NCBI GenBank assembly: GCA_031261325.1
Contig: JAISKH010000027.1
Span: 1-64,000 of the forward strand
Reading direction: 5' to 3'
DNA from: Oscillospiraceae bacterium
Lineage (GTDB): Bacteria > Bacillota > Clostridia > Oscillospirales > Oscillospiraceae
DNA: 64,000 bases
A program made the position numbers and the translations under genes. Shown here one piece after another: positions 1 through 64,000 of the stretch; the stretch's first letter is position 1, and each line of letters opens with the position of its first letter. The notes beneath the pieces were generated by a model. It was not told the origin of the DNA. It did no database searches and worked only from the letters and a program-made list of their open reading frames with translations.

Positions 1-232
1 ATTTGCGATAGCGACTGGAGATTCAAGTGCTCTGAGAAGCAGGGGATTCTTAAGGGGGCGCAGCCCCCTTAAGTGCGCTTTCCCCCCTTTCTCGCATAAG
101 AAAGGGGGTCCCCGCCGGACAGGCGAGGAAATAGGTAATCTAATTTCATAGATGATAACAGATAAGGAACGGGAGAATACGACGATGGACGAAAGACGAT
201 GAGCACCCCGCGGGGGACGAAAGAATAAGGAG
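1..232. repeat. Palindromic element, copy A (right part only)
   Basis: This is the right half of a dispersed ~590-bp element whose left half lies outside the window. Visible parts are the inner segment beginning ATTTGCGATAGCGACTGG, hairpin TTAAGGGGGCGCAGCCCCCTTAA (about 50-72), hairpin CCCCCTTTCTCGCATAAGAAAGGGGG (about 93-118), the GATAACAGATA stretch, and the terminal GGGACGAAAGAATAAGGA. The same order is seen in the right arms of the copies at 10136 and 13840. No reading frame is supported here. The terminal AAGGAG supplies the ribosome binding site of the mntP gene that follows. Confidence 0.85.
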
Positions 233-240
233 TTGGGGAA

Positions 241-804
241 ATGAATTTCATAGAATTATTCCTCCTCGCCGTCGGACTGTCGATGGACGCTTTCGCGGTT
301 TCGGTGTGCGCGGGACTGTCGCTGGATAAGGCGACGCTTAAAAACGCGGCGATTGTCGCGCTGTATTTCGGCTTCTTTCAGGCGGCGATGCCGCTCGTCG
401 GCTATCTCGTCGGCTCGCAGTTCTCGGACTTAATCTCCGCGTATGACCATTGGGTCGCATTCGTACTGCTCGCGTTTATCGGCGGCAAGATGATTCGCGA
501 CAGCCTTTCGCAGGACTGCGAGAGCGACGACGGCATTACAACTCCGAGCGTGAGAAAGATGCTGCCGCTCGCCGTCGCGACGAGTATTGACGCGCTCGCC
601 GTCGGCGTGTCGTTCGCGTTTTTGGAGGTTTCGATTGTCCCCGCCGTGTCGTTTATCGGCGTTGTGACGTTCGCGCTGTCGCTCGTAGGCGTGCAGGTCG
701 GCAAGGCGTTCGGCTCGCGGTTCAAGTCCAAGGCGGAGCTTGTCGGCGGGATTATCCTCGTTGGCATGGGCGCGAAAATTCTTATCGAGCATCTGCGCGG
801 TTAG
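241..804 (+). CDS. mntP: Manganese efflux pump MntP
   Basis: A 187-residue integral membrane protein of the MntP (YebN) family, which exports Mn2+ across the inner membrane. About six hydrophobic segments are visible, arranged as two similar halves. The conserved membrane aspartates lie in LSMDAFAVSV (about residues 14-23) and SIDALAVGVSF, as is usual for the family. The length matches the family norm. The start is ATG, with AAGGAG seven bases upstream; that site is made by the end of the repeat element ending near 232. I looked for the yybP-ykoY manganese riboswitch that often precedes mntP and did not find it. Confidence 0.92.
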   Translation: MNFIELFLLAVGLSMDAFAVSVCAGLSLDKATLKNAAIVALYFGFFQAAMPLVGYLVGSQFSDLISAYDHWVAFVLLAFIGGKMIRDSLSQDCESDDGITTPSVRKMLPLAVATSIDALAVGVSFAFLEVSIVPAVSFIGVVTFALSLVGVQVGKAFGSRFKSKAELVGGIILVGMGAKILIEHLRG

Positions 805-839
805 GCGGCAGATTTATTTCAAATAGGGGAGGGCGCAGC

Positions 840-1637
840 ATGAAAACACGACGCATTTCCACCGACGCGCTGAAGGCTATCGCGGCGGTTACAATGGTCA
901 TCGACCACATACCGTACATTTTCCCGAACCTGCCTTACTACGCGTTCCCGTGGGTCATCTTTCACATTATCGGCAGAGTAGCCGCGCTCGTGTTTTTCTA
1001 CATGCTCGCGCAGGGCTACAAGCGCACGCGCAACCCGAACCGCTACACCGCGCGGCTCCTGATTTTCGCGCTCATTTCATGGTTGCCGTATATTCAGCTT
1101 ATAGAGGGCTATGTGTCGTGGGAGAATATAATGGGGCTGAACACGCTGTTCACGATGCTTGCGGGTCTGCTCCTGCTCCGCGCGATTAACGAAATAAAGA
1201 GCTTCCCGCTGAAGCTGCTCGGCATTGCGGGCGCGATGCTTGTCGGGCTGTTCTCGGACTACGGGTTTGAGGGCATGGGCTTTATCCTGCTGTTCTATTA
1301 CACGATGGACGACAAGTCGCGCATGGTCAAGGCGTATCTCGCCGCGCAGCTTATACTCCAGAACAGCATATTCTTCAAGCGTTTCCACGGGACGGACTTC
1401 GGCGCCATAGCCACATGGTTCTCGCAGCCGCAGTTCGTGTGGTTTGCCGTGTTCTCGTTCGGGTATATAATCCCCGCCGTACTGCTGCATTTACACGAGG
1501 ACAAGCCCGTGCCCGTCGGCAAAGCACCGCCCGCGCGACGGCACCCGCGCTTTACCAAGTGGTTCTACTACGTGTTTTATCCGTTCCAGTTCATCGCGCT
1601 GATTGCCGTGCGGTGGCTGCTCTTCGGCAAGCTGTAA
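840..1637 (+). CDS. TraX family membrane protein
   Basis: A 265-residue polytopic membrane protein. The N-terminal MKTRRISTDALKAIAAVTMV followed by IDHIP is the typical opening of the TraX family, first known as the F-pilin acetylase, whose chromosomal Firmicutes members have no established substrate. Hydrophobic segments are spread along the whole length, with a basic linker near residues 220-235. It follows mntP by 35 bp, with AGGGGAGG upstream of the ATG, so the two may be co-transcribed. Acetyl transfer to a surface component is family-based inference only. Confidence 0.75.
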   Translation: MKTRRISTDALKAIAAVTMVIDHIPYIFPNLPYYAFPWVIFHIIGRVAALVFFYMLAQGYKRTRNPNRYTARLLIFALISWLPYIQLIEGYVSWENIMGLNTLFTMLAGLLLLRAINEIKSFPLKLLGIAGAMLVGLFSDYGFEGMGFILLFYYTMDDKSRMVKAYLAAQLILQNSIFFKRFHGTDFGAIATWFSQPQFVWFAVFSFGYIIPAVLLHLHEDKPVPVGKAPPARRHPRFTKWFYYVFYPFQFIALIAVRWLLFGKL

Positions 1638-1685
1638 CGCCGCCGCGCGCAACCCATGGTTGAGTTTGACTTGCGGTTTGTTCGC

Positions 1686-1714
1686 TTTACAAGGTCTGCA
1701 AAATGCCGTACAAT
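1686..1714 (+). promoter_or_regulatory. Sigma-A-type promoter for the Xre regulator gene
   Basis: TTTACA (1686-1691), 17 bp, then TACAAT (1709-1714), 38 bp before the start codon at 1752. Spacing is ideal and both boxes are close to consensus. Confidence 0.6.
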
Positions 1715-1751
1715 GTCCTCACGGTACCGAATTTAACGGAGGTAAACGCGT

Positions 1752-2879
1752 ATGGATTTGGGACAGACAATAAAAAGGCTCCGCAAGGAGCGCGGTTTCA
1801 CGCAGGAAGAGCTTGCCGAGCGGCTGAACGTCACGCCGCAAGCCGTGTCGAAGTGGGAAAACGGCGTTGCGTCGCCCGATATTTCGCAGGTCGTGCCGCT
1901 TGCGAGCGTTTTCGACGTGAGCGCGGACGTGTTGTTCGGCATTGACAACGCAAACGAGGACGCGGAGGTGCAGCGGCTAATCGACGACACGGAGCGCGAA
2001 ATTTACGGTCGCCCGCTGACCCCGCGCGACGACTATGACATTCAAGCGTTCGCGGCGGAGATTGACGCGGGCACGCGCGAGCATTACGAACGGCTCCGCG
2101 CCGCGCTCGCGCGGTACCCGAGCAACCGAAAGCTGCTGCGCGAGTGTATCCTGCGCGGCGTTGGCTTGAGCGACGACGACCCCGAACTGCTCGCGGAAAT
2201 AGAGCGCATGGCGCGGCTTTTGACCGAGCACGGCGCGGACGCGGAAACGACGCGCGAAGTCAGCGGTCTGCTTTTCAACATGTACCTGACGACACGAAAT
2301 TTCGCCAAGGCGCGGGAGTACGCGGAGACGCTCCCCGAGTACCTCACGTCGCGCGGACTTATGCTGTCAAGGCTTATGCTGTCCGAACAGGGCGACCCCG
2401 ACGAGCAGTCGCGGCAGAACGCCCGAAACATTCACCAACTCATGGGCGGGCTGCAAGCGGAGCTTATGGGGCTATCGACGGCATACTCGCGGCGCGGGCA
2501 AAACGAGGACGCAATCGCCGTCTTGCGGGCGTTTTTCGACATTTCGGAGATTGTCTACGGCGGCAACGAGTACCCAATGATAAACGGGAACTGCGTGATT
2601 ATCGCGTCGCATTACCTGCAACTCGGAGACAAAGCGTCCGCGCTCGACTGGCTGGAAAAAATGGCGGATTTATGCGCCGCGCACGCAAAGTGGAACGGCA
2701 ACGTCGTGCGGTTCGCGTCGCCCGTAATGCGATACATTGAGCTTGACATGACGCCGTACACCGACGGCGCGAAGGCAAGTATGCAGCTCGAACTCGTGCG
2801 CTTACCGCACATAATCGAAGCCCTGCGCAACGAGCCGCGGTTCATCGCCCTGCTAGACCGCGTGAACGCGTGGGAGTAG
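1752..2879 (+). CDS. Xre-family regulator with helical-repeat C-terminus
   Basis: A 375-residue protein. Residues 1-65 form a canonical Cro/CI helix-turn-helix (LGQTIKRLRKERGFTQEEL, then VTPQAVSKWENG), so it should bind DNA. The remaining ~300 residues are alpha-helical and rich in Ala, Arg and Glu, resembling TPR-like repeats in which peptides or metabolites are often sensed; the ligand is unknown. GGAGGT lies upstream of the ATG. A promoter at 1686-1714 and a terminator at 2917-2945 make it a single-gene unit. Its targets are not evident; mntP and the TraX gene sit upstream on the same strand. Confidence 0.85.
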   Translation: MDLGQTIKRLRKERGFTQEELAERLNVTPQAVSKWENGVASPDISQVVPLASVFDVSADVLFGIDNANEDAEVQRLIDDTEREIYGRPLTPRDDYDIQAFAAEIDAGTREHYERLRAALARYPSNRKLLRECILRGVGLSDDDPELLAEIERMARLLTEHGADAETTREVSGLLFNMYLTTRNFAKAREYAETLPEYLTSRGLMLSRLMLSEQGDPDEQSRQNARNIHQLMGGLQAELMGLSTAYSRRGQNEDAIAVLRAFFDISEIVYGGNEYPMINGNCVIIASHYLQLGDKASALDWLEKMADLCAAHAKWNGNVVRFASPVMRYIELDMTPYTDGAKASMQLELVRLPHIIEALRNEPRFIALLDRVNAWE

Positions 2880-2916
2880 CACCGACACGCGGCGCGTGAA
2901 TGGGCATATATAACAC

Positions 2917-2945
2917 AAAAAAGACGTTGCAAAGCAACGTCTTTT
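2917..2945. terminator. Bidirectional intrinsic terminator
   Basis: The 12-bp stem AAAAGACGTTGC / GCAACGTCTTTT has an AAA loop and is flanked by A and T runs on both sides. It lies between the Xre gene and the tRNA on the opposite strand. Confidence 0.85.
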
Positions 2946-2974
2946 CCGCGCTCACCGACCACGCGAGCCGCGCC

Positions 2975-3049
2975 TGGTACCCCCAGTAGGAATCGAACCT
3001 ACAATTGAATCTTAGGAGGATTCCGTTATATCCATTTAACTATGGAGGC
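2975..3049 (-). tRNA. tRNA-Arg (anticodon CCT), CCA encoded
   Basis: Read on the minus strand, a complete cloverleaf is present: acceptor GCCTCCA paired with TGGGGGT, D arm GTTA...TAAC, anticodon stem GAATC/GATTC with loop CTCCTAA (anticodon CCT, reading AGG), and T arm GTAGG TTCGATT CCTAC. Discriminator A and an encoded CCA end the 75-nt gene. It is a lone tRNA with no integrase or attachment-site duplicate beside it. Confidence 0.95.
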
Positions 3050-3110
3050 ATACCGCCAAACAGCGAACGCGCCTATTATTTTACCCCCCGCGCGCGCCGT
3101 TGTCAACCTG

Positions 3111-3157
3111 AAAAACCGACAGTCGGCACAGCGCGAGCCATGCCGACTGTTTTTTTG
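3111..3157. terminator. Intrinsic terminator of the ABC exporter operon
   Basis: A 10-bp stem, ACAGTCGGCA (3119-3128) and TGCCGACTGT (3141-3150), is followed by seven T on the plus strand. On the minus strand it is followed by CGG then TTTTT. It lies just past the stop of the minus-strand ABC gene. Confidence 0.75.
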
Positions 3158-3170
3158 TTGCGCTTAACTC

Positions 3171-5180
3171 TTAGTCCTCGTCCTCTTTTTCCTCGAACTG
3201 ACTGTTGTACAGGTCGGCATAGAAGCCGTTCTGCGCAATCAGCTCGTCGTGACTGCCGCTTTCAATGATGTCGCCGTCCTTCATGACGAGTATCAGGTCG
3301 GAGTTCTTGACCGTCGAGAGACGGTGCGCGATGACGAACGACGTGCGCCCGTGCGTTAATTTGTCCATCGACTGCTGCACAAGCACCTCTGTGCGCGTGT
3401 CAACCGAGCTTGTCGCTTCGTCGAGAATCAGCAGCGGCGCGTCCTCAATCATAGCGCGCGCGATTGTCAATAGCTGCTTCTGACCCGCCGACAGGCTGAC
3501 GTTATCGGAAAGCTCCGTGTTGTAGCCCTGCGGCAGCGTGCGAATGAAGTGGTCCATGCCGACGGAGACGCACGCGTCAATAACCTTTTGGTCGCTCACG
3601 TTCTTCATGCTGTACACGACATTTTCCTTAATTGTGCCCTCAAACAACCACGTGTCCTGCAAGACCATGCAGAACAGGTCGTGCACGTTCTCGCGCGTTA
3701 ATTTGTTCGTCGGGATACCGTCAATCGAGATGAAGCCCGAATTTGTCTCGTAGAATCGCATCAGCAGGTTGACCATCGTCGTCTTGCCCGCGCCCGTCGG
3801 ACCGACAATCGCGACCTTTTGCCCCGCCTTAACGTCAACCGAGAAGTCGTTGATAATCGTGCGCTCGGCATTGTAACCGAAATGCACGTGGTTGAACGAC
3901 ACGTCGCCGCGAATGTTCGCTGGCTCGATGTGCTTGACGTCGTCCGCCTCGGGCGAAAGCTCGTCTTCGCCGAGGAAGTCGAACGTGCGCTCCGCCGCCG
4001 CCGCCGTGGACTGGAACCAGTTCAGCACCAGCGCCATCTGCTGCATCGGCTGCGTGAACATGCGGATATACATCATGAACGCGACGATTATGCCGAATTC
4101 GATGCGCCCCTGAATGAACATGTATGTGCCGAGTATGCAGACGACGACGTAACCGATGTTGCCTATAAAGTTCATCAGCGGCATCATCAGTCCCGACAGG
4201 AACTGCGACTTCCAGTTCGCGTCGTAAAGACTGCCCGACAGGTTTTCAAACGTGTCGATTGCGTCCTTTTCGCCGTTGAACGCCTTAACAATGTTGTGCG
4301 CGGAGTAAATCTCCTCAACATGTCCGTTAATCTCCGCGAGCAGACGTTGGTTCGCGCGGAAATACGGCTGTGTGCGCCGCATAATCATGCGGACGAACAC
4401 GAAGCTGCCGATTGTGGAGACAATCGCCGCCGTCGCGAGAATCCAGTCCGCGCGGTACATCATGAATATCGCGCCGAGGAACGTAGTCACGGCGGTGATT
4501 GCGGAGACGACGCTCTGGTTCAGCGTCTGCGCCAGCGTGTCAACGTCGTTCGTCACGCGCGAGAGCGTGTTGCCGACGGTCGTCGTGTCGAAGTAACTAA
4601 GCGGCAGACGGTTGACCTTCTTGGATATGCGCGAGCGCAGCATCTGGCTGAGTTTCTGCGAAACCGTGACCATCGAGAAGCCCTGAAGCGAGCTTAACAG
4701 CGTGCTGCCGATATACAGCGCGAGGATTTTCTGCGCCGCCTTGACGATTTTGTCAAGGTCAAGCTGCGTGTTCGGCTGCAAGCCGATGCTTATCTGGTTC
4801 GTAATGTCGCCCAGCAGCGTCGGTCCGACGAGCTGAATGATAACGCCCGCGAGCGAGCAGAGCATCGCGAAAACCATAATCGGCACGAACCGCCGCGCGT
4901 AACTGAGCAAGTCTTTCCAAGCCTGCTTCATGTTCTTCGGCTTTTGAACCGGCATACCGCGTCCGGGAGGTCCGCCGCCCGGTCCGCCGGGACCGCCGCG
5001 ACCCTGCGGCTGGAAATTCTCGTCCGTGTACTTGAATTTAACTTCTTTCGCGCCCTTTTTGCCCTTTTTAACGGGCGCGTCCTGCGGGGGAGGGAAGCCG
5101 CCGCCGTTCGGCGCGCCGCCCGGAGGAGGCGGGAACCCGGGGTTATTGCCGTCATTCGGCTTCTTATTGTTATCACTCAT
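3171..5180 (-). CDS. ABC exporter half-transporter with catalytic ATP site
   Basis: A 669-residue type IV ABC exporter subunit. Residues 1-85 are an unusual Pro/Gly-rich cytoplasmic extension (PPPPGG, GGPGGPGGGPPG). About six membrane segments follow, then a nucleotide-binding domain with Walker A GPTGAGKTT, signature LSAGQ and Walker B LILDEATSSVD, including the catalytic Glu. The signature is LSAGQ instead of LSGGQ. That fits a heterodimer in which this motif faces the degenerate site of the partner encoded just upstream (4-bp ATGA overlap). Substrate is unknown; multidrug or lipid export is typical. It is the last gene of the MarR-ABC-ABC operon. Confidence 0.9.
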   Translation of the reverse strand: MSDNNKKPNDGNNPGFPPPPGGAPNGGGFPPPQDAPVKKGKKGAKEVKFKYTDENFQPQGRGGPGGPGGGPPGRGMPVQKPKNMKQAWKDLLSYARRFVPIMVFAMLCSLAGVIIQLVGPTLLGDITNQISIGLQPNTQLDLDKIVKAAQKILALYIGSTLLSSLQGFSMVTVSQKLSQMLRSRISKKVNRLPLSYFDTTTVGNTLSRVTNDVDTLAQTLNQSVVSAITAVTTFLGAIFMMYRADWILATAAIVSTIGSFVFVRMIMRRTQPYFRANQRLLAEINGHVEEIYSAHNIVKAFNGEKDAIDTFENLSGSLYDANWKSQFLSGLMMPLMNFIGNIGYVVVCILGTYMFIQGRIEFGIIVAFMMYIRMFTQPMQQMALVLNWFQSTAAAAERTFDFLGEDELSPEADDVKHIEPANIRGDVSFNHVHFGYNAERTIINDFSVDVKAGQKVAIVGPTGAGKTTMVNLLMRFYETNSGFISIDGIPTNKLTRENVHDLFCMVLQDTWLFEGTIKENVVYSMKNVSDQKVIDACVSVGMDHFIRTLPQGYNTELSDNVSLSAGQKQLLTIARAMIEDAPLLILDEATSSVDTRTEVLVQQSMDKLTHGRTSFVIAHRLSTVKNSDLILVMKDGDIIESGSHDELIAQNGFYADLYNSQFEEKEDED

Positions 5181-6964
5181 GCGCCCAATTCCTCCTTTGA
5201 AAGCTGCGAGAACGCAATCTCACGGTAAACCTCGCAAGACGCCATAAGCTCGTCATGCGTGCCCTCACCGACGAGCTGACCCGCCTCAAGCACTATAATC
5301 TTGTCCGCGTCGCGAATCGTGCCGATGCGCTGCGCGACAATCAGGTTCGTAACGCCCGCGGACTCCGTGCGGAGCGCGGCGCGCAGCTGCTGGTCAGTCT
5401 TGTAGTCGAGCGCGGAGAACGAGTCGTCAAAGATGTAAATCTCCGGGCGGCGGTAGATTGCGCGCGCAATTGACAAACGCTGCTTCTGCCCGCCGGAGAT
5501 GTTCTGCCCGCCCTGTGAAATCGCCGCCACAACGCCGCCGTCCATCTTTTCGACGAACTCCGTCGCTTGCGCGACGCGCAGAGCGCGCGTAATCTCGTTC
5601 GCGTCGCCCAGCTCGCCCGAAGCGTCGCCGTAGCTGACGTTCGTGGAGACATTACCCGTGAACAGCGTCGCCTTTTGCGGCACATAACCGATTTTCTTGC
5701 GCAGAGCTTCCTGCGTGTACTCGCGCACGTCTATGCCGTCAATCAGCACCGCGCCCTCGCTCACGTCATAAAAGCGCGGCACAAGGTTAATCAGCGTTGA
5801 CTTGCCGCTGCCGGTGGAGCCGATGAACGCGACGGTGTCGCCCTTGTGGCAGGTGAAGTTCACGTTTTTCAGCACGTAGTCCTCCGCGTCGGGGTACTTG
5901 AAGCCGACGTTGCGGAACTCAATCTCGCCCTCAACGCCCGCGGGCGACGCGGTGAGCTTGCCGTCCAGAATCTTCGGCTCGGTGTCCAGCACCTCGTTAA
6001 TGCGCCGCGCCGAAACCGTGACGCGCGGAGCCATCATGAATATCATGACGAGGGACATGAACGACATGAGCAGCATCATCGCGTAGTTGGAGAACACGGT
6101 CATGTCGCCGAAAATCTCGAACTTCGCGTTCTGCTCCGCGCGGGAGATAATGTACGCGCCAATCCAGAAGATGCCTATCGACATGCAGTTCATTATAAGG
6201 TTAATGCCCGGCTGGAAAATCGCCATCGCGCGGTTGACCTTCAGGTTGTTCGTCGTCAGGTCGTCGTTCGCGCGCTCAAACTTGCCCTCCTGATATTCCT
6301 CCGCGTTATAGGCGCGGACGACGCGGATACCGTTCAGGTTCTCGCGCGTCACGCGGTTGAGGTTATCGGTCAGCATTTGGATTTTGCGGAACTTGGGAAT
6401 CGCGTAGACGATTACGAACGAAATGAGCGTCAGCATACCGGCGAGCGCGATACCCGTGAGTATCGTCCACTCGGACTGCTTCGTCGAAATCTTGGAGAAC
6501 GCCATGACCGCCATAATCGGCGCGCGGATTATCATCTGCATACCCATCGCGATAATCATCTGAATCTGCTGAATGTCGTTCGTCGTGCGGGTTATAAGGC
6601 TCGCCGTTGAGAAATGCCCGATTTCCTCCATCGTGAACGCCTCAACGCGTGAGAAGATTTTGCCGCGCAACGTGTGCGATACGCCCGCGCCTAGACGCGC
6701 CGCGCAGAAGCCGTTAACGATTGTGGACAGCGCGCTTATCAGCGTACATATCAGCATCTTGCCGCCCGCCCACCAGATTTGACCCATTATGCCGGCAATC
6801 TCGTCGGCGTCGCTCATAACCGTGGTCTGCATTGTGAGCACCGTAATCTCCTGCATATACTGCGGGAGCTGAAGCTCAAGCCCGATTTGAGCGACGACGA
6901 GACCGAGTGAAATAACGATTAGCACCCATTCGCGTTTGCTCAAATGTCGAAAAATTCTTATCAT
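5177..6964 (-). CDS. ABC exporter half-transporter with degenerate ATP site
   Basis: A 595-residue ABC exporter subunit with six N-terminal membrane segments and a C-terminal ATPase domain. Walker A is GSTGSGKST and the signature is ISGGQKQR. Walker B reads IYIFDDSFSALD, with Asp where the catalytic Glu is expected. This is the hallmark of the degenerate half in heterodimeric exporters such as BmrC/BmrD or TM287/288. The intact ISGGQ should complete the functional site with the partner gene, which overlaps by 4 bp. The MarR regulator gene is 42 bp upstream in the same direction. Confidence 0.92.
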   Translation of the reverse strand: MIRIFRHLSKREWVLIVISLGLVVAQIGLELQLPQYMQEITVLTMQTTVMSDADEIAGIMGQIWWAGGKMLICTLISALSTIVNGFCAARLGAGVSHTLRGKIFSRVEAFTMEEIGHFSTASLITRTTNDIQQIQMIIAMGMQMIIRAPIMAVMAFSKISTKQSEWTILTGIALAGMLTLISFVIVYAIPKFRKIQMLTDNLNRVTRENLNGIRVVRAYNAEEYQEGKFERANDDLTTNNLKVNRAMAIFQPGINLIMNCMSIGIFWIGAYIISRAEQNAKFEIFGDMTVFSNYAMMLLMSFMSLVMIFMMAPRVTVSARRINEVLDTEPKILDGKLTASPAGVEGEIEFRNVGFKYPDAEDYVLKNVNFTCHKGDTVAFIGSTGSGKSTLINLVPRFYDVSEGAVLIDGIDVREYTQEALRKKIGYVPQKATLFTGNVSTNVSYGDASGELGDANEITRALRVAQATEFVEKMDGGVVAAISQGGQNISGGQKQRLSIARAIYRRPEIYIFDDSFSALDYKTDQQLRAALRTESAGVTNLIVAQRIGTIRDADKIIVLEAGQLVGEGTHDELMASCEVYREIAFSQLSKEELGA

Positions 6965-7006
6965 ACTTCCATTGCTCCTTAAAAAATCAGCTGATTATTT
7001 TTCTGT

Positions 7007-7489
7007 TTAATCTGACTCGCCCGAATCGTCCGTGTTGCTCTGAACCTCTTGCGGAAAGCTTCGCAGGTCGTCCTGCTGCGCAAGCTCAAGCACGCGCGCC
7101 GCGAGACGCACATACTCGCGCGCGTCGTTCTCGCCCATGCCGCGCAATATGCGCTCCCATCTGCCGCGCATGAACTCATGCCGCCCGTCAAAAAAGCTCT
7201 GCCCTTTCGCCGTAACCGTAACGGCGGTGCGCCGCCTGTCGTCAAGGTCGGGCGTGCGCGTGATGAACCCCTTTTTCTCGAGATTTTTCAGTGCCATAGC
7301 GACGTGAGCCGTGCTCTTGCCCGTAACGCTGCTGAGTTCGCCGGGGGATACCGCGCATTTAGTGAATGACACATGCTCGAGAATACGCATTTCCACGCGC
7401 GCCGCCTGATGCATCCTGTTGCGAGCCATCTCCTGCTCCGTGGCGGAGATTTTGGTGAAAAGCTCCGTAGCCAGCGTGGAATAGTCCAA
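7007..7489 (-). CDS. MarR family transcriptional regulator
   Basis: A 160-residue winged helix-turn-helix protein. The DNA-binding part includes VSPGELSSVTGKSTAHVAMA followed by LKNLEKKGFI, and the wing TPDLDDRRRTAVTVTAKG carries the conserved DxRR. Such proteins repress efflux genes and release DNA on binding small hydrophobic ligands. It is the first gene of the operon with the two ABC subunits, so autoregulation together with the exporter is likely. The start is TTG, supported by GGGAGGTGAAAT nine bases upstream; no good ATG fits. Confidence 0.88.
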   Translation of the reverse strand: MDYSTLATELFTKISATEQEMARNRMHQAARVEMRILEHVSFTKCAVSPGELSSVTGKSTAHVAMALKNLEKKGFITRTPDLDDRRRTAVTVTAKGQSFFDGRHEFMRGRWERILRGMGENDAREYVRLAARVLELAQQDDLRSFPQEVQSNTDDSGESD

Positions 7490-7838
7490 AAAATTTCACC
7501 TCCCAATTTGCTTCGCGAAACCGTATCCGCGCGCGGCTTACCCCCCAATGTCACAAAAGCAATTGCCGCGCAAGAATTTGTTTCGCATTTTACCTAAAAT
7601 CTTTAATAACTAAATCCTTTAGCATTTCAGTATTCTACTCCTATGCGTCGATGATGTCAACACAATTATCCGAAAAAATTAGCTAAAATTTTTACATAAT
7701 AATAATTCAAATTATTGTAATATACATACATACATATACGCCACGAATTTCGGTTATACTAACGCCGCAAATCGGATTCAAATACGCAAATAAATAACGC
7801 GCGCGCAACATATGCGGGCGCGGAAAAGAGGACAAGTC
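7490..7838. other. AT-rich divergent intergenic region
   Basis: About 350 bp between the marR-type gene (minus) and a small gene (plus). It is far more AT-rich than its surroundings from 7590 to 7760. It contains short inverted repeats such as AATAATTCAAATTATT (about 7701-7716) and TTAATAACTAAATCCTTTAG near 7610, which could be MarR operators. I cannot assign single promoters with confidence. Confidence 0.4.
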
Positions 7839-8009
7839 ATGGCGAAGAAAGCGAAAGCGCGTCCGCCCAAGCCCGTCGTAAAGCTGCCGAGCGTCGTCTC
7901 CGACACGGAGATGACAGGCGCGCTCCCCGTCGGCGTGACAGGCGACTGCTCGCTGGCGACACTAGACAGCTCGGGCTTCCCGATACCATTAAAATCGCAA
8001 CAGCGTTAG
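7839..8009 (+). CDS. Small basic hypothetical protein
   Basis: A 56-residue reading frame starting ATG, with AAGAGGACAAGTC immediately upstream (good ribosome binding site and spacing). The N-terminus is Lys/Pro-rich (MAKKAKARPPKPVVKLP), followed by a more neutral tail with a single Cys. There is no membrane segment or signal peptide. I do not recognise a family. It stands alone between the divergent AT-rich region and a heptamer-repeat hairpin that starts three bases after its stop, which would place that hairpin as its 3' end. The ribosome binding site is the main reason for believing it. Confidence 0.45.
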   Translation: MAKKAKARPPKPVVKLPSVVSDTEMTGALPVGVTGDCSLATLDSSGFPIPLKSQQR

Positions 8010-8011
8010 GG

Positions 8012-8097
8012 CAATTGACAATTGACAATTGACAATGGAAACAGGGAAGTTCGTCCCCCGTCCCCAATTGTCAATTGTCAACTGTCAACTGTCAATT
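8012..8097. repeat. Heptamer (CAATTGA) repeats arranged as a hairpin
   Basis: Three tandem CAATTGA units and a variant (8012-8038) are followed by a ~27-nt spacer and then the inverse units CAATTGT CAATTGT CAACTGT CAACTGT CAATTA (8065-8097). The two blocks can pair over about 22 bp. It lies exactly between two converging genes, and the stop codon of the MATE gene on the minus strand is part of it. Confidence 0.85.
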
Positions 8098-9436
8098 ACC
8101 TGTAAACAGCATTTTCCGAAGCTCGCCGCCATTTGCCGCTCAAGTATCGCTTCATGTACAGCACGCTGCGGAACGTCCAGTCAATGAGTATGCCCGCGTA
8201 AACGCTCATTATCGCCCAGTCCGTCGTGTAAACGAACAGATAGCTGAACCCGACGCGGCACACCATCATTGAGACAATCGCGATTACCATCGGGTATACC
8301 ACGTCGCCGGCGGCACGCAACGCGCTCGCGGGCACGAACGCGGTCGTCCACACAAGCGCGGTACCTATGCTGTGTATGAGCATAATCTTCGACGCAAGCC
8401 TGAACGTCTCGTCCGACAGATTGTAAACCCGCAGCAGCAGCGGAGAGGCGGCGTACATAAGCACAGAGAACGCAATCATGCCCGCGTAGGTTATCAGCAT
8501 GAGCTGCTTGATATACTTCCGCGCCTGTTCATATTCGTGCGCGCCGACGCATTGCGCCACAACGGTCGTCAGCGCGATACCCATTGCGGAGCCGGGGATA
8601 ACCTCAATGCCGCCGAGGTTGTTGATAACGCTGTTCGCCGCGATTGAAGCCGTGCCCAGCGTCGCGACAAGTCCGGCGAGGATAATCTTGCCGACTTGGA
8701 ACAGGCTGTTTTCAAGCCCGTTCGGCACGCCGTAACGCAGAATATGGCGAATCATAGGCCAGTCCAGCACCCAGAAGCGATACGAGCGAACCGAGATAAC
8801 AAGCTTCGGGTTGCGCAGCATCACGAGCATCGTAACCGCCGCGACGTAACGCGCGATTGTCGTGGAAAGCCCCGCGCCGAACGCGCCCATGTTGAACCCG
8901 TAAATGAAAATCGCGTTGCCGACGATGTTGATACCGTTCATAATCAGCGAATTGACCATCGGCGTTTTGGAGTTGCCCGTGCCGCGGAACAGCGCCGCGC
9001 ACGCGTTAAACAGCGCGACAGCGGGGTAAGACAGCGTTGTTATGTAGAAATAACTGCGCGCGCTGGACATAACGTCCGCGTTGACCCCGCCGAAGAACAG
9101 CCCGAGAATCTGCGCGTTCAGCGTCATGCACAGCACCGTAATCGCGACGGAAATCAGCAGCGAGACATTGACGAGCTGCCTTGCGGCAAGGCTTGCGTCC
9201 TTGTCGTCCTTCGCGCCGATGAACTGCCCGACAAGAATCGCCCCGCCGGAAGCGAACGCGGAAAACAAGTTTATAAGCAGTATCGCAATTGTATCCACAA
9301 GCGAAACGCCCGCCATTGCGGATTCCCCCGCGAAGGACACCATTATCGCGTCGAACATGCCGACGGTAAGCCCGAGGGTTTGCTCAATAACAAGCGGAAT
9401 TATAAGCTTGCGCAAGTCTTTTTTCGTGAACAGCAT
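8096..9436 (-). CDS. MATE family efflux transporter
   Basis: A 446-residue polytopic protein with about 12 hydrophobic segments in two homologous halves. The N-terminal half has the MATE pattern PLVIEQTLGLTVGMFDAIMV and GQFIGAKDD; the second half begins near GVPNGLENSLFQ. These proteins export drugs or metabolites in exchange for Na+ or H+. The start ATG at 9436 has GGGGTGG upstream; an earlier in-frame start at 9460 lacks one. A strong promoter lies at 9490-9518. The stop codon TAA is fused to the heptamer repeat (TAATTGACAG). Confidence 0.92.
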   Translation of the reverse strand: MLFTKKDLRKLIIPLVIEQTLGLTVGMFDAIMVSFAGESAMAGVSLVDTIAILLINLFSAFASGGAILVGQFIGAKDDKDASLAARQLVNVSLLISVAITVLCMTLNAQILGLFFGGVNADVMSSARSYFYITTLSYPAVALFNACAALFRGTGNSKTPMVNSLIMNGINIVGNAIFIYGFNMGAFGAGLSTTIARYVAAVTMLVMLRNPKLVISVRSYRFWVLDWPMIRHILRYGVPNGLENSLFQVGKIILAGLVATLGTASIAANSVINNLGGIEVIPGSAMGIALTTVVAQCVGAHEYEQARKYIKQLMLITYAGMIAFSVLMYAASPLLLRVYNLSDETFRLASKIMLIHSIGTALVWTTAFVPASALRAAGDVVYPMVIAIVSMMVCRVGFSYLFVYTTDWAIMSVYAGILIDWTFRSVLYMKRYLSGKWRRASENAVYR

Positions 9437-9489
9437 AACAACCACCCCAAGATATGACAACCATTGAATTGTAAAATTGACATTCGATG

Positions 9490-9520
9490 ATTGTAGCCCC
9501 CCATGTTGAAAATGTCAACA
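9490..9520 (-). promoter_or_regulatory. Sigma-A promoter of the MATE gene with overlapping inverted repeat
   Basis: On the minus strand, TTGACA (9518-9513), 17 bp, TACAAT (9495-9490). The -35 box lies in the inverted repeat TGTTGA-CATTT-TCAACA (9520-9504), a plausible operator. Confidence 0.7.
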
Positions 9521-9522
9521 AC

Positions 9523-10091
9523 AATATTCTCCACGTTCCGCCGAGGCGACTCTTGTTGCGCGTAACGCCGCGCTTGCTGTATTAGTTTTTTGAATTTTTT
9601 CCAATCTCAAAGGAGATTCGCTTGCCCTACGCGGGCGGCGCCCCCTTTCCAACGCGGGAAAGGGGGGAAAGCGCGCTTAAGAGGGGCTGCCGCCCCTCTT
9701 AAGAAGCTCCCCGCTTCTCAAAACAATCAAGTCTCCAGTCGCTATCGCAAATTATAGGTTCTACAGCGCGGAACAAGACTACACTCAAGTGCAAGCTCGC
9801 TTCGCGAAAGCTGACAGCGCTGCAACGCACATGTCCTTGCCGAATGGCAGCTTGCAACCCAAGCATTGACCTTTTGTCCGTAACGCCGCAATTGGTTTGC
9901 GCCTAGCATCGGGGGTGATTTTTAAGAGGGGGCTTGCCCCCTCTTAAATGCGCTTCCCTCCCTTTCTCGCATAAGAAAGGGGGTCCCCGCCGGACAGGCG
10001 AGCAAATCTCCTTTGACAATGGAAAACAGTAGAAAAAGCTAATAAATCAAGTGCGGTGTTCCGCGACAAAGGCGGTATGCCGCTGAAATAA
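9523..10091. repeat. Palindromic element, copy B
   Basis: A roughly 569-bp copy in reverse orientation relative to copies C and D. It has hairpins CCCCCTTTCC...GGAAAGGGGG and TTAAGAGGGGC...GCCCCTCTTAA in its left arm and the equivalent pair in its right arm (about 9930-9992). Its inner part reads as the reverse complement of the inner part of C. The outer arms are of a second type (GTTGCGCGTAACGCCGCGCTTGC...CTCAAAGGAGATT) that C lacks but the right arm of copy E has. It contains no supported gene; the end points are estimated from arm similarity. Confidence 0.8.
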
Positions 10092-10100
10092 CAACAAAAG

Positions 10101-10130
10101 AAAACGTCGCGCACTAGCGCGGCGTTTTAT
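10101..10130. terminator. Terminator-like hairpin between two palindromic elements
   Basis: AAAACGTCGCGC (10101-10112), loop ACTA, then GCGCGGCGTTTT (10117-10128), followed by ATTTT. It is a 12-bp stem with A/T runs on both flanks, so it could work in both directions. It lies in the 44-bp gap between copies B and C with no gene adjoining. Confidence 0.6.
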
Positions 10131-10135
10131 TTTGC

Positions 10136-10725
10136 TCCTTATTCCCACGTCCCGCCGAGGCGACTCTCTCGTCCATCGTCTTATCGCCGCGCTCCGCCGT
10201 TCCATATCTGTTATCTATTATCAGTTATCTGTTACTTGCTCCTTGCGCTCCCCGCGCGGGGCCCCCTTTCTTATGCGAGAAAGGGGGGACAGCGCATTTA
10301 AGAGGGGGCAAGCCCCCTCTTAAAAATCACCCCCACAGCTAGGCGCAAACCAACTGCGCAGTTACGGGCGACAAGTGTAAACTGGGGATTGCAAGCTGCC
10401 ACTTGGCAAGGACAAATCGTTGCAACGATGTCAGCTTTCGCGCGAGCGAGCTTGCACTCATGTTTGAACCTTTTTCACGTAATGAGTGACCTGATTTGCG
10501 ATAGCGTCACCAATCCCAAGTGTTCTGAGAAGCAGGGGATTCTTAAGGGGGCGCAGCCCCCTTAAGTGCGCTTTCCCCCCTTTCTCGCATAAGAAAGGGG
10601 GCCCCGCGCGGGTAGCGCAAGGATAAGTAACATCTAACAAATAACTGATAACAAATATGGAACGGAAGAATACGACGTAGGACGAAAGACGATGAGTGCC
10701 GCGCGGCGGGACGTGAGAATAAGGA
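10136..10725. repeat. Palindromic element, copy C (full length, 590 bp)
   Basis: The best-defined copy. It starts TCCTTATTCCCACGTCCCG and ends with the inverse (CGGGACGTGAGAATAAGGA). The arms contain GTTCCATATCTGTTATC-type tracts, CCCCCTTTCTTATGCGAGAAAGGGGG and TTAAGAGGGGGCAAGCCCCC on the left, and the inverted equivalents on the right. The centre holds a further stem (TGCAAGCT...AGCTTGCA) around TGCCACTTGGCA. The whole element is therefore one imperfect palindrome. It has no transposase and no supported gene. No clear target-site duplication is visible. Confidence 0.9.
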
Positions 10726-10768
10726 AGCGTTGCTGCGGCAAGACGCAGAGAACAAGGTAGGGTGTCGA

Positions 10769-11608
10769 TTACACCAAAGGTGTAACCAACTCCCCAACCC
10801 CATCGATGGCGACGCGCACAACATCGCCGGGGACGAGCCACACGCGGCTGCCCTTGGGCTTGCCGAGTATGACCCCGGCGGGCGTGCCCGTGAAGAGCAA
10901 ATCTCCTGGCGCGAGCGGGAAATAGCGCGACGCGGCGGCAAGCGTCTCGCGGCACGTGAAAATCATGTCCGACGTGTCGCCCGACTGAACGCGCGCGCCG
11001 TTCACTTCGCAGTAAACGCCGTGTGGCTCTTCGGGATTGAACGCGTCGCGCGTTACGATATACTGCCCCGCAGGGGCGAAGCCGGGGAAGTTTTTACCCG
11101 TCAGCCATTGGTTCGACAGAAATTGCGCATCACGCGCGGACAGGTCGTTGCCGCACGTGTAACCGAAAATGTAATCCTCCGCGTCCTCAACCGCGACGTT
11201 GTAGGCCGCCCTACCGACGACGATTACAAGCTCCGCCTCATAGTCGTAGCACCGCTGCCACGTCGGCAGCGTCACCGCCGCGCCCGTCGGAACGAGCGTG
11301 TCCGCGAACTTTGAGAACAGCACGGGGTACTTGGGCGTTTCGCCGCCTGTTTCCTCCGCGTGCGACTTGTAGTTCAGCCCCGCGCACACGATTTTCTCCG
11401 GGCGCGTAACGTTGCCGAACGTAACGGTCGCGGGGTCGTAAACCGCGCCGTCGTAAGCGTCGAGAGCCGCCTGAATGGCTCCCAAATCCGCCGAGAACAG
11501 CGCGCGCATATCAGCCGCAAGTCCAAGCGCGGTTATATCGACAATCCCGCGCTCTGTCAGCGCGCCGACGACCTCCGCGCCGCCCAATTTCAATGTGCAA
11601 AACTTCAT
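10769..11608 (-). CDS. Fumarylacetoacetate hydrolase (FAH) family protein
   Basis: A 279-residue protein of the FAH/HpaG/YcgM fold, metal-dependent enzymes that hydrolyse, decarboxylate or isomerise beta-dicarbonyl acids. Landmarks are CAGLNYKSHAEE (about residue 68), the metal-binding YDYEAELVIVVGR, GYTCGNDLSARD, and the C-terminal FTGTPAGV and GDVVRVAIDGVG. The ATG at 11608 overlaps the aldolase stop (ATGA) and has GGGGTGGG upstream, so I prefer it to the GTG at 11617. As the last gene of the mtnA-aldolase operon it probably processes a product of that pathway; the exact substrate is unknown. Confidence 0.88.
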   Translation of the reverse strand: MKFCTLKLGGAEVVGALTERGIVDITALGLAADMRALFSADLGAIQAALDAYDGAVYDPATVTFGNVTRPEKIVCAGLNYKSHAEETGGETPKYPVLFSKFADTLVPTGAAVTLPTWQRCYDYEAELVIVVGRAAYNVAVEDAEDYIFGYTCGNDLSARDAQFLSNQWLTGKNFPGFAPAGQYIVTRDAFNPEEPHGVYCEVNGARVQSGDTSDMIFTCRETLAAASRYFPLAPGDLLFTGTPAGVILGKPKGSRVWLVPGDVVRVAIDGVGELVTPLV

Positions 11609-12198
11609 ATTTCCCACCCCAACATTTTTAATTGCAACGCAACCTTTGCCGCGAACTCAATGCGCTCCGCGCGCCACAGCGCGTCAATCGCGCCGACGCC
11701 CCAAGCGCAAATCCCATGCCGCGCCATGAGCACGCCGTTGTATTCCGCGCAGTAAGCCGCAACGCCGTCCGCAAGCTCGCGCGAGCCGATTGGCGCGAAC
11801 GGCGCGACGGGTATCTCGCCGAGCAGCAGCTCCGTCTCCGCGAGCAGCGACTTCGGCAGCGGCTTGCCCGCAACGGCGAAAGCCGTCGCCGTCGGCGGGT
11901 GCGCGTGGACTACCGCGCGCAGCGCGTCGTTGCGTCGATAAACCGCGAGGTGCATCTTTATTTCGGACGACGGCGCGAGGTCGCCGTCCAAAACGTTGCC
12001 GTTGAGGTCGAGCTTCACGAGCATATCCTCCGTCATGAAGCCCTTGGAGACGTTCGTCGGCGTTGCCCACACGGCGTTTTCACCGACGCGAACGCTGATG
12101 TTCCCGTCGTTCGCCGCGACGAAGCCGAGCGCGTACAGCCGCCGCCCGACCTCTAAAATGTCACGCCGCGCGTCATTTTCGTTCTGATACTCACTCAT
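11605..12198 (-). CDS. Class II aldolase (FucA/AraD type)
   Basis: A 197-residue member of the FucA/AraD/adducin family, zinc enzymes that cleave sugar-1-phosphates to DHAP and an aldehyde. Visible features are the phosphate-binding region NDGNISVRVGENAVWATPT, a catalytic Glu in SSEIKMHLAVY, zinc ligands in VVHAHPPTATAFA, and the third histidine in LMARHG. It overlaps mtnA by 8 bp upstream and the FAH gene by 4 bp downstream. Next to mtnA, the best reading is an aldolase acting on 5-deoxyribulose-1-P or methylthioribulose-1-P, as in the drd and DHAP-shunt pathways; fuculose-1-P remains possible. Confidence 0.85.
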   Translation of the reverse strand: MSEYQNENDARRDILEVGRRLYALGFVAANDGNISVRVGENAVWATPTNVSKGFMTEDMLVKLDLNGNVLDGDLAPSSEIKMHLAVYRRNDALRAVVHAHPPTATAFAVAGKPLPKSLLAETELLLGEIPVAPFAPIGSRELADGVAAYCAEYNGVLMARHGICAWGVGAIDALWRAERIEFAAKVALQLKMLGWEI

Positions 12199-13270
12199 AT
12201 AAAACCCTCAAGCTCTCCGAATACGGCGCGCGCAAAATGCCCTTTTCCGTCACGATTGCGGTTATCAGCTCGCCGTCCGTCACGTCAAACGCGGGGTTGT
12301 ACGCCCTAACGCCCAGCGGCGCAATGGGTTCCGCGAAAAACTTGGTGCGTATCTCGTCGGGGTCGCGCCGCTCAATTACAATGTCCGCGCCCGTCGCGCA
12401 CTCGGGGTCGAGCGTTGAGGACGGGCAGAACACATAAAACGGTATGCCGTAATGCTTCGCGAGAATCGCCGCGCCCGACGTGCCGATTTTGTTCGCAACG
12501 TCGCCGTTGCGCGCCACGCGGTCACACCCGACGAACACGGCGTTAATCTTGCCCTTACGCATGACGAGACTCGCCGCGCTGTCGCAAATCAGCGTCGTGT
12601 CCACGCCCGCGTTGTGCAGCTCGTAAGCCGTCAGCCGCGCGCCTTGCAGCAGCGGGCGCGTCTCGTCCACATACGCGTGCAGGGGAATACCGCGCTCCTG
12701 CGCGAGCAGTATTGCGCCAAGCCCCGTGCCATAGCGAGAGGTTGCCAGCGGTCCCGCGTTGCAATGCGTTAAAATTCCGTCGCCCGCCTTGACGAGCGTC
12801 AGCCCGTACTCCGAAATCGCGCGGCACATCGCAATGTCCTCGCGGTGAATCGCGTAAGCCTCTCGCCGTATCACTAACGGCAGCTCCGGCACGGGCAAAT
12901 CGGAATTCTCGCGCACAGCCGCGAGCACGCGTCCCGTCGCCCGCGCGAGATTCACGGCAGTGGGGCGCGCCGAATTGAGGTACTCCGCCCGCTCCGCCAA
13001 CTCATTATAAAAGTCGTCAAAGGTGAACGCGCGAATGTGCGCCGAGATGACGGCGAGCGCGTAAGCCGCGAAGATGCCGATGGCGGGCGCGCCGCGCACC
13101 TGCAGCTCCGCAATCGCCTCAAACAGCTCTCCCGGCTCGCTCAAAATATAGCGCACCTCACGGTTCGGCAGTTGCGTTTGGTCGAGAATAATGACGACCT
13201 CGCCGCCGTCTGTCATGCGAACGCCGGGGTTCGCACCCAATTCGTAACTTGTTAAAGGGTTTGTTTCCAT
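12191..13270 (-). CDS. mtnA: S-methyl-5-thioribose-1-phosphate isomerase (MtnA/DrdI family)
   Basis: A 359-residue eIF2B-alpha-like isomerase converting an aldose-1-phosphate to the ketose. Family hallmarks are ILDQTQLPNREVRYI, VRGAPAIGIFAAY, GILTHCNAGPLATSRYGT (catalytic Cys) and FVGCDRVARNGDVANKIGT (catalytic Asp), ending in the usual PAFDVTDGELITAIVTEKG. I take the ATG at 13270; the frame is open up to a TTG at 13387, but that extension looks unlike the family and lacks a ribosome binding site. Next to a class II aldolase it may serve 5-deoxyribose-1-P (DrdI) as well as MTR-1-P. No kinase or MTA phosphorylase is in the window. Confidence 0.88.
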   Translation of the reverse strand: METNPLTSYELGANPGVRMTDGGEVVIILDQTQLPNREVRYILSEPGELFEAIAELQVRGAPAIGIFAAYALAVISAHIRAFTFDDFYNELAERAEYLNSARPTAVNLARATGRVLAAVRENSDLPVPELPLVIRREAYAIHREDIAMCRAISEYGLTLVKAGDGILTHCNAGPLATSRYGTGLGAILLAQERGIPLHAYVDETRPLLQGARLTAYELHNAGVDTTLICDSAASLVMRKGKINAVFVGCDRVARNGDVANKIGTSGAAILAKHYGIPFYVFCPSSTLDPECATGADIVIERRDPDEIRTKFFAEPIAPLGVRAYNPAFDVTDGELITAIVTEKGILRAPYSESLRVLYE

Positions 13271-13839
13271 TTTGATAATCACGCCTTTCGCGCGGGGGTT
13301 TGCTACCCGCAACATCATTATAATACGTTCGCGGCGGCGCGTAAAGCGCAATGTTTCGCAAATCGCGGTGGGAAATGCAAACGCCAAAATGTAACAACCG
13401 TGTAACCACGTAACAATTGTGGTGTTATGTAAACTAAACGACGACCTGAAAAAAATGCTAATTCAGCTTTTTGCGGTTGGGAATTAACTGCCATATTCCC
13501 GTTTTGCCCTGATATATCTAAGAGAATTAGCTTGTTGATAACTCGGTGGATAATGTTAATAACTCTTTGTTGACTGTCTAAATGTTCAGGTGTTATGTAA
13601 ACCGAAATCGACCGACTTCGGCACGGTTCGCGGGGTGCGATTTTGTGAATAGCGTAAAATTTTCACACGAATTACTGGCTAAAGTGCCGAATCTCGGGGT
13701 GTGACGTAGAAAATTATTTTGTTGATTTTTGTTTCCGATTTGTAATTTTATACGCGGTGTATATTACGAAAACAAGGGCGTTAATGCTGCGCAAACTAAT
13801 TGTTTATGCGTATTTACCGCACCGCCATAGGCATTGCCC
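13271..13839. other. AT-rich region without a supported gene
   Basis: About 570 bp upstream of mtnA, clearly more AT-rich than its neighbours. It contains a 14-bp direct repeat GGTGTTATGTAAAC at 13421-13434 and 13589-13602 and several GTAAC words. No reading frame with a ribosome binding site was found. The promoter of the mtnA operon should lie here on the minus strand, but I cannot fix it. Confidence 0.5.
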
Positions 13840-14423
13840 TCCTTGTTCCCCCGTCCCGCCGAGGCGACTCTCTCGTCCCGCCGCGCGGCGCATCTTTCCG
13901 TTCCATATCTGTTATCTATTATCTGTTAGATGTTATCTACCCCTCGTCCTACGCGGACGGCGCCCCCTTTCTTATGCGAGAAAGGGGGGAAAGCGCATTT
14001 AAGAGGGGGTAAACCCCCTCTTAAAAATCTCCCCCACAGCTAGGCGCAAACCCAATGCGGCGTTACGGGCAGTAGGTTAACATTGGTGTTGCAAGCTGCC
14101 ACTTGGCAAGGACATGTACTCAGCTGTCGCTAGACCTTGACGAATGTCAGCTTGCATTTGTACTTTAACTTGTTCCGCGCTGTAGAACATAACATTTGCG
14201 AAAGCGTAACTAAGCCAAAGTGCTCTGAGAAGCAGGGGATTCTTAAGGGGGCGCAGCCCCCTTAAGTGCGCTTTCCCCCCTTTCTCGCATAAGAAAGGGG
14301 GTCCCCGCCGGATAGGCGAGGAAATAGGTTATCTAATTTATACCAGATAACAGATATGGAACGGCAGAGCGCGGCGCAAGACGAAAAATAAGAGCGCCGC
14401 TCGGCGGCACGGGAGAATATTGA
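13840..14423. repeat. Palindromic element, copy D (full length, ~584 bp)
   Basis: Same orientation and same order of parts as copy C: TCCTTGTTCCCCCGTCCCG start, GTTATCTATTATCTG tract, hairpin CCCCCTTTCTTATGCGAGAAAGGGGG, hairpin TTAAGAGGGGGTAAACCCCC, central stem, and then the mirrored right arm. In its centre the segment after GCAAGCTGCCACTTGGCAAGGACA differs from C and partly matches copy B (GTTCCGCGCTGTAGAAC), so the centres come in at least two versions. No gene is supported within it. Confidence 0.87.
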
Positions 14424-14805
14424 GCATTTCTGCGCATGAATTTTGCGAAAACGTAACATTAACCTTACATTAAACTAATAGGCTCGGCGACAAAATACTG
14501 TAAATCGTCGGGTTATGCGGCGGCGCGCGCAGTAACACGGAACCGCGAAAAAAGATAAAAATATTTCAAAATTTCCCCTTGCATTTCACCAAAACATATG
14601 CTATGATGAACACAATAACAAATTGGAAACAATTGGTTACCGAAGTAACTGCTTTTTGAAACCATAGAGCGAAAATGAAACCAATTTAACCAAACTTATG
14701 TCACGGGAAATTGCGTTGTGTAACCTTAATGTAACTATATTGTGATACAATCCAGTTACGGACGCGACGAACGGAACTCCCGTCAACGAATAGGAGGATA
14801 GCGCA
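14424..14805 (+). promoter_or_regulatory. Upstream region of the surface-protein locus
   Basis: About 380 bp, AT-rich from 14540. A candidate promoter TTGCAT (14579-14584), 18 bp, TATGAT lies near 14603, and a second candidate may lie near ATATTGTGATACAAT (about 14737-14751). Several GTAAC/GTTAC words surround them (for example GGTTACCGAAGTAACTG at about 14636), which could be binding sites. AGGAGG at 14792-14797 is the ribosome binding site of the next gene. Confidence 0.4.
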
Positions 14806-17802
14806 ATGAGGAAGAGAAACGTTGGAAAAACGCTTAATGTCGTGGTGTCGCTGCTGCTGGTGGTGACGCTGCTCGGGGGCGTTGCTTACCTCACGCCCAA
14901 AACAATCGCCGGGGCGGAGGGGAGCGCGCTCGTCAACGAGACTATTGCGCCGAAATTCGGTGAAAACGTAAACGGCGACGCGGCGACCGAAACCCCGAAC
15001 GGCACTCCGACGGCTGACGGCGTGATTATACATTATAATGTGTCGCAGCTCGTCGATTTGTACGAGGACGCGCTCGCCGCCGGGAATTGGTTCGCGGCGG
15101 AGGACGCGCTCGCTAAGGTGCCGGCGGAAAACGAGGAGCTGATTGCGTCTTTCGACAGGTACGCGCCCGGCGAATGGCTGCTGCTCGACACCGTTTACTC
15201 GTCGCTGCTCATCGAGGACGGCGCAACGTTCGAGCAACTTGATACCGCGCTGAACAATTCGTCCGTCGCTTACATAGTCGCAACGCGCGACCTTGAGGAG
15301 CTGTCCGCGATATTTATAGAGAAAAACGGCGAGCAGTTCAACCTGAAAATCAATTCGGATTATGGCGAAATCGAGCCGGAGAGCGAGAGCGACGAGATTA
15401 CAATCCTGCCCGAAGCACCCGACGAGACCGCCGCGCCGCAACCCGAAGCGCCTACCGCCGAGCCGACAGCGCAGCCTGAGCCAACCGAGGAGCCCCAAGG
15501 CAACGAGAACGCCGAGTTCGCGGGCGTTGCCGCGCCTGAATTTAACGCGCCCGAGGACGCGCCCGAAGTCGTCCCGACCGAGCCGACAGAGCCGCAGACG
15601 GAGACGGACGCGGAGCCGACCGAGCCTGCTGCCGAGCCTGACGCGCCCGTGACCGAGGACGAACCCGCCGAGGACGCGCCGCCCGCCGAAGAGACGGAGC
15701 CGACCGACGAGCCGCCCGCCGAGGAACCCGCGCCGCAGACGGAGCTGCCGCCCGCCGAGGACATAACGCCTGACGTCGAGTTCTACAACCCCCCCGACGA
15801 CGTAATATTCACGCCCGACGACGAAACGGGCGAAGCCGACGACACGCTAATCATAACGGAACCCCAAGTCTACTTCATTCCCGACGGAGCGTCCGAATTT
15901 GCGATTAAAGTTTCTGCACCTGTCCCTACAGCTCTCCCCGATAGCTATAATGTAACTGTTGTAAGGACTGCACATTATCACATAGGTTACAATAACGCTA
16001 CTATTGACCCTGAACCAACATCATATTCGGAGAGAGGACACGTCTGGGCAAGCAAAAATGTTATACCTCCTGTAGGCGATAGTAACCTTTTCACAGTTAC
16101 ATTAACGGTAGGCGGTAATGTATACGGTAGCAATGAAAATCCTCTTGCGGCTGGAACAGACTTCGCAATAACAGATGTATTGAACGGCTATACAATTGAA
16201 GCTGTAACTGGATATACAGAAAACAATACAGAAAAAACACCTCCGTCTTTTAGCGGAACATGGACAATCGAACACGATGATTTCGATGATACTGACCTCA
16301 TTCGGACACTTACCTACACAATCAAACCACCCACAACAGGCGATTTCACAACCGCCGACGTACCCTCCGGCAATGCGTCTGTACAGTTTACTCCGGCAGA
16401 GGGGAACCCATATTATTATGGCGGTGAAACGGTGGTTGATAAGCATATCATATTTGGTGCAAATATCAATGATTCTGGTACTTTTGTATGGGCTAGCGTT
16501 AGCGGTGTAAACACATTCCAAATCAGCAATGTTGACATTAGAGACACAAGACCACAACCTCCTAATGGCGAAGGAACTGGTTGGGTATTGTCCTTGGTTG
16601 GTGAAAGCTATACAACGTCAAATGATGGCGTGACGTACAAGGGACATACAGAAAAAGACGATTATAACAACGATAGATGGGAATTATGGACGCGTGCTGA
16701 CGCTTCATTTACTTACCTAGAGGTGCAATATAGGAAGAAGCTTGCTCCAAATAGTCCGATTACTGCTTTAATAGAGTTCACGCTTTATACTAAGTCGGAT
16801 GGTGGACTGCTGAACTACTCGCCTATAGTATACAAGGAAGTAATCGACGGTTCGAAACCTACAACCGATGACAATCACCCAATAAACGAAGATTTAGACA
16901 ACGACGGAACCGATGAATCCGTCACCTACACCCTCAACCAATACGCAACAACCACCCCGCAAGCCCTCCTCCTGCAAGTGGTGACGGATAACGGGAACCC
17001 CATTCCCGAACCAACCGCCGGAACCTCGGTGTTCAAGTTATACGACAATACTTACGACGCAAACAATCCCGCAACGGGCTTAATAGACACCTACATCGCA
17101 AACGCATTCGGCGTAATTGAGTTAACGGCACCCAATGGCGGCGCACCCGCGCGGTTGCTGCTCACACCGGGAACTTACACCTTAGTGCAGACTACAGCAA
17201 AAGACGGGTACGAGAAGTTAGCCACCCCGTTCGAGTTCACGATTACTGACCAGTTGGAGCAAGTGGCGACGTTGGTTGGAACGCCTTTGGTAAATGTTGA
17301 ACTAACGGCAAAAGTGGAGACTGACGACTTGGGCAACGTGATAAAGGACATTGCCGCCAACAAGCTGATAACAGTCACGAACGCGGCTTGCAACGGGCAG
17401 ATTGTGATTCAAAAGACGCTGCAAATTCCGACCGGTACTGCTCTTAACGAATCGGTTCACGGTCAAGCGACGTTCCTGTTTGAGGTAAAAGAGTATAGAA
17501 ATGGTGATTTTGAACAGAGTTGGGTTCGCAAGATAACGATTGGCGAGAATGATAACAATACCGGCACTGCGACTGCGATAACAGATTTGCGAACTTCCAG
17601 TACGTACACGGTTACCGAACTGAAAAGTGCGCGATATTCAGCGGCAGCAGCACAAAATGTGGGTTCTGCACAGTTCATAACGGTAGATGGGTACTCCGGA
17701 AAAACCGCAATTGTTCAATTCACAAACGCTAAGTCCGAAGATTCCATTTACTACCTATCCTCAACCGACGTCAAAGAAAACCAATTCGCGGTCACACCGT
17801 AA
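14806..17802 (+). CDS. Large secreted surface protein with PET-rich stalk and prealbumin-like domain
   Basis: A 998-residue exported protein. Residues 1-37 are a signal peptide or anchor (RKRNVGKTLNVVVSLLLVVT). Residues ~55-185 form a helical domain and ~186-348 are a Pro/Glu/Thr-rich stalk. Residues ~365-705 are Asn/Thr/Tyr-rich with AT-rich codons unlike the rest. Residues ~725-832 resemble a SpaA/CnaB prealbumin-like domain (SVFKLYDN, GTYTLVQTTAKDGYEK), and ~864-975 resemble another Ig-like repeat. There is no LPxTG motif or C-terminal membrane anchor. Its stop overlaps the start of the signal peptidase gene, so it heads the operon and is probably an adhesin or matrix component. Confidence 0.75.
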   Translation: MRKRNVGKTLNVVVSLLLVVTLLGGVAYLTPKTIAGAEGSALVNETIAPKFGENVNGDAATETPNGTPTADGVIIHYNVSQLVDLYEDALAAGNWFAAEDALAKVPAENEELIASFDRYAPGEWLLLDTVYSSLLIEDGATFEQLDTALNNSSVAYIVATRDLEELSAIFIEKNGEQFNLKINSDYGEIEPESESDEITILPEAPDETAAPQPEAPTAEPTAQPEPTEEPQGNENAEFAGVAAPEFNAPEDAPEVVPTEPTEPQTETDAEPTEPAAEPDAPVTEDEPAEDAPPAEETEPTDEPPAEEPAPQTELPPAEDITPDVEFYNPPDDVIFTPDDETGEADDTLIITEPQVYFIPDGASEFAIKVSAPVPTALPDSYNVTVVRTAHYHIGYNNATIDPEPTSYSERGHVWASKNVIPPVGDSNLFTVTLTVGGNVYGSNENPLAAGTDFAITDVLNGYTIEAVTGYTENNTEKTPPSFSGTWTIEHDDFDDTDLIRTLTYTIKPPTTGDFTTADVPSGNASVQFTPAEGNPYYYGGETVVDKHIIFGANINDSGTFVWASVSGVNTFQISNVDIRDTRPQPPNGEGTGWVLSLVGESYTTSNDGVTYKGHTEKDDYNNDRWELWTRADASFTYLEVQYRKKLAPNSPITALIEFTLYTKSDGGLLNYSPIVYKEVIDGSKPTTDDNHPINEDLDNDGTDESVTYTLNQYATTTPQALLLQVVTDNGNPIPEPTAGTSVFKLYDNTYDANNPATGLIDTYIANAFGVIELTAPNGGAPARLLLTPGTYTLVQTTAKDGYEKLATPFEFTITDQLEQVATLVGTPLVNVELTAKVETDDLGNVIKDIAANKLITVTNAACNGQIVIQKTLQIPTGTALNESVHGQATFLFEVKEYRNGDFEQSWVRKITIGENDNNTGTATAITDLRTSSTYTVTELKSARYSAAAAQNVGSAQFITVDGYSGKTAIVQFTNAKSEDSIYYLSSTDVKENQFAVTP

Positions 17803-18335
17803 TGAAAAAGGCAATATCGACGCTCTGTAACGTCCTCGGCACGCTGATACTACTCGCGATAATCCTCGCCGCCGGTTCAATCCTACTCCTGCAAGTGCTC
17901 GGCAACACGCCGATGGCAATCCTAAGCGGCAGCATGGAACCGCAATACAAAGTCGGCGGCTTGGTGTTCATCAACGAAAAGGTCACGCCGCAAGAGATAC
18001 GCGAAGGCGACGTAATCAGCTACCACCTAAGCGAAGAAACCGTTGTAACCCACCGCGTAATCGCAATCGAGGGCGAGACTTTCCACACAAAGGGCGACAA
18101 CAACGACAGCGAAGACCTTGCGCCCGTGCCGTTTGCCGACATGATAGGTCGCGCGTGGCTGCATATACCCGGCGCGGGAACTGCGCTGATGAACCTGAAA
18201 ACCGCAAAAGGTTTCGGCGTGGGAATCATCATAATCGCGGTGCTGATAGTTCTGTTTGTGGTTCCGGCGGTGCTCGCCCCGCCCAAGCAGAAACCGGATT
18301 CTGCGGAGAAAGGAGTAATCGGCAATGAAAAATAA
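17802..18335 (+). CDS. sipW: SipW-type signal peptidase I
   Basis: A 177-residue membrane protease of the ER/archaeal-type (SipW) branch, which processes the special signal peptides of TasA-like proteins. It has an N-terminal membrane segment (LGTLILLAIILAAGSILLL), the Ser box AILSGSMEP, the His box VVTHRVIAI, the Asp box TKGDNND, and a C-terminal membrane segment near residues 135-155. It starts at the base where the 998-residue protein ends and overlaps the next gene by 11 bp. Translation coupling with substrates on either side fits a dedicated protease for the three CalY/TasA-like proteins downstream. Confidence 0.92.
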   Translation: MKKAISTLCNVLGTLILLAIILAAGSILLLQVLGNTPMAILSGSMEPQYKVGGLVFINEKVTPQEIREGDVISYHLSEETVVTHRVIAIEGETFHTKGDNNDSEDLAPVPFADMIGRAWLHIPGAGTALMNLKTAKGFGVGIIIIAVLIVLFVVPAVLAPPKQKPDSAEKGVIGNEK

Positions 18336-18909
18336 TAGGCGCAAAACACTAAGTCGGCTGCTTTTACCCCTGGCGGCAATCGTAATCATCTCTGCGCTTG
18401 TGGTGACAATGACGCTCGCCCTCTTCGTAGACACAAGCGACAAGGCAACAAACAGCATAACTCTCGGTCAAATAGGAGTTAACTGTTCTCTGGTTATCGA
18501 TAATGCTACTGCTGTCTCGGATGTTACAGTTGATGCCGAAGCCAAAGTAACAAACTCTAGCGAATTACCAACTTTTATACGCGCACGTGTGATACATAGA
18601 AGCGACGTAGAGGTAATTAAATCTAATATCGACAATAGTGATAACGCCAGCGGTGAAACTTGGAAGAGCGTAGATGACGCTGATGGCTACAAATGGTACT
18701 ATTATAATCAAATCTTACAACCGGGTACTACGACTTCAAGCATTATTGCAACGGTTACGTATAGTGATACACTTACGCAAGCGCAAATTGACGCTGTTCA
18801 AAGTGACCCTGATTTAATCATCGTCTACGCCGAAGCCGTCCAAGCGTGGGTCGGCGCACCCGGGAGCTACGCACAAACCGCCGAACAAGCCTTTGCGGCA
18901 CTCGGTTAA
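18325..18909 (+). CDS. TasA/CalY-like protein 1 with SipW-type signal peptide
   Basis: A 194-residue secreted protein. The N-terminus (RKTLSRLLLPLAAIVIISAL then VTMTLALFVDTSDKATNSITLG) is the SipW-dependent signal peptide, with the cleavage region near residues 30-40. The mature part (SLVIDNATAVSDVTVDAEAKV, PTFIRARVIHRSD) is beta-rich and resembles camelysin/TasA fibre subunits. In TasA-type systems the processed proteins assemble into extracellular fibres. The mature part, about 18480-18800, is much more AT-rich than the signal peptide. It overlaps sipW by 11 bp and is followed 18 bp later by the second paralogue. Confidence 0.8.
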   Translation: MKNNRRKTLSRLLLPLAAIVIISALVVTMTLALFVDTSDKATNSITLGQIGVNCSLVIDNATAVSDVTVDAEAKVTNSSELPTFIRARVIHRSDVEVIKSNIDNSDNASGETWKSVDDADGYKWYYYNQILQPGTTTSSIIATVTYSDTLTQAQIDAVQSDPDLIIVYAEAVQAWVGAPGSYAQTAEQAFAALG

Positions 18910-18927
18910 CAGAAAGGAGCAACAGCC

Positions 18928-19680
18928 ATGAAAAAGAAAATACTACTCCTGCTCCTCGCTGCCGCACTCACAATCTCCCTCGCAATCGGCGGCACACTCA
19001 TGCTCTTCACCGCCCACACCGCAACCGCCACCAACGTTGTAACCCTAAGCCCGGGAATCGAAGCCCAACTCTGGGTCTACGGCGGCAAACTAGACCCGAT
19101 TTCCCCGACCAGTCATTCTCTGCCGCCTTACTATGTCGAGTATCCCGGACTTGAAGTCGGCAGCAACGACACCACGCTCCCGCCGGGCGTACATAACAAT
19201 ACAACCGGCAAGTTCAAAGGTCTAACCTACGTCGTAGCCCCGAACGAACTAATCGACAACGCGCCTTACGTCGTGCGCAACGACGCAAACGGCGCAGACG
19301 CGTACCTAAAGCTTGAGGTTACCTTAAACTTTACAAATGTCTCTCTATCCGACATTCCCGCAGGTGACCTCGCGTTGACAACTCTATTCAACAACACTCT
19401 GAACACCACAAACTGGACGGTAGAGCAGAACGGCAACAAATTCACATTCTACTACACAAGCGGCGGAGCACTCGCCGTATTCGGCAACAACGATTCCACA
19501 AAAGACTATCCGCCCTACACCCAAATCCACATACCAAACTTCAACGCAGAGTTCCTCAACGCCAACAGCACCGTAACCGTCGAAGCCAACGTAACCGCCT
19601 ATCTCGTCCAATCCACATGGAACGACGGCACCCTCTACGGCGACGACGGCACCGAACTCGCGCACTATTTCCCCGCATAA
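18928..19680 (+). CDS. TasA/CalY-like protein 2 with SipW-type signal peptide
   Basis: A 250-residue secreted protein. Its first 40 residues (MKKKILLLLLAAALTISLAI then GGTLMLFTAHTATATNVVTL) are nearly the same as those of paralogue 3 and carry the SipW signature. The mature domain is beta-rich with many Asn/Thr, including a segment LELEVTLNFTN-like (LKLEVTLNFTNVSLSD) typical of TasA-type immunoglobulin folds. AGAAAGGAGC precedes the ATG. No anchor is present, so it is released or assembled into fibres. It differs from paralogue 1 in the mature part. Confidence 0.8.
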   Translation: MKKKILLLLLAAALTISLAIGGTLMLFTAHTATATNVVTLSPGIEAQLWVYGGKLDPISPTSHSLPPYYVEYPGLEVGSNDTTLPPGVHNNTTGKFKGLTYVVAPNELIDNAPYVVRNDANGADAYLKLEVTLNFTNVSLSDIPAGDLALTTLFNNTLNTTNWTVEQNGNKFTFYYTSGGALAVFGNNDSTKDYPPYTQIHIPNFNAEFLNANSTVTVEANVTAYLVQSTWNDGTLYGDDGTELAHYFPA

Positions 19681-19741
19681 TAACCCCCTGTATACTATAC
19701 TAATAGTATAAAATATTATAAAAGAAAGAGGAGACACACAC

Positions 19742-20542
19742 ATGAAGAAGAAACTAGTACTCGGTATCATCGCGGCAGTCCTCGCGCTCTCACTCGCAAT
19801 CGGCGGAACGCTCATGGTTTTCACTGCACAGACGCATGTCGCACAAAACGTTGTAACCCTCGGAAATGCTTGGATTGAACTCCGCGAAGTATACTACACA
19901 CTCGATGGCGACTTGACAGATGACCTTATTGAGGAAGATGGTTGGGGCTTAATTTTTGAAGATGTTCAGCCCGGCGACTCTCTCATTAAGGAGCCGTATA
20001 TCAAGAACGTCGGTTCAATCCCTGTCTATGTTGCCGCAAAACTCGTCGTTAGCAATAATAATGTCGACGGACCGACAGTCGAAGAATGGGTTGGAAGTGA
20101 CGCGAATTCACAAGAGAAAATAGATGCAATTGCAGGAATTGTTAACGTTCCCTATGGTCCTACCCCGGCAGTAGGTCAAGATTACTGGTTTATTAGTAGT
20201 AAATCTGAAACTGGCTTTGATTCTGACGGGAACTTTGTCACAGTTCTTTACTTCGCTTCCTATGGCGAGAATCCAAACAAAAACGGCGAAAATGACTGGT
20301 ATCTCAAACCCGTAGCTGCGGACGGTGGCGAAACAAGTTATCTCTTTGATACAATTTCGATTCCGCTTGGGCTTGACAATTCATGGTTTGATGTATCAAT
20401 CGCCGTTGACATTACCGGCTATGCTATCCAGTCGGCTAACGTTACGAATGGTGACGCCGGAAGCAACTACTGGAACTGGAGTAACACTTCCACCGACGAC
20501 CAGTTCGCCAAACTGTTTCGTGACGATAATGGATTAACCTGA
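19742..20542 (+). CDS. TasA/CalY-like protein 3 with SipW-type signal peptide
   Basis: A 266-residue secreted protein whose N-terminus (KKKLVLGIIAAVLALSLAIG, GTLMVFTAQTHVAQNVVTLG) is again of SipW type. The mature part contains GLIFEDVQPGDSLIKEPYIK and VGSIPVYVAAKLVV, which is the pattern of CalY/TasA proteins (exposed N-terminal strand, then a sandwich). It has its own AAAGAGGAG ribosome binding site. The 60-bp gap before it is AT-rich and contains TATACTATACTAATAGTATA, which may hold a separate promoter. The mature part has AT-rich codons compared with the signal region. Confidence 0.82.
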   Translation: MKKKLVLGIIAAVLALSLAIGGTLMVFTAQTHVAQNVVTLGNAWIELREVYYTLDGDLTDDLIEEDGWGLIFEDVQPGDSLIKEPYIKNVGSIPVYVAAKLVVSNNNVDGPTVEEWVGSDANSQEKIDAIAGIVNVPYGPTPAVGQDYWFISSKSETGFDSDGNFVTVLYFASYGENPNKNGENDWYLKPVAADGGETSYLFDTISIPLGLDNSWFDVSIAVDITGYAIQSANVTNGDAGSNYWNWSNTSTDDQFAKLFRDDNGLT

Positions 20543-20571
20543 TAATTATTTAACTAGCAAATAACAAACAG

Positions 20572-20635
20572 TATAATACATAGCAACGTAACAATAATTG
20601 TCAATTATCAATTGTCAATTGTCAATTGACAGGAC
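20572..20635 (+). repeat. Heptamer repeat block upstream of the anchored protein gene
   Basis: AATTGTCAATTATCAATTG followed by further CAATTGT units runs from about 20596 to 20630, between TATAAT (20572-20577, a possible -10 box) and the ribosome binding site of the gene starting at 20646. It would therefore lie in the 5' leader of that transcript. Confidence 0.7.
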
Positions 20636-20645
20636 GGGGGTTTTG

Positions 20646-21659
20646 ATGAAAAAATCAATAAAGAGGTTGGCTGCCGCCGTGCTGTCAATGGTTATGTTAC
20701 TGACGGTGAGCTCCGCCGCCGCGTTTGCGGCGGAGTCCACCCTGACCGGCAGCGGTTCGACCCAGACGTTCACGCCTTGGAGCGGTACAGAGGTGACAAC
20801 TTACACCTATGACAGCAACAAGCAGCTGACCGACCTGTTCGGCTCTGCGACCAAGGAGTTATCTCCCGGCGATTCGCGCGCCACGGACGTGCTTCTGCGT
20901 AACCAATCGGATTCCGTCGTCACGTTCTACCTCATAGCGAAGTCGCTGACGGTGGAGCAAGCAAGCGAGTTGACGAGACCGACGGGTGACTTTGACACAA
21001 AAACGGCGGCGAACTTGCTTGAAAAGATAACGCTGACGGTGCGGGACGGCAACGCCCCCGCGGATGCCCCCGCGCTGTTCAGCAACACGTTACAAAGTAC
21101 CTTGAGCGCGACGGCAAATGCCGACCCGTTGTACAACGGAATAGGCGCGATGGTGCTGATAGGCGCGGTCAACCCAAATAGTGACGCGCGCGTAAACCTT
21201 CAGGTAGCCTTAAGCAAGGAGCTGAACAATGCCGAGCAGGATACATTGGCGGCGTTCGAGCTGCGGTTCGTGGCGTACATAGAACCCGAGCCGTCGCCGA
21301 ATCCTCCTGACTACCCGGGCGACCCCGACGTTAGCCCGTCCCCGGCGCTGACGAGCTCGCCGACGAGTGAACCGACCGTGGAACCGACAGAAATCGCGGA
21401 GCCGAGCGCACCTCTGGGCGAGTTCTCGCCCCCTCCGCCAACTCCGACCCCGCAGCTGACGGAATTTCCCGAAGGTTCGCCCCCGCTTGGCGAAACGCCG
21501 CCGACGGACGACATACCGACGGTGGTCGTCCCCCCGCAAACGGGCGATTCAGGAATGTTTACATGGACGTTCCTCTGCGCCGCGTCTCTGACCGTGCTTG
21601 TAACCTGGCTCGCAATCGTCTTACTCGACGAACGGCGTAAAAAGCACGAAAAAGATTAA
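20646..21659 (+). CDS. Cell-wall-anchored surface protein with PPQTG sorting signal
   Basis: A 337-residue protein. Residues 1-30 are a Sec signal peptide (RLAAAVLSMVMLLTVSSAAA, AFAAES). Residues ~35-213 form a beta-rich domain resembling the TasA-associated group (DLFGSATKELSPGDSRATDV, LLRNQSDSVVTFYL). Residues ~214-298 are a Pro/Ser/Thr-rich wall-spanning linker. The C-terminus has PPQTGD (about 296-301), a hydrophobic segment and a basic tail, i.e. a sortase signal of the (S/P)PxTG kind recognised by clostridial class B sortases. No sortase is in the window. It probably tethers the fibres of this locus to the wall; that role is inferred from position. Confidence 0.82.
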   Translation: MKKSIKRLAAAVLSMVMLLTVSSAAAFAAESTLTGSGSTQTFTPWSGTEVTTYTYDSNKQLTDLFGSATKELSPGDSRATDVLLRNQSDSVVTFYLIAKSLTVEQASELTRPTGDFDTKTAANLLEKITLTVRDGNAPADAPALFSNTLQSTLSATANADPLYNGIGAMVLIGAVNPNSDARVNLQVALSKELNNAEQDTLAAFELRFVAYIEPEPSPNPPDYPGDPDVSPSPALTSSPTSEPTVEPTEIAEPSAPLGEFSPPPPTPTPQLTEFPEGSPPLGETPPTDDIPTVVVPPQTGDSGMFTWTFLCAASLTVLVTWLAIVLLDERRKKHEKD

Positions 21660-21689
21660 AAAAGTATATAAAAAGCTTCAAAAAGTGAG

Positions 21690-21720
21690 AAAAAGTCCGG
21701 GTAAAATCGGGCTTTTTCTT
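21690..21720 (+). terminator. Intrinsic terminator of the surface-protein locus
   Basis: AAAAAGTCCG (21690-21699), an 8-nt loop, then CGGGCTTTTT (about 21708-21717), about 30 bp after the stop codon. The 10-bp stem includes one T-G pair. Confidence 0.7.
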
Positions 21721-21747
21721 GCGTTTTTTTGCGTTTTGGTGTATACT
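21719..21747 (+). promoter_or_regulatory. Sigma-A-type promoter of the SDR-glycyl radical operon
   Basis: TTGCGT (21719-21724), 17 bp, TATACT (21742-21747). It begins at the end of the preceding terminator and lies 15 bp before the SDR start codon, so the leader is very short. Confidence 0.6.
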
Positions 21748-21761
21748 AAAGGGTAAAGGAA

Positions 21762-22592
21762 GTGACTGAATTGGAAAAAATGTTGAAAGGACAGGTCGCG
21801 ATAATAACAGGCGCGACAAGCGGAATGGGCGAAGCGGTAGCCCGACTTTTCGCCGCGGAGGGAGCCGCGGTAATCCTCGGCGGCAGAAGCGAAAATAAAG
21901 GCGAAACCCTTGCGGCGCAACTAAATTCCCAAGGCAAAACCGCCCGCTACTACGCCCCCCTAGACGTAACAAACCCCGAAAGCATAGCCGCGCTCGTAGC
22001 CGCAACCATAGCGGAATTTGGCAAAATCGACATTCTAGCCTGTTTCGCCGGAAAAACCTTCGACGGCGACGACATAGACCCCCAAACCGCTTACGCCGCA
22101 ACGTTTGACAGCAACATGACAGGAACATACAACACAGTATTTTCCGTCATTCCCCACATGAAGGCAAAAAAGAGCGGAAAAGTGATAATCTGCTCCTCAA
22201 ATGGCGCATTTAACCCCACAACTCCGGCATACACTTACCACATGGCGAAAGCCGCCTGCGAATCCCTGACCGTAAATCTCGCAATGGAGCTTGCCCCGCT
22301 GGGAATTCGTGTCAATTGCATCAAGCCAGGACCAATCCGCACGTCCTTTTGGGACGAACTCGCCTCCGGCGACGACCTCGAGAATCTTTTGGACGGCATC
22401 GCGCATCATGAAGTTCCGATGGGCAGAATTGGCACGGCGGACGACATAGCGGGTCCAACCCTTTGGCTTGCAAGCGATTTGAGCGCATACGTCACCGGGC
22501 TTTGCCTGTACGTCGGCGGCGGAATCGGTTACATTTACAGCCACCCGCAGTCTTTCCTCCTCGGCAAAACACCCACGGGAAACAACACGTAA
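21762..22592 (+). CDS. SDR family oxidoreductase
   Basis: A 276-residue classical short-chain dehydrogenase. It has the Rossmann motif TGATSGMGEA (about residues 16-25), a catalytic Ser in ICSSNGAF, YTYHMAKAA (YxxxK), and the PG of NCIKPGPIRTSFW. The Arg in GGRSENKG at the end of beta-2 suggests NADP(H). GTG at 21762 is the longest start; a TTG at 21771 has better spacing to AAAGGA. It lies 32 bp upstream of a glycyl radical enzyme gene in the same direction and probably acts on the substrate or product of that enzyme; the compound is unknown. Confidence 0.87.
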   Translation: MTELEKMLKGQVAIITGATSGMGEAVARLFAAEGAAVILGGRSENKGETLAAQLNSQGKTARYYAPLDVTNPESIAALVAATIAEFGKIDILACFAGKTFDGDDIDPQTAYAATFDSNMTGTYNTVFSVIPHMKAKKSGKVIICSSNGAFNPTTPAYTYHMAKAACESLTVNLAMELAPLGIRVNCIKPGPIRTSFWDELASGDDLENLLDGIAHHEVPMGRIGTADDIAGPTLWLASDLSAYVTGLCLYVGGGIGYIYSHPQSFLLGKTPTGNNT

Positions 22593-22624
22593 CTATCGTG
22601 TAATAAATATTAAGGAGACAAAAA

Positions 22625-25129
22625 ATGGTAAATAAACAAGAAATAAAGTCGGTGCAAGTGCTGACCCCGCGTCTGCAAAAGCTTAAGACTGACTGGGAAA
22701 ACGCTGCGCCGCAAGTGTATGTTGACGACTCAATCCTGTTCACGCAGTCCTGGAAAGAAACGGAAGGACTGCCGATTGACATTCGCTGGGCAAAGGCGCT
22801 AGAAAAGCGTCTGCTGGAGTGCCCGCTGCTGATTCGCGACGGCGAGCTGATTGTGGGTTCGCTGACCAAGTTCATTCGCGGCAACGGCACGCTGTGCGCA
22901 ATGAAGCCGCGCGAAATTCTGAAGATGGTGGAGAGCGGCAAGTTTGACCGCAAAACCTCCGACATTTCCTCGACAAACATAGACGCCGCAGACCTTGAGG
23001 CATTGCGCGCGGACGCCGAATACTGGATTGAGCACATGCCGAAGGTTTCGAGCGTGAACGCTTCCGTCGAGTTCGACATGGGCGACGACGTGTTTGACCT
23101 GCTGTTCGACCGCGGCATGGTGTTCGAGGGGCGCGGCGTGCGCTACGAAATGGACCGCGGGCTGTTCCAAAACTACTCGTCCTATGGCGGCGGGGTCGCG
23201 CAGGTTTCGGTTAAGTGCGTTGAAAACGGGCTGAATTACGTCATCGACCTGTGCAAGCGCGAGCGCGAACGTATGCTTGCCGAGGGCGACGAGAACAGCC
23301 ACGGCACCGCGCAATTCCTGCGCAAATATTGGTTACTAAAGGCGACAATTATCTCTTGCGAAGCGTTCATCGGTTACGCGCGTCGCCACGCGGAGCTTGC
23401 GCGAGAGCTTGCGGCGACGGAGAGCGACCCCGTCCGCAAGGCGGAGCTGCTGCGAATTGCGGACGCTTGCGAGCGCGTGCCCGCGGAGCCGCCGCGCGAC
23501 TTTTTTGAGGCGTTGCAATGCGTGCGGCTGTATCACCTCGTGTGCTGGAAAGAGTCCTCCGACAGACCGGAGGTGCCGATTGGACGGCTCGACCAACTGC
23601 TTTACCCGTACTACGAGCGCGACAAGGCGGCGGGCAAAATCACGGCGCAGGAAGCGGCGGAGTTGCTCGGCGCGCTGTGGCTGAAAATCCGCGAGTGCGA
23701 AAACCTTGTGACGATACCGCGCGAGCAACGCGCCGCGCCCGGTTCGCTGCTGCCGAACATCACGCTCTGCGGCACGGACGAGCAGGGGAACGACCTAACA
23801 AACGAGGTGTCGTGGCTTGTGCTGGAGGCGATGGCGCAAATTAAGCTGTCGGAACCGGCGATTTACGTGCGATACAATCCTGACATGGACGCGCAATTTG
23901 TGCTGCACGCGCTTGAGTGCAACCGCGAATTTGGCGGCGGGAACCCCGCGTTTTTGAGCGACAAGCTCGGCACGCAGCGTTACCTCGACCGCGGGATTCC
24001 GCTGAAAGACGCTTGCAATTGGAACGCTTCCGGCTGTCTTGGGTACCACCTCGACAGTCTGGAGCACATGGGCGGCGGGCACAACATCAGTCAGTTGAAA
24101 GTGCTTGAGCTTGCCCTGCACGACGGGTTTGACCCGCGCACGCAGAAGCAGCTCGGTCCGCACACGGGCGACGTGCGCGAGTTCACGAGCTTTGAGCAGG
24201 TTTTGGAGGCGTATTACAAGCAGCTCGCGTATTTTGTGCCGATTTTGCGCAAGTTCAAGCTGCTGTCGTGGTCAACGGAGATTGCGGAGGGACCGATGTC
24301 GGGACTGCGCGTCGCGATGCAGTACGAGGATTGCATTCCCGCCGGGCTTGCGTCGCGCGAGGGCGGGGCGCGTTACCCCGAGGGGCGCGCGTGCTGGCTC
24401 GGTTCGCGCGGGCTTGTTGACCTTGCGGACACGATGACGGCGATTAAAAAGTTGGTGTTCGACGAGAAAAAGACGACGATGGCGGAGCTGATGGACGCTT
24501 GCGAAAAGGACTGGGAGGGTTACGAAACGCTGCACAAGCTGTGCATTAACAGCCCGAAATACGGCAACGACGACGACTACGCCGACGAGATTTATGACGA
24601 GATGAGCAAAAAGGTGCCGGAGATTATGCAGTCCGAGGTTGACCCGCTCACGGGTAAGAAGCCGATGCTGTTCATCGGCGCGGCGGCGGGGCACGTCGGC
24701 ATCGGCAAGGCAATCGGCGCGCTGCCGAACGGACGCGCGGCGGGTTCGCCGACTTGCGACGCGGCTTGCTCCGTGTCGCCCGGCTGCGACGTGACGGGTC
24801 CGACGGCGGCGATAAATTCCGCGACGAACGACCTGTACGCCAAGGAGTACGCGGGTTACGCGATGAACATGAAGTTCTCGAAATCCCTGCTGAACACGCC
24901 GGAGAAGATTGAGAAGCTGTCGTGGCTCGTCAAGGCGTTCATGAAGCGCGGCGGCTGGCACATTCAGTTCAACATTCATAGCCGCGAGGAGTTGCTGGAC
25001 GCGCAGGCGCACCCCGAGGAGCACAAAAACCTGCTTGTGCGCGTCGGCGGGTATTCGGCGTACTTCATCGACCTGCCGCCCGGGTTGCAGGCGGAGATTG
25101 TGAACCGCACGATGCACGAAATTATATAA
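22625..25129 (+). CDS. Glycyl radical enzyme of unassigned substrate
   Basis: An 834-residue enzyme of the pyruvate formate-lyase-like family. The C-terminal glycyl loop RVGGYSAYF (radical Gly about 809) is intact. The active-site Cys is most likely Cys471 in NASGCLGYHLDSLEHMGGGH. In the diol dehydratase, choline lyase, isethionate lyase and hydroxyproline dehydratase groups this Cys is followed by V-E-P/I with an essential Glu; here L-G follows and that Glu is missing. Pyruvate formate-lyase has adjacent cysteines, which are also absent. It is thus a divergent GRE, possibly a decarboxylase or C-C lyase. AAGGAG precedes the ATG; the activase follows after 13 bp. Confidence 0.88.
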   Translation: MVNKQEIKSVQVLTPRLQKLKTDWENAAPQVYVDDSILFTQSWKETEGLPIDIRWAKALEKRLLECPLLIRDGELIVGSLTKFIRGNGTLCAMKPREILKMVESGKFDRKTSDISSTNIDAADLEALRADAEYWIEHMPKVSSVNASVEFDMGDDVFDLLFDRGMVFEGRGVRYEMDRGLFQNYSSYGGGVAQVSVKCVENGLNYVIDLCKRERERMLAEGDENSHGTAQFLRKYWLLKATIISCEAFIGYARRHAELARELAATESDPVRKAELLRIADACERVPAEPPRDFFEALQCVRLYHLVCWKESSDRPEVPIGRLDQLLYPYYERDKAAGKITAQEAAELLGALWLKIRECENLVTIPREQRAAPGSLLPNITLCGTDEQGNDLTNEVSWLVLEAMAQIKLSEPAIYVRYNPDMDAQFVLHALECNREFGGGNPAFLSDKLGTQRYLDRGIPLKDACNWNASGCLGYHLDSLEHMGGGHNISQLKVLELALHDGFDPRTQKQLGPHTGDVREFTSFEQVLEAYYKQLAYFVPILRKFKLLSWSTEIAEGPMSGLRVAMQYEDCIPAGLASREGGARYPEGRACWLGSRGLVDLADTMTAIKKLVFDEKKTTMAELMDACEKDWEGYETLHKLCINSPKYGNDDDYADEIYDEMSKKVPEIMQSEVDPLTGKKPMLFIGAAAGHVGIGKAIGALPNGRAAGSPTCDAACSVSPGCDVTGPTAAINSATNDLYAKEYAGYAMNMKFSKSLLNTPEKIEKLSWLVKAFMKRGGWHIQFNIHSREELLDAQAHPEEHKNLLVRVGGYSAYFIDLPPGLQAEIVNRTMHEII

Positions 25130-25142
25130 AAGGGAACATTTT

Positions 25143-26057
25143 ATGTCAGATGTAACAGGAACCATCTTTAATATTCAGCGGTACAGCATCGACGACGGAC
25201 CCGGGATTCGCACAACGGTGTTCGTTAAAGGCTGTCCGCTGCGGTGCCCGTGGTGCTCTAACCCCGAGTCACAAAGCGTTGCGCCGCAAGTGTTGCACCG
25301 CTACACGTCGTGCGTTAAGTGCGGGGCTTGCGCCGCCGCCTGCCCTAACGGGGCGATTGCGTTCACGGCGGAGGGCGGTCCCGCGTTCGACCGCGCGAAG
25401 TGCGTTGCGTGCGGCGAGTGCGTTAGGGCTTGCCTGAATGACGCGCTGAAAATTTCGGGCGAGGTTATGACTGTTGAAAAGGTGTGGAAAACCGTGCGCA
25501 AGGACGAGGTTTATTACGAGACTTCGGGCGGCGGCGTTACTTGTTCGGGCGGCGAAATTCTCGGGCAAGCGGATTTTGTGGCGGAGCTTTTCAAAAAGTG
25601 CCGCGAAAACGGGATTCACACGTGCGCCGACACGTCCGGGTTCGGCACCGCCGAGGCGCTGGACAAGGTGCTGGAATACACCGACCTTGTGTACTTCGAC
25701 CTGAAGCACATGGACGACGCGCGGCACCGCGAGCTTATGGGCGTGCCGCGTGACGTGATTGTGCGAAACCTTGAAACCGTTGCGGCGCGGGGGATTCCCG
25801 TCACGATTCGCGTGCCGCTGATACCCGAATACAACAGCGGCGAGGAAAATCTGCGCGCGACGGCGGAGCTTGTGCGGGCGGTCGCGCCGAACGCGACGGT
25901 CAGCGTCCTGCCGTACCACAAGTACGGCGCGAGCAAGTACGCGTCCGTCGGCATGGTGTACGCGCTGGACGAGCTGCGCGAGAACACGCCGGAGGAATTG
26001 GAGCGCGCGCGCGCGATTTTTGAGGAGTACGGGCTGAAGTGCGAGGTCAGCAAATAA
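25143..26057 (+). CDS. Glycyl radical enzyme activase (radical SAM)
   Basis: A 304-residue radical SAM enzyme that abstracts hydrogen from the glycine of its partner, the GRE encoded 13 bp upstream. The SAM cluster motif is GCPLRCPWCSNPE (CxxxCxxC, about residue 30). An inserted ferredoxin-like domain has two cluster motifs, CVKCGACAAACPNGA and CVACGECVRACLNDA, as in activases of the PFL2/dehydratase group and unlike the short PFL activase. TSGGGVTCSGGE and the C-terminal LPYHKYGASKYASVG are the usual family segments. AAAGGGAAC precedes the ATG. Confidence 0.93.
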   Translation: MSDVTGTIFNIQRYSIDDGPGIRTTVFVKGCPLRCPWCSNPESQSVAPQVLHRYTSCVKCGACAAACPNGAIAFTAEGGPAFDRAKCVACGECVRACLNDALKISGEVMTVEKVWKTVRKDEVYYETSGGGVTCSGGEILGQADFVAELFKKCRENGIHTCADTSGFGTAEALDKVLEYTDLVYFDLKHMDDARHRELMGVPRDVIVRNLETVAARGIPVTIRVPLIPEYNSGEENLRATAELVRAVAPNATVSVLPYHKYGASKYASVGMVYALDELRENTPEELERARAIFEEYGLKCEVSK

Positions 26058-26083
26058 AATTGCGGATTGGGCGCAGTAAATGG

Positions 26084-26112
26084 TTGCAAAATTAGGTAAA
26101 ATGTGATATTGT
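26084..26112 (+). promoter_or_regulatory. Sigma-A-type promoter of an orphan gene
   Basis: TTGCAA (26084-26089), 17 bp, TATTGT (26107-26112). The palindromes at 26128-26166 lie just downstream, so a regulator bound there could block transcription. Confidence 0.55.
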
Positions 26113-26127
26113 AACAGAAGAATCGAC

Positions 26128-26166
26128 GGAACCCCATGGGGTTCCACTGTTTACGCGTAAACAGTG
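26128..26166. promoter_or_regulatory. Two abutting perfect palindromes
   Basis: GGAACCCCATGGGGTTCC (26128-26145, 18 bp) is immediately followed, sharing one base, by a 22-bp perfect palindrome (26145-26166) made of CACTGTTTACG and its exact complement CGTAAACAGTG. They could be an operator pair or two strong hairpins in the 5' leader of the gene at 26203. I saw no second copy of either in the window. Confidence 0.8.
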
Positions 26167-26202
26167 ATGGGGTGTTCGGCGGTGTGTGGGAAACAAGAAA
26201 GG

Positions 26203-26700
26203 ATGGTAAAGGATATGGCACCATTAAACGAAAAACAGACATTAAAAAAATTAGGAATTGATGCTTGGGACAAGCTATCGCGAGAAAAATTTGGGAATTA
26301 CATTCATCTAATACCGAAGGTCGATAAGGAAGTCCGACTAAAGATTTTAGAACAGCTTCCTGAAATTTTAACATTTACGACGGAATTAGTTCAGACGGTT
26401 GTTTCTGCGCAAAGAGATATAACCCAAAAAAATCACGATACAACGTCAGAGGTAATTTCTGCGTTAGAATCAATACTGAAGAGTCTTGACCAACTTAGCC
26501 AACGACCTGAATTAACATTTGAGCAAATCCAATATATTTGTGATAAACAAGTTGAAATAGCACACTTACTTGTGAAATTAGACGAAAACAACAAGAATTT
26601 TCTTGTCGAAGTTTTGAAAGGTGTTGCCGGACTCGGAATTGCGGCTTTAGCGGTTATTGCGGTGGTGTTTGGTGCAAAAGAACTAGGCGATGGGGGTTGA
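26203..26700 (+). CDS. AT-rich orphan protein with C-terminal membrane segment
   Basis: A 165-residue protein of unknown family. It is charged and helical (EKQTLKKLGIDAWDKLSREK, a likely coiled coil over residues ~65-130), ending in one hydrophobic segment VAGLGIAALAVIAVVFGAKE, so it may be a tail-anchored membrane protein. Codon use is clearly AT-rich compared with the genes on either side, a sign of recent acquisition. The start is uncertain: ATG at 26203 or 26215, both near AAGAAAGGATGG. It has its own promoter, a palindromic leader and a terminator, so it is an independent unit. The plan resembles small phage or defence membrane proteins, but nothing specific supports that. Confidence 0.7.
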   Translation: MVKDMAPLNEKQTLKKLGIDAWDKLSREKFGNYIHLIPKVDKEVRLKILEQLPEILTFTTELVQTVVSAQRDITQKNHDTTSEVISALESILKSLDQLSQRPELTFEQIQYICDKQVEIAHLLVKLDENNKNFLVEVLKGVAGLGIAALAVIAVVFGAKELGDGG

Positions 26701-26760
26701 TGGCGGCGATGACATTTTCATTGACTACGCTGAGTAGGTATGCCGGATAGAAGCATAAAC

Positions 26761-26798
26761 CCCACCGTTGCGGTACGCGCCGCAACGGTGGGTTTTTT
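26761..26798. terminator. Strong intrinsic terminator
   Basis: CCCACCGTTGCGG (26761-26773), loop TACGCG, CCGCAACGGTGGG (26780-26792), then TTTTTT. It is a perfect 13-bp stem between converging genes and has AAA on its other flank, so it may serve the DUF711 operon too. Confidence 0.9.
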
Positions 26799-26822
26799 AC
26801 AATTTTAGTTGAAAATAATCTT

Positions 26823-28181
26823 TCAATTCCGCAGGCTGTGCAGGGGGGCGGGGATACGGCCGCCGCGGGCTATGAAGTCGGCGCTTTCGCCGCGCGAGAC
26901 GGGCATGACGGGCGCGGTGCCGAGCAGCCCGCCGAAGTCCACCACGTCGCCGACGACCCTGCCGGGCGCGGGGATTATGCGCACGGCGGTCGTTTTGTTG
27001 TTAATCATGCCGATTGCCGCTTCGTCCGCGATTATCGCGGAGATTGTGGCGGCGGGCGTGTCGCCCGGGACGGCTATCATGTCAAGTCCGACGGAGCAGA
27101 CGCACGTCATCGCTTCGAGTTTTTCTATCGTCAGCAGTCCGCTCTGCGCGGCGGCTATCATGCCCGCGTCCTCCGAAACGGGTATAAATGCGCCCGACAA
27201 ACCGCCGACGTGACTTGAAGCCATAACGCCGCCTTTTTTCACCGCGTCGTTCAGCAGCGCGAGCGCGGCGGTTGTTCCGTGCGCGCCGACGTTGGACAGC
27301 CCCATTTCCGTCAGAATGTCCGCCACGCTGTCGCCTATTGCGGGCGTGGGCGCGAGCGATAGGTCAACGATGCCGAATGGCGCGCCGAGCCTTGCGGAAG
27401 CTTCGCGCGCGACGAGTTGCCCCATGCGCGTGACGCGGAACGCCGTCTTTTTTATCGTCTCGGCAACAACGTCGAACGGCTCGCCCTTGACGGCTTGCAG
27501 CGCGTGATACACTACGCCGGGTCCCGAAACGCCGACGTTTATGACGCACTCGGGTTCGCCCACGCCGTGAAACGCGCCCGCCATGAACGGGTTGTCCTCG
27601 ACGGCGTTCGCGAAAATGACGAGCTTTGCGCACGCGAACCCGCCCGTTTCGGCGGTCAGCCGCGCCGCTTCCTTGACGGCTTCACCGCACAGGCGCACCG
27701 CGTCCATGTTGATGCCCGCCTTTGTCGTGCCGACGTTGACGCTGGCGCAGACGCGCTCCGTCTCCGAAAGCGCGCGGGGGATTGACGCGATTAGGTTACG
27801 GTCGGCGTCGATGAAGCCCTTGTGAACTAGTGCGGAGAAACCGCCGATGAAGTTCACGCCGACGGTTTTCGCCGCGTTATCGAGCGCGACGGCGAACGGC
27901 GTGTAATCCGTCTCGCCGCAGGCACCCGCAATGAGCGCGATAGGCGTGACCGAAATGCGCTTGTTGACGATTGGGATACCGAACTCGCTCTCAATTTCCT
28001 CGCCCACGGCGACGAGCCTTTCGGCACGGCGCGTGATTTTGTCGTAGATTTTGCGGCAGGCGACGGTGATGTCCGCGTCCGCGCAGTCGAGCAGGGAGAT
28101 GCCCATCGTGATTGTGCGAATGTCGAGATGCTGCGCGTCAATCATCTCGTTTGTTTGCAGTATTTCATTGAAATTTATCAT
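26823..28181 (-). CDS. DUF711 / UPF0210 family protein
   Basis: A 452-residue protein of the UPF0210 (DUF711) family, distantly similar in fold to PFL-type enzymes but without a known reaction. Typical segments are [56 protein letters not shown], and a C-terminal [10 protein letters not shown]. It is usually found beside a small ACT-domain protein (UPF0237). That partner is here too, separated by a 65-residue gene, suggesting that the ACT protein senses an amino acid and controls DUF711 or the operon. AAGGGAAC precedes the ATG. Confidence 0.88.
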
Positions 28182-28230
28182 ATGCCTGTTCCCTTCGTGC
28201 GTTACGCGCTCCAGCGCGGAATATGGTCGC

Positions 28231-28428
28231 TTAGTCCTCGTAAATCAACGTGAGGATAAGGGCAGCGCCGATTATCGGTGATACGGATATGCTGAAAGCG
28301 GTTTTTTTGTTCTCGGCGAGCCAACGGTTCACCTCGTCCTCAAGTTCTGACGCCGTTGCGCTGTAGGTCGCGTAAGACGTGCGATTTTCATGTTTGCATT
28401 CGCGAGTGAAAATCTTAACTCTGCGCAT
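28231..28428 (-). CDS. Small membrane-anchored hypothetical protein
   Basis: A 65-residue protein inserted between the ACT gene (20 bp upstream) and the DUF711 gene (49 bp downstream). The N-terminal half is charged ([18 protein letters not shown], then [15 protein letters not shown], an amphipathic helix), and the C-terminal half has a hydrophobic stretch [22 protein letters not shown] precedes the ATG by about 10 bases. I do not recognise a family. Its tight position makes it likely to be translated with its neighbours and to work with the ACT/DUF711 pair. Confidence 0.65.
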
Positions 28429-28448
28429 GTGAGAATATCCCCTTTTTG

Positions 28449-28718
28449 CTAAATTCTGTGCATTGCTTCAAAAATGTCCTCGCGTTGGACGCGGATTGAC
28501 AGCGCTCTGTCCTCGCCGCTCGCCGCGAGGTCGCGCGAAAGCTCGCCAAACGGGACGTTGCACGCCGCCGTGTCCACGAGCATTATCATCGTGAAATATT
28601 CCTGCATGACCGTCTGGCTAATGTCCAGAATGTTCACCCCGCGCGCGGCGAGCAGGGTGCATACCTCGGCGATTATGCCGACGCGGTCCTTGCCTATAAC
28701 CGTAACTATTGCCCTCAT
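28449..28718 (-). CDS. ACT domain protein (UPF0237 family)
   Basis: An 89-residue single ACT domain: RAIVTVIGKDRVGIIAEVCT with the LLAARGVNILDISQTVMQ helix and a final strand, the length and pattern of UPF0237. ACT domains bind amino acids and regulate partners allosterically. GGAGGAACG precedes the ATG. It follows the aconitase-like gene by 12 bp and precedes the 65-residue and DUF711 genes, forming a four-gene operon. Confidence 0.9.
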   Translation of the reverse strand: MRAIVTVIGKDRVGIIAEVCTLLAARGVNILDISQTVMQEYFTMIMLVDTAACNVPFGELSRDLAASGEDRALSIRVQREDIFEAMHRI

Positions 28719-28730
28719 CGTTCGTTCCTC

Positions 28731-30923
28731 CTATTTGCCGTAGCCCGCGGCGTAATAATTCATCAGGCACCCCTCGGTGAGTATCAGCCGCTCCTCGGCG
28801 GTCAGTCCCTTGACGTGCAGCGTAATCTCGCGCGTAAAATCGCCGCGCGTGACCGTCGCGGTGAATTGCTCTTCTCCCGCGAGAATGCCGCCGCGCAGGT
28901 TGGGGACGAACACGCGGTCGCCGTCCTCAAACTCGAACGTTTGCTCCAGCGTGAACGGCACTATGCCCCAGTTGATGCAGTTGCTGCGGTAACGCTTCGT
29001 GGCGTATTCGTAGCAGATGTTACCCCAACCGCCGAGAACCTTTTGGCAGCTCGCGGCTTGCTCACGCGCGGAGCCGTCCCCGGGTTTGCGGGCGAATATT
29101 GCGGAGCCGACGGAGGTTGCGGACGGTATGCCGAGCTTCGCGATTTCCGCCGCGTGGTCGCCGTCCCGCACGGTCTTTGACTTCGCGACGTAATCGGGGC
29201 AGCGACGCGAGAGCGCGAACTCCGACAGCGCGACGGGGTTTGACCGATAGCTCGACGTTTCGCCCGACGGGATAAGCTCGTCGGTCGTCGTCACGTCGTC
29301 CTGAATCACGGCGCAGAGCGTGAGCAGCAGGTTTTCCTCCATGCGCGGCATTTTCGGCCAGTCGGCGATGTTGGGACCGAAGCGCAGCTCTACCGTGGGG
29401 TCGGGCTTGCCGAAGCCGTTGTAGACGCGCTTGGCGTACACGCCGCCGTCGTATTTGTATTCGCGCGGGGTTTCGGTGTACTCGACATCGGTTGCGGCGG
29501 TCAGCACGCCGCCGTTCGCCGCCGTCGCCGCGATGCTGCGCGCGTCCATTAGCGCGACGGACGCGATTTGCCCGTTCGCGGGCTTCGAGCCCTCGCGGGA
29601 CGCGAAGTTGCGCGTCGCGTGGCGGATTGACAGCGTGTTGTGCGCCGGCGTGTCGCCCGCGCCGAAGCAGGGACCGCAGAACGCGGGCTTTATTACCGCG
29701 CCGACCTCAAGCAGCTCTGCCGCAAGCCCGTCGCGCGTTATGGCGAGCGCGATTGGCGTTGAGGAGGGGTAGACCGATAGGTCGAAGTAGCCGTCGCCGA
29801 TTGACTTGCCGCGCAGAATATCCGCCGCGACGGAGATGTTCTCGTACATGCCGCCGGAGCAGCCGACGATTACGCCCTGCTCGACCGCGATTTTGCCGTC
29901 CGCGTTGATACTGCGGCGCAAATCCATTTTAATCTTGCCCGCGAGCTCCCTGTCGCAATCGGCTTCAATCTCCGCGAAAATTTTGTCGGGGTTCGCCTGA
30001 AGCTCGTGGATTGTGTACGCCTTGGACGGGTGGAACGGCAGGGCAATCATCGACTCCATTTGTGACAGGTCGATTGTCACCATCGCGTCATAATACGCAC
30101 CGTCCTGCGGGGAGAGCGGCTTGTATTCGCTCGGGCGACCGACGTTCTCGTAGAACGCTTTCACGGTATCGTCCGTCGTCCAGATTGAGGTTAGGCAGCT
30201 TGTTTCCGTCGTCATAACGTCAACGCCTATGCGGAAATCCATTGACAGCGCGGCTATGCCGGGCCCCGCGAACTCCAGGACTTTGTTCTTGACGAACCCG
30301 TTCGGAAACGTCGCGCCGACGAGCGCGAGAGCAACGTCATGCGGTCCGATGCCGTGGGGAACCTCGCCCTCAAGCCAGACGAGCACGACCTCGGGCGCGT
30401 CCACGTCGTAGGTGTTTTGCAGGAGCTGCTTTGCAAGCTCGCCGCCGCCCTCGCCGACGCCGAGCGTGCCGTAACACCCGTAGCGCGTGTGCGAGTCCGA
30501 GCCGAGAATCATCTTGCCGCAACCGGCAAGCTCTTCGCGCGCGTACTGATGAATGACGGCTTGGTTGGCGGGGACGTAGATGCCGCCGTACTTTTTCGCG
30601 GCGGACAGACCGAACGCGTGGTCGTCCTCGTTTATCGTGCCGCCGACGGCGCACAGGCTGTTGTGGCAGTTCGTCAGCGCGTAAGGGATAGGGAACCGCG
30701 TCATGCCGGAAGCGCGCGCGGTTTGGATTATGCCGACGTATGTTATATCGTGCGACACAAGCGCGTCGAACTTGATTTTCAGCTTCGTCGCGTCGCTCGA
30801 CGTGTTGTGCGCGTTCAGGATTTGGTACGCCATTGTGCGCCCGCGCGCCACGACGGCGGGTGCGGGGGCGGCGACGGGTGCGCCGTTTTGTAGTGTTACG
30901 CCTGTGCGTGTGAGTGTTATCAT
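28731..30923 (-). CDS. Aconitase-family hydratase (YbhJ-like)
   Basis: A 730-residue protein of the aconitase superfamily. It has the 4Fe-4S cysteine pattern VGCSGGMYENIS (first Cys, about residue 356) and AFCGPCFGAGDTPAHNT (second and third), plus LGSDSHTRYGCYGT near the N-terminus. A swivelling C-terminal domain follows (RSNCINWGIVPFT). The order and length resemble E. coli YbhJ, a putative hydratase of unknown substrate, more than aconitase A or isopropylmalate isomerase. AAGGAGGAAAC precedes the ATG. It leads the operon with ACT, a small protein and DUF711, so the substrate may be an amino-acid-related acid. Confidence 0.85.
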   Translation of the reverse strand: MITLTRTGVTLQNGAPVAAPAPAVVARGRTMAYQILNAHNTSSDATKLKIKFDALVSHDITYVGIIQTARASGMTRFPIPYALTNCHNSLCAVGGTINEDDHAFGLSAAKKYGGIYVPANQAVIHQYAREELAGCGKMILGSDSHTRYGCYGTLGVGEGGGELAKQLLQNTYDVDAPEVVLVWLEGEVPHGIGPHDVALALVGATFPNGFVKNKVLEFAGPGIAALSMDFRIGVDVMTTETSCLTSIWTTDDTVKAFYENVGRPSEYKPLSPQDGAYYDAMVTIDLSQMESMIALPFHPSKAYTIHELQANPDKIFAEIEADCDRELAGKIKMDLRRSINADGKIAVEQGVIVGCSGGMYENISVAADILRGKSIGDGYFDLSVYPSSTPIALAITRDGLAAELLEVGAVIKPAFCGPCFGAGDTPAHNTLSIRHATRNFASREGSKPANGQIASVALMDARSIAATAANGGVLTAATDVEYTETPREYKYDGGVYAKRVYNGFGKPDPTVELRFGPNIADWPKMPRMEENLLLTLCAVIQDDVTTTDELIPSGETSSYRSNPVALSEFALSRRCPDYVAKSKTVRDGDHAAEIAKLGIPSATSVGSAIFARKPGDGSAREQAASCQKVLGGWGNICYEYATKRYRSNCINWGIVPFTLEQTFEFEDGDRVFVPNLRGGILAGEEQFTATVTRGDFTREITLHVKGLTAEERLILTEGCLMNYYAAGYGK

Positions 30924-30962
30924 TTAGTTTCCTCCTTGAAATTTAACTTGGAATTGCTGCCT

Positions 30963-31457
30963 TTATCCGTATGTGCCGCTGTGTTCTATTGCGTCATGCA
31001 GTCCGCCGTTGTACCACTCGTCGCTGAATATCGTGCGAACGTCGAGTACGCCTTTGCGACCGCCGCCGTCCGCGTAGCTGAACTCTGTGTCGGACACCCA
31101 CTCCGCGCCGCCCGGTGTAAAGACTCCGATGCCGCGCTTGCGCCCGAACAGCTTGTTCTCTTTGACTTTGATTTCATGTGCTGTGTAGCCAAAACCGCCT
31201 TGCTCTATCCATGTCATTATGATTGTGTACTCGCCCGTAGGGGACACTTCTTCCTCTACTCCTGTGAAGAACCAATACACTACGTTAAGAATAATAAGGA
31301 ACACAAGCAAAACCACAATTAAGGTATTAAGACAACCGAGACAGCCGTGCTTTGACTTTCTCAATAAACGGTCTAACGCAATACTCCCGATAAGCAGCAG
31401 TACGAACACAATGAATACGGGGTCGGTGAACACTTCCTTGAAAGTAAGCTCGAACAT
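30963..31457 (-). CDS. Membrane protein resembling DUF5412
   Basis: A 164-residue protein with two N-terminal membrane segments (PVFIVFVLLLIGSIAL; TLIVVLLVFLIILNVVYWFF) and an outside soluble domain containing SPTGEYTIIMTWIEQGG, similar to Bacillus DUF5412-type proteins. Function is unknown. ATG at 31457 has AAAGGTGA at good spacing; the alternative TTG at 31463 lies inside the rsmE stop. It directly follows rsmE (2 bp) and is likely co-transcribed. Confidence 0.65.
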   Translation of the reverse strand: MFELTFKEVFTDPVFIVFVLLLIGSIALDRLLRKSKHGCLGCLNTLIVVLLVFLIILNVVYWFFTGVEEEVSPTGEYTIIMTWIEQGGFGYTAHEIKVKENKLFGRKRGIGVFTPGGAEWVSDTEFSYADGGGRKGVLDVRTIFSDEWYNGGLHDAIEHSGTYG

Positions 31458-31459
31458 TT

Positions 31460-32191
31460 TCAATCACCTTTTGTCAGCATGACCGCCGCCACGCCCGCTA
31501 CTGGGGCTGTGTCGCAGCGGAGTATGCGCGCGCCGAGCGATATTGAGCGCAGCCCGAGCCGAGTCGCGGTCGCCGCTTCCTCAGGCGTGAAGCCGCCCTC
31601 GGAGCCTGTGACGATGGAGACGGACTTGAAGTCCTCGCGGAGCGCGTCGCGCAAGTGCAAATTTTGCTCGCCCTCGTAGAAGAACAGCGGGAGTTCGGCG
31701 GTTGCGGCTTGGCGTATCGCGTCCTCGTATGTCTCCGCGAATGTTACGGGCGGAATTTTGCCGCGCCGAGATTGCTCCGCCGCGCTGCGCGATATAGCTT
31801 GCAGGCGGGTTACGCGCGCCGCGAGAGCTTCCCGTGACGGGCGGGCGACGCAACGCTCCGACTGAAACAGCGTGAATGAAGTTGCGCCCAGTTCGACGCA
31901 TTTTTGCACCGCGTAGTCGAGCTTGTCGCCCTTTGCGAGCGCGATGTATACCGCGCAGGCGACGCGCGGCTCGCCGAGCGACGGGGTTTTGGCGACGACC
32001 AGCGCGATGGGCGGTTCCTTGCCGCGAGCGGACGCGGTTACGCGGCAGTTGTAGTCCCAACCCGCGCCGTCGCACAGGGTAAATTCCTCGCCGTCACGCA
32101 AGCGCAGGGCGCGAATATGCGCCGCGACTTCGCCCGTGAGCGTAATATCGCCGCCCACGGCGAGGGGCGAGTCAACAAAAAAACGAGGCAT
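31460..32191 (-). CDS. rsmE: 16S rRNA (uracil1498-N3)-methyltransferase RsmE
   Basis: A 243-residue SPOUT methyltransferase that modifies U1498 of 16S rRNA. The N-terminus MPRFFVDSPLAVGGDITLTG is the PUA-like start. The SAM-binding knot is seen in SIVTGSEGGFTPEEAATATR and LGARILRCDTAPVAGVAAVM, which are the diagnostic motifs. The ATG at 32191 has AAGAGGAACGTGT upstream, favouring it over the start at 32221. The family length is usual (about 240). Confidence 0.93.
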   Translation of the reverse strand: MPRFFVDSPLAVGGDITLTGEVAAHIRALRLRDGEEFTLCDGAGWDYNCRVTASARGKEPPIALVVAKTPSLGEPRVACAVYIALAKGDKLDYAVQKCVELGATSFTLFQSERCVARPSREALAARVTRLQAISRSAAEQSRRGKIPPVTFAETYEDAIRQAATAELPLFFYEGEQNLHLRDALREDFKSVSIVTGSEGGFTPEEAATATRLGLRSISLGARILRCDTAPVAGVAAVMLTKGD

Positions 32192-32306
32192 ACACGTTCC
32201 TCTTTTCGATAATATTACCATTCTAACAGAAAACGCTCACCCTTGCAAGTGCGGCGGCATATTATGGACTATCGAACCAACGCCGAAAAGTGAGGATAGT
32301 GATTTT

Positions 32307-33122
32307 ATGGAAAGAACCGAAGCGCCATTTAACAGAGCGGAGTTCGACCGCGTGTGGCAGCGCGTATCGCCGCCGGAAACTGCGGCGGTTGCGCCGACGA
32401 CAGCCGCGCAGCTCTCGCCGATAACGCCGATTCAGTCAGCCGCCGCCGCGCCGATTGCAACGCCGCCCGCGTCTGTTGCGGAGATAAAGGTTGCGGCACC
32501 GAAAGTGATTGCACAGCCCGTTGCGGAAACCGTCGTGCGGGAGACGGTTGTAACGCCCGTCGCGCAGGCGTCCGAGGTTTCGCCCGCGACGTATAGCGGC
32601 ACGTCGAACAGCGAGGTTTCGCCCGACGTGTACAGCGGTAAGTCGAACGGCGAGGTTTCGCCTGACGTGTATGAGAACAACAGCGGGGGAGTGTTGGGCG
32701 CGGCGACGAAGGAGGACACGGAAATTGCGCGTCTGCGCGACTTTATGGACCGCGAGAGCGAGGCGGCTCGATATTACTGCCTGCTCGCGAAGCGGTGCAG
32801 AGGGCAGTTCGCGCGCATATGCCGATGCTTGGCGGAGGACTGCAAGTGCTCGATTCGCGCGCTGAACGCCAAGTACTTTATACGCACGGGCGAGATGTAT
32901 GACCCGTCGTCGTCGGTTTCGCCGACGGGTTCCCCGAGTGAGGCTTTGCGCCGCGCTTGTGCAGAGGAAAACAGGCTGTACGACGACTATCTGCGCGCCG
33001 CGGAGACGACGAATTACCCCGACCTTGCCGAGCTTTACACGCGCTGTGCCTGTGCGGCGCAGAAGCGCGCGAGAACGGCGGAACGACTGCTGTCCTGCCT
33101 GATGGAGCAATATTCCTGTTAG
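32307..33122 (+). CDS. Ferritin-like-domain protein with repeat linker
   Basis: A 271-residue protein. Residues 1-88 are Ala/Pro/Val-rich and probably disordered. Residues ~89-127 hold three near-repeats EVSPATYSGTSN, EVSPDVYSGKSN and EVSPDVYENNS. Residues ~135-271 form a four-helix ferritin-like domain (ESEAARYYCLLAKRCRG, RALNAKYFIRTGEMY, AEENRLYDDYLRAAE) rich in Cys. Such domains in Clostridia are of unknown role; metal ligands are not complete enough to claim iron binding. GAGGATAGTG precedes the ATG. It lies alone on the plus strand and converges on rnmV, with only 1 bp between the stop codons. Confidence 0.65.
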   Translation: MERTEAPFNRAEFDRVWQRVSPPETAAVAPTTAAQLSPITPIQSAAAAPIATPPASVAEIKVAAPKVIAQPVAETVVRETVVTPVAQASEVSPATYSGTSNSEVSPDVYSGKSNGEVSPDVYENNSGGVLGAATKEDTEIARLRDFMDRESEAARYYCLLAKRCRGQFARICRCLAEDCKCSIRALNAKYFIRTGEMYDPSSSVSPTGSPSEALRRACAEENRLYDDYLRAAETTNYPDLAELYTRCACAAQKRARTAERLLSCLMEQYSC

Positions 33123-33123
33123 A

Positions 33124-33735
33124 CTACATATCGGCGACGAGAGCCGAAAATTCCGCGCGCGTCATCGTGAGGTTAACGACCTCAAGCAAGCCGTTTGCCG
33201 TTAATCGCGACGGCAAGGAAAGCCGCGCAAGCAGCTCCGCCCGACGAGCGGAGCTGTCCCGCGTTCCGGTAAGCCCCAAAGCGTAGAAATCAGCCTTAGT
33301 AAAAGGCGCGTCACCCGTCCCCGAATTGTCAATTGTCAATTGTTCATTGTCAATTGTAAATGTTGCTCCCGCGCGCTCCAACGCCGCGACTATGACCTCG
33401 GGCGACATGCCCTCAACGCCGAGCTTACCCTCCTTGGACGGGGCGCGCTTGCGGCGTTCGCGCCCGCGCACGTCGGGAATATACGCGTGCTTAACGTTCG
33501 TGCCGCCGAGCATACCTTTCAGGTGGTTGCGAATGAGGAAGCCCGCGCCGTCGCTGTCCGTCAGTATGATAAGTCCGCGCGCCGCCGCCAGTCGGCGGAG
33601 GAGAGCTACCTTTTCCTCGTCCGAGAACACGCCGAAGCCCGACGTTTCGATGACCGTCGCGTCCACGGCTTGCGCCACGGTGTTTTTGTCGTACCGCCCC
33701 TCAACGACGATAACTTCCGCAACGCGCCGCTTCAT
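33124..33735 (-). CDS. rnmV: Ribonuclease M5 (toprim) with heptamer-repeat insertion
   Basis: A 203-residue RNase M5, which matures 5S rRNA in Firmicutes. The toprim motifs are visible: EVIVVEGRYDKNTVAQAVDA (catalytic Glu) and GLIILTDSDGAGFLIRNHL (DxD). The following YIPDVRGRERRKRAPSKEGK is the usual basic part, and SPEVIVAALERAGA is the start of the C-terminal domain. Residues ~127-138 (TIDNEQLTIDN) are encoded by a heptamer-repeat block (33324-33357) in frame and look foreign to the family. The ATG overlaps the holA stop by 4 bp (translational coupling). Confidence 0.87.
   Translation of the reverse strand: MKRRVAEVIVVEGRYDKNTVAQAVDATVIETSGFGVFSDEEKVALLRRLAAARGLIILTDSDGAGFLIRNHLKGMLGGTNVKHAYIPDVRGRERRKRAPSKEGKLGVEGMSPEVIVAALERAGATFTIDNEQLTIDNSGTGDAPFTKADFYALGLTGTRDSSARRAELLARLSLPSRLTANGLLEVVNLTMTRAEFSALVADM
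33324..33357. repeat. Heptamer repeat inside rnmV
   Basis: AATTGTCAATTGTCAATTG followed by TTCATTGTCAATTGT, i.e. five heptamer-like units on the plus strand, inside the coding sequence of the RNase M5 gene. The block adds about eleven codons without breaking the frame. Confidence 0.85.
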
Positions 33736-34760
33736 GCCGCCGCCAATCGGGTCAGCAGCAGCACGAGGTCGCCGGAGTCGCCGCCGCTATTCAGGCGGTA
33801 AGCCGTTTCCGCGCACAACAGCACCCATTTGCGGCATTGCGCGAAGGTCATGCGCCGCGCGGAGTTGAGAGCGTTGCGCGCCTGCCAGTCGTTGCGGATA
33901 CCGCTGATTGACATCAGCTCCGCCGTGCCGAGTGATTGCTCCACACACAGACGCGCCGCGAGCAGGTGACGCGCCTTCAGCGTGAATTGATATATGAGCT
34001 TCTGCGGCGGCTCACGCATGGCGAGCAGGTCGGCGAGCACCTCCGCCGCGCGGTCAAACTTGCGCTCCGCGAGCGCGTCCGTCATGTTATACGCCACGGC
34101 TTCAACCGTCGGCTCCACCATCGCGTCTATGTCCGCGCGCGTCACCGCGACGCCCTTGGAGTAAGCCGCGAGCTTTTCAATCTCCGTGAGCAGGGGAGTC
34201 ATCAGCCCGCCCGTCATGAACGCGAGATACTCCGCCGTGTCCTTGTCGCAGGTCTTGCCGCGCTCCTTAAAATGGCGGCGAATCCACGTCGCGAGCTTGG
34301 ACTGCTCCTGACGCTCAAACTCCACGACCTCCGCGTGCTTCAGCAGCTGCGACACGGCTTTCAGCCGCTTGTCGGGCTTGAACGCCACGGTGTCGTAAAT
34401 GAACACGGCGCAGGTGTATTCGGGCATGTCCGCGAACATTTCGGCGAGCGACGCTAGGTCGTCCTCCCCGCGCTTGAAAATGTCGAAGTCGCGCACCTCA
34501 ATCAGCGTCATGTCCGCGAACACGGGAAAGGTTTCCGCCGTGTCGCGCAGAGTGTTAACGGACAGGCTCGCGCCCTCCAGCCGACGGTAGTTGAAGCCGT
34601 CAAGCCCCTCGGGGACTACACGTTCGCGCAACGCGGCGACGCAATGCTCCAGCATGTAACGCTCCTCACCATGGAAAATATACAGGCGCGACAGCTCGCC
34701 GCGCGCGATTTGCGCGAGCAGCTCCGTCGCCCGCGCGGAATTATCAGCTTTTTTCGCCAT
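33732..34760 (-). CDS. holA: DNA polymerase III subunit delta HolA
   Basis: A 342-residue clamp-loader delta subunit. Characteristic segments are LYIFHGEERYMLEHCVAALR, FPVFADMTLIEVRDF, and a C-terminal helical collar domain (AEVLADLLAMREPPQKLIYQ; MTFAQCRKWVLLCAETAYRL). AGGATTGACA precedes the ATG. The comEC-holA order is conserved in many Firmicutes. The frame stays open upstream to 35063, but that part lies in comEC on another frame and is a shadow. Confidence 0.9.
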   Translation of the reverse strand: MAKKADNSARATELLAQIARGELSRLYIFHGEERYMLEHCVAALRERVVPEGLDGFNYRRLEGASLSVNTLRDTAETFPVFADMTLIEVRDFDIFKRGEDDLASLAEMFADMPEYTCAVFIYDTVAFKPDKRLKAVSQLLKHAEVVEFERQEQSKLATWIRRHFKERGKTCDKDTAEYLAFMTGGLMTPLLTEIEKLAAYSKGVAVTRADIDAMVEPTVEAVAYNMTDALAERKFDRAAEVLADLLAMREPPQKLIYQFTLKARHLLAARLCVEQSLGTAELMSISGIRNDWQARNALNSARRMTFAQCRKWVLLCAETAYRLNSGGDSGDLVLLLTRLAAA

Positions 34761-34762
34761 TG

Positions 34763-37030
34763 TCAATCCTCCGTATTCGCCGTTAAATTCACCGTGATGC
34801 TGCCGTGTAAATCCGTTCTGTAGACCTCCGCGCCGAATCGCTCCAGCCGCGCAAGCGCCGCGTTTGGCGGCGGCTCGTCCGCGCCGTATGATAATAGCGC
34901 CGCGAGCGGAACCGTGCGCCCGAGCAGGTTCGCGGTCAGCGACGAGCCGCTGTCGGCGACGATTAGCCCGAGCGTCGGCAGCTCCGCGCGGTCGAGCAGC
35001 GCGAACTCCGACGCGGTTCCGCCGCCGCCGAGTATGAGCGCGTCCCGCCCGTCCCGCGAGCACAGGACGGCGAGGGAATTTGTGTCGCCGTATGCCGCGA
35101 ACAGCGAAACCGTTGCGCCGCCAAGGTTCAACTGTGCGTCACCCGCGACTGTTACTATTTCGGTTCCCGCGTCCGCCGCGATTGTGAGCAGCTCGGGCGC
35201 GTCGTTGTCGTCATACGGCGGCACAATCAGCGTTTTGACGCGCACGCGTTGCAGGAGAAGCTCCGCGCCGCTTGAGTGCGCGTCGTCCCACGCGGTCAGG
35301 AGCAGCGCGTCGGCGTTCAGCCCGTTTGCGAGCAGGTAATCCGCCGCGTCGCCGCCTATGCTGCCGCTTGTGCCGCCGCAATCGACGACGGCGGTTGCGA
35401 AGCCGGACGTTACGACGAGACTGCGTCCCGCGCCGGCGTTTAGCGCGGTGACGGTCATTGCGTCCTGCGGGGTTATGGCTCGCGTGAACGTCAGCGCGAC
35501 GGCGAGTGCGGCGACCATTGCGCAGAGGGGAGCGATAAGCTGCTTGCCCTTGCCGCGCAGGGCGAAATAGGCGGCGAGGAGGAGATACGCGTAGGCGAGC
35601 CACGCGATTACGTATCGGTTCGACGTATAAACCGCCGCGAGAGGTACGCGCGACAGCACGCGCACAGCCCACAAAATGAAGCGCGCGAGCGGCGCGGTAA
35701 GCCATGCCGCCGCCTGCCCGAGGAAGTTCGCGGTCAGACCGAGCACGCCCGCGATTGCGCCGCCGCAGAACGCGTATGACACCGCCCACAGCGTCACGAT
35801 ATTCGTAACGGGCGCGATGAGCGACACGTAGCCGAAGTAAAGCGTCGTGAGCGGAGTCGTCAGCGCGAGCGCGCCCAGCGTTGTGGATATGCTCGCGATG
35901 AGGAAGCCATAAATCGCGCGGAGCGGCTTTACGCGCTCAAGCGCGGTACCGGCGGCGGCGAGGGTCATGCGCGCGTGCAGACGCGTGCTTATTATGACGA
36001 TGCCGAGCGTGGAGACGAATGAGAGCTGCAAACCTACGCTGCCGACGGACTCGGGGTTTGCAATCAGCAGAACGGCGAGCGCGGCGAGGACGCTCGTCAT
36101 GCTGTCGCTTTCGCGGTTCAGCAGGGGAGCGGTGAGGACGAAGAGCTGCATGATAACGGCGCGGACGAGTGACGGAACGAACCCCGCCGCCGCCATGAAA
36201 AACAGCAGCACGGGGAGCGCGAAAAACGCGAGCCGCCGCTTGTCGCGCACGAGCAGACTGATAAGCCCGAGCAGGAACGACACGTGCATTCCCGACACGG
36301 AGACGACATGCGAAACGCCCGTCGTGCCGAGTGCCGCGCCGAGCGCCGCGTCTCCGTAAAGCTCGCCCGTGTCGCCGATTACGAGCGCGCGCATGAACGG
36401 CGACAAATCGGGTGAGAATAGCTCCGCGAGCTTTGCGCTGACGGCGTGGGCGAAGAGCGCGGGCAGGTGGTGCAGGCGCGACTGCGCGCCCGTTACCTCA
36501 ACCTCGCCCGAGACTGTCGCGCGGAGCGCGTATCCGCGTGCCGTGAAGCGGTCGGTTTCAACGCCGAGCGACATGTCCGCGCGGCGCAGAGTTGCGATGA
36601 AGTCAATTTTGTCGCCGGGTTCGAGCGGCTTTTCGCCGCCGTAATACACGACGGCGCGGAACGACCTGCCGCCGACGGTCAACCGCGCGTCAAACCGTGA
36701 GTTCGGCTCCGCGCGCTCGGGGTATGACAGCACGACGGCGGTAACGGCGACGCGCTTGCCCTCAAGCCCGCGCGCGGGTGCGAGAATCGCCGCGTCATAT
36801 GTCGCGCTCCACAGGAAGCCGAGCGCGAGGGCGAACGCCACAGCAGTCGCGCGCCGCCGCACCTCACGCGGGAGCAGCAGACACGGCAGCGAGAGCACGG
36901 CGCAAATTGCCGCCGCGAGCACGAGCAGGCGCGAGGGTATGGCGTAGTGCGCGAGCGTTACAGCGGCGGAAAACGCGCCGCAGACGAACGCGAGTCTACG
37001 CATTGTAATATGCCGTGTCCACCGACGCAC
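34763..37030 (-). CDS. comEC: DNA internalization protein ComEC/Rec2
   Basis: A 755-residue membrane channel for single-stranded DNA uptake in competence. It has hydrophobic segments, an OB-like DUF4131 region (KRVAVTAVVLSYPERAEPNS), the competence core (ALVIGDTGELYGDA...GTTGVSHVVSVSGMHVSFL) and a C-terminal metallo-beta-lactamase-like domain. In that last domain the usual SHPDADHIGG motif reads TAWDDAHSSG, so two metal ligands are missing. A GTG at 37030 has AAGGAATTGAG upstream; an ATG at 37072 gives 14 more residues. It is followed by holA 2 bp after the stop. A nuclease role is doubtful; channel function may remain. Confidence 0.85.
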   Translation of the reverse strand: MRRWTRHITMRRLAFVCGAFSAAVTLAHYAIPSRLLVLAAAICAVLSLPCLLLPREVRRRATAVAFALALGFLWSATYDAAILAPARGLEGKRVAVTAVVLSYPERAEPNSRFDARLTVGGRSFRAVVYYGGEKPLEPGDKIDFIATLRRADMSLGVETDRFTARGYALRATVSGEVEVTGAQSRLHHLPALFAHAVSAKLAELFSPDLSPFMRALVIGDTGELYGDAALGAALGTTGVSHVVSVSGMHVSFLLGLISLLVRDKRRLAFFALPVLLFFMAAAGFVPSLVRAVIMQLFVLTAPLLNRESDSMTSVLAALAVLLIANPESVGSVGLQLSFVSTLGIVIISTRLHARMTLAAAGTALERVKPLRAIYGFLIASISTTLGALALTTPLTTLYFGYVSLIAPVTNIVTLWAVSYAFCGGAIAGVLGLTANFLGQAAAWLTAPLARFILWAVRVLSRVPLAAVYTSNRYVIAWLAYAYLLLAAYFALRGKGKQLIAPLCAMVAALAVALTFTRAITPQDAMTVTALNAGAGRSLVVTSGFATAVVDCGGTSGSIGGDAADYLLANGLNADALLLTAWDDAHSSGAELLLQRVRVKTLIVPPYDDNDAPELLTIAADAGTEIVTVAGDAQLNLGGATVSLFAAYGDTNSLAVLCSRDGRDALILGGGGTASEFALLDRAELPTLGLIVADSGSSLTANLLGRTVPLAALLSYGADEPPPNAALARLERFGAEVYRTDLHGSITVNLTANTED

Positions 37031-37162
37031 CTCAATTCCTTGGATTACTTGCGCTCTGACGCTATAAGTCATTGAGACTATATCATTTTTGCGCCGCTGT
37101 TGTCAATGGAATACGGCGCGGCTCTCGGCGTTTGCGTTCCGTCAACATTTACAAAACGTTGC

Positions 37163-37191
37163 TTGCAATTTCGGGGGGAATGGTGTATATT
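37163..37191 (+). promoter_or_regulatory. Sigma-A-type promoter of an SDR gene
   Basis: TTGCAA (37163-37168), 17 bp, TATATT (37186-37191), 66 bp before the start codon at 37257. Confidence 0.65.
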
Positions 37192-37256
37192 AACAGTATA
37201 AAATTACCGCCGATTGCGCGCGGAAATGCCAATAATTTACGAAAAGGGGTACTGCA

Positions 37257-38246
37257 ATGAAAGAATTTAAGGGGAAAGTCGTATTTATAGCGGGCGGCGG
37301 CTCCGGCGCGGGACTGGGGCAGGCGGAGCTTTTCGGCTCGCTCGGCAGCAGGGTTGTAATCGCGGACATTCGCAAGGACCACCTTGCCGACGCCGTGAGA
37401 AAACTGTCGGCTAAGGGCATTGACGTGCTCCCTATTCAGCTTGACCTTACGGACCGCAAGGCGTATGCCGTCGCCGCCGACTTGGTTGAGATTAAATTCG
37501 GCACGCCGCCGGAGCTTGTTATACTGACCGCCGGCGTTAATACATTCGGTCCCGCCGAAGCGACGACGTTTGAGGACTTTGATTGGGTTATGGGCGTGTG
37601 TCTCGGCGGCGTTATCAACGGGCTTGTAACGTTCGTGCCGCGCATGATTAAGGCGGGCATTAGGGGGCATATCGCGGCTGTGTCGAGCATGGGCGCGTTT
37701 ATGGGCGGTCCCGGCTGTGCGCCGTATTCGGCGGCTAAGGCGGCGGTTAACAACCTGATGGAGAGCTATTACCAGTCGCTGAAGGATTACGGCATCGGCG
37801 TAACTGTGCAATGCCCGGGCAATATAAACTCCAACATTTGGGACGCGGTTGCGACGCGCCCCGCGCACCTGCAAAACACGGGGTACAACGTGAGCGACAA
37901 GACCAAGGCAGTTCTGAAGAGCATTCACTCCGAGGGGATAAACCCCGTCGAGCTGGCGATGCAGCTTAAGATTGCGATTGAGAACGAGCAGTTTTTGACG
38001 ATTCCGATGGACAATCCCGAGCAGATGCTGCGCAGTCTGTACGAGACGTATATCAATTACTCCACGCCGGAGGGCATGAAGCGAATCGCGGAGGCGCAAA
38101 AGGCGCAGCAGGAAATGGCGCGTAAGATGGCAGAGGAAAACGCCGACAAGGCTCCCGTCGGCTTTGAGTCGTATGAGGGCACGGGCTACGGCAAGGCGCG
38201 CGGCGATATTGATTGGCTGCCGGAGGGGAAGAAGTTTCGGGGGTAA
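37257..38246 (+). CDS. SDR family oxidoreductase with extended C-terminus
   Basis: A 329-residue short-chain dehydrogenase. The Rossmann motif is AGGGSGAGLGQ (residues ~12-22, a spaced Gly pattern), then VVIADIRKD (Asp at the end of beta-2, suggesting NAD+), LTAGVNTFGP, catalytic Ser in AAVSSMGAF, and YSAAKAAV (YxxxK). The ~60 residues after the core contain a charged helix (KRIAEAQKAQQEMARKMAEE) not usual in the family. AAGGGG precedes the ATG; the gene has its own promoter and terminator. The stop TAA runs into a heptamer repeat. Substrate is unknown. Confidence 0.87.
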   Translation: MKEFKGKVVFIAGGGSGAGLGQAELFGSLGSRVVIADIRKDHLADAVRKLSAKGIDVLPIQLDLTDRKAYAVAADLVEIKFGTPPELVILTAGVNTFGPAEATTFEDFDWVMGVCLGGVINGLVTFVPRMIKAGIRGHIAAVSSMGAFMGGPGCAPYSAAKAAVNNLMESYYQSLKDYGIGVTVQCPGNINSNIWDAVATRPAHLQNTGYNVSDKTKAVLKSIHSEGINPVELAMQLKIAIENEQFLTIPMDNPEQMLRSLYETYINYSTPEGMKRIAEAQKAQQEMARKMAEENADKAPVGFESYEGTGYGKARGDIDWLPEGKKFRG

Positions 38247-38277
38247 TTGACAGTTGACAGTTGACAATTGACAATGG
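38245..38277 (+). repeat. Heptamer repeat starting in a stop codon
   Basis: AATTGACAGTTGACAGTTG followed by ACAATTGACAATGG: four to five heptamer units that begin inside the TAA stop codon of the SDR gene (TAATTGACAG). The same junction is found at the end of the MATE gene near 8096. Confidence 0.85.
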
Positions 38278-38308
38278 TTGTGTCCGCTTTGCGGACTTGT
38301 TTGAGATT

Positions 38309-38336
38309 AAACGCCGCCTTTTGGCGGCGTTTTTTT
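38309..38336. terminator. Intrinsic terminator between converging genes
   Basis: ACGCCGCC (38311-38318), loop TTTT, GGCGGCGT (38323-38330), then six T; AA precedes. The last T residues overlap the stop codon of the minus-strand gene ending at 38335. A smaller hairpin GTCCGCTTTGCGGAC lies just before (38282-38296). Confidence 0.88.
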
Positions 38337-39435
38337 AGTATTCTTGGGTTATTGCGGGGTCTTCTTCGGGTGGGTACAGTAGGTCGAAGTAGTCCTCTAT
38401 TCGGGAGGAGGCATAGGCGCGGGCGGTGATTTCAACGTACTGGTAGTAGTAGGCTTCGCCCTCGTTTATGTAGTCCGCAAAGCCGTCGCGGAATTGCCGC
38501 GCGTCCCAGAACATCATCAGGTTGCTGTACTGCTCGCCCGCGAGCCTAAGCACCTCGCACACGCGGTCCTGATAGTGGTGATACATCTCGTGCAGCACGG
38601 TCGTCAGGCAGGAGCTCATGCTGTCGCGCTCCAAATGCTCGAGCGAGAAGGTTATCATCGTTTTTGCGCCGGAATAGTGCCCGAGCACGTCGGGAGAAAG
38701 CACGTCGGCACAGAGCTGCGGCACGTCGGGCGTGCCGAGATGTGCGGCTTCGCGGTTCGCGATGATTTGCATAACATCGAGCCGCTCGTTCAGCGTGAGC
38801 GTGTCCCACACGTCCTCGTGCAGGTATGTCAGGAAGCTCAAGTCCTCCTCGGGTTCGGGTTCGTTGTCGCCGTCGTTCGAGACTCCCGCCGCGACCTTAG
38901 GCGCGACGCCGGGCGTTGTAATCCGTCCCGAGCCGAACACGGAGAACACGCACACGACGACAAGGCACAGCGCGAGCGACGCGCCGAGTACGCGCCCGGA
39001 GACGACCGCGCCGTTACGCAAACGCCGCAGGATTATCGAAAATCTCGCGTATTCGTTTTCTATCGGGTTGGAGAGGAACAGCCAGAAAATGACGGCTGCG
39101 GCGGCGGCGGTTAAGCCCGCGAGCACCCACGAAAGCGTTGGGTAATAACGGCAAAGCTCAAAGAAGCTCATCACTCCGACGGCGAACAGCGCGTTGAACA
39201 CAACGCTGACGCCGTTGCGCCACCGCCGACATGTAAGAAGCAGACCGATTACGTTGCCGACGACGCACAGCACGAGAAACAGCCCCGTCGTCGCCGTCAT
39301 GGACATGACCTTGCCGGAGAACGGCAGCACCAACGGCGAGAGCAGCACCTTTCTGTACCACGTCAACAGAACGACGCACATAATCAATTGAGCCAGAATG
39401 AAGTCAAAAAGCTCCATACTGTTTTTGCTTTTCAC
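38335..39435 (-). CDS. Membrane protein with HExxH motif (putative metalloprotease)
   Basis: A 366-residue protein. The first ~170 residues hold about five hydrophobic segments (FILAQLIMCVVLLTWY, GLFLVLCVVGNVIGLLLT, others). Residues ~195-366 are soluble and contain LTTVLHEMYHHYQDRV, an HExxH zinc motif followed by a second His. The motif and nearby acidic residues suggest a zinc metalloprotease facing one side of the membrane; I do not recognise the family. The start is GTG with AAAGGAAGCGTC upstream. The stop lies in the terminator shared with the converging SDR gene. Confidence 0.65.
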   Translation of the reverse strand: MKSKNSMELFDFILAQLIMCVVLLTWYRKVLLSPLVLPFSGKVMSMTATTGLFLVLCVVGNVIGLLLTCRRWRNGVSVVFNALFAVGVMSFFELCRYYPTLSWVLAGLTAAAAAVIFWLFLSNPIENEYARFSIILRRLRNGAVVSGRVLGASLALCLVVVCVFSVFGSGRITTPGVAPKVAAGVSNDGDNEPEPEEDLSFLTYLHEDVWDTLTLNERLDVMQIIANREAAHLGTPDVPQLCADVLSPDVLGHYSGAKTMITFSLEHLERDSMSSCLTTVLHEMYHHYQDRVCEVLRLAGEQYSNLMMFWDARQFRDGFADYINEGEAYYYQYVEITARAYASSRIEDYFDLLYPPEEDPAITQEY

Positions 39436-39469
39436 GACGCTTCCTTTCCCACAAATGTTACCCTTATTT

Positions 39470-40585
39470 TTATGTATACATGTACAGGTCGCACTTAATC
39501 ATGCCATTGTACAGCTTGCGCTTTTTGGACGCGACTTTGCCGAAGGAACGCTCAAACTCCGTGTGACTTGAGAGGATATATATTTGCCAGTCCTTTAGGT
39601 TGCGCACCGCCGCGCCGAACTCGCGATAGAGCGTTTCCGCGTCGCGCTTTTCCATGACGCGCTCGCCGTAAGGCGGGTTGGAGACGATTACGCCGCCGCC
39701 CTCGGTCGGGGAAAAGGCGCGCGCGTCCGCAACCTCGAACTTGACCTGACCGGCGACGCCCGCGCGTCGGGCGTGCTCCTTTGCAATCTCGATGCTTTTG
39801 GGGTCAATGTCGCCGCCCGTTATATCATATGCGCCGTTAAACTCGCGCGCTCGCGCTTCGTCCTTGACCGCGCTCCAAATATCGGCGGGAAGCGTCGTCC
39901 AATGCTGCGCCGCGAAGTCGCGGTTCAGCCCGGGCGCGCGGTTCAGCGCGGCGAGAGCGGCTTCAATCGCGATTGTTCCGCTGCCGCAAAACGGGTCAAC
40001 GAACCTGTCGCGTCCGCGATACCGCGCGAGACGAACCATTGCCGCCGCGAGTGTTTCGCGGAGCGGCGCGGCGACCGACACGGGGCGATAACCGCGCTTG
40101 TGCAGTCCCGCGCCCGTCGTGTCAAGCGACAGCGTGACCGTGTCGTTCATTATGGCGAAGCGGATTTTGTACTCCGCGCCGTCCTCGGGGTGACGCTCCG
40201 CGCCGTACTTTTCCGACAGGCGGCGGGCTATCGCTTTTTTCACGATGCGCTGGCAGTCGGGAATCGAGTGGAGCGCGGAATTGAGCGAGTGCCCCGTGAC
40301 GGGGAACGCGCCGTTCTTCGGAATGTACCGCTCCCACGGGAGGGCGCGCGTCGCCTCAAACAGCTCGTCAAATGTCGCGCTGTGAGCCTGACCGAGCACG
40401 AGCAGTACGCGCTCCGCCATTGAGAGGGTTACGTTGGCGCGCGCAACGTCGGATTCGCCGCCGGCGAAGAACACGCGACCGTTTTCGGCGCGAACATCTT
40501 CAAACTTCAGGCGGCGCAGCTCGTCCGCAACCAAGCCCTCAAGCCCGAAAAGGCATGGGGCGCAGAGGGTTATAAGCTCGCCCAT
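39470..40585 (-). CDS. THUMP-domain RNA methyltransferase (RlmL/YpsC-like)
   Basis: A 371-residue SAM-dependent methyltransferase. Residues 1-160 contain the THUMP RNA-binding part (LITLCAPCLFGLEGLVADEL at the start, as in YpsC/RlmL-N). The catalytic half has FVDPFCGSGTIAIEAAL (motif I), GGDIDPKSIEIAKEH and the N6-guanine-type VSNPPYGERV (NPPY). Homologues methylate 23S rRNA guanine. The ATG overlaps the stop of the ThyA-like gene (TGATG), so the two genes form a pair. Confidence 0.88.
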   Translation of the reverse strand: MGELITLCAPCLFGLEGLVADELRRLKFEDVRAENGRVFFAGGESDVARANVTLSMAERVLLVLGQAHSATFDELFEATRALPWERYIPKNGAFPVTGHSLNSALHSIPDCQRIVKKAIARRLSEKYGAERHPEDGAEYKIRFAIMNDTVTLSLDTTGAGLHKRGYRPVSVAAPLRETLAAAMVRLARYRGRDRFVDPFCGSGTIAIEAALAALNRAPGLNRDFAAQHWTTLPADIWSAVKDEARAREFNGAYDITGGDIDPKSIEIAKEHARRAGVAGQVKFEVADARAFSPTEGGGVIVSNPPYGERVMEKRDAETLYREFGAAVRNLKDWQIYILSSHTEFERSFGKVASKKRKLYNGMIKCDLYMYT

Positions 40586-41325
40586 CAGCGTTCCTCCTTG
40601 AGCTGACGCACGGACTCGGCTATGTCGGGCTGCGCGTCGCGCATGAGCGCGTCCCAGTCGCCGACGTAGTTATAGGCTATCTCGCCGCCGCGCTTTATGC
40701 GCGCGACGTAGGCCTCAAGCAGCGGGTAATCGCGCTCGTAGACGTGGAAGCTGTTGGCGCGGTGCGTGTACGAGCCGACGGGAACGCCAACCTGTGCAGC
40801 GACGCGCTCTTGCAGCATGACGAGCGCGAAAGCGTTCATAAACGTCGCCTTTGCGGCGTCATTCGAGCGGAACAGCGTCTTGCAATGGAGCGCGCCGCCG
40901 CGAATGAGGAACTGAATCGACTGCAAGCACGCGGGCGACGCGGATTCGAGGTCGTGCTCGTCTCGTATGCTGATGACGGCGCGGCGCGAGTGAGGGTTGC
41001 GGCGCAGCTCGTCGATAATCCACGGGATTTGCCCCTCCATGCGCAGGTGGTAGGTGTATTCCCAGTTGCCGAGCGCGACCTGAAAGTCAAGGATACCGTC
41101 GAGCATTTCCTGGCGGTATTGCTCCAACGCGCGCGGGTCGCCGATGAACAGTCGGCTAATCATCGGCTCCGCCGTCGCGCACTCGACGACGAACGTGAGC
41201 GACGACTCCTTTTGGTTCGTGTTGTAATCGGGGCAGGGCATCTCGTCATGCTGCGCGTGCAGCGCGACGAGCGCGTTGTGATAGGCTTCCGGCAACGTCC
41301 TGCCGGTGACAAAAAGCTCAAACAT
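40585..41325 (-). CDS. Thymidylate synthase-like protein
   Basis: A 246-residue protein with the ThyA fold. Alignable parts are SRRAVISIRDEHD (the Arg-Arg of the nucleotide phosphate site), SPACLQSIQFLIRGGALHC (PAC taking the place of the catalytic PPCH), TLFRSNDAAKATFMNAFAL (the RS-D of TS), and SYTHRANSFHVYERD (compare HxLGDxHxY). Key signature residues differ from classical ThyA, as in the short ThyA-like proteins of methanogens and Clostridia. It may make dTMP, hydroxymethylate a nucleotide or have another role. AAAGGTG precedes the ATG at 41325. Confidence 0.75.
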   Translation of the reverse strand: MFELFVTGRTLPEAYHNALVALHAQHDEMPCPDYNTNQKESSLTFVVECATAEPMISRLFIGDPRALEQYRQEMLDGILDFQVALGNWEYTYHLRMEGQIPWIIDELRRNPHSRRAVISIRDEHDLESASPACLQSIQFLIRGGALHCKTLFRSNDAAKATFMNAFALVMLQERVAAQVGVPVGSYTHRANSFHVYERDYPLLEAYVARIKRGGEIAYNYVGDWDALMRDAQPDIAESVRQLKEER

Positions 41326-41334
41326 ATGTAGCAC

Positions 41335-41422
41335 CTTTCAGCGGTGTAAAACTTATTTACACAGACATAGAATCAATTATAATTCTACTCTGATTTCCGA
41401 GAATTTGCAATAGCATTTTTCC
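41335..41422. other. Short AT-rich spacer
   Basis: It holds the presumed promoter of the ThyA-like operon (minus strand), which I cannot define, and leads into palindromic element copy E. Confidence 0.35.
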
Positions 41423-42002
41423 TCCTTATTCCCCCGTCCCGCCGAGGCGACACTCTCGTCTTTCGTCCTGCGTCGTAACTTTCCGTTCCTTATCGGTTAT
41501 CTGGTATCAGTTATCTGTTACTTGCTCCTTGCCCTATCCGGGCGGGACCCCCTTTCTTATGCGAGAAAGGGGGGAAAGCGCACTTAAGAGGGGCTGTGCC
41601 CCTCTTAAGAATCACCCCCACAGCTAGGCGCAAACCTATTGCGGTGCTACGGGCAACAAGTTAACATAGGTAGTGCAAGCTGCCACTTGGCAAGGATAAA
41701 TCGTTGCAACGCTGTCAGTTTTCGCGCGAGCGAGCTTGCACTTATATGTGAACCTTTTTCGCGTAATGAGTACTATCATTTGCGATAGCGACTGGCGACT
41801 GGAGTGCTTTGAGAAGCAGGGGATTCTTAAGGGGGCGCAGCCCCCTTAAGTGCGCTTTCCCCCCTTTCCCGCATAAGAAAGGGGGTTCCCGCCGGATAGG
41901 CGAGCAAATCTCCTTTGAGAATGAAAAACAGTCAAAAAACCAAAACAGCAAGCGCGGCGTTACGCGCAACAAGTGCCCTGTGGGGGACGCGGGGAATAAG
42001 GA
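41423..42002. repeat. Palindromic element, copy E (full length, ~580 bp, hybrid arms)
   Basis: The left arm is of the first type (TCCTTATTCCCCCGTCCCG ... GTTATCTGTTACTTG) as in C and D. The right outer arm is of the second type (CTCCTTTGAGAATGAAAAAC ... AGCAAGCGCGGCGTTACGCG, then CAACAAGTG) as in the left arm of B. Both hairpin pairs and the central stem are present: TGCAAGCTGCCACTTGGCA and AGCTTGCACTTATATGTGAA. It ends GGGGAATAAGGA. There is no gene inside. It lies just before the hppA terminator. Confidence 0.88.
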
Positions 42003-42005
42003 AGG

Positions 42006-42033
42006 AAAAGAACCGCCTTTCGGCGGTTCCTTT
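42006..42033 (-). terminator. Intrinsic terminator of hppA
   Basis: On the minus strand, AAAGGAACCGCC, loop GAAA, GGCGGTTCTTTT, immediately after the hppA stop (42032). The GNRA-type loop and T tract support termination. Confidence 0.8.
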
Positions 42034-44089
42034 ACCTTATGAACAGGGGCGCGAACACGAGCGCGATTATCGTCATAAGCTTAATAAGAATATTTATCGA
42101 GGGTCCCGAGGTGTCCTTGAACGGGTCGCCCACGGTGTCGCCGTTGACGGCGGCTGTGTGCGCGTCCGAGCCTTTGCCGCCGTGGTTCCCCTCTTCGATG
42201 TACTTCTTCGCGTTGTCCCACGCGCCGCCCGCGTTACTCATCATGATTGCGAGCAGGAAGCCCGTAACGAGCGTGCCGGCGAGCAAGCCGCCGAGCGCTT
42301 CTTTGCCGAGGAACGGGATTACGCCGACGACGACGGGAATGATTATCGCAATCAGGCTCGGCGCAATCATTTCGGTCAGCGCGGCTTTTGCCGATATGTC
42401 AACGCACTTGCTGTAATCCGGCTTGCCTGTGCCCTCCATGATGCCCGGAATCGTTCTGAACTGGCGGCGAACCTCTTCAATCATCTTGCCCGCCGCGCGA
42501 CCGACCGCCTGCATCGTCATTGACGAGAACAGGAACGGCAGCATACCGCCGATGAACAGACCCGCGACGACTTTCGGGCTTAGAATGTCGATTGTCGTAA
42601 GACCGACAGCCTGTGAAAACGCGGAGAAGAGCGCGAGCGCGGTTAGTGCCGCGGAACCGATTGCGAAGCCCTTGCCGATAGCCGCCGTGGTGTTGCCCAC
42701 CGAGTCGAGCTTGTCCGTAATCTCGCGGACTTTCTTGTCCAGTCCCGCCATTTCGGCGATGCCGCCCGCATTGTCGGAGATGGGTCCGTATGCGTCAACC
42801 GCAACAACCATGCCCGTTGTGCAGAGCATTCCGACAGCCGCCATTGCGATACCGTACAATCCCGCGAACTGATGCGCGACAAGGATTGAAGCTATGATAA
42901 TGATAATCGGAATCGCGGTTGACATCATGCCTGTCGCGATGCCCGAAATGATGTTTGTCGCCGTGCCCGTTTCGCAGGATTTCGCTATTTCCTTAACGGG
43001 CTTATAGTCCGCCGAGGTGTAGTACTCCGTGACCTTGCCGATGATGAAGCCCGCGACAAGACCCGCGATTGACGCGAGGAAAACGCCCATATTCGTGAAA
43101 ACCCTGTCACCGACCTCAAAGGTCTTGGGAATGATGAAGAAGCAGACCGCGAAGGTGCCGATAATCGCGAGAACCGTGGAAATGCCTTCGCCGAGGTTCA
43201 GCGCCTTTGCGGGGTTCGAGCCTTCCTTGACCTTTACGAACAGTCCGCCGATGACGGACGCGACGGTTCCGATTGCGGCGACGAGCAGCGGAGCGATTAA
43301 GCCCTTGCCGCCCTCCGCGAGCGATGGTATTGCCGCCGCGAGAATGAGCGCCGCGACGATTGAGCCGACGAACGACTCAAAAAGGTCGGAACCCATACCG
43401 GCAACGTCGCCAACGTTGTCGCCAACGTTGTCGGCGATAACTGCGGGGTTGCGTGGGTCGTCCTCCGGGATACCCGCCTCAACCTTGCCGACGAGGTCCG
43501 CGCCGACGTCCGCCGCCTTGGTGTAAATGCCGCCGCCGACGCGACCGAACAGCGCGACGGAGGACGCGCCGAGCGCGTAACCGTTGATAACGCCGTATTG
43601 CTCCGGAAACAGCAGAACCACTATGACCAGACCGATAAGTCCGAGTCCGACGACGCACATGCCCATGACGCTGCCGCCGGAGAACGCGACGGACAGAGCC
43701 TTGTTCAGCCCGCTCTCACGCGCCGCGTTAGCCGTGCGCACGTTCGCCTTTGTCGCGACGCGCATACCGATATTGCCTGCGAGAATCGAACAGACCGCGC
43801 CGATTATGAACGCGACCGCCGTCGTCGGGCGAATGTCGCCCGGCTCCGTGCTGCTCGTTAAGCTGCCGACGAGCGCGATGATTCCGCCGAGCACTATTAT
43901 GAACACGATAAGTACCCGATACTGTCTCCCGAGAAACGCCATCGCACCCTCGTGAATCGCGGCGGCAATCTCTTTCATCTTGTCTGTTCCCGGCTGGACC
44001 TTATTGATGCGGCGAATGAGAACCAGCGCGAACAGCAGGGCGAGTATGCCCGCCGCTCCGGCGGCGAGGTACAACCCTATGTTTTCCAT
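42032..44089 (-). CDS. hppA: Membrane-bound proton/sodium-translocating pyrophosphatase HppA
   Basis: A 685-residue integral membrane PPase with about 16 hydrophobic segments that hydrolyses pyrophosphate and pumps H+ or Na+. Diagnostic motifs include [20 protein letters not shown] (substrate loop), [36 protein letters not shown] and [14 protein letters not shown]. The residue after GN/GS in helix 12 decides K+ dependence; [15 protein letters not shown] shows ATxxIISG, where Ala suggests a K+-dependent type, to be confirmed by alignment. ATG at 44089 has GGAGGAAATTGTTT; the earlier start at 44116 is less likely. Confidence 0.95.
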
Positions 44090-44284
44090 AAACAATTTCC
44101 TCCAATACTTCTTCAAATTTTATATTTGCAATAGGGAAATAAGTATACATCATATTATCAAATCATTGCTTGTTTAACAAGATGTAAATGAATAGAATTT
44201 TTCAACAAGGTTGCGCGGTATTCTGCCGCATTATCCGTCAAATCGACAAATTATCGGCTCTCGCGGCTTGTCGGCGGTTGATTA

Positions 44285-45184
44285 TTATTGTATCAACATG
44301 CCCAGTATCGGGAGGGTTATGACGGAAAGAGCCGTCGAGACGAAGATTAGCTTTGCGGCATAAGCCGCATCCGCGCCGTACTTTTGGGAGAGCATCGCCG
44401 TCGTCGTCGCGGCGGGCATTGCGGCGGAAAGCGTGACTACGCCGCGCACGAGAGGGTCAACGCCGCAAGCGGTCAGCGCGCCGAAGATTAGCGCGGGGAT
44501 TGCGACAAGCCTGAGCGCGGAGAAGTAAAAGCAGGACTTGTCAAGCACGCCGCGCAGCTCCACCTCGCTGAGTATCGAGCCGACGGCGAGCATCGTCATT
44601 GCCGTCGTGCACGTGCCGAGCGCGTCCACCGTGCCGAGCAGGAAGTCGGGCAGCTCAAGCGGCATGAGCGAATACGCAAAGCCGAGGAACACCGCCCAAA
44701 TGCACGGGTGCGTCGCCAGCGTCTTGACCTTCGTCTTGGTATCGGTCTTTGTGAAGAGCGACAGCCCCGCCGTCCACATTGAGACGCGAATCGGAATCAG
44801 CACGACGGAGCCGTAAAGCAAGCCCATGTCGCCGAACACGGCGGCTATAATGGGCAGCCCCATGAACCCCGCGTTGTTGCAGATTGTCGCGTACTGCATT
44901 ACGGTCTTGCGCGCCGCGCCGAACTTGTTGTACAGCACGCGGTTCAGCGCGATGTACAGCGCCTGCGTCGCGAAGCCGATGATGAGGATTACGCCGCATT
45001 GAATCAGCGTCTCGTGCGTTATGCCCTTGCGGAACGACGCAAAGATGTTGCAGGGGAGAATAATGTAGATAACGATATTGATAAGTTCGCCGCGAGCCTT
45101 TGCGGTGAACATTCCGCGCTTTGTGAGAATGTAACCCACCGCGAGAAGCAGCAGGATTTCAATTTGTATGCGTAAGATATTCAG
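44285..45184 (-). CDS. AEC (auxin efflux carrier) family transporter, probable CTG start
   Basis: A polytopic protein of the AEC/BASS-like family that exports organic acids or auxin-like anions. The classical pattern is present: ILPCNIFASFRKGI near the start, NNAGFMGLPI in the middle, and VSTALSVITLPILGML at the end. The first regular start is GTG at 45139, which would cut off most of the first membrane helix. The frame continues upstream through IQIEILLLLAV to a CTG at 45184 with AAAAGG just before it, giving 299 residues and a whole first helix. I therefore propose CTG as the start; GTG gives 284 residues. Confidence 0.8.
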   Translation of the reverse strand: MNILRIQIEILLLLAVGYILTKRGMFTAKARGELINIVIYIILPCNIFASFRKGITHETLIQCGVILIIGFATQALYIALNRVLYNKFGAARKTVMQYATICNNAGFMGLPIIAAVFGDMGLLYGSVVLIPIRVSMWTAGLSLFTKTDTKTKVKTLATHPCIWAVFLGFAYSLMPLELPDFLLGTVDALGTCTTAMTMLAVGSILSEVELRGVLDKSCFYFSALRLVAIPALIFGALTACGVDPLVRGVVTLSAAMPAATTTAMLSQKYGADAAYAAKLIFVSTALSVITLPILGMLIQ

Positions 45185-45281
45185 TCACCCTTTTCCGACA
45201 CAGCGGCGGGGGCAAGCCCCCGCCGCAATATTGTATTGTATAGTACGCCGACAATTTCAACGCGCACCGTAACCCCCGTCC

Positions 45282-45315
45282 TAATTGTCAATTGTCAATT
45301 GTTAATTGTTAATTG
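45282..45315 (-). repeat. Heptamer repeat forming the 3' end of folC
   Basis: AATTGTCAATTGTCAATTG followed by TTAATTGTTAATTG on the plus strand. Read on the minus strand it encodes the last codons of folC (ATT AAC AAT) and its stop TAA, then continues downstream as CAATTGA units. Confidence 0.85.
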
Positions 45316-46567
45316 CCGACCGTATGTCCCCCGAGAAGTACAGCGAGCCGAGCGCGACGACAACGCCGTCCTCGCCCGCGTGGGCTGTCGCTTCCGCAAC
45401 GCCCTCGGGTATCGACGCTGCGGCGTGGGCGGGAACGCCGTAACCGCGGAGGATTTCGGCGAGCTTTTCCGCTTTCATCGCGCGCGGATTCGGCGGCTCA
45501 ACTGTGATGAAGCTCTCGGCGAGCGGGATAATCTCGCCCATCATCGCCGCGACATCCTTGTCCGCCATAACGCCGACGAGAAACGTCAGCTTGCGGTCAC
45601 CGAAGTGACGGCGCAGGCTCTCCGCCGTGGCGCGTATTCCGTGCGGATTGTGCGCGCCGTCGAGAATGAACGTCGGGTTGCGGCGCAACACCTCGAATCT
45701 ACCGGGCCAGTAGACGCGGGCAAGCCCGCTTACAACGTCGTCGTCGCTGATTGCGTACCCGCGCGCGCGCAGCAGCTCAAGCGCGGTTATGGCGAGCGCG
45801 GCGTTTTTCGGCTGATACGAGCCGGCGAGCGGCAGGAATACGTCGCGGTACGGCGCAAAGTCGAACCGCACGCCCTCAAGCGCGACGGTGTGTATTGCGA
45901 GACGGCTGAAGTCCGTGCGCGTCAGTTCCGCGCCGACGGCGGCGCACTTGTGCTCGAACACGCGGAGCGCGTCAGGCTCCTCGCCGTAAACCGCGACGGC
46001 TCCGCCGTGCTTGATGATGCCGGCTTTTGCCGATGCGATTTCCGCGATTGTGCCGCCGAGTTCTTTCATGTGGTCAAGCCCGATTGCGGTGATGACGGCG
46101 ACCTCGGGCGTGTCGATTACGTTTGTGGAGTCAAGCTCGCCGCCCATTCCGACCTCGAGCACAACTATGTCGCACCGCTTGACGACGAAAAAGCGCATGG
46201 CGAGCGCGGTTATCAGCTCAAATTCCGTGGGGGAGTCACTCATGGAATCCGCGAACGGGCGAATTTCGTCCGTCAGCGTTTCAAGCTCCGCGTCCGTTAT
46301 GTGCTCGCCGTTTACCTGCATTCGCTCGTTAAACCGCAGGATATACGGCGACGTGTACAGCCCGACGGTGTAACCCGCCGTTTGCAGGACGGCGGCGATA
46401 ATCGCGGCGGTGCTGCCCTTGCCGTTCGTGCCGGCGATGTGGACAAACTTCAACTCGCGCTCGGGATTGCCGAGTTTTGCTAGCAGTTCGCGTGTGCGGT
46501 CAAGCCCCGGCTTGGAGCCGACCCACTTGACGTTGTGTATGTATTCGAGGGTTGATTCAATGCTCAT
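45302..46567 (-). CDS. folC: Folylpolyglutamate synthase / dihydrofolate synthase FolC
   Basis: A 421-residue Mur-ligase-type enzyme that adds glutamate to folates. The N-terminal GLDRTRELLAKLGNPERELK and VHIAGTNGKGSTAAII (P-loop) are diagnostic, followed by EVGMGGELDSTNVI, the IGLDHMKELG loop, and DGAHNPHGIRATAESL in the C-terminal domain. The last residues (AINN) and the stop are made by the heptamer repeat at 45282-45315, so the C-terminus may have been altered by it. The folT gene with its riboswitch is just upstream in the same direction (38 bp), so both are probably under folate control. Confidence 0.94.
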   Translation of the reverse strand: MSIESTLEYIHNVKWVGSKPGLDRTRELLAKLGNPERELKFVHIAGTNGKGSTAAIIAAVLQTAGYTVGLYTSPYILRFNERMQVNGEHITDAELETLTDEIRPFADSMSDSPTEFELITALAMRFFVVKRCDIVVLEVGMGGELDSTNVIDTPEVAVITAIGLDHMKELGGTIAEIASAKAGIIKHGGAVAVYGEEPDALRVFEHKCAAVGAELTRTDFSRLAIHTVALEGVRFDFAPYRDVFLPLAGSYQPKNAALAITALELLRARGYAISDDDVVSGLARVYWPGRFEVLRRNPTFILDGAHNPHGIRATAESLRRHFGDRKLTFLVGVMADKDVAAMMGEIIPLAESFITVEPPNPRAMKAEKLAEILRGYGVPAHAAASIPEGVAEATAHAGEDGVVVALGSLYFSGDIRSAINN

Positions 46568-46605
46568 GTGAACATCTCCGAATGTGAATTTTCAGGCGAC
46601 TTTAT

Positions 46606-47166
46606 TCAGGCAATGCGCGACGCGCGAAGTCTGCGCGCGAGCGTGATGATTATCGGAACAAGTATAATCTGCACGGGAATCAGCACGCTGTACTCGATAA
46701 TGCGGCTCGTGAAGAAATACGCGAAGCTGCGTTTCGTGTAGACGAGCGACAGCCAGAACGAGTTCGCGAGAAGCCCGAACGCCACGCAGTTAATCACGAT
46801 GGGGCAGACGATGCGCAGCCACGTCTTGAACTTGCTCAGCTCGAACTTCTCGCTTGCCGCGACGAAGCCGTGCAGGAACAGTCCGAAGTCCAGTCCCATA
46901 AGCGCGCAGGATAGCGTGATGCCCGGCATGTACGCGCCGAGCGGGAACATCAGCGCGCCGAGCGTGTCCGCAACGGCGTAGACAATCGCGGCGTGCACGG
47001 GTCCGAACAGCACGGCGCACAGCACAATCGGGACGAAGCTGAACCCGATTTTCAACGCCTCCGTGTTGATGGAAAGCAAGCGGTTAAAGACGATTTCGAG
47101 CGCGACGAGCAACGCGAGCTGGCAGACAACGCGAACGGAGAACAGAGACGACTTGGTTTTTGACAT
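46606..47166 (-). CDS. folT: Folate ECF transporter S component FolT
   Basis: A 186-residue substrate-binding membrane subunit of an ECF transporter with about six hydrophobic segments. SFVPIVLCAVLFGPVHAAIV (the AxxxA-type coupling area), GALMFPLGAYMPGITLSCAL and NTEALKIGF fit the FolT family. The shared energizing EcfA/A'/T genes are not in the window. The ATG at 47166 has AGGAGG at 47174-47179; earlier in-frame starts are disfavoured, because the leader there is the riboswitch stem. Regulation by the THF riboswitch upstream is strong evidence that the substrate is folate. Confidence 0.9.
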   Translation of the reverse strand: MSKTKSSLFSVRVVCQLALLVALEIVFNRLLSINTEALKIGFSFVPIVLCAVLFGPVHAAIVYAVADTLGALMFPLGAYMPGITLSCALMGLDFGLFLHGFVAASEKFELSKFKTWLRIVCPIVINCVAFGLLANSFWLSLVYTKRSFAYFFTSRIIEYSVLIPVQIILVPIIITLARRLRASRIA

Positions 47167-47167
47167 A

Positions 47168-47262
47168 ACAATACCTCCTAATAATATGCGGCGCGTACAC
47201 GCATGGCAAACAAACCGTGCGGGTAACGCACTGTTTCGCGCCACATATTAGGAGGTTATTGA
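47168..47262 (-). promoter_or_regulatory. Long stem sequestering the folT ribosome binding site
   Basis: In the transcript CAATAACCTCCTAATATG plus TGGCGCG (47261-47237) can pair with CGCGCCGCATATTATTAGG plus AGGTATTG (47194-47168), covering the AGGAGG and the region before the ATG. Stem length is about 25 bp with few defects, closed by a ~40-nt loop. It lies between the THF aptamer and the start codon and is the likely expression platform. Confidence 0.8.
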
Positions 47263-47278
47263 ACTCTCCGTTTATGCG

Positions 47279-47373
47279 GCAGCGGGCGCGGATTCCAAAC
47301 CGTGGCTTCCACCTTCGTCCGGTGAGCAACTCCCCATCTCGACCGGCACTTAACGCTTAAAATCCTACTCTGC
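47279..47373 (-). ncRNA. Tetrahydrofolate (THF) riboswitch
   Basis: Read on the minus strand it begins GCAGAGTAGGATTTTAAGCG and contains GCGTTAAGTGCCGGT, GATGGGGAGTTGCTCACCGG, ACGAAGGTGG and GGAATCCGCGCCCGCTGC. These match the conserved blocks of the THF riboswitch (GAGUAG, GCGUUAAGUG, GGAUG, CGAAGG, and the closing GAAUCxxxxCCGC). The P1 ends GCAG/CTGC pair. It lies upstream of folT, a folate transporter, which is the classical target. Ligand identity follows from the family; switching through the Shine-Dalgarno stem is inference. Confidence 0.93.
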
Positions 47374-47484
47374 TGTCAATCCATTTTATGATTGACGCGA
47401 CTATTGTAACACGCGCGCGACGCGTTGTCTATAGGAATTGTGCACATAGACGACATTTTTGCGACGAACGCCGCCGCGCGTGAG

Positions 47485-47898
47485 CTATTCGCGGGCGTTC
47501 ATCAGCTTTCGCAGTCGCTCAAGCGCCTTGTCGCGGCGGTAGCCGAGCGTCCGCGTCGCGACGCCAGTCTCTCGCGACAGCTCGGCGATGCTCCGCTCCT
47601 CAAAATACAGCGCGCGGAGCAGCTCGCGCTCGTCGTCCGCCAGCCGCGCGAGACAGGCGCGTAAACGCTCGTTCGTCAGTTTCGTGACGGTCTGCGTCTC
47701 AACGTCGTCTGACGCGTGCGCCAGCGTGTCGCCGCTGTCGGGCAACACGTCGTAGCTCATTAAGCCGTGCCGCGCGTCCTTTTCGGTCAGCGTCAGCTCG
47801 TGCCGCGCCATGCTGTAGTACGCGCGGTAAACCTCCTCCGTCACCTCGACAAGCTCCCCCGTGACTCGGACAAAGAACTTCCCGTCGCCGCCGCTCAC
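47485..47898 (-). CDS. Sigma-70-like factor of the mobile-element type
   Basis: A 137-residue protein. The N-terminus KFFVRVTGELVEVTEEVYRA resembles the sigma/HTH proteins common in Tn916/Tn1549-type elements and prophages. The C-terminal region 4 helix-turn-helix is LADDERELLRALYFEERSIA with LSRETGVATRTLGYRRDKAL. A typical region 2 is lacking. It is followed by no conjugation genes. About 500 bp of palindrome-rich DNA separate it from an orphan terminase on the other strand, so both may be relics of one element. The ATG start is taken at 47898; no strong ribosome binding site was checked further. Confidence 0.8.
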   Translation of the reverse strand: MSGGDGKFFVRVTGELVEVTEEVYRAYYSMARHELTLTEKDARHGLMSYDVLPDSGDTLAHASDDVETQTVTKLTNERLRACLARLADDERELLRALYFEERSIAELSRETGVATRTLGYRRDKALERLRKLMNARE

Positions 47899-47961
47899 AG
47901 CGCGAACCGCCGACTATTTGGCAGGATTGGCACTAATGGAAGCGTTGGGTTTTCGGAATAT

Positions 47962-47998
47962 AAAAACTGCCCCGCTTTGCTATAGCGAGACAGTTTTT
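47962..47998. terminator. Terminator-like hairpin between divergent genes
   Basis: AAAAACTG...CAGTTTTT with an inner CGCT/AGCG stem and A/T runs on each side. Neither neighbouring gene reads into it from its 3' side (the genes diverge), so its role is unclear. Confidence 0.6.
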
Positions 47999-48037
47999 GT
48001 AATAATATGGGCAGATACGCGTGCGTTGCGGCTATAG

Positions 48038-48070
48038 CCCCGCGCGATGAGTTAATTACATCGCGCGGGG
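48038..48070. repeat. 12-bp perfect inverted repeat
   Basis: CCCCGCGCGATG (48038-48049) and CATCGCGCGGGG (48059-48070) around AGTTAATTA. It is too stable to be chance and is not followed by a T run, so it is more likely a protein-binding site or structured DNA end than a terminator. Confidence 0.75.
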
Positions 48071-48075
48071 GACAT

Positions 48076-48119
48076 ATCGGAAATTCGGGTGCAAATTTGC
48101 ACCCGTAACGTTACCGATA
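48076..48119. repeat. Nested palindrome
   Basis: A perfect 20-bp palindrome CGGGTGCAAATTTGCACCCG (48086-48105) is itself flanked by TATCGG (48076-48081) and CCGATA (about 48114-48119). It lies close after the preceding inverted repeat. Purpose unknown. Confidence 0.75.
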
Positions 48120-48340
48120 AAGCTCCTCTCATGCCGCGCCCTCACATTGATATTGGTATATATTGTGTCTGCAATGCGTGCGCGGCACAATATCGACCTA
48201 TCATATTATCGGGTTTGTGTCGAAAACGGGCGGATTTTGCAAGATTTGAGCATATTATGATTAAGATTGTTTCCCTGTAACTTCGGCGTTTTTTCCGTTT
48301 CTTACATAAGCGTGTCGCGGCGCGAATTTGTACCTGAAGC

Positions 48341-48368
48341 TTGTAATTTTCGGAAGCGGCGGTATACT
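48341..48368 (+). promoter_or_regulatory. Sigma-A-type promoter of the terminase gene
   Basis: TTGTAA (48341-48346), 16 bp, TATACT (48363-48368), 38 bp before the ATG at 48406. The gene is thus an independently transcribed unit. Confidence 0.6.
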
Positions 48369-48405
48369 GCGGCGACGAGTAATTAAAACGCGAACGGAGG
48401 AGCTT

Positions 48406-49755
48406 ATGGACAGAAAAGTCACGATTGATTTGGGGGACGCGAACCCCAAGCAGAGCCTGTTTTATCGCAGCCGCACATTGTACACGGCTTACGGCGGGGC
48501 AAAGGGCGGCGGCAAGACGCACGCCGTGCGCGTCAAGGCTCTGGGCGGCGCGTTGCGGTGGGCGGGCATTAAGATTCTGATTGTGCGGCGCGCCTATCCC
48601 GAGCTTCGGCAGAACCATATCGACCCGATGCTGAAGCTTGTGCCGTCGGAGCTTGCGACGTGGAACGGTACGACGAACGCGCTGTATTTCGTAAACGGTT
48701 CGACAATTAAGTTCGGCAACTTTCAGAGCGGCGCGGGTGAGCGCGTGTATCAGGGGCAGGAGTATGACTGGATTTTTATAGATGAGGCGACGCAGTTCAC
48801 GGAGGGCGAGTTTCGCTATTTGGGCGCGTGCCTGCGCGGAGTTTCGAGCGCGCCGAAGCGGTTTTACCTGACGTGCAACCCCGGCGGGGTCGGGCACGCG
48901 TGGGTCAAGCGGCTGTTTATTGACCGCAGGTTCGAGCGCGGAGAGAACCCCGACGATTATAGCTTCATCTTCGCTTCGGTGGAGGACAACCTGCCGCTGC
49001 TGCGCTCGTCGCCGTCTTACATTTCGATGCTGGAGTCGCTGCCCGACAACCTGATGCGCGCCTATCGGTACGGGGACTGGGACGCGCTGTCCGGCGCGTA
49101 CTTCTCTGAGTTTTCGGCGGAGCGGCACGTTATCGCGCCGATTTCCCTGCCGCGCGGGTGGACGCGTTACCGCGCGTTCGACTACGGGCTGGATATGCTC
49201 GCGTGCTTATGGGTGGCTGTCGAGCCGAACGGGCGGAGCTACGTTTACCGCGAGCTGAAAGTCGCGGGGCTTGTCGTTTCGGAGGCGGCGCGGCTGATGC
49301 GCGACATGACGGGCGAGACAATCGCGATTACATACGCGCCGCCCGATATGTGGAGCCGACAGAAGGACACGGGGCGGACAATGGCGGAGCTTTTCGCGCA
49401 GGGCGGCATACCGATTGCGCGCGCCTCGTCAAGCCGCGTGCACGGGCACATGCAAATTAAAGAAGCGTTGCGGGACATGGACGACGGGCAACCCGCCCTG
49501 CTGTTCTTCGGCGACTGCAAATGCACGGCGAGCGACCTCGCGGCGATTCAGAGCGACGCGCGTAACCCGAATGACTGCGCGACAATGCCGCACGACGCGA
49601 CGCACCTTGTGGACGCGCTGCGCTACTACTGCTCGTCGCGCGGGGCGGCTATGGGCGCGTCCGCCGCCGTGCCGATTGCCGCGTCGGATTCGGACGGCGG
49701 AGACTTTGGCGGAGCTGGTGCGGCGCGTTGGGACCTCGGGACATTTTTGCTGTAG
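48406..49755 (+). CDS. Orphan phage terminase large subunit
   Basis: A 449-residue terminase ATPase/nuclease of the TerL (Terminase_3/6) type. Walker A TAYGGAKGGGKTHAVRVKAL, Walker B WIFIDEATQF, coupling motif YLTCNPGG, and nuclease acidic residues in RAFDYGLDM, near TYAPPDMWS and in HDATHLVDALRYY are visible. The reading frame is full-length and undamaged. GGAGG precedes the ATG. There are no portal, capsid, protease, small terminase or tail genes around it; the next genes are sporulation genes. It is either a remnant kept by chance or a domesticated DNA-translocating ATPase. A possible partner is the sigma-like gene across the palindromes. Confidence 0.9.
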   Translation: MDRKVTIDLGDANPKQSLFYRSRTLYTAYGGAKGGGKTHAVRVKALGGALRWAGIKILIVRRAYPELRQNHIDPMLKLVPSELATWNGTTNALYFVNGSTIKFGNFQSGAGERVYQGQEYDWIFIDEATQFTEGEFRYLGACLRGVSSAPKRFYLTCNPGGVGHAWVKRLFIDRRFERGENPDDYSFIFASVEDNLPLLRSSPSYISMLESLPDNLMRAYRYGDWDALSGAYFSEFSAERHVIAPISLPRGWTRYRAFDYGLDMLACLWVAVEPNGRSYVYRELKVAGLVVSEAARLMRDMTGETIAITYAPPDMWSRQKDTGRTMAELFAQGGIPIARASSSRVHGHMQIKEALRDMDDGQPALLFFGDCKCTASDLAAIQSDARNPNDCATMPHDATHLVDALRYYCSSRGAAMGASAAVPIAASDSDGGDFGGAGAARWDLGTFLL

Positions 49756-49838
49756 CGGCGGTTCGGCGGGACTTCCCCGCATAAACGTGCGGTCAGGCAA
49801 ATATAAATGTTATATCAACACATTCGGGAGGGTTTATT

Positions 49839-50126
49839 ATGCCATACGAGGAAAAATATAAGGCGCCGGAGACGCCGCACAACATCATCATGGAGAATCG
49901 CCGCCGCGTCTCCGTGTCGGGCGCGCTCGACGTTGAGAGCTTCGACGAGAACGAGATTATCATGTCCACGTCGCAGGGCGTTCTGTTCATTCGCGGGAGC
50001 GACCTGCGCATCGGCAAGCTGAGTCTCGACACGGGCGACGTTGCGATTGAGGGGCAAATCTCCAAGCTCGAATACGAGGACGAGCCGAAGGTTTCCGTCG
50101 GACTGTTCGGCAGGTTCTTTAAGTAG
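49839..50126 (+). CDS. yabP: Sporulation protein YabP
   Basis: A 95-residue cytoplasmic protein of the YabP/YqfC family needed for spore coat or cortex assembly. Characteristic are PHNIIMENRRRVSVSGALDV, ESFDENEIIMSTSQGVLFI (with RGSDLRIGKLSLDTG), and a final IEGQISKLEYED. GGGAGGG precedes the ATG. It is followed by yabQ 2 bp later. It should be made in the mother cell under sigma-E; TATAAATGTTATAT stretches occur upstream, but I cannot verify a sigma-E promoter. Confidence 0.95.
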   Translation: MPYEEKYKAPETPHNIIMENRRRVSVSGALDVESFDENEIIMSTSQGVLFIRGSDLRIGKLSLDTGDVAIEGQISKLEYEDEPKVSVGLFGRFFK

Positions 50127-50128
50127 CG

Positions 50129-50845
50129 ATGGAGCTGCCGGTTTCCGAACAGCTCTTTGAGGCGGCGGCGGCACTCGCTTTCGGCGTCGCCGCCGGTTTG
50201 CTGTATGATTTCCTGCGCGTCGTGCGCTCACGGGTGAACACAAAGTCTGTGACGGCTCTGGCGGACTTTGTGTTCGTCTCCGCAACGGGTGTCGCGTTAT
50301 TTTTGCTCGGTTTGGGCGTTGGCGGCGGGCGGCAGCGATTATTCATGCTCGCGCTCGCAATACTGGGCGCGGTACTATATTTTGTGTCGCTGTCCAAGCC
50401 GTGCCGCTATCTGTTGGAGGGCGTTGCCGACGTTCTGATGTTGCTGCTGTTTTTGATAACGCGCCCAATGGTGTTCGCTTGGGCGGGCGCGAAAAAAATT
50501 GGCATTTTTGCAAAAAAGCTCTTTATTTCCAGTACGAAATGGTTTATAATACGATATGAAAGCGAAGTTTTGCCATGGGCGCGCGCGTTTGCAGCGTCAC
50601 GGCGAGACAAAAAAGCGCGGCGCAAGCTTGAGCGTAGCGCGCAAAAACGGGCAACATCAAATAACGCGGCGGGTCGCATCGGACATGTCGTTAACGGCGA
50701 AAGGAGCCAAAACCATGAGGAGACGGGCGAGCAGAATTACCAAGCTGGTGCTTATACTGGCGGTAGTGTGCGCTATATGGTCAATCGTTCAGCTGCGCGT
50801 CAAGATTCAGGTTGCGCAGGAAACAAAGATAGCAATCATGGCTGA
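50129..50845 (+). CDS. yabQ: Spore cortex protein YabQ with long overlapping tail
   Basis: A 238-residue protein. Residues 1-150 are the YabQ part: an N-terminal LFEAAAALAFGVAAGLLYDF, about four membrane segments, and RYLLEGVADVLMLLLFLITR. YabQ is required for cortex formation. The C-terminal ~85 residues are hydrophilic and basic, then low-complexity. The last 131 bp overlap the divIC gene in another frame, which suggests that the original stop was lost and the gene extended. ATG 2 bp after the yabP stop. Confidence 0.85.
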   Translation: MELPVSEQLFEAAAALAFGVAAGLLYDFLRVVRSRVNTKSVTALADFVFVSATGVALFLLGLGVGGGRQRLFMLALAILGAVLYFVSLSKPCRYLLEGVADVLMLLLFLITRPMVFAWAGAKKIGIFAKKLFISSTKWFIIRYESEVLPWARAFAASRRDKKARRKLERSAQKRATSNNAAGRIGHVVNGERSQNHEETGEQNYQAGAYTGGSVRYMVNRSAARQDSGCAGNKDSNHG

Positions 50846-50981
50846 GGTCGCCGTGCTTGACGAGGAGAACGCGCGGTTAACTTACCTGCTGAACAACAAG
50901 GATAACCCCGAGGTCAAGGCGGAGATTGCGCGGACGGAGCTTGGTATGCAGCTGCCGGGAGAAAAGACTTTCAGGGATTAG
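50715..50981 (+). CDS. divIC: Septum formation initiator DivIC
   Basis: An 88-residue single-pass membrane protein. The N-terminal RRRASRITKLVLILAVVCAI is the cytoplasmic tail and membrane helix, followed by a coiled coil (QETKIAIMAEVAVLDEENAR, then LTYLLNNKDN) and ending in ARTELGMQLPGEKTF, the FtsB/DivIC-type tail. It acts with FtsL and DivIB in the divisome. AAGGAG at 50701-50706 precedes the ATG. Its start lies inside yabQ (131-bp overlap). Order yabP-yabQ-divIC-yabR is as in Bacillus and Clostridia. Confidence 0.9.
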   Translation: MRRRASRITKLVLILAVVCAIWSIVQLRVKIQVAQETKIAIMAEVAVLDEENARLTYLLNNKDNPEVKAEIARTELGMQLPGEKTFRD

Positions 50982-51081
50982 CTTTAGCGGTCTTGCGCGT
51001 TTTTAATCTTGCGACTAATTTCGCGCACATAAAATAAAGAATACAAATTATATATATTTACGTTTAGAGAGGGATAGTTCT

Positions 51082-51636
51082 TTGGATTTGGAAATTGGCA
51101 CAGTACTGACCGGAAAGGTCAACGGCATCACCAAGTTCGGCGCGTTCGTTTCAATCTCCCCCGGCAAGTCGGGGCTTGTGCACATCTCGGAAATCGCGAA
51201 TACATATGTCAATGACATTCACGACTACTTGACCGAGGGACAAGAGGTCACGGTCAAGATAATCGGCATTGACGCGGCGGGTAAGGTCAACCTGTCGATT
51301 AAAGCCGCGCTGCCCCCCGCTCCACCGCGCGAAAACACGCAGCGTGAGGGCGGCAATCGCGACGGCGGCGGCAATCGCGACGGCGGCTATGTCCCGCGCG
51401 AGAATCGCGGGTATCGTGACGGCGGCAACCGTGACGGCGGCAATCGCGACGGCGGTTATGTCCAGCGCGACAATCGCGGTGCGCGTGACGGCGGTTATAC
51501 GCCGCGCGAAAGCGCGCCTGTTGAGGTCACGTTTGAGGACAAGCTTAAACGCTTTATGGCAGACTCGGACACGAAGATGTCGGGGCTGAAGCAGTTCTCC
51601 GACAAGAAGTCGGCGCGTCGGCGCAGCACGAAATAA
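51082..51636 (+). CDS. yabR: S1-domain RNA-binding protein with RDGG repeats (YabR-like)
   Basis: A 184-residue protein starting at TTG with AGAGGG upstream. Residues 1-75 are one S1 domain (LEIGTVLTGKVNGITKFGAF, VHISEIANTYVNDIHDYLTE, VKIIGIDAAGKVNLSIKA). Residues ~85-150 are Gly/Arg/Asn-rich with many NRDGG or YRDGG units, an RGG-like unstructured RNA-binding region. The tail (EDKLKRFMADSDTKMSGLKQ) resembles other clostridial proteins at this locus. Its position after divIC identifies it as YabR-like; its RNA targets are not known. Confidence 0.88.
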   Translation: MDLEIGTVLTGKVNGITKFGAFVSISPGKSGLVHISEIANTYVNDIHDYLTEGQEVTVKIIGIDAAGKVNLSIKAALPPAPPRENTQREGGNRDGGGNRDGGYVPRENRGYRDGGNRDGGNRDGGYVQRDNRGARDGGYTPRESAPVEVTFEDKLKRFMADSDTKMSGLKQFSDKKSARRRSTK

Positions 51637-51746
51637 AGCCGCAAACATAAATCAGCGTCATGGTCGGCGATTGCGCATTTTCGGCGTGGTCGCCGACTTA
51701 TTGAGATTCAGGTCACAGTTATTACGCTGTTATTAAAGGAGTTACT

Positions 51747-52811
51747 ATGGATAAGAAGCCGAAATCCGACGGCAAGGATAAGACGCCCGACTTTTCGGGA
51801 CTGCGTGCCGGCGGGTATATCGACAGCCTGTCAGACTTCGCGGATTTGCTCGGCGTGATTGAAAACGCGGAGCTTGCGGCGCGCGATTTGCAGAAAGAGA
51901 TTGAGGAACTGGACTCGATAAGTCCGCGCCCTACCGCGTCGTCAACGGGCAACAAGATTGAGGTTCCGGCGGTTGAGGAGGCTCCATTGCCTGACCTTGA
52001 CACGCTGCTTGCGGAGCTTGACACGCTCGTCGGGCTGCAACAGATTAAGGACAGCGTGCGCAGTCTTATCAACCTCGTTAAAATCCGCAAGCTGCGGCAG
52101 GACGAGGGGCTGTCCGTGCCGCCGATGTCGCTGCACATGGTGTTCACGGGCAATCCGGGCACGGGCAAAACAACTGTCGCGCGGATACTGTCGGGTTTGT
52201 ACCGCGCAATCGGCGTGCTGAGTAAGGGGCATTTGGTTGAGACGGACAGGCAGGGGCTTGTCGCGGGCTTCGTCGGGCAGACGGCGATTAAGACGGGCGA
52301 GGTCGTGAAGTCCGCGTTCGGCGGCATTCTGTTCATTGACGAGGCGTATTCGCTTTCCCCCGCCGACAATTCCAACGATTTCGGGCGCGAGTCGATTGAG
52401 ACGCTTTTGAAGATGATGGAGGACCACCGCGACGACTTGATTGTGATAGTCGCGGGGTATCAGGAGCTTATGGGGCGGTTCATCGCGTCCAACCCCGGGT
52501 TGCAGTCGCGGTTCAACCGCTACTTTCAGTTTGAGGATTACGGCGGCGACGAGCTTTATTCGATTCTTTTGGGGCTTTGCAAAAAGCACGAATATACGCT
52601 GGGTGAGGAAGCCGACGGTTACGCGAAGCAGCTACTCGACGCGATGTATTTAATGCGCGGGGAGAATTTCGGTAACGCGCGCGACGTGCGCAATTTGTTT
52701 GAGAATGTCGTGGCGGTGCATTCCGACCGCGTGTCCGCGATTGAAACTCCGACGCGCGAGGACCTCACGGTCGTGATGCTTGAGGATATGGAGAAAGCGG
52801 CGTTGATATAA
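51747..52811 (+). CDS. AAA+ ATPase of the SpoVK/CbbX family
   Basis: A 354-residue AAA+ protein. The N-terminal ~95 residues are unique and charged. The ATPase part has MVFTGNPGTGKTTVARIL (Walker A), the pore loop GFVGQTAIKTGEVV, ILFIDEAYSL (Walker B), VIVAGYQELM (sensor 1), and the arginine-finger region SNPGLQSRFNRYFQF. These are diagnostic for SpoVK/CbbX. SpoVK is a stage V sporulation protein of uncertain mechanism. AAAGGAG precedes the ATG. Its position right after the yab cluster supports a sporulation role, although it is 110 bp away and may have its own promoter. Confidence 0.88.
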   Translation: MDKKPKSDGKDKTPDFSGLRAGGYIDSLSDFADLLGVIENAELAARDLQKEIEELDSISPRPTASSTGNKIEVPAVEEAPLPDLDTLLAELDTLVGLQQIKDSVRSLINLVKIRKLRQDEGLSVPPMSLHMVFTGNPGTGKTTVARILSGLYRAIGVLSKGHLVETDRQGLVAGFVGQTAIKTGEVVKSAFGGILFIDEAYSLSPADNSNDFGRESIETLLKMMEDHRDDLIVIVAGYQELMGRFIASNPGLQSRFNRYFQFEDYGGDELYSILLGLCKKHEYTLGEEADGYAKQLLDAMYLMRGENFGNARDVRNLFENVVAVHSDRVSAIETPTREDLTVVMLEDMEKAALI

Positions 52812-53120
52812 TTGTTCGCTGCGTCCCGCCGCGGGGCACTCATCGTCTTTCGTCTTGCGTCGCATTCTGCCGTTCCATATCTGTTATCTATTATCTGTTA
52901 GATGTTATCTACTCCTCGTCCTACGCGGACGGCGCCCCCTTTCTTATGCGAGAAAGGGGGTAAAGCGCACTTAAGAGGGGTAAACCCCTCTTAAGAATCA
53001 CCCCACGAGCTAGGCGCAAACCAAGCTCGGTGCGACGGGCAACAGGTTAAACTTGATAGTGCAAGCTGCCTATCGGCAAGGACATGTGCGGTGCAATCGG
53101 GTTGGCTTTTCGCGAAGCAA
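52811..53120. repeat. Palindromic element, copy F (left part only)
   Basis: It begins close to the SpoVK-like stop codon and follows the left arm of copy D: TCCATATCTGTTATCTATT, hairpin CCCCCTTTCTTATGCGAGAAAGGGGG, hairpin TTAAGAGGGGTAAACCCC, then GCTAGGCGCAAACC and GTGCAAGCTGCCTATCGGC. Homology stops near TTTTCGCGAAGCAAGC, where a strong hairpin replaces the right half. It is a truncated or recombined copy with no gene. Confidence 0.82.
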
Positions 53121-53152
53121 GCCCTCGGCCTACTATGGTCGAGGGCTTGCTT
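53115..53152 (-). terminator. Hairpin at the 3' end of pepV
   Basis: AAGCAAGCCCTCGGCC and GGTCGAGGGCTTGCTT around TACTAT (16-bp stem with one T-G pair). It lies 19 bp beyond the pepV stop and probably terminates that operon; the T tract on the minus strand is weak. Confidence 0.6.
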
Positions 53153-53170
53153 TATACATATGTACTTATG

Positions 53171-54622
53171 TTATCCGCAAATATCCAGTATTGCCTGCGT
53201 GAACATTTTCGCGCTTAGTATCAGTTCGTCAACACCGATGAACTCGTTTGCGCCGTGGATTCGGTTCTCCGTGCCGGGGAACTCCGTGCCGAACGCCACG
53301 CCGCCGGGGATATTGTGCACATATGTAGTGCCGCCGAGCGAGAGACATTCGCCGCGCAGCCCCGTGTAATCCTCGTAAATGCCGAGCAGGGTTTGCACAA
53401 GCGGTGAATCCTGCGGCGTATAATGGCACCGCGTCGCGCTTATGGATTCGAGCTTCAAGCCGTTGTCCCACAAGGCGCGGTCGGTTATACCGTGCAGGTC
53501 GCGCCCGTCGGCGACGGCGGGCGTTCGCGCGTCAAACGTCGCGGTCAGCCCCTCCGCGTCCAGCGTAAGCGTGCCGAAATTGAGGGTCAGCTCGCCCGAC
53601 GCTTCGTCGCTCATGCTTATGCCGATTGCTTCGCCGCGCGTGTCGCCGTGCGGGAAGAGCTTTACGAGCGCGCGGAGCGCGTCCGCCGCCTGACTCCGCG
53701 CGAGCGGGAGTACGTTCAGCAGGGCGAGCAGCGCGGTTTGCGCGTTGTTGCCGTCCCACGGGCGCGAAGCGTGCGCCGCCTTGCCGAGCGCGGTTATGCG
53801 CACAGTCGGTTCGCCGCTCGCGCTCTCGCAGTCCTCGGCTGTGAGTTCAACGCCCGTGCGCTCGGTTAACTTGGCGCAGAGCGCGACAATGCCGGACGGC
53901 GGTAAGCCCTCCACAACCGCGGAAGCGACGCGCGGTACGATGTTCGGCGTATCGCCGCCTGTGATTGACACGACGCGCGGCGTTGCTTCGTTGCCGTTCC
54001 ATTCCGCGCCGAAACGCGCGAGAAAACGCCCTTTTTCAACGTTGACGAGCGGGTAGACCGCGTCGGGCGCGAACACGTATTCGGGCGGCGCGTTCTCTTT
54101 CAGGTATTCGCCGACGTCCACGCAGCCGATTTCCTCCGCAGAGCCGATAATGATTCGCGCGCCGTGAGTTAGCCGCAAATTCAATTGCGGCGCAAGCTCC
54201 CGCGCCGCCAGCATCGCGTACAGGGACGCGATTGCGGGTCCTTTATTATCCGTCGCGCCGCGCCCGTAGATTACGCCGTCGCGCACTTCGCCGACGAACG
54301 GGTCGGAATCCCAACCGTCATGCGCGGCAACCGTGTCCACGTGGACGAGTATGCCGAGCTTCGGGGTCGCGTCCGTCTCCGCGCCCAAGTCCGCCGACAA
54401 CATGCAGTCTTGAAACGTCTCGGTCGCGAACCCGTGCGAGTGCAGCCATTCGCGCGTGAAGTCGAGCGCGGCGGCGGCTCCCGCGCCGTAGGGCTTGCCG
54501 TGCTCCGGCGCGCCCAAAACGCTCTTGATGCCGATTAGTTTAAGCGTGTCATTGACAAGTTCTTCGCCGTGAGCTTCAAACCACGCGTCAATTTGCGCTT
54601 TGTATTCGTTATTTGTCGCCAT
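53171..54622 (-). CDS. pepV: Dipeptidase PepV (M20 family, Sapep type)
   Basis: A 483-residue zinc or manganese dipeptidase that cleaves a range of dipeptides in the cytoplasm. M20 metal-binding motifs are visible: GILVHVDTVAAHDGWDSDPF (His, catalytic Asp), RGATDNKGPAIASLYAM (bridging Asp), GSAEEIGCVD (catalytic Glu), FAPDAVYPLVNVEKG, and a final NRIHGANEFIGVDEL (His). The length is normal for PepV. It follows the M18 aminopeptidase gene with a 14-bp overlap, forming a peptide-degradation operon. Confidence 0.93.
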   Translation of the reverse strand: MATNNEYKAQIDAWFEAHGEELVNDTLKLIGIKSVLGAPEHGKPYGAGAAAALDFTREWLHSHGFATETFQDCMLSADLGAETDATPKLGILVHVDTVAAHDGWDSDPFVGEVRDGVIYGRGATDNKGPAIASLYAMLAARELAPQLNLRLTHGARIIIGSAEEIGCVDVGEYLKENAPPEYVFAPDAVYPLVNVEKGRFLARFGAEWNGNEATPRVVSITGGDTPNIVPRVASAVVEGLPPSGIVALCAKLTERTGVELTAEDCESASGEPTVRITALGKAAHASRPWDGNNAQTALLALLNVLPLARSQAADALRALVKLFPHGDTRGEAIGISMSDEASGELTLNFGTLTLDAEGLTATFDARTPAVADGRDLHGITDRALWDNGLKLESISATRCHYTPQDSPLVQTLLGIYEDYTGLRGECLSLGGTTYVHNIPGGVAFGTEFPGTENRIHGANEFIGVDELILSAKMFTQAILDICG

Positions 54623-55979
54623 AAATCGCCAAAACTCCCTTATACGTCATGTAGCAGTCGAGCTTTGACGCAAGCTCCCACGGCGCGTGCATGGACAGAA
54701 TCGGCACGCCCGCGTCGATTGTCTCAATGTTGCGGTTCGCCATGTATTTCGCGATTGTGCCGCCGCCGCCTTGGTCAACCTTGCCCAGTTCGGCGAGCTG
54801 CCACGCAACGCCGTTTTCGGCGAACAGGCGGCGAATCTTCGCAACCGTCTCCGCCGAAGCGTCGCTCGCGCCCGACTTGCCGCCCGAGCCTGTGAACTTC
54901 ATGATGCCCATGCCGTGATTGATGAATGCGGCGTTGCTCTTTTCGGAAACCTCCGCAAAGTTGGGGTCGAACGCGTTGCACACGTCCGCCGACAGGCAGA
55001 AGGACTTCTCAAACGCTTGCGCCACAAAGCATAATCCGCCCGCAAGGTCGGCGATAAACGTCTCAAACGCGCTTGATTGCATACCGCTCACGCCGTCGGA
55101 GCCGACCTCTTCCTTGTCGGCGAGTATGCAAATCGCGGTTTTTTCCGGCGTTTCAATGTCGAGGAGCGCGCGCAGCTCCGCAAAGGCGCAGGAGCGGTCG
55201 TCGTGCCCGTAGGCGGCGATTATTGAGCGGTCCAGTCCGAGGTCGCGCGCCGCGCCCGCGGGTACGGCTGTCAGCTCCGCCGACAGGAAATCTTCCTCGA
55301 TAATTCCGTACTTCTCGTGCAGGAAATTCAGGACGGTCAGGCGGAAACGGTCGCTGTCCTTTTCGCCGCCCGTGGGTGTGCTGCCCAAAATTATATGGAG
55401 ATTCTCGCCCGTAAACGCTTCGCCGAGCGTTTTTTTGTTTTGGTCGCGCCCTAAGTGGGGAAGTAGGTCAGAAATCATGAATATCGGCTCGTCGTCGCTC
55501 TCGCCGATATTTACGGGCACAACCTCGCCGTTCGCTTTCGCGACTACGCCGTGCAGCGCGAGCGGCAGCGTAACCCATTGGTACTTCTTGATTCCGCCGT
55601 AGTAATGCGTCCGAAAATACGCCATTCCGCCGTCCTCGTAAAGCGGCACCTGCTTCAGGTCAAGGCGCGGCGAATCCACGTGCGCGCCCGCGATGTTCAG
55701 CCCCTCCGTAAGCGGCAGGTTGCCGATGACGGCGAGGAACAACGCCTTGCCGCGCAGGGACTTGTAGACCTTATCGCCGGGCTTTACCTGCGTGCCGCGC
55801 TCATAGGGCACGAAGCCGTGCTCTTCGGCGATGCGTATCGCTTCCGTTACGCTTTCGCGCTCGGTTTTGCCCGCGTTTAGGAAGAGCTTGTACTCCTCCG
55901 CGTATGCGTTCGCGCGCGCAAGCTCCTCCGGCGTAATCGTGTCGTAGATATTGCGCTTCTTGTAAATCAGGTCGCTCAT
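54609..55979 (-). CDS. M18 family aminopeptidase
   Basis: A 456-residue cytosolic metallo-aminopeptidase of family M18 (aspartyl aminopeptidase-like, dodecameric). The diagnostic metal-binding motifs are GAHVDSPRLDLK (His, Asp), a second pair in AYGHDDRSCAF, LADKEEVGSDGVSGMQSS (Glu-Glu), and MHAPWELASKLD (His) at the C-terminus. It acts on N-terminal acidic or neutral residues and so supplies amino acids together with PepV (14-bp overlap). The stop of the gene before it (the TsaC-CoaE fusion at 55980) and its ATG abut. Confidence 0.93.
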   Translation of the reverse strand: MSDLIYKKRNIYDTITPEELARANAYAEEYKLFLNAGKTERESVTEAIRIAEEHGFVPYERGTQVKPGDKVYKSLRGKALFLAVIGNLPLTEGLNIAGAHVDSPRLDLKQVPLYEDGGMAYFRTHYYGGIKKYQWVTLPLALHGVVAKANGEVVPVNIGESDDEPIFMISDLLPHLGRDQNKKTLGEAFTGENLHIILGSTPTGGEKDSDRFRLTVLNFLHEKYGIIEEDFLSAELTAVPAGAARDLGLDRSIIAAYGHDDRSCAFAELRALLDIETPEKTAICILADKEEVGSDGVSGMQSSAFETFIADLAGGLCFVAQAFEKSFCLSADVCNAFDPNFAEVSEKSNAAFINHGMGIMKFTGSGGKSGASDASAETVAKIRRLFAENGVAWQLAELGKVDQGGGGTIAKYMANRNIETIDAGVPILSMHAPWELASKLDCYMTYKGVLAIYGDK

Positions 55980-57158
55980 TTAGTATTCCTCCAGTTTTTT
56001 ATTAAATTGTATCTTGCAGTACTCCGAAAAGTCCTTTTCGTTTTCATATCCGTTCCACAATACAAAGTCGCAACGCTCCTCGTAAAACGCGTCGGGCTTC
56101 TGCGCCGCAATTCGCGCTTGCGCTTGCTGCTCCGTTATGCCGTCACGCGCCGTGACCCGCGCGATTCGCGCGTATTCGGGAGCCGCGACGCCGACTGTCA
56201 AGTCGCACATGTCCGCGAGTCCGCTCTCGATTAGCGCAATCGCCTCGATTACCACGAGCCGCGTGCCGAGCTTATCTTGCTCCGATAAGCGGCGATTAAC
56301 CTCGCGCCCGACGTATTTGTGCGTTATCGCGTTCAGCGCGGTAAGCGCGTGCGTGTCGCCGAATACGATTGCGCCCAACGCCTTGCGGTCTAACGCGCCG
56401 TTTTGCACGACGCCCGAAAATCGCGCTTCAATCTCTCGGAGCATGTCCGCGCTCGTTGAAAGTAGCCAATGATACACGCTGTCGCAGTCGATTACGTGCG
56501 CGCCGAGCGTTTCAAGCGCGCGGAGCGCGGTCGTCTTTCCCGCGCCGATGCCGCCCGTCACGCCGACGACGGTCATACCCGAAACCTTGCGGCGCAACGC
56601 CCGTTCAATCGCGCGCTTAGTGATTGCGCCGCGACGCAGAATTTTCGGCGGCTCACTCGTCAGGTCAACGATTGTGGACTCCACGCCGACGGCGCAGTCG
56701 CCGCCGTCCACGCCGAGCACCTCGCCGTCAAAATTCGCAATTGCTTCGGCATAGGTCGTCGGCGGCGTTTGCCCCGAAACATTTGACGATGGGCACGCGA
56801 GCGGCACTCCCGCAAGGCGGATTAGCTCAAGCGTCAACTCATGCGCGGGACATCGCACGCCGACGGTTGCGTTGCTGTCTTTACGGTTCAGCACAAGCGT
56901 AAGCGAGCCGGGCATGAACTCGTCGGCGAGCAGTCGCGCGTCGCGCGTCACGTCGGCAAACGCTTCGCAGTCGTAAATATCGGATATTAGCCACGAAAAC
57001 GCCTTGCCGTCGGGGCGATTCTTAACTTCGCGCAAGCGGGCGACGGCGGCGGGATTGCGTGCGTTCGCCGCAATGCCGTACACCGTTTCGGTGGGGATTA
57101 TCACAAGCTCGCCGCGCTTTAACCGCTCCGCGGCTTCGGTAACGGATATTCCGCTCAT
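55980..57158 (-). CDS. Fusion: threonylcarbamoyl-AMP synthase (TsaC/YrdC) + dephospho-CoA kinase (CoaE)
   Basis: A 392-residue two-domain protein in one frame. Residues 1-~190 are a YrdC/Sua5 domain: IIPTETVYGIAANARNP, REVKNRPDGKAF, MPGSLTLVLNRK, PSSNVSGQTPPTT, and STIVDLTSEPPKILRRGAI; it makes threonylcarbamoyl-AMP for t6A in tRNA. Residues 195-392 are CoaE: TVVGVTGGIGAGKTTALRAL (P-loop), HVIDCDSVYH, and the AAPEYARIARVTARDGITEQ lid; it makes coenzyme A. The Met195 codon (56576) has AAGG eight bases upstream, so free CoaE may also be translated from inside. The prfA gene is 7 bp upstream. Confidence 0.88.
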   Translation of the reverse strand: MSGISVTEAAERLKRGELVIIPTETVYGIAANARNPAAVARLREVKNRPDGKAFSWLISDIYDCEAFADVTRDARLLADEFMPGSLTLVLNRKDSNATVGVRCPAHELTLELIRLAGVPLACPSSNVSGQTPPTTYAEAIANFDGEVLGVDGGDCAVGVESTIVDLTSEPPKILRRGAITKRAIERALRRKVSGMTVVGVTGGIGAGKTTALRALETLGAHVIDCDSVYHWLLSTSADMLREIEARFSGVVQNGALDRKALGAIVFGDTHALTALNAITHKYVGREVNRRLSEQDKLGTRLVVIEAIALIESGLADMCDLTVGVAAPEYARIARVTARDGITEQQAQARIAAQKPDAFYEERCDFVLWNGYENEKDFSEYCKIQFNKKLEEY

Positions 57159-57165
57159 GCGTGGG

Positions 57166-58206
57166 TTACTCTCCCTCCGTCGCGCGGAGCTTTTCGGCTT
57201 GGTCCGCCATGTTCAGCGCGTCGATTATCTCGTCAAGGTCGCCGTTCAGCACCGCGTCAAGCTTGTAGAGCGTAAGCCCGATGCGGTGGTCGGTGACGCG
57301 TCCCTGCGGGTAGTTGTACGTGCGGATACGCTCGCTGCGGTCGCCCGTGCCTACCTGCGACTTGCGCTCCGCCGCGAGCAGGGCGTTCTTCTTGCGCTCC
57401 TCCTCCTCATAAAGTCGGGAGGTGAGGATTTTCATTGCGCGCTCGCGGTTTTTGTGCTGACTGCGCTCGTCCTGACACTCGACGACGGTACCCGTCGGCA
57501 GGTGCGTAATGCGTATCGCGCTCTCCGTTTTGTTAACGTGCTGACCGCCCGCGCCGCTTGAGCGGAACGTGTCGATTTGCAGGTCGGACGGGTTGACGGC
57601 GAAGTCAACCTCCTCCACCTCCGGCAGAACGGCGACGGTTACGGTTGAGGTGTGGATACGCCCGGAGCTTTCCGTGTCGGGCACGCGCTGAACGCGGTGC
57701 ACGCCGCTCTCAAACTTGAAGCGGGAGTACGCGCCGTCGCCCTCGATGATGAAGCTGACTTCCTTAATGCCGCCAAGCTCCGTGTCGTTCAGGTTCGCAA
57801 TCTCGACCTTCCAGCGGCGGGACTCGCCGTACATCGTGTACATGCGGTACAGGCTGTTCGCGAACAGCGCGGCTTCCTCTCCGCCGGCTCCGCCGCGAAT
57901 TTCGATGATGACGCTCTTGTCGTCATTCGGGTCGCGCGGCAGCAGGAGCAGCTTAATCTCCTCCTCCGCCGTCTCCGCGCCGAGACGCGCAGCCTCGTAT
58001 TCGTCGCGGTCGTCCAGCTCCAGCGCGGCTTCCATGTCCTCGCGGAAGCGCGTCAGGCGGCGGAATACCGTCACGACGGGCGTAATCTCCTTTTGCTCGC
58101 GCGCGAGCTTCGCGTACAGCGCGGGGTCTGAATAAACCTCCGACGTTTGCATACGCGCTTCCAGTTCCTTAAATTTTTCCTCTATTTCCAATAGCTTTTC
58201 AAGCAT
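57166..58206 (-). CDS. prfA: Peptide chain release factor 1 PrfA
   Basis: A 346-residue class I release factor reading UAA and UAG. The catalytic loop [19 protein letters not shown] has the GGQ tripeptide. The stop-codon-recognising PxT appears as PDT in [21 protein letters not shown] helical N-terminal domain and the standard C-terminus ([30 protein letters not shown]) are present. GGAGGG precedes the ATG. It is followed by the tsaC-coaE fusion; prfA, tsaC (ywlC) and related genes are often close together in Firmicutes. Confidence 0.95.
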
Positions 58207-58267
58207 GGCAATGCCCTCCCATAATAAGTTGTGTTGTGTTTATCCGTTACATTACGTCACAGCACAG

Positions 58268-59326
58268 CTACTCCGGAGGGTGGCGGCGATTCTCCGCCGC
58301 GTTGTGCCACAGGACGATTAGCCCCGTGATAATATACGAATAATAACAGAAGAACCGCCACAGGAGCATAGCCCAGAACATATGGTCAACGCCTATGACG
58401 GAAAACAGCGTGAAGAACGAGCCTTCGGCGACGCCCGAGTTGCCCGGCGTGGGTACAAACGTGACGCACAGGTAAATAAATATCGTCGTGCAGAACACGC
58501 TGGCGTAGCTAAGGTCGCTGCCGAACATCTTGAGCACGAAGTACGGAATTGAGCACATCGCAACGTTGTAGATAATTGACAGAACGGAGATTTGCAGCGT
58601 GAGTATGCGGTGGTGCAGTATGGACGACAACCCCTCGCGGAACGCGATAAGCATACCGAGCGCGCGGTCGCCGACGGCTTTCGGGTCCTTGACGAGACGC
58701 AGCTTGTGCCCTATCCGCGCGAAAAACTCGATTGCGCGGCACATGAAGCGCGGGAAAATCGCGAACGCGGCGAGCGTGAGCGGCATGAATATATAGAACA
58801 CAAAACCGATTGCGGCGGCAATGCTGACCGCCGCGTTGTCAATCAGGCGTTTGCCGAAGATGAACACGATGATTGCTATCAGGATAAAGCCCGCCTGCAT
58901 GGAGATAAACCCCGCGATTGGCAGGGCGGAGGACGTGCCCGTCGGAACCTTCTGCTTCTTCAGAAACAGGAACTGGAACGGCTGACCGCCCGAGCCGAAC
59001 GGCGTGATGTTATCGTAATACTTGCCAAGCGCGGCGACTTTGAACGCGATTGACATCGGCTTGGGGCTTTTCAGGTGGTTAAGCATGAGGTAATATTTCA
59101 GCGTCTCCGTGCACAGCGTCACGACGAAGCAACCGAACGCGCCGAGCAGGTAAAGCGCGTTAATGTCCGCAAGGTGCGGTCTGTTGCCGTGGTCGCCGCC
59201 GAAATCAACGTAAGCCGTCGTTGCGATTACGGCGGCATTCATGAGGATAAACAGCGTGACGCCAATGATTTTACGCTGTCTGCGGCGCAGCTCAATCGGT
59301 TCCGTCTTTCGCGCTACATTTTTCAT
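58268..59326 (-). CDS. Lysylphosphatidylglycerol synthase TM-region / UPF0104 protein
   Basis: A 352-residue membrane protein with about eight hydrophobic segments, matching the flippase-like part of MprF and the YbhN/UPF0104 group: ALGKYYDNITPFGSGGQPFQ (the conserved glycine-rich loop), TGTSSALPIAGFISMQAGFI, and FVPTPGNSGVAEGSFFTLFS. There is no aminoacyl transferase domain, so it probably moves a lipid across the membrane without aminoacylating it. The start ATG lies in the first copy of a 17-bp tandem repeat (59321-59354); the gene is separated by ~60 bp from prfA. Confidence 0.85.
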   Translation of the reverse strand: MKNVARKTEPIELRRRQRKIIGVTLFILMNAAVIATTAYVDFGGDHGNRPHLADINALYLLGAFGCFVVTLCTETLKYYLMLNHLKSPKPMSIAFKVAALGKYYDNITPFGSGGQPFQFLFLKKQKVPTGTSSALPIAGFISMQAGFILIAIIVFIFGKRLIDNAAVSIAAAIGFVFYIFMPLTLAAFAIFPRFMCRAIEFFARIGHKLRLVKDPKAVGDRALGMLIAFREGLSSILHHRILTLQISVLSIIYNVAMCSIPYFVLKMFGSDLSYASVFCTTIFIYLCVTFVPTPGNSGVAEGSFFTLFSVIGVDHMFWAMLLWRFFCYYSYIITGLIVLWHNAAENRRHPPE

Positions 59327-59354
59327 ACTCTTAACCGTTTCATACTCTTAACCG
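59321..59354. repeat. 17-bp tandem duplication over a start codon
   Basis: TTTCATACTCTTAACCG occurs twice in direct succession (59321-59337 and 59338-59354). On the minus strand this duplicates the AAGAG-ATG region of the flippase-like gene: the upstream ATG opens a six-codon frame (MKRLRV, stop) whose TGA overlaps the real ATG. Confidence 0.85.
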
Positions 59355-59500
59355 AGCTTTCATAAAATGGCGACGTCGCGGTTAACTTTATTTTGCGTTT
59401 TATTGTGACAGTATAGCACAGGCGCGGCGCATGTTCAAGAGGATTTGCGCAGTTTTAACATATGCGCCACATTCTTCCCCCGCGTCCTTGAAATATCCGC

Positions 59501-59529
59501 TTGACTTTTATTGCCAAGGGTAATATAAT
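59501..59529 (+). promoter_or_regulatory. Strong sigma-A promoter of the MoaF-like gene cluster
   Basis: TTGACT (59501-59506), 17 bp, TATAAT (59524-59529): a near-consensus promoter 72 bp before the TTG start at 59601. Confidence 0.8.
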
Positions 59530-59600
59530 GATTTAAGCGTTTTATCGTCATATTGCACAAAAAACATTGTGGTTACTGACATGAAAGGAGCTGGCTGATT

Positions 59601-60245
59601 TTGGACTTGCGCGAAACCATTAAGGCGGCGGGAGACGGGCTTTCGGCTTATGCCGCGCCGCAGAATTATGAGCTTCCCGGGCTGATACGCGCTTCGCTTT
59701 TCGGTTATCCGAACGGCAAAACAATCGACATTATCTTTCCGAACGGAGCCGACCCCGATTTCTACTGCGCGAAGATTACGGACGATGTGTATTTCATCAG
59801 CGAGTTGGACGGCGACAAGTTAAGCGTCTACGCGCTGAACGACGCGGCAAAGACGTTTTCGCTCATAACGGAGCAGATGCCCGATGGCGAGCATTTCCAA
59901 ACGGGCGCGGGGAACGGCACTTACGGCGGCATTAAGTCCGAGCCGTCGGACCCGTTTTCAGAGGACTTGGACGGCAACGCCGTTGAATGGCACTTGGGTC
60001 CCGACACGGTTTACAAAGTGATGTACGGCAACGGCGGCATTTGGGGCGATATTGAGGCAACCATAAACCACACGTTCAAGGCGGCGGAGGGCGTGTATCT
60101 GTCCTGCGCGTGGATTGACGGTACATTTATAAATATGCTCATGGACTTCAACAAGGTGCTGTTTGTCGGCAGCGTTTGGAAGCCGGGCGAAGCTCAGCGG
60201 ATTATCGGCGGTTACGGCAAAATTATTGATTGGCGGGGTAAGTAA
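59601..60245 (+). CDS. MoaF/calycin-like protein 1
   Basis: A 214-residue protein starting at TTG (AAAGGAG upstream). It opens with MDLRET, as the third paralogue opens with MDLREF, which supports the start. It has two repeated modules: ending FSLITEQMP..., and a second with SEDLDGNAVEWHLGPDTVYKV, YGNGGIWGDIEATI and EGVYLSCAWIDGTFINMLMD. The pattern (YxL.G..., then I.DDVYFIS) resembles MoaF-type proteins, small calycin-fold proteins named after a molybdopterin-associated gene. No catalytic residues can be named. It ends right before paralogue 2 (ATG next after the stop), so they are co-translated. Confidence 0.65.
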   Translation: MDLRETIKAAGDGLSAYAAPQNYELPGLIRASLFGYPNGKTIDIIFPNGADPDFYCAKITDDVYFISELDGDKLSVYALNDAAKTFSLITEQMPDGEHFQTGAGNGTYGGIKSEPSDPFSEDLDGNAVEWHLGPDTVYKVMYGNGGIWGDIEATINHTFKAAEGVYLSCAWIDGTFINMLMDFNKVLFVGSVWKPGEAQRIIGGYGKIIDWRGK

Positions 60246-60965
60246 ATGTCATTAAAAGACTTCAATCCGATTTCCAAGAGCTTTACGAGCTACGCGCGCT
60301 CAAACAGCTATGAGCTTGTCGGCAAGCCGCTCGACCTCACGTTTGACAGCGGGCGCAAGACCACGCTATCGCTCGCTCGCGTGCCGCTCGAGAACGGCAT
60401 CAGCTTGCAGGTCACGCTTAGTGACGGGCTTAACGACTTTCCGGCGGAGTGCCTGAAGCTACGCGAAAATTTCTATCTCGTTAACTTCGCGATTCAGAAC
60501 TTCGGCGCGACGTACATATTGGACTTTGAGCGCGGACTTGCCACGCACGTCGTCGTCGGCGGAGACGCGCCCATGGCGGATTACGGGTATATCGACGGCG
60601 CGGCGGCGGATACGAGCGAGCGTCACGCGCTGTCCGACGACTTGGACGGCAACACCGTTGACTGGACGTTCTCGCCGTACCTCACGGCGCGCGTTAAGTA
60701 CGGCAAGGATTCGCTGTCAGTTTCGTTCCCGAACGCGGGCGCGATGCCGATGCCGCCGTTTGAGATTAACGGCTTTGCCGCGATTCGCCTTGCCGAGGGG
60801 TTGTACTTCCAGTACGGGCAGGTGAGCTTCGGCGGCTTGAAGGTCGGGCTGTTCTTGGCGAGCGATTTCTTCTCCGTGTTGTTTGACGGCGACCTGTTCG
60901 GCGTACCCGGTTTGCCCCCGCTCGGCACAGTCGGCGGATACGGGCAGATTATCGCCGACAAATAG
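60246..60965 (+). CDS. MoaF/calycin-like protein 2
   Basis: A 239-residue paralogue of its neighbours, beginning with MSLKDFNPISKSFTSYARSN. It shares SDDLDGNTVDWTFSPYLTAR with the SEDLDGNAVEWHLGPDTVYK block of paralogue 1 and ends with the same GGYGQII motif (GGYGKII in 1, GAYGKIQ in 3). There is no signal peptide or membrane segment. Its start codon directly follows the stop of gene 1. Function unknown; the family name follows MoaF, and a small-molecule-binding role is inference. Confidence 0.65.
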   Translation: MSLKDFNPISKSFTSYARSNSYELVGKPLDLTFDSGRKTTLSLARVPLENGISLQVTLSDGLNDFPAECLKLRENFYLVNFAIQNFGATYILDFERGLATHVVVGGDAPMADYGYIDGAAADTSERHALSDDLDGNTVDWTFSPYLTARVKYGKDSLSVSFPNAGAMPMPPFEINGFAAIRLAEGLYFQYGQVSFGGLKVGLFLASDFFSVLFDGDLFGVPGLPPLGTVGGYGQIIADK

Positions 60966-61035
60966 CGGTCGCGCGTGAACACAACTCGCATTACTTTGGG
61001 AATACTAAAATTAACATATTAGGAGGAAATTACAC

Positions 61036-61938
61036 ATGGATCTCAGAGAATTCAGCAAGTTCGGCGGTGGCGCGTTTCAATACGTTCCGCCAAAATGCTA
61101 TGAGCTGGCGGGACAGAAGTTCGAGCTGCTCATGGACGACGGGTATGACATCATACTCAACTTCGTTGACAAAGAGACGCTTGAGTGGAACTATGTCAAC
61201 AAAGAGCCTAAGGCGCCGCAGGTTGATAAGTACTCCGCGCTCAAGGGCGACGACGCGATTTATCTCGTTTCTTGGAACCTCGCAAACGTCGAATTCGCGA
61301 AACGCCAGAACTTCACGTTCGTAATCGACCTCGAGCAGCACCTTGTCACGCACCTCATCGCGTCCGTCGGGCGCAACCCGCGCTGGCCGTACCTTGTTGA
61401 CACGGAGTTCGTCTTTGGCGCAATCGCGCAGGAGGGCGTTGAGTACAAGCACTATCCGCGTCACGGTTTCTCGAACGACATGATTGGCAACGTCGTGCAA
61501 TGGCAGTATTCGCCCGACATGGCGACGGTTCACGCGTATTACGCGCCGAACTGGTACCGCATAACGTATCCGCGCTCCGCGGGCGCTTCCGCGGCGGCGG
61601 ACGCGACGACCGACAACTTTAACGGCATCGTCAGCGCGCTGCCCAGCTCAGACGACCCGTCGCATTACGTCAAGATTAAGGACGGCGTTTACCTCGTGTC
61701 CTGCACGGAGCAGAACATGGAGAAGATTCTCGGCGCGAAAGCCGGCTTCCGCAGCGACACGCTGTGCTTCCTCGACAACTACAACCATTGCTATGACGTG
61801 GGTCGCGGCTTCGGCACGATGACCGCGCCGGACGGCACCGATTCCGATGTGTTCGTCATGATTGGCGCATACGGCAAGATTCAGGACCCGAACGATTATA
61901 AGGACATTCTCGAAGCGAAGAATCCTTACCTCGTATAA
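61036..61938 (+). CDS. MoaF-like protein 3
   Basis: A 300-residue paralogue, the largest of the three. It has YELAGQKFELLMDDGYDIIL, VDKYSALKGDDAIYLVSWNL, a repeat of this layout near SNDMIGNVVQWQYSPDM, and DPSHYVKIKDGVYLVSCTEQ, which closely follows MoaF-family proteins. The last ~25 residues add a short tail after GAYGKI. AGGAGGAAATTACAC precedes the ATG, a stronger site than for the first two genes. The following hairpin (61953-61983) and an acyltransferase gene complete the cluster; no molybdopterin genes are near, so the moaF name says little about role. Confidence 0.68.
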   Translation: MDLREFSKFGGGAFQYVPPKCYELAGQKFELLMDDGYDIILNFVDKETLEWNYVNKEPKAPQVDKYSALKGDDAIYLVSWNLANVEFAKRQNFTFVIDLEQHLVTHLIASVGRNPRWPYLVDTEFVFGAIAQEGVEYKHYPRHGFSNDMIGNVVQWQYSPDMATVHAYYAPNWYRITYPRSAGASAAADATTDNFNGIVSALPSSDDPSHYVKIKDGVYLVSCTEQNMEKILGAKAGFRSDTLCFLDNYNHCYDVGRGFGTMTAPDGTDSDVFVMIGAYGKIQDPNDYKDILEAKNPYLV

Positions 61939-61952
61939 CCGCACGACAAGAC

Positions 61953-61983
61953 GCGACCCCTGCCATATTTTGGCGGGGGTCGC
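61953..61983. terminator. GC-rich hairpin after the MoaF-like genes
   Basis: GCGACCCCTGCC and GGCGGGGGTCGC (12 bp, one T-G pair) around ATATTTT. There is no T run, so it may slow or attenuate transcription into the acyltransferase gene more than stop it. Confidence 0.5.
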
Positions 61984-62017
61984 GCCCAATATACTCAACC
62001 TAATAGGGGGCATTTCC

Positions 62018-63298
62018 ATGTACGACGACGCATCAATCACCATAACCTCCGCGCCAAAAAAGCCGCGCAGTAACAGAATCTCAAGCGTTGAATTTTGGCG
62101 GTTTTTCTTCACGTTTTTTGTGTGCATCTACCATCTCGACCTGTTTTTCCCGTCGATTACGAAGCTTATTCCCGCCGGTTCCAGCGCGGTTGAGTTTTTC
62201 TTTATACTCGCGGGTTTCACAATGGCAATGTCGGCGCGGCGCAGAACGTCAAAGCTGACGGAGCGCATGAGCACGCGCGAGGCGCACGCGCTCGCCATTG
62301 ATTTCGTGCGCAAAAAACTAAAGGCGACGTACCCGATACTTATCGGCGTGCTCATTTTCGGCTTTATTATCTATCCGCTGCTCGGCGTGCAGTCCATGGG
62401 CGCGATGCCCGGGGTTAAGCCGAACATTCTGCGCACGCTGATGAACACCGAGTGGGAGCTGCTGTTCCTCGTCGGCACGCCGTTCGGCGTTAACAGCACG
62501 ACGCTCGGACCCATGTGGTTCCTTACCGCGCTGATGCTCGTCGGCTATGTGTACACTTACGCAATCAACAAGAATTATGAGTTCACGACGTTTGCCGCCC
62601 CCGCAATCGGTATTTTGGGGTACATTTTCTTCACGCTTAACTCGAACATGATGATTGACCACAGCGTCAAAATGGGGCTGTTCAACGCGGGGACGGTGCA
62701 CGCGATTTCGGAGATGAGCTTCGGTGTGGGCGTATATTGCATTTATGACCATGTGTCCAAAAAGGAGTTCGGCAAGCTCGGCATTATCCTGTTGTCCCTG
62801 CTTGAGGCTTACGCGATTTATCGGTTCTTCGCGCTGACGATTCATCAGCCCATATCGCTCGATAACTTCCGCAAAATCCCTTACATAATGATGATTATCT
62901 TCTTCTCATTCCTGAATAAAACGTACATATCGCGGTTCCTGAACCAGCCGTTCTGGCGCGCGTTCGGGCACATTTCTCTCGCGATGTACCTCGCGCACGT
63001 GCATTTGATTCAGGTCTACATGCAGGGGCTGATGTGGGTCAAGGGTCAGCTTTACATGAACATGTACAGCTCGTCCTCGGCGGGCAGCTGGCTGCTGTTC
63101 CTCTCCGGCACGGGAGGGTATAACGACAGCTTTCAGCCTATACCGCTCGGGTGGAAGGACGCGACGCTGTACGTCCTGCTCGTGATGCTCGTCGCTTGCC
63201 TGATTATGGCGGGCGGGTACGGCGTGCGTAAGGGGTACGCCGCGCTGAAGGTGAAGCTCGCCCCGCCGCCGCAGCCGACGGCTGTTGAGGGGGAATAA
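62018..63298 (+). CDS. Membrane acyltransferase (acyltransferase 3 family)
   Basis: A 426-residue polytopic enzyme of the acyltransferase 3 (OafA/WecH-like) family. About ten hydrophobic segments are seen. The start SNRISSVEFWRFFFTFFVCI with YHLDLFF has the family R/E-xxR and His signature (H of YH), and SSAVEFFFILAGFTMAMSAR and GPMWFLTALMLVGYVYTYAI are typical. These enzymes O-acylate sugars, peptidoglycan or lipids of the envelope. AGGGGG precedes the ATG. It may modify a surface polymer in connection with the upstream MoaF-like genes (inference). Confidence 0.85.
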   Translation: MYDDASITITSAPKKPRSNRISSVEFWRFFFTFFVCIYHLDLFFPSITKLIPAGSSAVEFFFILAGFTMAMSARRRTSKLTERMSTREAHALAIDFVRKKLKATYPILIGVLIFGFIIYPLLGVQSMGAMPGVKPNILRTLMNTEWELLFLVGTPFGVNSTTLGPMWFLTALMLVGYVYTYAINKNYEFTTFAAPAIGILGYIFFTLNSNMMIDHSVKMGLFNAGTVHAISEMSFGVGVYCIYDHVSKKEFGKLGIILLSLLEAYAIYRFFALTIHQPISLDNFRKIPYIMMIIFFSFLNKTYISRFLNQPFWRAFGHISLAMYLAHVHLIQVYMQGLMWVKGQLYMNMYSSSSAGSWLLFLSGTGGYNDSFQPIPLGWKDATLYVLLVMLVACLIMAGGYGVRKGYAALKVKLAPPPQPTAVEGE

Positions 63299-63303
63299 TA
63301 CTA

Positions 63304-63555
63304 ATGGGTGAGTTATCAAAGCTTCCGAATATAAGCACGGTGATTGAGGAGAAGCTCATCGGCGTTGGCATATCAACGCGGCAAGAGCTTTTCGACATGG
63401 GGAGCAAAGACGCTTTCTTGCGAGTGCGATTAAAGGACACAACCGCTTGCTTGAGTATGCTTTGCGCTATTGAGGGGGCTATACAAGGCGTGAGATGGCA
63501 CAATCTTCCCGATACAGTTAAGTCGGATTTGCGCTCTTTCTATAAAGAACTATGA
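63304..63555 (+). CDS. TfoX C-terminal domain protein
   Basis: An 83-residue stand-alone TfoX C-terminal (helix-hairpin-helix-like) domain: LPNISTVIEEKLIGVGISTR with QELFDMGSKDAFLRVR, and a final LPDTVKSDLRSFYKEL. In proteobacteria TfoX controls competence; stand-alone domains in Firmicutes have no known role. The start lies 5 bp after the acyltransferase stop and the gene is likely co-transcribed with it. Confidence 0.85.
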   Translation: MGELSKLPNISTVIEEKLIGVGISTRQELFDMGSKDAFLRVRLKDTTACLSMLCAIEGAIQGVRWHNLPDTVKSDLRSFYKEL

Positions 63556-63590
63556 TTCCGCCAAATTCCGATTTACCCGCAAACCTATCA

Positions 63591-64000
63591 TTACCGTATG
63601 TGCCGCGCGAGGACGAACATGCGGTCAAGCCACTTGCGCAATTTGCCGCGGCGGTCGGGGGTTAGCTCGACGGCGCACCGCGCCCCTATTGCGCTCACGA
63701 TTTCATCGACCGTCATCGTGTCGGTATTGAGCTTTTCGCCGTCAATTACGGTGCCGAACGCGGTCACGCAGCGGTCAATCTGCCGCTTTGCCCATGTGTC
63801 GCCGCGCTCCAGTCGGCGGCTCAACCGCTTGAGCAGCGTCTCACGTGACGCGCACAGGATAAAGTGGCGCACGTCCACGCCGTCGCCGCGCAGCTTGCCG
63901 ATTATTTCATCGAAATACTGCGGGTTTACGACCGTCATCGGCGCGATAATCACGCCGTCAAACTCGCGCGCGGCATAGCGGAGCATGTCGTAATTCATCG
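63591..64000 (-). CDS. Nucleotide-kinase-like protein (TmrB-like), 5' part missing
   Basis: Only the C-terminal part is in the window; the frame is open at the window end. Visible are NYDMLRYAAREFDGVIIAPM, RHFILCASRETLLKRLSRRL, and WAKRQIDRC, which match the second half of P-loop kinases similar to TmrB (tunicamycin resistance) or AAA-type small-molecule kinases. The Walker A segment, expected 40-60 residues earlier, lies beyond 64000. The final ~45 residues are basic. Function is undetermined. It converges on the TfoX-domain gene with a 35-bp gap. Confidence 0.65.
   Translation of the reverse strand, partial: MNYDMLRYAAREFDGVIIAPMTVVNPQYFDEIIGKLRGDGVDVRHFILCASRETLLKRLSRRLERGDTWAKRQIDRCVTAFGTVIDGEKLNTDTMTVDEIVSAIGARCAVELTPDRRGKLRKWLDRMFVLARHIR

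Follow-up and report, generated by a model that had tools for sequence, protein, structure and literature searches.

The six-gene locus at positions 14806–21659 of the window, i.e., the 64,000-nucleotide stretch of contig JAISKH010000027.1 from an Oscillospiraceae bacterium analysed here, probably makes a wall-anchored TasA (camelysin)-type fibre, in which a giant secreted protein would be the end-cap adhesin and a sortase-anchored protein the base; we assign this reading a probability of about 0.58. It builds on gene content and order, homology, the likeness of the giant's C-terminal tail to the subunits' N-termini, the fold similarity of the anchor protein, and the presence of a class B sortase, all directly observed (Table 1). 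The function is likely adhesion or biofilm formation, and the locus appears to be a clostridial counterpart of the Bacillus biofilm fibre cluster. A preliminary description had proposed a fibre locus that depends on SipW and combines three homologous subunits with a partner anchored by sortase, and this part of it is supported; the roles it gave to the giant and to the sortase signal are revised below.

Table 1. Features of the locus, with positions in the window; residue numbers refer to the respective protein.
Feature	Position	Strand	Basis or remark
Giant secreted protein, 998 aa	14806..17802	+	ORF, domain matches, homologues
Giant: signal peptide, then N-terminal domain			N-terminal domain at residues about 50–200
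Giant: Pro/Glu/Thr-rich stalk			residues about 203–345; beta domains after it
Giant: SpaA/prealbumin-like domain	17032..17256	+	residues 743–817; PF17802
Giant: C-terminal CnaB-like domain			residues about 865–975; donor-strand-like tail after it
Giant: C-terminal tail YLSSTDVKENQFA	17752..17790	+	residues 983–995; likeness to subunits' mature N-terminus
SipW-type signal peptidase, 177 aa	17802..18335	+	TIGR02228; SGSMEP, HR, GDNN motifs
CalA, TasA/BsaA-like subunit, 194 aa	18325..18909	+	weak TIGR04090 match below cut-off; homology to CalC via relatives
Putative donor strand of CalA FVDTSDKATNSITLG	18424..18468	+	position fits SipW-type signal junction
CalB, TasA-like subunit, 250 aa	18928..19680	+	homologous to CalC
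Putative donor strand of CalB FTAHTATATNVVTL	19006..19047	+	equivalent position, alignment A2
CalC, TasA/camelysin-like subunit, 266 aa	19742..20542	+	PF12389 and TIGR04088 above cut-off
Putative donor strand of CalC FTAQTHVAQNVVTLG	19820..19864	+	equivalent position, alignment A2
TasA-like protein, 337 aa (predicted wall anchoring)	20646..21659	+	alignment A1, hhalign, Foldseek
Anchor protein: ordinary signal peptide, TasA-like domain, Pro-rich spacer, sorting signal			TasA-like domain at about 30–215
Sorting motif PPQTG	21531..21545	+	sequence; hydrophobic segment, then basic tail 3'
Intrinsic-terminator-like hairpin at operon end	21685..21722	+	16 pairs, then T run

Gene order, peptidase and spread of the module

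All six open reading frames were confirmed, in the order giant, SipW-type peptidase, CalA, CalB, CalC, PPQTG protein. Overlaps or very short gaps join the first four genes: sipW shares one base with the giant's frame (TAATG) and 11 bases with that of CalA, in agreement with the preliminary description. Judging from the gene spacing, the six genes are likely co-transcribed. For the last gene, ATG 20646 is a more probable start than TTG 20598, because a typical signal peptide then results. Promoter-like sites lie 5' of this gene and leave room for a second transcription start, and 3' of it, at 21685–21722, comes a strong terminator.

The peptidase matches TIGR02228 with 101 bits (cut-off 51.85) and carries the motifs SGSMEP, HR (in HRVI) and GDNN, which make up the catalytic SxSMxP, HR, GD set of the SipW type, whereas against the Bacillus SipW equivalog NF046067 it reaches 78 bits at a threshold of 190. 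By these matches, it is the same kind of peptidase as Bacillus SipW, but not the Bacillus orthologue.

The same six-gene order recurs at a second site of this genome (L050) and in two other members of the genus (L053 and L061, the giant of the latter being cut by the contig end), and therefore is not due to chance. Relatives of the module were found across the genus, the order and other orders of the class (L176, L177), as well as in Acetoanaerobium noterae, where the order is giant, SipW, two subunits, LPRTG anchor, and where the anchor and subunits match profiles A1 and A2 at 5e-21 to 3e-27. The SipW search of the genome collection yielded distant SipW loci of other types only, and two further SipW loci of the same genome (L049, L051) were rejected as copies of the module, since they encode different proteins.

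Subunits and the wall anchor

CalC matches the camelysin family PF12389 (Peptidase_M73) at 27.6 bits (cut-off 22.5) and the SipW-type signal model TIGR04088 at 24.4 bits (cut-off 19). Neither CalA nor CalB reaches the cut-off of any family; CalB is homologous to CalC (2e-10 to 4e-10), and CalA via relatives, so the initial naming of all three as CalY/TasA-like holds. Against the BsaA family TIGR04090, CalA scores 18.2 bits at a threshold of 60, which a subunit of locus L098 exceeds with 65.3. All three subunits contain a putative donor-strand motif, and none has a sorting signal. The subunit profile found nothing in the PDB, and the predicted model of CalA, made from an alignment of the three window subunits only, has a pLDDT of 43 and no significant Foldseek match.

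The PPQTG protein was correctly recognized as a sortase substrate closing the locus: its xPxTG motif precedes a hydrophobic segment, after which comes a basic tail, and the genome encodes sortases, while P.TGD is kept in 14 out of 14 sequences of alignment A1. A class B sortase, which the preliminary description had suggested looking for, is present on contig 16 (TIGR03064, 200 bits, cut-off 153.75); the second sortase (C97) is class D-like, and both reside on contigs other than that of the locus. With these two classes in the genome, and with subunits lacking LPXTG, the locus does not have the make-up of a class C pilus.

The anchor aligns with the subunits at an hhalign probability of 97.6%, its only PDB sequence hits are to TasA (E 0.07), and the top Foldseek PDB hits of its model are TasA (5of2) and the bundling pilin 7ueg (archaeal TasA-like), at a model pLDDT of 52 and with a VIA Z of 6.6 that is tied with unrelated folds. 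By the subunit profile match and the best PDB hits of this weak model, the PPQTG protein is itself TasA-like. No donor motif was detected in 15 anchors with an ordinary signal peptide (best score, 3.9), and the search of a viral collection returned no anchor relatives.

These data bear on the proposal that the system evolved separately, with the giant replacing TapA and sortase anchoring being an innovation. TapA is indeed absent, and the PPQTG signal and class B sortase are present, yet the peptidase, subunits and anchor are all homologous to known parts, the presumed innovation is a TasA-like protein, the giant resembles tip pilins and has its donor-strand-like tail at the C-terminus, and the module occurs in many Clostridia, with an anchor matching over the TasA-like domain in about 30 out of 391 genomes of the class. 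We thus consider separate evolution highly improbable.

The giant protein and its C-terminal tail

The prealbumin-like domain reported for the giant was confirmed by a PF17802 match of 26.5 bits (cut-off 23.1); its PDB matches are CnaB domains of FbaB/SpyCatcher. A homologue in genome G008 is 42% identical over residues 1–277, and a paralogue is encoded in the same genome (L050:10188-13952). The whole-giant search gave few relatives, because heads and stalks vary: VWA domains occur in tail-bearing giants (L059, L098, L103, L180 and A. noterae), in L116 and L176 together with the GBS104 tip-pilin Ig domain (66 and 57 bits), and GH20 is also among the heads. The giant resembles tip pilins; it was rejected as a class C sortase pilin for want of a sorting signal. 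The giants have neither LPXTG nor a membrane anchor, therefore something else must hold them.

The protein ends with a CnaB-type domain and the tail YLSSTDVKENQFAV, similar to the mature N-terminus of the subunits. With profiles built from subunit N-termini only, the tail is the top-scoring window of the entire giant (17.1–17.8 bits; 17.7 in the comparison of loci), as it is in L050 (22.6), L053 (19.2), L116 and L117, and in the later-fetched L176 (18.9), L177 (18.0), L180 (21.1) and A. noterae (11.0). Its N and F are invariant in 14 relatives, and the same tail ends the relatives with VWA and GBS104 domains. A tail score of at least 6 was seen in 13 out of 51 large genes for secreted proteins next to SipW-type subunits versus two out of 129 other genes (p = 1.4e-6, some neighbours having been regrouped after inspection). 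Cleavage of the tail by SipW was ruled out, as there is no hydrophobic segment. We found no description of the tail in the open-access text searched.

The tail might instead belong to the terminal CnaB-type domain, as its conserved last strand or as a recognition signal, the giant being a separately acting, co-expressed secreted adhesin. It indeed always follows a CnaB/DUF5979/SpaA-type domain, and its WLNG...N.Y/F subtype (L103–L105) has a low profile score and a weak donor-strand likeness. With a strict motif, the class-level loci fetched later showed no enrichment (1/48 vs. 2/62), because many unrelated large genes fell inside 7 kb. A tail rank of at most 5 did not separate the groups, and matching of tails to subunits of their own locus produced no clear pairing. 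This explanation is nevertheless doubtful, given the ungapped likeness over 13–15 residues with a common aromatic-hydrophobic-x7-N-x-F spacing (shuffle p = 0.0002–0.0006 for the genus), the continuation of the A. noterae tail into ...VGGVII, parallel to ...AGTVDV of the subunits, and the need of the giants for another holder. For the tail, the subunit-derived profile was more informative than the strict motif test.

The likeness of the tail suggests that the giant plugs into one end of the fibre. In TasA, the donor strand is the mature N-terminus, and it is copied at the N-terminus of TapA (PMC9674648, PMC10151520). By analogy, we infer the following strand insertion, polarity, anchoring and function. 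SipW would cut the signal peptides off CalA, CalB and CalC, freeing their N-terminal strands, each of which would enter the groove of the next subunit, as has been shown for TasA. The tail of the giant, copying the donor strand, would fill the groove that is left open in the first subunit. The giant's N-terminal domain would be held outward on the long stalk rich in Pro/Glu and on stiff domains of the CnaB type. The strand of the last subunit would be taken by the PPQTG protein, which has a TasA-like fold and no recognizable donor motif, and which a sortase, probably that of class B, would link to peptidoglycan. The giant would only donate, the subunits both donate and accept, and the anchored protein only accept, hence a fibre with an adhesive cap and a wall-bound base. 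Against the cap speaks the position of the tail, which is C-terminal, whereas in TasA and TapA the donated strand is N-terminal; if inserted in the same direction, it would make the giant's body exit at the opposite end of the groove.

A TapA-like nucleator or chaperone, whose tail would give the first donor strand near the cell surface and which would not be a stable part of the fibre, is an unlikely role for the giant. TapA, with its N-terminal copy of the donor strand, is such a nucleator or chaperone (PMC9674648, PMC10151520), and the giant's gene lies 5' of sipW, like tapA in B. subtilis; but the large size of the giants, their stalks and their many domains, which in relatives include VWA, GH20 or tip-pilin Ig, suit an adhesin. 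Having no TapA/YqxM NCBIfam match and a C-terminal donor-like motif, the giant is, as far as sequence tells, not TapA; it may share TapA's strand-donating role if the tail works as proposed.

Comparison with known fibre systems

Fibres of the TasA type have been described in Bacillus and archaea, and chaperone-usher pili have a defined adhesive tip and base. If the cap-and-base model is true, Gram-positive donor-strand fibres would gain such a tip and base too, in a form widespread in Clostridia, and loci of this type suggest testable answers to how TasA-type fibres end, bind their target and stay on the cell. The combination of one conserved tail with variable heads (VWA, tip-pilin Ig, GH20, SpaA) would constitute a general display system of anaerobic Clostridia. 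A. noterae is a cultured environmental species with the same kinds of parts arranged in the same order, and the model is therefore testable.

SipW-dependent fibres of clostridia were already known. The sipW-bsaABCRSD operon of C. perfringens, responsible for BsaA pellicle fibres, likewise yields a SipW-dependent TasA-like polymer in an anaerobic Clostridium and encodes several secreted proteins (PMC7395162). There, a sortase gene (srtB) adjoins the operon, BsaA has no predicted LPXTG and polymerizes without srtB, and the operon includes a two-component system (PMC7395162), whereas the operon described here contains no regulator. In a comparison with BsaA, our operon adds the tailed CnaB-type giant and the sortase-anchored TasA-like protein.

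With tapA-sipW-tasA of B. subtilis, the locus shares SipW, TasA-like subunits with SipW-type signals, a putatively strand-donating partner, and the order partner-sipW-subunit (PMC9674648, PMC10151520). It differs in having three subunits instead of one and an additional sortase-anchored TasA-like protein, and in the donor-like strand of the partner being C-terminal, on a giant multi-domain protein. Nor is this the only arrangement in Bacillus, contrary to what had been stated: B. cereus forms TasA/CalY heterofilaments with CapP, and also combines more than one TasA-family subunit with an accessory protein. CapP, a repeat-containing DUF4047 protein, has been described as independent of sortase (PMC13082335), in contrast to the predicted anchoring here.

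Sortase pili with the tip pilins GBS104/RrgA are similar in the VWA and GBS104 Ig domains of the giant's relatives (L116, L176), the CnaB-type stalk domains, and the predicted wall anchoring by sortase. In contrast to sortase-assembled pili, the locus encodes no class C sortase and its subunits lack LPXTG, and the giant ends in a donor-strand-like tail and not in the sorting signal of a tip pilin. It is possible, if slightly less probable than not, that the TasA-type fibre owes its cap to a sortase-pilus tip pilin in which a copy of the donor strand took the place of the sorting signal, and its wall-bound base to a TasA-fold protein that acquired such a signal.

Layout of the locus and its surroundings

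The locus proposed in the preliminary description was confirmed: it comprises the genes of a 998-residue secreted protein (the giant), an overlapping SipW-type signal peptidase, three TasA/camelysin-like subunits (CalA, CalB, CalC), each with a SipW-type signal sequence, and a PPQTG protein (the anchor). The giant gene and sipW have one base in common, the overlap between sipW and CalA is 11 bases, and the subsequent gaps are 18 bases (CalA–CalB), 61 bases (CalB–CalC) and 103 bases (CalC–anchor, measured to the likely ATG at 20646). Promoter-like sites occur upstream of the anchor gene, matches of this kind being weak evidence. We take the genes on both sides to be metabolic, including the downstream glycyl radical enzyme and its activase. 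The window is contig 31 of an assembly of 2.44 Mb (97 contigs, 89% complete).

Elsewhere in the window, a THF riboswitch (RF01831, 77.9 bits) and a MITE-like dispersed repeat (approximately 350–490 bp; inverted arms of 60 nt, 87% complementary) were observed. About 40 copies of the repeat, with 77–86% identity, are spread over the 2.4-Mb assembly, several of them at contig ends; Rfam yielded no match for it.

Coordinates of features in the window and in related loci (L-numbers)
Feature	Sequence	Positions	Strand	Location or content
Six-gene locus	window	14806-21659	+	giant, SipW-type peptidase, CalA, CalB, CalC, PPQTG protein
Hairpin, 16 pairs, with T run	window	21685-21722		3' of PPQTG gene
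Glycyl radical enzyme and activating enzyme	window	22625-26057		downstream of a short-chain dehydrogenase gene, the next gene after the operon
THF riboswitch	window	47278-47374	-
Dispersed repeat	window	13885-14377; 9634-9983; 10197-10669; 41470-41909
Second module copy	L050	6471-13952		same genome, contig 37
Leucine-rich PPKTG protein, 838 aa	L050	3837-6353		convergent, beside the second copy
Giant with glycoside hydrolase domain	L109	6073-10212
SPYTG protein, 360 aa	L112	4823-5905
Extra SipW-type peptidase	L049	2509-8652		same genome, contig 37
Extra SipW-type peptidase	L051	8683-9243		same genome, contig 40

SipW passed the cut-off of TIGR02228 (101 bits against 51.85) and missed that of the Bacillus SipW equivalog. 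CalC scored above the cut-offs for the Pfam family to which TasA belongs (Peptidase_M73/camelysin) and for the SipW-type signal model, and the match of CalA to BsaA, the biofilm fibre protein of C. perfringens, fell below threshold. CalB and CalC are homologous at about 1e-10 and all three subunits are linked via relatives; the TasA fold of the subunits is predicted from sequence.

The giant protein and its tail

In the giant, a signal peptide precedes an N-terminal domain that also occurs in L050, L053 and L056; a stalk rich in Pro and Glu, beta domains, a SpaA domain and a final domain of CnaB type come next. The protein closes with a short tail, in whose sequence no sorting signal was found. 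The heads vary among giants: VWA in L059, L098, L103, L180 and Acetoanaerobium noterae, and L116 and L176 combine VWA with the GBS104 tip-pilin Ig domain. The L109 giant, with the same tail type, has a glycoside hydrolase family 20 domain at its head, so fibres of this kind may display an enzyme at their surface, the domain being N-terminal. Judged by predicted domains, the architecture of the giants is that of tip adhesins; GBS104 and RrgA are tip pilins of sortase pili, which fits this reading but is no test of it. The aligned last 140 residues of 14 giants have six invariant columns, including Asn and Phe of the tail, and the Lys, Glu and Asn positions conserved in the last domain resemble an intramolecular isopeptide site.

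In TasA, mature residues 28–38 insert into the next subunit, and the N-terminus of TapA resembles this donor strand (PMC9674648, PMC10151520). The tail of the giant, YLSSTDVKENQFAV, can be compared with FVDTSDKATNSITL of CalA and FTAQTHVAQNVVTL of CalC. According to a 13-column profile of subunit N-termini only, with giants and, in later runs, own-genome subunits left out, the tail is the top-ranked window of the whole giant in our locus (17.7), L050 (22.6) and L053 (19.2), also in L116, L117, L109, L110, L114 and L108, and in the later-fetched L176 (18.9), L177 (18.0), L180 (21.1) and A. noterae (11.0). Shuffled tails of the genus giants reach the same scores at p 0.0002–0.0006. Among 51 large genes for secreted proteins adjacent to SipW-type subunits, 13 had tail scores of at least 6, versus two out of 129 others (p = 1.4e-6, the grouping having been redone after inspection); one of the two exceptions is L180, from a locus fetched for its anchor homologue. 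A strict motif test of the tail was negative, a tail rank of five or better did not discriminate the groups, and the WLNG tail subtype scored low with the subunit profile.

The anchor and the proposed fibre

At the C-terminus of the anchor, PPQTG is followed by a hydrophobic stretch and then basic residues. Its 14 relatives can be aligned over their whole length; PGD is invariant and a FLSQ/GNEYQ pattern is conserved before the sorting signal. Its profile matched the subunit profile with hhalign probability 97.6% and, in the PDB, two TasA sequences only (E 0.07). The single-sequence AlphaFold model of the anchor's domain is weak (pLDDT 52, pTM 0.50); Foldseek with this model against 350,542 chains ranked TasA 5of2 (2.5e-4) and the Pyrobaculum bundling pilin 7ueg (2.6e-4) at the top, and VIA-align scored TasA highest (Z 6.6), other folds following closely. 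Taken together, these comparisons make a TasA-like anchor fold likely. The N-terminus of the anchor is not recognised as a donor strand by the profile: over the 15 anchors whose signal peptide is of the ordinary type, the highest score was 3.9. The L112 protein, with a SipW-type signal, a SPYTG sorting signal and the donor-like mature N-terminus IVTQSDPLINTFS (score 16.6), combines the opposite features and is perhaps a wall-bound donor.

The class B sortase expected earlier is present on contig 16, and a class D-like one on contig 97. As sortase B is reported to handle PPKTG-type motifs in C. difficile (PMC4155245, PMC5118464), anchoring probably proceeds via the class B sortase.

In the proposed mechanism, the giant would only donate a strand, CalA, CalB and CalC would both donate and accept, and the anchor would only accept; these roles would order the fibre as an adhesin cap, the subunits and a wall-bound base. 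A C-terminal strand, if parallel to the N-terminal strand of TasA, would place the body of the giant at the opposite end of the groove, and by that geometry the giant may instead be a terminator or a side-linked protein. We assign the complete model of adhesin cap, subunits and sortase-anchored base a probability of roughly 0.6; it is specific and testable.

Spread of the module and comparison with known systems

A search for the same gene order in other Clostridia, suggested in the preliminary description, was positive. The second copy in the window's genome retains it (1254-residue giant, SipW, three subunits, NPKTG protein), and it is identical in two congeners (L053, and L061, cut by a contig end); in a third, L056, the N-terminal part of a giant lies at a contig end. 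The anchor profile has full-length matches in four out of 12 genomes of the genus. The layout typical of the order's other families is SipW, subunits, giant, subunit, anchor (e.g., L059, L098, L110). L176 and L177, which come from further orders of the class, are arranged as giant, SipW, subunit(s), anchor. Giant-first order is also seen in the named, cultured, environmental A. noterae DSL2, found via a VWA match, independently of the tail (863-residue giant, SipW, two camelysin-type subunits, LPRTG anchor). Thus, the module is a widespread clostridial locus type. Outside this module, the extra L049 peptidase adjoins large proteins with SipW-like signals, a layout similar to those of L055 and L058.

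The earlier interpretation is supported in part, namely as a fibre-type locus with a sortase-signal partner; SipW-dependent fibres in a Clostridium were already known from sipW-bsaABCRSD of C. perfringens, where a sortase gene lies alongside and BsaA polymerises without need for srtB (PMC7395162). Nor are Bacillus loci limited to tapA-sipW-tasA, as had been stated, since in B. cereus TasA and CalY occur together with CapP (PMC13082335). The open-access text searched yielded no description of a sortase-anchored TasA-fold protein or of a tip-pilin-like giant with a donor-strand-like tail. The window locus is a variant of SipW-dependent fibre loci with two additions.
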